Assembly: GCA_900764025.1 (NCBI GenBank)
Contig: CAAFMM010000430.1
Coordinates: 1-11,883, forward strand
Direction: 5' to 3'
Source: an uncultured Collinsella sp.
GTDB taxonomy: Bacteria; Actinomycetota; Coriobacteriia; Coriobacteriales; Coriobacteriaceae
Length of the DNA stretch: 11,883 nucleotides
Below, in pieces: positions 1 to 11,883 of the stretch (positions are counted from its first letter, which is position 1; every line of letters begins with the position of its first letter). Both the position numbers and the translations under genes were made by a program. The notes beneath the pieces are model-generated. The model saw nothing but the letters and a program-made list of their open reading frames with translations. It was not told where the DNA came from and ran no database searches.

Positions 1-2310
1 ATAGACGTACTCGCCGTCCGAAACGACGGTGCAGGAGCTCTGCGTCAAGTCCGTCAAACCAGGCGTCAGCCACTTGCAGATCAGCTTGTCTGCAGTAATC
101 GCCTGGACCGCACCGCCGTTGAGCGGAACGATGATAAGGCCGTTGGTATAGATCGGACGGGAGGTATAGCTCACCTTGGAGGCAAGCGGCGCAGAGGCAA
201 CCTTTTTGCCCGTGGACGAATCGATCTTAATGAGCTCGTTCTCGGTCGCGATGTACACAAAGCCGTTGGCGATGACAGGTTCGCTGCAGTTGGCATACTG
301 CTGACCAGACTCGGCCTTCCAATCGAAGGCCCACTTAAGACCGGCGGCCTGCGCAGGCGTCTTGGCATCCGTTACGGTCGAACCGTTGCCACTGTTGCCG
401 TAGCCGGCCCACTCGGCATCCCAATCAGGAGTCGTCGCGCTCGGATCCACGACAATCTTGTCGGGATCGGGCATGGGCGAATTATCGGTGGTATAGGCAA
501 GCGTGACCTTATCGCCGCTCTTGAGCGTAATCTGATTGGCGCAGAGTAAGGAGGGCTCTCCGTTGATATACAGATGCCAGTATTTATTGGTCGCAGCATC
601 CCAACCATACGGCTTGTGATCGAACGGCGAAGTAATGGAATTCAGGAACCAGTACTCACCACTCTGGGAGCCGTTGTACGCAACGCCCTTGGCCTTCAGA
701 ACTGCCTCAATAAGGTTCTGGGCCGTGGAGCCTTCGGGCAGAGAAACATTGCTTGCCGTGCCCCAACGCGTATTGTTCCCGTTGACATCGGGACCGATAA
801 CATCGGCGGATCCAAGCACCTGACCGGGGAGGACATCGGCGTCAGCACCATACATAAAGGTGACGGCGTCACCCTCCTGGAGCTTGTAGGCACCGGCGCC
901 AACGTCGGCGAACTTGCCATTTACGTAGAAGCGCCAATAGCTCTTGGTCGCAGCATCCCAGCCATAGGACTTACCATCAAACGGCGAAGTAATGCCGTTG
1001 AGGAACCAGCCCCAAGACGATTCGCCAGCATCGAGAGTAAGGCCGGTCTGCTCAAGGAGATCCTTGGCAGTAGAGCCTGCCTTGAGACTCGTCTGGCCCG
1101 TCGAAGCCCAAATCTGCTGCTTGCCGTCCTTGTCCTTACCAAGCACCTGAACGGAAGCATGAACGGAATCAGAGGGCAGCTGGTCGCCCCAGCCACCGTA
1201 GAACCACGTGACGGTATCGCCAACATGGATGGTGACATTGTCCGCCGTATAGTCACTCGACTTGCCGTTGATGAACAGCTGCCAATAGGTCGAATAATCT
1301 TGGGGCGTACCCAGTTCAACACCGTTGTACTTAAGGCTCAGAATGAAGGAGCCCGCAGCAACGGCGTCGATGCCATTCGCCTCAAGCGCGACCTTCGTAA
1401 GGTCAAGTGCGCTCGAGCCGGACGTCACCACATACTGCGCGTTATCGACCCAGGTCTGAGTCTTGCCCTGGGCATCGCGACCAATGACGGTCACATTTGC
1501 GGCAACCTGGTCCTTAACGACAGGGGACGAGCTACCAGCCGTATAGGCAAACTCAATCTTCTGCCCCTGGGTGAGCTTGACGCTGCTCGCGCCAACCGAG
1601 GAAGACGCGCCGTCGACGAACAGCTGCCAGTAGGCATAGGTCGTCGGATCGTAGGCAAGCGTGCGGCCATCGCTCGGGGATGTGATGCTTTCGAGGTAGA
1701 AACCGTATGCCGTGTTCGGATCGTACTTCGCCTTGAAGCCCGTCTTCTCCTGCAGCTTAATGAAGGCATCCGCAGCCGTCGCGCCCTCGTCGAGCTTGAG
1801 CTGCGTAGGTGCCACCCAGGTCTGAGCCTTGCCGTCAGCATCGGTGCCGATAATCGAGAACGAGACCTCGACCTGCTTCTTGGCAACATCGCCGGTTTCT
1901 GTCGGGTTCTCTGTCTGAACGGCAGCCGCGGCGGCAGATCCCACTTGGCCAGCGGATGCCGTCGAAGACTGCTCGCTCGTGGCAGGGCTCTCCCCCGTCG
2001 CCGAGCCTTCGTCGCCAGTTGCTGCCTCTGTTGTGGCTGCACTAGCTGCAGGCGCGCCCTCGGAATCCGAAACCTCGGCGCCGCTCTGCTCAGCGGTACC
2101 GCCCGCAAGCGCTGCGTCCTCGCCCGGCGTCGCAGTCTGAGCCACAGCCTCGGCAATGCCCTCGGCGCCCTCGGCCCACAGCTGAGCCGGTGTGGTGCCA
2201 AAGGCCATCGCGAAGGCCAGGAATGCCACCAGGCCGCGCTTGGCTACGCCGCGCGCAATTGCGCCACGGCGATGCGAGACGCGCTGGCGCTCGTCCTCAA
2301 ACATATCCAT
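1..2310 (-). CDS. Secreted multi-DUF4430 (transcobalamin-like) protein with PQQ-type beta-propeller, 3' end outside window
   Basis: At least 770 codons are in the window and the frame is still open at base 1. An export signal ends in a typical AQLWA|EG site (residues about 25-46), followed by an Ala/Ser/Thr/Glu-rich linker to about 140. Four repeats then follow at roughly 145-257, 268-372, 382-490 and 500-610. Each opens with an 'xVxVIGxDxxGKxQxW'-like strand, has a central 'YW(Q/R/H)(L/F)(F/Y)(V/I)(D/N)G' motif and closes with 'LxxGDxVxxxY'; this is the DUF4430 pattern, the fold of the transcobalamin/intrinsic-factor C-terminal domain. From about 631 the sequence resembles PQQ-like propeller blades ('PVIANGFVYIATENELIKID'). 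A cobalamin riboswitch lies upstream, so the likely role is surface binding of cobalamin or another corrinoid; this is inference. The ATG at 2310 follows AGGAG by 4 nt; an ATG at 2304, 10 nt away, is an alternative start. No cell-wall anchor is visible because the C terminus is missing. Confidence 0.85.
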   Translation of the reverse strand, partial: MDMFEDERQRVSHRRGAIARGVAKRGLVAFLAFAMAFGTTPAQLWAEGAEGIAEAVAQTATPGEDAALAGGTAEQSGAEVSDSEGAPAASAATTEAATGDEGSATGESPATSEQSSTASAGQVGSAAAAAVQTENPTETGDVAKKQVEVSFSIIGTDADGKAQTWVAPTQLKLDEGATAADAFIKLQEKTGFKAKYDPNTAYGFYLESITSPSDGRTLAYDPTTYAYWQLFVDGASSSVGASSVKLTQGQKIEFAYTAGSSSPVVKDQVAANVTVIGRDAQGKTQTWVDNAQYVVTSGSSALDLTKVALEANGIDAVAAGSFILSLKYNGVELGTPQDYSTYWQLFINGKSSDYTADNVTIHVGDTVTWFYGGWGDQLPSDSVHASVQVLGKDKDGKQQIWASTGQTSLKAGSTAKDLLEQTGLTLDAGESSWGWFLNGITSPFDGKSYGWDAATKSYWRFYVNGKFADVGAGAYKLQEGDAVTFMYGADADVLPGQVLGSADVIGPDVNGNNTRWGTASNVSLPEGSTAQNLIEAVLKAKGVAYNGSQSGEYWFLNSITSPFDHKPYGWDAATNKYWHLYINGEPSLLCANQITLKSGDKVTLAYTTDNSPMPDPDKIVVDPSATTPDWDAEWAGYGNSGNGSTVTDAKTPAQAAGLKWAFDWKAESGQQYANCSEPVIANGFVYIATENELIKIDSSTGKKVASAPLASKVSYTSRPIYTNGLIIVPLNGGAVQAITADKLICKWLTPGLTDLTQSSCTVVSDGEYVY

Positions 2311-2454
2311 TTGTCTCCTACTGTCTGCACTTGGAGCGTTGCCTTGAGACTGCCCCACGTCATCGCGCATGTTGCGCTCGAGTTCCCCCATCGGGGTCCC
2401 CCTTCCCTCCAGAGCCCTATGCACACCGGCGGCAAAAGCCGCAGCCGCATGCAA

Positions 2455-2625
2455 GACGGGAGGCGATCCGACTTAACCTTAACGACTCGGGCACGTCGTC
2501 CGATCTGCGACGCGAGCATCCCGAGCCAAGAGGAATTACGGTTACTGGTACAGCTGGGGACTTGCACCCCGATTCTCCCAAATGCGCAGGATAACCGCGC
2601 ATTCGTGCGTCTCCGCACCACCATC
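2455..2625 (-). ncRNA. Cobalamin (B12) riboswitch aptamer
   Basis: On the minus strand the conserved core (2536-2579) reads GGGAGAATC, then GGGGTGCAAGTCCCC, then AGCTGTACCAGTAACCGTAA. This matches the cobalamin aptamer signature of GGGAA, GGTGnAAnTCC and CnGCnACTGTnA. It is preceded by a hairpin with AATGCGC/GCGCATT arms (2582-2604). A peripheral helix (GCTCGGG/CCCGAGT) follows, and the aptamer closes with AGTCGGATCGCC (2463-2474), equivalent to the AGTCaGGAnACCtGCC end of the family. The leader continues about 140 nt to the ATG at 2310. It holds GC hairpins but no U-run, so control is more likely at translation than by an intrinsic terminator. Known members repress the downstream gene when cobalamin is plentiful. 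The aptamer boundaries are approximate. Confidence 0.87.
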
Positions 2626-2635
2626 TAGGCCATCG

Positions 2636-2664
2636 ATTATTACCGTCAAAATGGTATCACGCAA
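2636..2664 (-). promoter_or_regulatory. Candidate promoter of the riboswitch-led gene
   Basis: A minus-strand AATAAT -10 (2636-2641, five of six consensus bases) lies 17 nt downstream of a weak TTGCGT -35 (2659-2664), which overlaps the T-tail of the preceding terminator. Transcription would start near 2629, just ahead of the aptamer. A TTGACG (2644-2649) with a poor TAGATG -10, 16 nt on, is an alternative. Confidence 0.4.
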
Positions 2665-2690
2665 AAGGGCCTCGCACGCAGGCGAAGCCC
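2663..2690 (-). terminator. Intrinsic terminator after the AarF/UbiB-family gene
   Basis: On the minus strand GGGCTTCGC and GCGAGGCCC form a 9-pair stem with one G-T wobble around a short loop, followed by TTTT. It starts about 50 nt after the stop codon at 2742 and separates the kinase-like operon from the riboswitch transcript. Confidence 0.75.
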
Positions 2691-2741
2691 AAGGTAAAAG
2701 CTATTGTTTGCGATAGGAAAATGCGGTGACGGCCGCAGCCT

Positions 2742-4505
2742 CTAGTGCTTGCCGCCGTGACTGTTGAGCCAGATATTGCGGCCCAACATAAGCGCCAGCA
2801 CCAGCGCGCTCACGTAGCCCATAAAGCCAATGACCGGGATACCAAACACAACCGGCTCGATGCGCGCGTAGTACACCACCGACGAACCGATAAACAGACC
2901 GGCGATCACAATTGCCATCGACATGCGGTCGATAATCCCACCTAGCTGTCGCAGCGCCTTATCGCTGCTCATGATCTGCGTGTTCACCTTAAGCTGGCCG
3001 CGCGTAAGCATACGCGAAGCCAAGCCCAGATACTCGGCCGCCTCGAGCGAGCCCTTCGCCGCGCGATAACTGCTCGCTGCAAAGTCGCGGCTCATCTCGC
3101 GCATGCGCGCATAGGTGCTTTTCTCGTTTTTAATATGCGTCTGGATGATTTGGATCATGTTGACGTTGGGCATGTACTCGGTCAACAGGCCCTCGAGCGT
3201 CACCATGCCGCGGGCGAACATCGTCACCACGCTCGGCAGCTCAACGTCATTTTTGCGCGCGAGGTTTAACAGCGAGGTCAAAAACTCGCCGATATCCAGG
3301 TCTTTAAGGTCGAGCCCGGCAAAGTCGGCAACAATAAAGTCCAAGTCGGACAAAAAGGCCGAATGGTCAAGCTCGGCCGAATCGCCGCGCGTCACGGCAA
3401 AGCGCATGAGCGAATCCTTGAGCTTTGGCACGTCGCCCTCGGCCACGGCAAAGATCATATCCTTGACGATGCCACGGTCGTGGCTCGACATGCGTCCGAC
3501 CATGCCCAAGTCGATAAAGTAGACAATTCCGTCTTTGAGGATGATGTTTCCCGCATGCGGGTCGGCATGGAAAAAGCCGTCGTCGAGCACCTGCGTCGAA
3601 TAGTCCTCGACGATTGCGGCACCGATCTTTTCCAAGTCATAGCCCTCGGCCACTAAGCGTTCAGGATCGGCGATCGAAATGCCGTCGACGTAATCCATGA
3701 CCACCACGTGCTCGGTGCACAGGTCCAGATAGGATTTAGGGCACGTCACGCCATGAACGCTCTTATGGAACTCGTAGAAGTCGTTGAGGTTTTTGGCCTC
3801 GGCCAAAAAGTTGGTCTCCTCGCGAAACGAGGTCCACAGCTCCTCGACTACGCCGTGCAGGTCAACGAATTGATCGGTATTGACGAACTTGGAAACGATA
3901 CGCACCACCGAGCGGATGATATCGATGTCCTGTGCCATAACCTGCTGCGCACCGGGGCGCTGCACCTTGACGGCCACGTCCTCGCCCGTCACCAGACGAG
4001 CGCGGTGCACCTGCGCGAGCGATGCGCTACCAAGCGGATTGGGGTCGATCGCATCGAACATCTCCCCCAGGCGCAGGCCGTATTCCTCTTCCAAGCAGCG
4101 GAGCACTACCTCGTACGGCACCGGCTCCACGTCGGAGCGCAAGCGGCGCAGCTCATCGCAAAAGCGTTGCGGCAGAATCTCGGACCGGTTGGCCAGAATC
4201 TGCCCCATCTTGACGAACATGGGGCCGAGTTCCTCGAGCAGGCGGCGCAAACGAACCGGCGTGAGGTTATCCCACACGCGGTACTTTTTAACCAGGCGAA
4301 CAATCTGCCCGATACGCTCGCGGCGACCCGCCGGCGTGAGCTGGTATTCCTCGTCCGGCGCCATCGCGTCGGGCTCCTCGGGCACCATATCGACAGCGCG
4401 CGGCTTCTTGCGAGCGCCCGAGACGGCGGCGTCGACCTCATCGACAACCGCCGCCTCGTCACCCAGGGGATCTAGTTTGTTGTAATCGGTGGTGGAATCT
4501 GCCAT
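2742..4505 (-). CDS. AarF/UbiB (ABC1) family atypical kinase-like membrane protein
   Basis: 587 residues. The family signature motifs appear in order: KMGQ (99-102), the KxGQ motif unique to this family; the Ala-rich nucleotide loop GSASLAQVH (159-167), which replaces the usual Gly-rich P-loop; VAVKVQRPG with the ATP-site lysine K180; the catalytic loop HADPHAGN (313-320); and DLG (332-334) in place of DFG. Two hydrophobic segments at about 529-547 and 552-575 would anchor the C terminus in the membrane, as in bacterial UbiB. The first 60 residues are acidic and poorly conserved. Known members are ATPases/kinases that support isoprenoid lipid (quinone) metabolism; whether this organism uses it for a quinone cannot be told here. 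It starts 8 nt after the phasin-like gene, so the two are probably co-transcribed and perhaps translationally coupled. A terminator follows. Confidence 0.93.
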   Translation of the reverse strand: MADSTTDYNKLDPLGDEAAVVDEVDAAVSGARKKPRAVDMVPEEPDAMAPDEEYQLTPAGRRERIGQIVRLVKKYRVWDNLTPVRLRRLLEELGPMFVKMGQILANRSEILPQRFCDELRRLRSDVEPVPYEVVLRCLEEEYGLRLGEMFDAIDPNPLGSASLAQVHRARLVTGEDVAVKVQRPGAQQVMAQDIDIIRSVVRIVSKFVNTDQFVDLHGVVEELWTSFREETNFLAEAKNLNDFYEFHKSVHGVTCPKSYLDLCTEHVVVMDYVDGISIADPERLVAEGYDLEKIGAAIVEDYSTQVLDDGFFHADPHAGNIILKDGIVYFIDLGMVGRMSSHDRGIVKDMIFAVAEGDVPKLKDSLMRFAVTRGDSAELDHSAFLSDLDFIVADFAGLDLKDLDIGEFLTSLLNLARKNDVELPSVVTMFARGMVTLEGLLTEYMPNVNMIQIIQTHIKNEKSTYARMREMSRDFAASSYRAAKGSLEAAEYLGLASRMLTRGQLKVNTQIMSSDKALRQLGGIIDRMSMAIVIAGLFIGSSVVYYARIEPVVFGIPVIGFMGYVSALVLALMLGRNIWLNSHGGKH

Positions 4506-4513
4506 CTGCGCTG

Positions 4514-4930
4514 CTACTCGGCCTCTTCGGTATCCTTCGCATCGTCGGGCTCAACGGACTCGACGGGCACCGAGGTCACGTTGTCCTCGACCGAATCGAC
4601 GATGTCGCGCACGTGGGCCAGGAAGGCCGTGCGCTCGGACGCGGTCATAACGCGGACGCGAGCAAGGATGAGCTCATCGAGCACGCGCTGGGCCGCGGTC
4701 TCGCCCTGCATGCCCAGACGCTCGGTCAGATCGGAGATGGTACCGCCGGCCTGCTCGAACATGTCGGACACACTGCGGGCGATATCGGGAGCGCCGGCGT
4801 CCTTGCGAACCTGCTCGCCCTTGGTATTAAGGTCGTCGAGAACCTTCTTGCCGCCTTCGACAGCAACGGCGGCAGCGCCAAAGCCCACGTTAATGGCGCC
4901 GTTAACAAGCTGATCGAGTTTCATAACCAT
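4514..4930 (-). CDS. Small phasin-like coiled-coil protein
   Basis: 138 residues. The ATG at 4930 was chosen because GGAG sits 6 nt upstream; a longer reading from a TTG at 4942 would place that ribosome site inside the gene. An N-terminal stretch 'VGFGAAAVAVEGGKKVLDDL' resembles the start of short phasin-family proteins, where a hydrophobic Gly/Ala segment leads into a charged helix. The rest is predicted by eye to be mostly helical (D/E/R/Q-rich, few Pro/Gly), with an acidic tail (EPDDAKDTEEAE). No enzyme motif is visible. It is 8 nt upstream of the AarF/UbiB-like gene, suggesting a partner or regulator of that membrane protein rather than a storage-granule protein, since no polyester-synthesis gene is present. 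The phasin label is a similarity judgement; 'conserved hypothetical' is the cautious alternative. Confidence 0.75.
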   Translation of the reverse strand: MVMKLDQLVNGAINVGFGAAAVAVEGGKKVLDDLNTKGEQVRKDAGAPDIARSVSDMFEQAGGTISDLTERLGMQGETAAQRVLDELILARVRVMTASERTAFLAHVRDIVDSVEDNVTSVPVESVEPDDAKDTEEAE

Positions 4931-4965
4931 GGTTGTCTCCAATCACAAACAACTGCATTGGCGTT

Positions 4966-4995
4966 CTTGTACCCAAGATTGAGCGAAAGCGACAA
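4966..4995 (-). promoter_or_regulatory. Candidate promoter of the phasin-like/UbiB-like operon
   Basis: On the minus strand TTGTCG (4990-4995) and TACAAG (4966-4971) are 18 nt apart, each with four of six consensus bases, giving a leader of about 30 nt. The dipeptidase upstream has no convincing terminator before this point (only a GGGATTTCCC mini-hairpin over its stop codon and a 4 bp AGCG/CGCT stem), so some read-through is possible. Confidence 0.35.
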
Positions 4996-5029
4996 AGCGT
5001 TTTAGCGCTATTCAATCGACGGGAAATCC

Positions 5030-6553
5030 CTACCTCACGTTGTCGTTCATCGCGAAAGAGTTCTTCATGGCGCAGCTCGTGGTGTAGAGCACCTTGCCCA
5101 ACAGGGCATCGGTCTCCACGCGCACGAGCTCGGCAAAGGCCTCGTTGGCGCGGGCGAGCTCGGCAGGCACCTCGGCCTCGGGCAGCGCGGCTACGACAGC
5201 GTCAACGTCGTGAATCTGCTTGTGGCCCATGCCGCCGACCTTCTCCTGGTAGTCCTCCACAGCGCGGCCGCACTCATGGAAACGGACGTCAGCCAGGGCG
5301 CCGATCAGGCGGTTGGCCCAGTAGAAGTTTTCGGACGTCACGCGAGCCTGCGTGTCGGCATAGTACTCGGGCATGGTCTCGACGTTGGCGTACAGCGGAA
5401 CCAGCGCGTTAAACGAGTTGGAGCCAAAGGCCATCCACTGCACGGCACGGTAGGCCGGCTGCGCATAGGGGCGCAGCTGCAGCACGGCGAGCTGGCTGTT
5501 GCGATTGATGCCGATGGGGCGATAGGCGCCGCGCGTGGCGGGCGTGCCCTTGCTGCCGTAACAGTCGTACTCCGTGCCCTGGTAGTGGCTCGAAAGCACG
5601 TACTTGATGTCCTCGATGGTCACCTTACGCTCGGGCACGCGGCTCCAGGGGATATCGTCGCTCTCGGGCGTGTAGTCGGCGTCGGGGCCGTCCCACACGT
5701 CGCCGGGGTTGAGGCAGCGCTGCATGTACCAGGCGCGCGGCGTGTTGTAGACATGGTCGCTGTCGCTGTGCGAGCCAAAGGCCTCGCGCGGGTTAAAGAC
5801 CGTTGCCGGACCGTCGCCCTCGACGCCCAACGTCAGGTCCAGATGCCACTCGGCCATCCAGGAGCGCAGGTCGGCCGAGCACATGTGGTCGGTCTGGGCG
5901 CCCTCGGCGTCGTCTAGGTCAAAGCTGTCGATACCCAGCTGGTTGGGCATGGTCACATAGGCGTCATCAGGCACACGCTTGGCGATCCAGTGGTGGCCGC
6001 CGATGGTCTCGAGCCACCAGATCTCGTCCACGTCACTAAAGGCGATGCCGTTGTTCTCGTAGGTGCCGTAGCGCTCGAGCAGGTCGCCCAGGATACGAAC
6101 GCCGTCGCGGGCGGACTTGGCGTACGGCAGGACCAGGGACACCATATCCTCCTCGCCCAGGCCACCAGGTTGCGCCGGCACATAGCCGTCCTCACCCTCG
6201 TTGCCCTTGGCGGGTACGTAGTCGACGAGCGGGTCGGCACCGCGGACGCGCTCGTTGGTGGTGAGCGTCTCGGTTGCGGACATGCCCACATTGAGCTCGT
6301 TGAAACCGGCCTCGGCCCAGATGCCGTGGCCCGGGACAACATCGGGGACGCTCGTGTAGCGCATGGGGTTATTGGGCAGTTCAACGGTCAGGTGGCTCAG
6401 GACGCTTGTGTAGACGCGCGGCTGCTCGTCGGGATGCACCACGCGTATACGTTTGGGCTCAAACACCCCGTTGGACGAGTCCTCGTTACGCGCGACCAGG
6501 GTCGACCCGTCGTAGCTTGCGTTTTTACCGACCAGAATCGTTGTGCACGGCAT
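5030..6553 (-). CDS. C69-family dipeptidase (PepD type)
   Basis: 507 residues from the ATG at 6553. That start is supported by AAGGAGG six bases upstream (6560-6566); an ATG at 6559 directly abuts the ribosome site and is unlikely. The N terminus MPCTTILVGKNASYDGS is typical of peptidase family C69 (Ntn hydrolases): Cys3 is the predicted nucleophile, exposed by removal of the preceding residues. Further family features are ARNEDS (21-26), EAGFNELNVGMSATET (81-96), DEIWWLETIGGHHW (176-189) and MPNQLGID (202-209). Length fits the family, about 470-540. There is no signal peptide, so it is probably a cytoplasmic enzyme that cleaves dipeptides. It appears monocistronic, transcribed from the region of the inverted-repeat element upstream. 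Confidence 0.95.
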   Translation of the reverse strand: MPCTTILVGKNASYDGSTLVARNEDSSNGVFEPKRIRVVHPDEQPRVYTSVLSHLTVELPNNPMRYTSVPDVVPGHGIWAEAGFNELNVGMSATETLTTNERVRGADPLVDYVPAKGNEGEDGYVPAQPGGLGEEDMVSLVLPYAKSARDGVRILGDLLERYGTYENNGIAFSDVDEIWWLETIGGHHWIAKRVPDDAYVTMPNQLGIDSFDLDDAEGAQTDHMCSADLRSWMAEWHLDLTLGVEGDGPATVFNPREAFGSHSDSDHVYNTPRAWYMQRCLNPGDVWDGPDADYTPESDDIPWSRVPERKVTIEDIKYVLSSHYQGTEYDCYGSKGTPATRGAYRPIGINRNSQLAVLQLRPYAQPAYRAVQWMAFGSNSFNALVPLYANVETMPEYYADTQARVTSENFYWANRLIGALADVRFHECGRAVEDYQEKVGGMGHKQIHDVDAVVAALPEAEVPAELARANEAFAELVRVETDALLGKVLYTTSCAMKNSFAMNDNVR

Positions 6554-6634
6554 GCGCATCCTCCTTGAGCGAAGAAATCAAACGGCAACAGTGTATCGCT
6601 TCGGCGCAGAAAGGGCGAAACCACGGCGCTGGCA

Positions 6635-6874
6635 ACCCCTGTGGTCAAAAAATGCCAAATATGAGTACTGTCATTAATTTAGTAACAGCAATTTTGCTAC
6701 GCATGGGTGTCGAAAGTCTACATTTGTTCAAAAATTAGATGATGTACTTCCCCATAGGTCCAATAAAATAGGCTTCTATCGATAATAAATATCGTTAGAG
6801 AGCCAAATTAACCTAAAATATATGTGACTAGCTTGGCAACAGTACTCATATTTGGCATTTTTTGTCCACGGGGT
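6635..6874. repeat. 240 bp AT-rich element bounded by long inverted repeats
   Basis: The left arm (6635-6671) and right arm (6839-6874) are near-perfect inverted copies. An uninterrupted 26 bp is identical (6646-6671 against 6839-6864; core TGCCAAATATGAGTACTG), and outside it GTGG and ACCCC are also shared with one substitution and one indel. The 167 bp between them is clearly richer in A+T than the flanking genes and holds small palindromes (AGCAATTTTGCT at 6687-6698; CGATA/TATCG near 6780-6795). No credible gene lies inside. It fills most of the gap between the end of folD and the dipeptidase start. It could be a MITE-like dispersed repeat, paired regulator sites or an invertible promoter segment; the sequence does not decide. 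Confidence 0.85.
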
Positions 6875-6905
6875 ATAGAACTAACCCCTCAAACAGCCCA
6901 AACGC

Positions 6906-7760
6906 CTATTTCGATGCGCGCTCCGCCGCCTCAATCACGTGTTTGGCGAGAATCGCGGTGGTCACAGCCCCCACGCCGCCCGGCACGGGCGTGATGGCGT
7001 TAACGACCGGCTCCGCAGCATCAAAATCGATGTCCCCGACCAGCTTGCCAGCAGCCTCGTCCCAGTTAATGCCAACATCAATGATCGTCTGGCCCTCGCG
7101 AACGGCATCCGCGCCAATCGTGCTCGCGCGTCCAACGGCCGCAACAACGATATCGGCAGAACGGCACTCGGCAGCAAGATCGCGTGTATGCGTATGGCAC
7201 GTCGTCACCGTGGCATTGCGAGCCGTAAGTGCGGCGGCAACGGGACGCCCGATCACCAGCGAGCGCCCGACCACAGCAACCTTAGCTCCATCCAGCTCAA
7301 CGCCGTAATGATCCAGCAAAGCCAGCACGGCTTCGGCTGTGCAGGGGGCAAAACCCTCGCCGCGCCCCGAAAGCGTGGTGAGCAGCGAAGCCGGCGTCAT
7401 GGAGTCAACGTCCTTGGCGGGATCGAGCGCTGCGGCGACGGCGTTCTCGTCAAGGCCGGCGGGCAGCGGGCGGAACATCAAACAGCCATGAACAGCCGAA
7501 TCGGTATTGATGTCCTCGATGGCCGTCAACAGCTCGTCCTGCGAAACATCGGCAGAAAGCAAAACGCGACGAGCCTCAATCCCCACTTTTTCGCAGCGCT
7601 TGAGCGCACCGCGCTCGTAGGATAGGTCGTCCTCGCGTTCACCTACACGCACGATAGCCAACGTCGGAACAACGCCCCGCTCGCGCAGGGCTGCGCAGCG
7701 AGCAGCAAGTTCCTCAGTCAAAGCGCGAGCAACGGGAGCACCCTTCAGCAGTTCAGCCAT
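6906..7760 (-). CDS. folD: FolD-type methylene-tetrahydrofolate dehydrogenase, predicted cyclohydrolase-deficient
   Basis: 284 residues, the usual FolD length. The ATG at 7760 has AGAGAGG six bases upstream; a longer frame from 7826 would overlap the upstream gene. The N-terminal folate domain has GVVPTLAIVRVG (29-40), SY (47-48), KDVDS (116-120) and FAPCTAEAV (137-145). The dinucleotide domain has GRSLVIGRP (165-173), ATVTTCH (183-189) and DVGIN (228-232). ITPVPGGVGAVTTA (256-269) closes the protein. Aligned without gaps to E. coli FolD, the catalytic lysine (YxxxK; Lys54 in E. coli, Lys56 in human) is Ala52, and the Gln of VQLPLP is Phe96, within LMFRPLP. The Asp of DVDG is kept (Asp119). 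The family oxidises 5,10-methylene-THF to methenyl-THF and usually hydrolyses it to 10-formyl-THF; the second step is probably lost here. The gene starts 2 nt after a cyclohydrolase-family gene. Confidence 0.92.
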   Translation of the reverse strand: MAELLKGAPVARALTEELAARCAALRERGVVPTLAIVRVGEREDDLSYERGALKRCEKVGIEARRVLLSADVSQDELLTAIEDINTDSAVHGCLMFRPLPAGLDENAVAAALDPAKDVDSMTPASLLTTLSGRGEGFAPCTAEAVLALLDHYGVELDGAKVAVVGRSLVIGRPVAAALTARNATVTTCHTHTRDLAAECRSADIVVAAVGRASTIGADAVREGQTIIDVGINWDEAAGKLVGDIDFDAAEPVVNAITPVPGGVGAVTTAILAKHVIEAAERASK

Positions 7761-7762
7761 GG

Positions 7763-8395
7763 CTATCCTCTCTTCCTTGCAGCGTCGGAGGCGCGGCGCG
7801 CCAGCGCATCGGCGCGCGGCAACCATGTGTCGAGCAACTCATCACACGCCGTCTCGAGCTCCTTAGCACGAGCGCGATCCTTCATAGACGTGGTGTTCGC
7901 AAAGAGCGTCAAGCTCGCGCCCTGCATAGCGGCACGGCAGAACACGGCGCCGCACGCCACATCGGACAGCAGTTGACGCGAACCCTTGTCGGCCATGTCC
8001 TCGAGCAGCGCCAGCGCACGCCCGCAGGCATCCATAATGCGATACGGCGGCAGAGCGGCCACATGCAGCGCATCCTGAATCGCGGTCGCTCGAGTCGGAT
8101 CGTCACGCGGAATACCGTACGCCGCGGACACCTGGCCGTACGCACGAACGTCCTCGGCGACCAGACCCACAAGTTCCTGCGCCAACTCATCCGCCTGGGC
8201 AAACGCGCGCGTCAGATCGTCTGCGCGATCGGCAAGCGCAGGGTTTGTCGCCCCATAGCGAGCAACCATCCCGCAAAGCGAGGCGCCCAGTGCACCTACA
8301 AAGGCGCTCGCGCTACCGCCGCCGGGAACCGGCTCGCGTGCGGCAAGCGCCTCGGCAAACTCTCGACATGTTTTATCCATCATCTCTTGGCTCAT
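7763..8395 (-). CDS. fchA: Cyclodeaminase/methenyl-THF cyclohydrolase family protein (FchA type)
   Basis: 210 residues, matching the stand-alone FTCD C-terminal (cyclodeaminase) domain. The hallmark EPVPGGGSASAFVGALGASL (21-40) forms the folate-binding loop; AEDVRAY (80-86) carries the conserved acidic site, and SDVACGAVFCRAAMQGA (144-160) is the conserved C-terminal helix pair. Stand-alone members act either as formimino-THF cyclodeaminase or, in acetogens and purinolytic clostridia, as methenyl-THF cyclohydrolase. The folD neighbour, which lacks cyclohydrolase residues, favours the second role; no formiminotransferase gene is visible nearby. The ATG at 8395 is preferred, with AAGG nine bases upstream; a GTG at 8401 is too close to it. 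It is first in a two-gene operon, with TAGCCATG joining it to folD. Confidence 0.9.
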   Translation of the reverse strand: MSQEMMDKTCREFAEALAAREPVPGGGSASAFVGALGASLCGMVARYGATNPALADRADDLTRAFAQADELAQELVGLVAEDVRAYGQVSAAYGIPRDDPTRATAIQDALHVAALPPYRIMDACGRALALLEDMADKGSRQLLSDVACGAVFCRAAMQGASLTLFANTTSMKDRARAKELETACDELLDTWLPRADALARRASDAARKRG

Positions 8396-8422
8396 ACGCA
8401 CGCACCTTCAAGTCATATACAT

Positions 8423-8446
8423 CGGTCGGGTGGCAACCGCCGACCG
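8423..8446 (-). other. Hairpin in the fchA-folD mRNA leader
   Basis: CGGTCGG (8423-8429) and CCGACCG (8440-8446) form a perfect 7 bp stem with a 10-base loop, about 28 nt before the fchA start and upstream of its AAGG ribosome site. It has no T-tail, so it is not a terminator. It does not resemble a riboswitch I recognise. Confidence 0.5.
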
Positions 8447-8472
8447 ACCGCATCAATCACATAATGGTGCTA

Positions 8473-8501
8473 AGTCTAGCCCATAAGTACATGAGCGTCA
8501 G
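8473..8501 (-). promoter_or_regulatory. Candidate promoter of the fchA-folD operon
   Basis: On the minus strand CTGACG (8496-8501) and TAGACT (8473-8478) are exactly 17 nt apart, each with four of six consensus bases. The predicted leader is about 70 nt and contains the 8423-8446 hairpin. Confidence 0.45.
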
Positions 8502-8556
8502 CGCACCTGGCCATCGCGGATTTCTATGACGAACGATAGGCCTCGGCACCGCAAAC

Positions 8557-8608
8557 ATGGGACACATGGCCCACCTTTCGAGACTTCCGGACGTCAAAAA
8601 CTGAGGCA
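8557..8608 (+). repeat. Duplicated block, copy 1
   Basis: It starts with the 19 bp sequence ATGGGACACATGGCCCACC, identical to copy 2 at 8765-8783. After the 19 bp a further stretch, beginning CGAG and containing TCCG, CGT and GGCA in the same order, can also be aligned with copy 2. The following 110 bp lead to the terminator at 8684 without a gene. Confidence 0.75.
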
Positions 8609-8683
8609 TATCTATAAACAAGGAACCTGTTGGGGCAACGCCCACGCACGCGCGCCCCATTAAATCAACGGGCACCTCACCCC

Positions 8684-8718
8684 GGGGAGGGCCGACAGCA
8701 TCGGCCCTCCCCTCTTTT
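8684..8718 (+). terminator. Strong intrinsic terminator without an obvious gene upstream
   Basis: GGGGAGGGCCGA (8684-8695) and TCGGCCCTCCCC (8701-8712) form a perfect 12 bp stem with loop CAGCA, followed by TCTTTT. The T-tail points to plus-strand transcription. No coding gene on the plus strand precedes it, so it ends a short untranslated transcript, marks a decayed gene, or blocks read-through into the lipoprotein gene. Confidence 0.85.
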
Positions 8719-8764
8719 GCGACCGCACATATTGCCACTTGTCGGCGCAATTCCAGCCCCCAGA

Positions 8765-8814
8765 ATGGGACACATGGCCCACCCTAGCGAGCCGTCCGCG
8801 CGTACAGTAAAGGC
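8765..8814 (+). repeat. Duplicated block, copy 2, upstream of the lipoprotein gene
   Basis: The same 19 bp as copy 1 (8765-8783), 208 bp further on, followed by a similar stretch containing GCGTACAGT. TACAGT could be a -10 box, but no good -35 is present, so the 19 bp block sits where an activator site might be expected. Either an operator or the remnant of a tandem duplication. Confidence 0.65.
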
Positions 8815-8855
8815 AGGTAATCCATGGGCGGTTACAGATCGAGGAGGACACGACC

Positions 8856-9449
8856 ATGAAAAAGAAGGCCTTTGCGATTCTCACCCTCTGCATCAGTCTC
8901 TTTGCCGCGGTTGCCCTGGTGGGTTGTGGCGGAAACGGCGACGCTACCGGCAGTGGCGGTGACGGCGGCGCGGAAAAGCCAGCCGTGGATATGAGGACCG
9001 ACTTCATTTGGTTTAAGGTCGAAGTCCCCGAGGGCGTCGAAATCACGGACGTCGCAGGCGATACCGCCGACAGGGCCCAGTTTAAGTTCACCGAGAGCGA
9101 GCATGCCAGCGACCGCTTCATCCCCGTCTTCGATCCTGACAAGAACGCCGATGAACTGTTTGACTACGAGGCAAAGTGGAAGGCCAACTCCGGATGGACC
9201 GAGAGCGATCCCGTTAAGTACAACGGCAAGACCTGGCGCAGCGCCTACTTTACGCACTCGGGCGGCGTGACGACCGAGTACTTCACTGACGTTGACGGCG
9301 GCAGTGTGTACGTACGTATCGACAATGTCGAGGAGCACAAGGACGCCGTCGAGACCATGATGAAGTCTCTGGAGTTTGCCGACGACATCGCCAAGGCCAA
9401 GACCGAGGCCATGGACGTCAAGCTCGAGGATATCGAGATCAAGCGCTAA
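8856..9449 (+). CDS. Small putative lipoprotein of unknown function
   Basis: 197 residues. The ATG at 8856 is preceded by GAGGAGG with about 8 nt spacing. The N terminus MKKKAFAILTLCISLFAAVA is a signal peptide leading to lipobox LVGC, so Cys24 would be lipidated and the protein held on the outer face of the membrane. A Gly/Asp/Ser linker (25-40) follows. The mature part has alternating beta-like stretches (FIWFKVEVPEGVEI, SVYVRIDNVE) and a charged, probably helical C terminus from about residue 160 (HKDAVETMMKSLEF onward). I do not recognise the family; it resembles small extracytoplasmic lipoproteins of Coriobacteriia in general form only. It is monocistronic, with a terminator about 70 nt after the stop, and is preceded by the copy 2 block. 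Composition matches the neighbouring genes. Confidence 0.9.
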   Translation: MKKKAFAILTLCISLFAAVALVGCGGNGDATGSGGDGGAEKPAVDMRTDFIWFKVEVPEGVEITDVAGDTADRAQFKFTESEHASDRFIPVFDPDKNADELFDYEAKWKANSGWTESDPVKYNGKTWRSAYFTHSGGVTTEYFTDVDGGSVYVRIDNVEEHKDAVETMMKSLEFADDIAKAKTEAMDVKLEDIEIKR

Positions 9450-9521
9450 GCGACTGGCGAGCACAACGGGAAACACGGACGCAGTGCAAACAAGCGACGG
9501 TATCCCAGCGCTTCGTACCCA

Positions 9522-9554
9522 GGGAGGGCCGGTAAGCCGACCCTCCCCATTCTT
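9522..9554 (+). terminator. Intrinsic terminator after the lipoprotein gene
   Basis: GGGAGGG (9522-9528) pairs with CCCTCCC (9541-9547); the stem continues past a C-A mismatch with CGG/CCG around loop TAAG, followed by CATTCTT. Its stem is nearly the same as that of the terminator at 8684. Confidence 0.7.
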
Positions 9555-9705
9555 ATGCCGGTAGCCGACGAACGCAGGATGCCGGGCTCCAAAACCATCC
9601 CAGACGTGATAACAGCACAAATAGACAAGTGCCCCAACACGTCCGCCCGCCGATTTATAGCGCCGCGCAGGCAATTTAAACCGGCGTCTTTAAACATCTG
9701 GGCAG

Positions 9706-9711
9706 TATAGT
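9706..9711 (+). promoter_or_regulatory. Possible -10 box for the phospholipase gene
   Basis: TATAGT matches the -10 consensus at five of six bases and would give a leader of about 35 nt. No acceptable -35 lies 16-18 bp upstream, so it is weak unless an activator is used. Confidence 0.3.
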
Positions 9712-9754
9712 GACCAAAACAAGTGCATAACCGCACCCTGCGAACGGAGGAGAT

Positions 9755-11883
9755 ATGACCGAACACCATGCCATCAGCCGCCGAGCGTTTACGCTGGGCC
9801 TAGGGCTTGCGGCGTTGTCACCACTTGCAAGCCTGCCTGAAACCGCAGCGCCGGGCATTCCCCTGCGAACGGCATTTGCAGACAACACACCCGCACCGTC
9901 GGACAGCCTCGACAATTTCGTCATTCGCCTTCGCCCCGCGGGCTATTTTCGCACCGCGAGCGTCAACCAAGACGGCAACGTTCGCGGCAACGTCTGCCAC
10001 CTGTTTAACGACGGCACGTCCAGCAAGCTCATCCTTGAGAACGTAACGACCAAGAATGACGATACAAACTGGTATGCTATCCGCACCTTGCTCAATTTCG
10101 AAGAGCATAAAAAGACGGGCTACAGCATTTGGTCGGTCGACGACGACTCGGACAAAGATGGAAAGGTCATCCACGTATGGGGCGGCGAGTATGACAACAA
10201 GCCCAGCCGCGCTTTTGCGTTCGAACGTCAATCAAACGGAACCTATATCATTCGAGACCGCACGGTCGAGAAAGAAACCGAGAAAAAAGACATTAAGTAC
10301 CTGGCAATAGAATCGGACGGCAAAGACCAGGACAACAATAAGATCTGCCATAAGAGTAAGAGCATTCCGTGGGAGCTAGAACTTGTCGGTTACGACATGG
10401 GCAAGATCAATACCACAGTTAGAAGTATCGACTGGACCACGTATAGCAGCTACGTCGACGGACCATGCTGGATGAAATACGTCGACGACAACAAGTACCT
10501 CGACGAGCTGAGTATCCCGGGCACGCATGATTCGGGCACCTGCAGCGTGGACAACGACACCGAGCCCCAATCCTCACAAGCAAAGTGCCAGCAGGATTAC
10601 ATCCCGACGCAGTTGCTCGAAGGCATTCGCTATTTTGATATCCGACTCGGAAGGAACGACGAGAACGGCGACCCCGGTATCGACCATGGAAGATGCTACC
10701 TGCTCAAAAAAGACGGGGGCTTTATGCATCTCTCCGATGTCATCGGTTACTTCAAAACATTTTTGAACGAAAACCCGTCAGAAGCGCTCATCATGCTTGC
10801 GTCACGAGGCAACGACGAGGCTACCGACGAAAGCGTTACGACGGCTTTCGCCAAGGTTATGCACGATAATCCCGATCTGTTCTACACGTCGAGCCGAATC
10901 CCCACACTGAACGAGGTGCGCGGAAAGATCGTCCTGCTGCGTCGATTTGTACTCGCCGGCAACAGCGTAAGCAGCCACACGTGGGGCCTCGATCTCACCC
11001 AATGGGACGACAAAATCAAGGCGCATTCCGGGCAGTCGATGTGCCTCGTCCAAGACGCGCGAGGCTTTGAGACTACGGGCAATGCGGGCGACAAAGAGCC
11101 CTATTGCACCAAGGTATACGCCCAGGACCATTTTGAATGCACCGGAACCGACAAGATTAGCTGGGTCGATATGGCGCTGCGAGAGACGACCAATCTCACG
11201 CGCAACAAGGTGGACGTCGAGGACAATGATGGCGCCAAGGTGCAAGTCCTGGAACGCTGCTGGTCTATCAACTACACCAGTTGCACGAATTACAAACAAG
11301 GAAGCAATCCTTTTACCGCGGCGCGAGTGGTCAACGAGCATCTGTACAAGAGCCAGTACATCAATCCCAGCGGCAGCAATAAAACAAAGTCAGATTGCCT
11401 CAAGCACGTTGGCATTATCGCGTCCGACTTTGTCGATTCGGCACTGGCCCGGAGCATCTACCAACGCAATTACGACGCGAAGCACAAGCCAACAGTTTCA
11501 TGCTGCCTCCCGGACCGCATGCACATGACGTATGGAGACTCGCTGAGCGATGCCTCGCTCCAAGATGGCAAGACCGTTGGCGAGGGCCATTTCCGCCTTG
11601 TCGACAGCAGCAACGTACTCAACGTGGCCGCTTCTGGCAGCGCGTTTGCCATCGAATACGTGGATGTCGACGCCCTGGGCAACGAGACCGTTACGGGGCT
11701 GCAGGGCTCTGTGCCCATCGATATCGATCGACGCGCGCTGACGCCCCATTTTGAGGGACTCGAAGGCCTTAAGGCCGGCGAAGACGTGCGCGCCAAGATT
11801 GCGGCATCACTCGAGGGCAAGCTCGAAACCGATGCCTGCACGGCCCAGCTCGAGTTTGTGCACGACGCGAACGGCGCTCCGGG
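9755..11883 (+). CDS. Tat-exported phosphatidylinositol-specific phospholipase C with accessory domains, 3' end outside window
   Basis: 709 complete codons are present and the frame is open at the right edge. GGAGGAG lies just before the ATG. SRRAFTLGL (8-16) is a twin-arginine motif followed by a hydrophobic segment, with likely cleavage after AFA (40-42). Residues about 52-213 look like a beta-trefoil (ricin-type) lectin region with repeated 'xYxIRxx' strands; this is tentative. Residues about 243-575 are a bacterial PI-PLC X domain: LSIPGTHDSGT (252-262) carries His258/Asp259, GIRYFDIRLG (290-299) Asp295/Arg297, and DHGRCYL (310-316) His311. These correspond to His32, Asp33, Asp67, Arg69 and His82 of the B. 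cereus enzyme. NPSEALIML (340-348) and RGKIVLLRRF (389-398) also match. The Arg indicates the Ca2+-independent type. After about 585 Ig-like repeats begin (MTYGDSLSDASLQDG; later LEGLKAGEDVRAKI), resembling MBG/YDG-type modules. Expected to cleave phosphatidylinositol or GPI anchors outside the cell. Confidence 0.92.
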   Translation, partial: MTEHHAISRRAFTLGLGLAALSPLASLPETAAPGIPLRTAFADNTPAPSDSLDNFVIRLRPAGYFRTASVNQDGNVRGNVCHLFNDGTSSKLILENVTTKNDDTNWYAIRTLLNFEEHKKTGYSIWSVDDDSDKDGKVIHVWGGEYDNKPSRAFAFERQSNGTYIIRDRTVEKETEKKDIKYLAIESDGKDQDNNKICHKSKSIPWELELVGYDMGKINTTVRSIDWTTYSSYVDGPCWMKYVDDNKYLDELSIPGTHDSGTCSVDNDTEPQSSQAKCQQDYIPTQLLEGIRYFDIRLGRNDENGDPGIDHGRCYLLKKDGGFMHLSDVIGYFKTFLNENPSEALIMLASRGNDEATDESVTTAFAKVMHDNPDLFYTSSRIPTLNEVRGKIVLLRRFVLAGNSVSSHTWGLDLTQWDDKIKAHSGQSMCLVQDARGFETTGNAGDKEPYCTKVYAQDHFECTGTDKISWVDMALRETTNLTRNKVDVEDNDGAKVQVLERCWSINYTSCTNYKQGSNPFTAARVVNEHLYKSQYINPSGSNKTKSDCLKHVGIIASDFVDSALARSIYQRNYDAKHKPTVSCCLPDRMHMTYGDSLSDASLQDGKTVGEGHFRLVDSSNVLNVAASGSAFAIEYVDVDALGNETVTGLQGSVPIDIDRRALTPHFEGLEGLKAGEDVRAKIAASLEGKLETDACTAQLEFVHDANGAP

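Follow-up and report, generated by a model that had tools for sequence, protein, structure and literature searches.

Corrinoid capture before import is little described in Gram-positive gut bacteria. In Bacteroides, BtuG, BtuH and DUF4465 proteins are described as riboswitch-regulated, exported B12 catchers encoded beside an importer (PMC6143338, PMC8941943, PMC13398666), and BtuG is described as a seven-bladed propeller (PMC6143338). In lactobacilli, the exported DUF4430 protein LGG_02295 / LRHMDP2_2713, which is small (14.3 kDa) and has one domain, lies next to rtpR, a neighbourhood that points to an adenosylcobalamin-dependent reductase, and is annotated as a lipoprotein forming an additional component of a putative ECF transporter for cobalamin (PMC9963975); the part of that paper dealing with the protein mentions neither a riboswitch nor tandem repeats. 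The importer ECF-CbrT of Lactobacillus delbrueckii (6FNP) is described as a transporter of cobalamin and cobinamide, with the gene cluster nrdJ-cbrS-cbrT-pduO (PMC5997447). Since the lactobacillus annotation ties bacterial DUF4430 to B12 uptake, this function is only partly new. A surface form with DUF4430 in tandem and under riboswitch control appears to be new: in the literature searched (with subscription journals mostly outside it), none of the titles dealt with such a DUF4430 surface protein, whether tandem or riboswitch-controlled, or with B12 capture by Collinsella.

The window analysed here, a stretch of 11,883 nucleotides from an uncultured Collinsella sp., carries a cobalamin-type aptamer between an ABC1-kinase gene (2742-4505) and a gene for an exported protein. 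With good confidence, we interpret this locus as encoding a B12-repressed corrinoid trap that feeds an ECF importer and forms the regulated front end of the Collinsella scavenging system. The features on which this reading draws are the following.

2454..2626, minus strand: cobalamin-type riboswitch aptamer (sub-threshold RF01689 match, covariation in 14 sequences, letters checked)
2626-2621 paired with 2459-2454, minus strand: P1 helix of the aptamer (comparative structure)
2556..2570, minus strand: P5 hairpin GGGGTGCAAGTCCCC of the aptamer core (four invariant pairs in 14 sequences)
2474-2467, minus strand: AAGTCGGA, on which the long P6 arm of the aptamer closes (alignment of 14 Collinsella elements)
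2401..2417, minus strand: likely ribosome-binding segment, 3' of the aptamer and 5' of the ATG at 2391-2389 (counterpart of GCCCTGGAA-type segments in relatives, by eye)
1..2391, minus strand: large exported DUF4430/propeller protein, its 3' part outside the window (open frame, Pfam, full ortholog at locus L033 of genome G001)
1534..1881, minus strand: DUF4430 repeat 1 (Pfam; model m056f356b1fbf matches haptocorrin, intrinsic factor and transcobalamin)
1186..1509, minus strand: DUF4430 repeat 2, without part of the ligand-facing loop of transcobalamin (Pfam)
835..1167, minus strand: DUF4430 repeat 3 (Pfam)
484..819, minus strand: DUF4430 repeat 4 (Pfam)
1..336, minus strand: start of a beta-propeller, cut by the window end (BamB, E 0.0036; fold of the ortholog's propeller)

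Other genes of the window include those for a C69 family dipeptidase (5030-6559, minus), an overlapping one-carbon pair of FolD and FTCD_C (methenyl-THF cyclohydrolase-like; 6906-8401, minus) and a secreted PI-PLC-X domain protein with a start that looks twin-arginine-like by eye (9755-11881, plus).

Taken alone, the window copy of the aptamer falls below the Rfam cut-offs. Scanning the whole window at gathering thresholds gave no match, and a lax scan of 2300-2900 gave RF01689 (AdoCbl-II) at 2589-2508 on the minus strand with 29.0 bits and E 1.1e-4, against a gathering score of 36.5 bits for this family of the cobalamin clan CL00101; this is given as the single match, a second, lower-scoring match of the same clan being omitted. 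It spans the aptamer core only and misplaces the 3' side, and the comparative structure lengthens the element to P1. Energy folding of the leader was uninformative (z -1.17), as 11 of 100 shuffles folded equally well. In G001, the nearest genome compared, RF00174 had no match at E 0.001.

The comparative evidence is firmer. An alignment of 14 Collinsella elements presents, in order, P1, a short hairpin with a GAGA loop, a variable arm, P5 and the long P6 arm. Its 38 pairs in seven helices are paired in 93.5% of cells, a percentage favoured by the structure having been drawn by eye on the same alignment; sliding the partners by 1-3 columns lowers it to 35-46%. Changes on both sides occur in 20 of the 38 pairs, compared to a mean of 10.7 in shuffled alignments, none of 500 reaching as high. 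P5 and the base of P6 are invariant in the 14 sequences and hence give no covariation evidence for or against these helices. The core letters, P5 and the regulon are held in common with the Rfam AdoCbl-II and Cobalamin riboswitches of CL00101, from which the window copy differs in its score below the cut-off and in an additional hairpin of the P6 arm, around CAGATCGGA, that is conserved across the genus. Two further pairings seen by eye, one between the P5 loop and the letters just 3' of P1 and one between CCTCC at the 3' side of the aptamer and the ribosome-binding GGAGG, were rejected, as both are absent from the few other loci viewed.

Among relatives, RF01689 matched at E 0.1 in 29 of 39 genomes (22 of the 24 of the genus) and passed its cut-off in seven of the 39; four loci of the window's genus (L006-L009) reach the gathering score. 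The 14 aligned elements (that of the window and those of 13 Collinsella loci) served to train a covariance model, R1. Its matches number 98 places, spread over 87 of the 197 genomes of the order and 33 of the 35 of the genus. R1 had no match in the other two (G021 and G068), in several DUF4430-bearing relatives (e.g., G028, G032, G036, and G037) or at a second place in G001. At one locus (L107), two minus-strand matches form tandem cobalamin-type aptamers before a DUF4430 gene, and two nearby places also occur on contig C1 of G087. The earlier note had placed the aptamer at 2440-2640, which agrees with the comparative structure (2454-2626), and had called the regulation close to certain. That certainty is not to be had from the window, where the cobalamin models match at lax settings but not at the gathering score; it is reached once the relatives are added, and control by a cobalamin riboswitch is now supported by the sub-threshold match, the covariation, the matches in relatives and the Rfam cut-offs passed in regulon loci.

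Genes downstream of the aptamer were followed at 60 of the 98 R1 places (54 outside the genus, plus six ECF-type or unusual places within it), leaving out 29 of the window's genus, nearly all of window type, and nine weak, truncated or tandem places. Within ∼7 kb, DUF4430 genes were found at 49 of the 60, ECF genes at 32, and both at 31. The 11 places without DUF4430 were followed by genes for CbiK (two), CbiL and CbiD (one), BtuF (three), RACo (one) or ECF components (one), and three (L127, L135, and L146) had no DUF4430, ECF or corrinoid gene downstream. Genes of these kinds are thus present at 57 of the 60 places and at eight of the 11 lacking DUF4430, figures that stand without a random-place baseline. 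Because the DUF4430 model and the queries for ECF and corrinoid genes derive from these same loci, the counts are biased towards such families. Names from the libraries were checked for example loci only: CbiK, TP_methylase, CbiD, Peripla_BP_2 and DUF4430 were named; ECF ATPase, RACo and ECF S component examples scored above the library cut-offs, CbiQ (CbiQ-type EcfT) just below, and BtuF-, CobU- and corrinoid-activator-like matches below theirs. Independently of R1, 21 of 56 loci (10 of 19, nine of 20, and two of 17) have, at the R1 position, a match to a cobalamin-clan family that exceeds its own Rfam cut-off; L127 and L146 are among them, both barely over. Usually, the aptamer is followed by the genes for the large and then the small DUF4430 protein, and these by EcfT, EcfA and S component genes; in some loci (e.g., L099-L102 and L112), the small DUF4430 protein alone precedes the ECF genes. 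The linkage to ECF, BtuF, CbiK, CbiL/CbiD and RACo genes supports the role in corrinoid uptake proposed before. The RACo-type corrinoid activator gene lies at 542-1885 (plus) of L139. Secreted proteins with a similar start follow the CbiK-like genes of L113 (1598-2800, plus) and L134 (1553-2764, plus), and that of L113 has a weak NEAT match, under the cut-off.

The large protein begins at ATG 2391 or ATG 2310, the latter preceded by TAGGAG; its first 770 amino acids, counted from ATG 2310, lie in the window, and the gene exits at the left end. DUF4430 (PF14478) matches it in four stretches with 156.4 bits (curated cut-off, 23.8; E 2.6e-46), preceded by a stretch that by eye is hydrophobic and signal-like. 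These results confirm the earlier description of an aptamer directly upstream of a secreted protein with four DUF4430 repeats and the start of a propeller. The full-length ortholog in G001 has four DUF4430 domains, the propeller, a Flg_new repeat and a low-complexity stalk, and its C-terminus ends in a segment that by eye is hydrophobic. All Pfam propeller scores, including the weak one of this ortholog, are far under the curated cut-off, and a structural model supports the propeller. Matches to DUF4430, propeller and Flg_new recur together in L117 and L119, DUF4430 with propeller in L104, and DUF4430 with Flg_new in L109. When searched against the named genomes, the window protein found 14 loci, all Collinsella, with a best segment 90-97% identical in 13 (in one of them across 56 residues only) and 38% identical in one. 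Between two Collinsella strains (L033 6001-9678 and L045 6001-9423), the ends of the large protein and the neighbouring genes are near-identical by letter, but the ectodomains between are only ∼25-65% alike and differ in length by one DUF4430, an exchanged cassette.

Directly after the large gene in G001 is a gene for a 305-amino-acid DUF4430 protein that has, by eye, a hydrophobic stretch close to the N-terminus. CbrS of L. delbrueckii may, as a guess, be the same kind of protein. In the G001 small protein (L003/L033), the loop at the cobalamin-phosphate site of transcobalamin is altered, and the other small DUF4430 proteins matched have one different loop in common. A candidate association between loop variant and ectodomain type of the large protein was rejected, since only L003/L033 (one strain, G001) is odd and the common loop occurs with both types.

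DUF4430, named transcobalamin-like in InterPro, is a relative of the beta domain that transcobalamin, intrinsic factor and haptocorrin share (5np4, 3kq4, and 4kki); of this carrier family, the window protein has the beta domain. A profile of 21 domains and a structural model both bear out the kinship, as had been proposed. As a lone query against the PDB, the window protein found weak BamB matches only and no transcobalamin, and the profile was therefore needed. In contrast to the animal carriers, the Collinsella protein has four tandem copies of the domain, is placed on a bacterial surface, has a propeller attached and has no visible alpha domain: the full ortholog gave no Pfam match to the helical alpha domain, and its 956-residue model contains only short helices. 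A genome search with PF01122 (0 of 39) is no evidence of absence, as the control search was equally empty. The sub-picomolar affinity of transcobalamin requires the alpha domain. The propeller had been likened to BtuG, a comparison that the solved folds leave unsupported rather than contradict: the best 50 matches are filled by BamB-like and eight-bladed propellers (BamB, YxaL, Rv3035, tetrathionate hydrolase, and designed eight-bladed propellers at the top) and do not include BtuG. The likeness to BtuG, BtuH and DUF4465 is rather that of a riboswitch-regulated, exported system catching B12 (predicted in Collinsella); the Bacteroides proteins, as described, have other domains, are outer-membrane lipoproteins and, in BtuG, have seven blades, whereas the Collinsella propeller is nearest to BamB-like folds.

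The large protein could instead be an adhesin or scaffold that binds no corrinoid, with DUF4430 as a structural, ubiquitin-like domain under a real riboswitch, while the small protein and the ECF transporter handle B12. Its low-complexity stalk, Flg_new repeat and C-terminal anchor are adhesin-like, its ectodomain varies strongly between strains while the ends are alike, and it is the one-domain form that most often adjoins ECF genes when no large partner is present (e.g., L099-L102 and L112). However, where a locus has two DUF4430 genes, in most cases the large one comes first behind the aptamer, and repeat 1 has the carrier fold including the ligand loop, which makes this reading unlikely. 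That the protein catches not free corrinoid but B12 carrier proteins of the host or of neighbours, or a different tetrapyrrole or a metal, is very improbable: the solved relative 3u7z is labelled a putative metal binding protein and one aptamer-linked secreted protein (that of L113) has the weak NEAT match, but the best relatives of the domain are themselves B12 binders and the regulon is of corrinoid type.

The RNA itself might be a variant aptamer that has lost cobalamin sensing and responds to a different ligand, and the score under the Rfam gathering score and the extra conserved hairpin in the P6 arm could be read in this way. This is extremely improbable given that four loci of the genus (L006-L009) score above the RF01689 cut-off and that elements found by the same model precede genes for CbiK, CbiL/CbiD, BtuF and RACo. 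Against the corrinoid trap itself we count the sub-cut-off score of the window aptamer, the unlinked ECF operon of G001 and the lack of a second aptamer place there, the genomes lacking an R1 match or a B12-binding domain match, the CbiD genes and reported precorrin-2 auxotrophy described below, and the missing alpha domain.

The S component of the linked ECF operons has 6fnp_A as its sole strong solved relative (E 4.2e-15 for a profile of 10 sequences, and 5.6e-5 for a single Collinsella sequence), followed by 4hzu (0.0026) and RibU 3p5n (0.011), and is thus a relative of ECF-CbrT. The Collinsella-type systems differ from the latter in their DUF4430 partners and riboswitch. A CbrT-like S component is present in all 24 genomes of the genus, and in G001 it belongs to an EcfT-EcfA-S operon on a contig other than that of the window-type locus, to which the operon is unlinked. 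A corrinoid transporter, which the earlier note had suggested looking for to the left of the gene, is not there in G001, where the second DUF4430 gene is followed by genes on the opposite strand. A third G001 contig encodes a MetH-like protein with two B12-binding domains (L166 97-2655, plus; contig C5), of 852 amino acids with S-methyl_trans and Pterin_bind; the activation domain is not among its listed library matches. Two of the 24 genomes of the genus (G005 and G015) have no B12-binding domain match despite having the aptamer and DUF4430. CbiD is found in 10 of the 24, most of them window-type and including G001, so that some or all of the corrin is synthesised by these bacteria; in a review, C. 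aerofaciens is classed not as B12-dependent but as a precorrin-2 auxotroph (PMC8123684). Both points speak against a pure scavenger, and besides B12 the system may salvage corrinoid precursors.

From the structure and conservation of the RNA, the homology and fold of the domains and the linkage of the genes, we infer a ligand, a direction of control and an order of relay. Plentiful intracellular corrinoid would lower expression through the leader riboswitch, probably at translation, as expected from the riboswitch class. When corrinoid is scarce, the open leader would allow two exported proteins to be made: the large surface protein, with its four transcobalamin-beta-type domains, beta-propeller and C-terminal anchor, and the small, membrane-tethered DUF4430 protein. 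The DUF4430 domains would bind corrinoid outside the cell, as homology and context suggest, and the small protein may hand it to the CbrT-like ECF importer, as the gene order in relatives suggests. The earlier note had raised the further possibility that the protein might compete with intrinsic factor of the host. Imported corrinoid would then supply methionine synthase (MetH) and other users. Translational control is likely, judging from the GCCCTGGAA-type segment after the aptamer and the lack of a terminator-like site there. The strict motif, with ribosome-binding letters 3' of the aptamer, is present in 31 of the 46 sequences with a 3' anchor (15 of 61 were skipped, the anchor not being found, and the window's own segment misses the strict motif). 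Both terminator-like sites in 2250-2760 of the minus strand (2737-2722 and 2690-2667) lie upstream of the aptamer, and none lies downstream of it in this interval.

We advance more tentatively, as a possibility falling a little short of an even chance, that the order Coriobacteriales runs a complete Gram-positive capture-relay, in which a cobalamin riboswitch is combined with a multi-site surface trap of tandem beta-type domains lacking the alpha domain, with a small DUF4430 shuttle and with an ECF importer of the CbrT type; that the B12-carrying domain of animals is a relative of a bacterial corrinoid-scavenging module; and that the ectodomain cassette is exchanged between strains, perhaps altering corrinoid preference. 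If the corrinoid-trap reading is true, Collinsella and its order use tandem copies of the fold found in their host's B12 carriers, controlled by a B12 riboswitch, and a widespread domain of unknown function would gain a function, with single soluble domains directly assayable for binding. The gut would then hold an extra competitor for B12, and the finding would bear on the origin of the beta domain of the animal B12 carriers.
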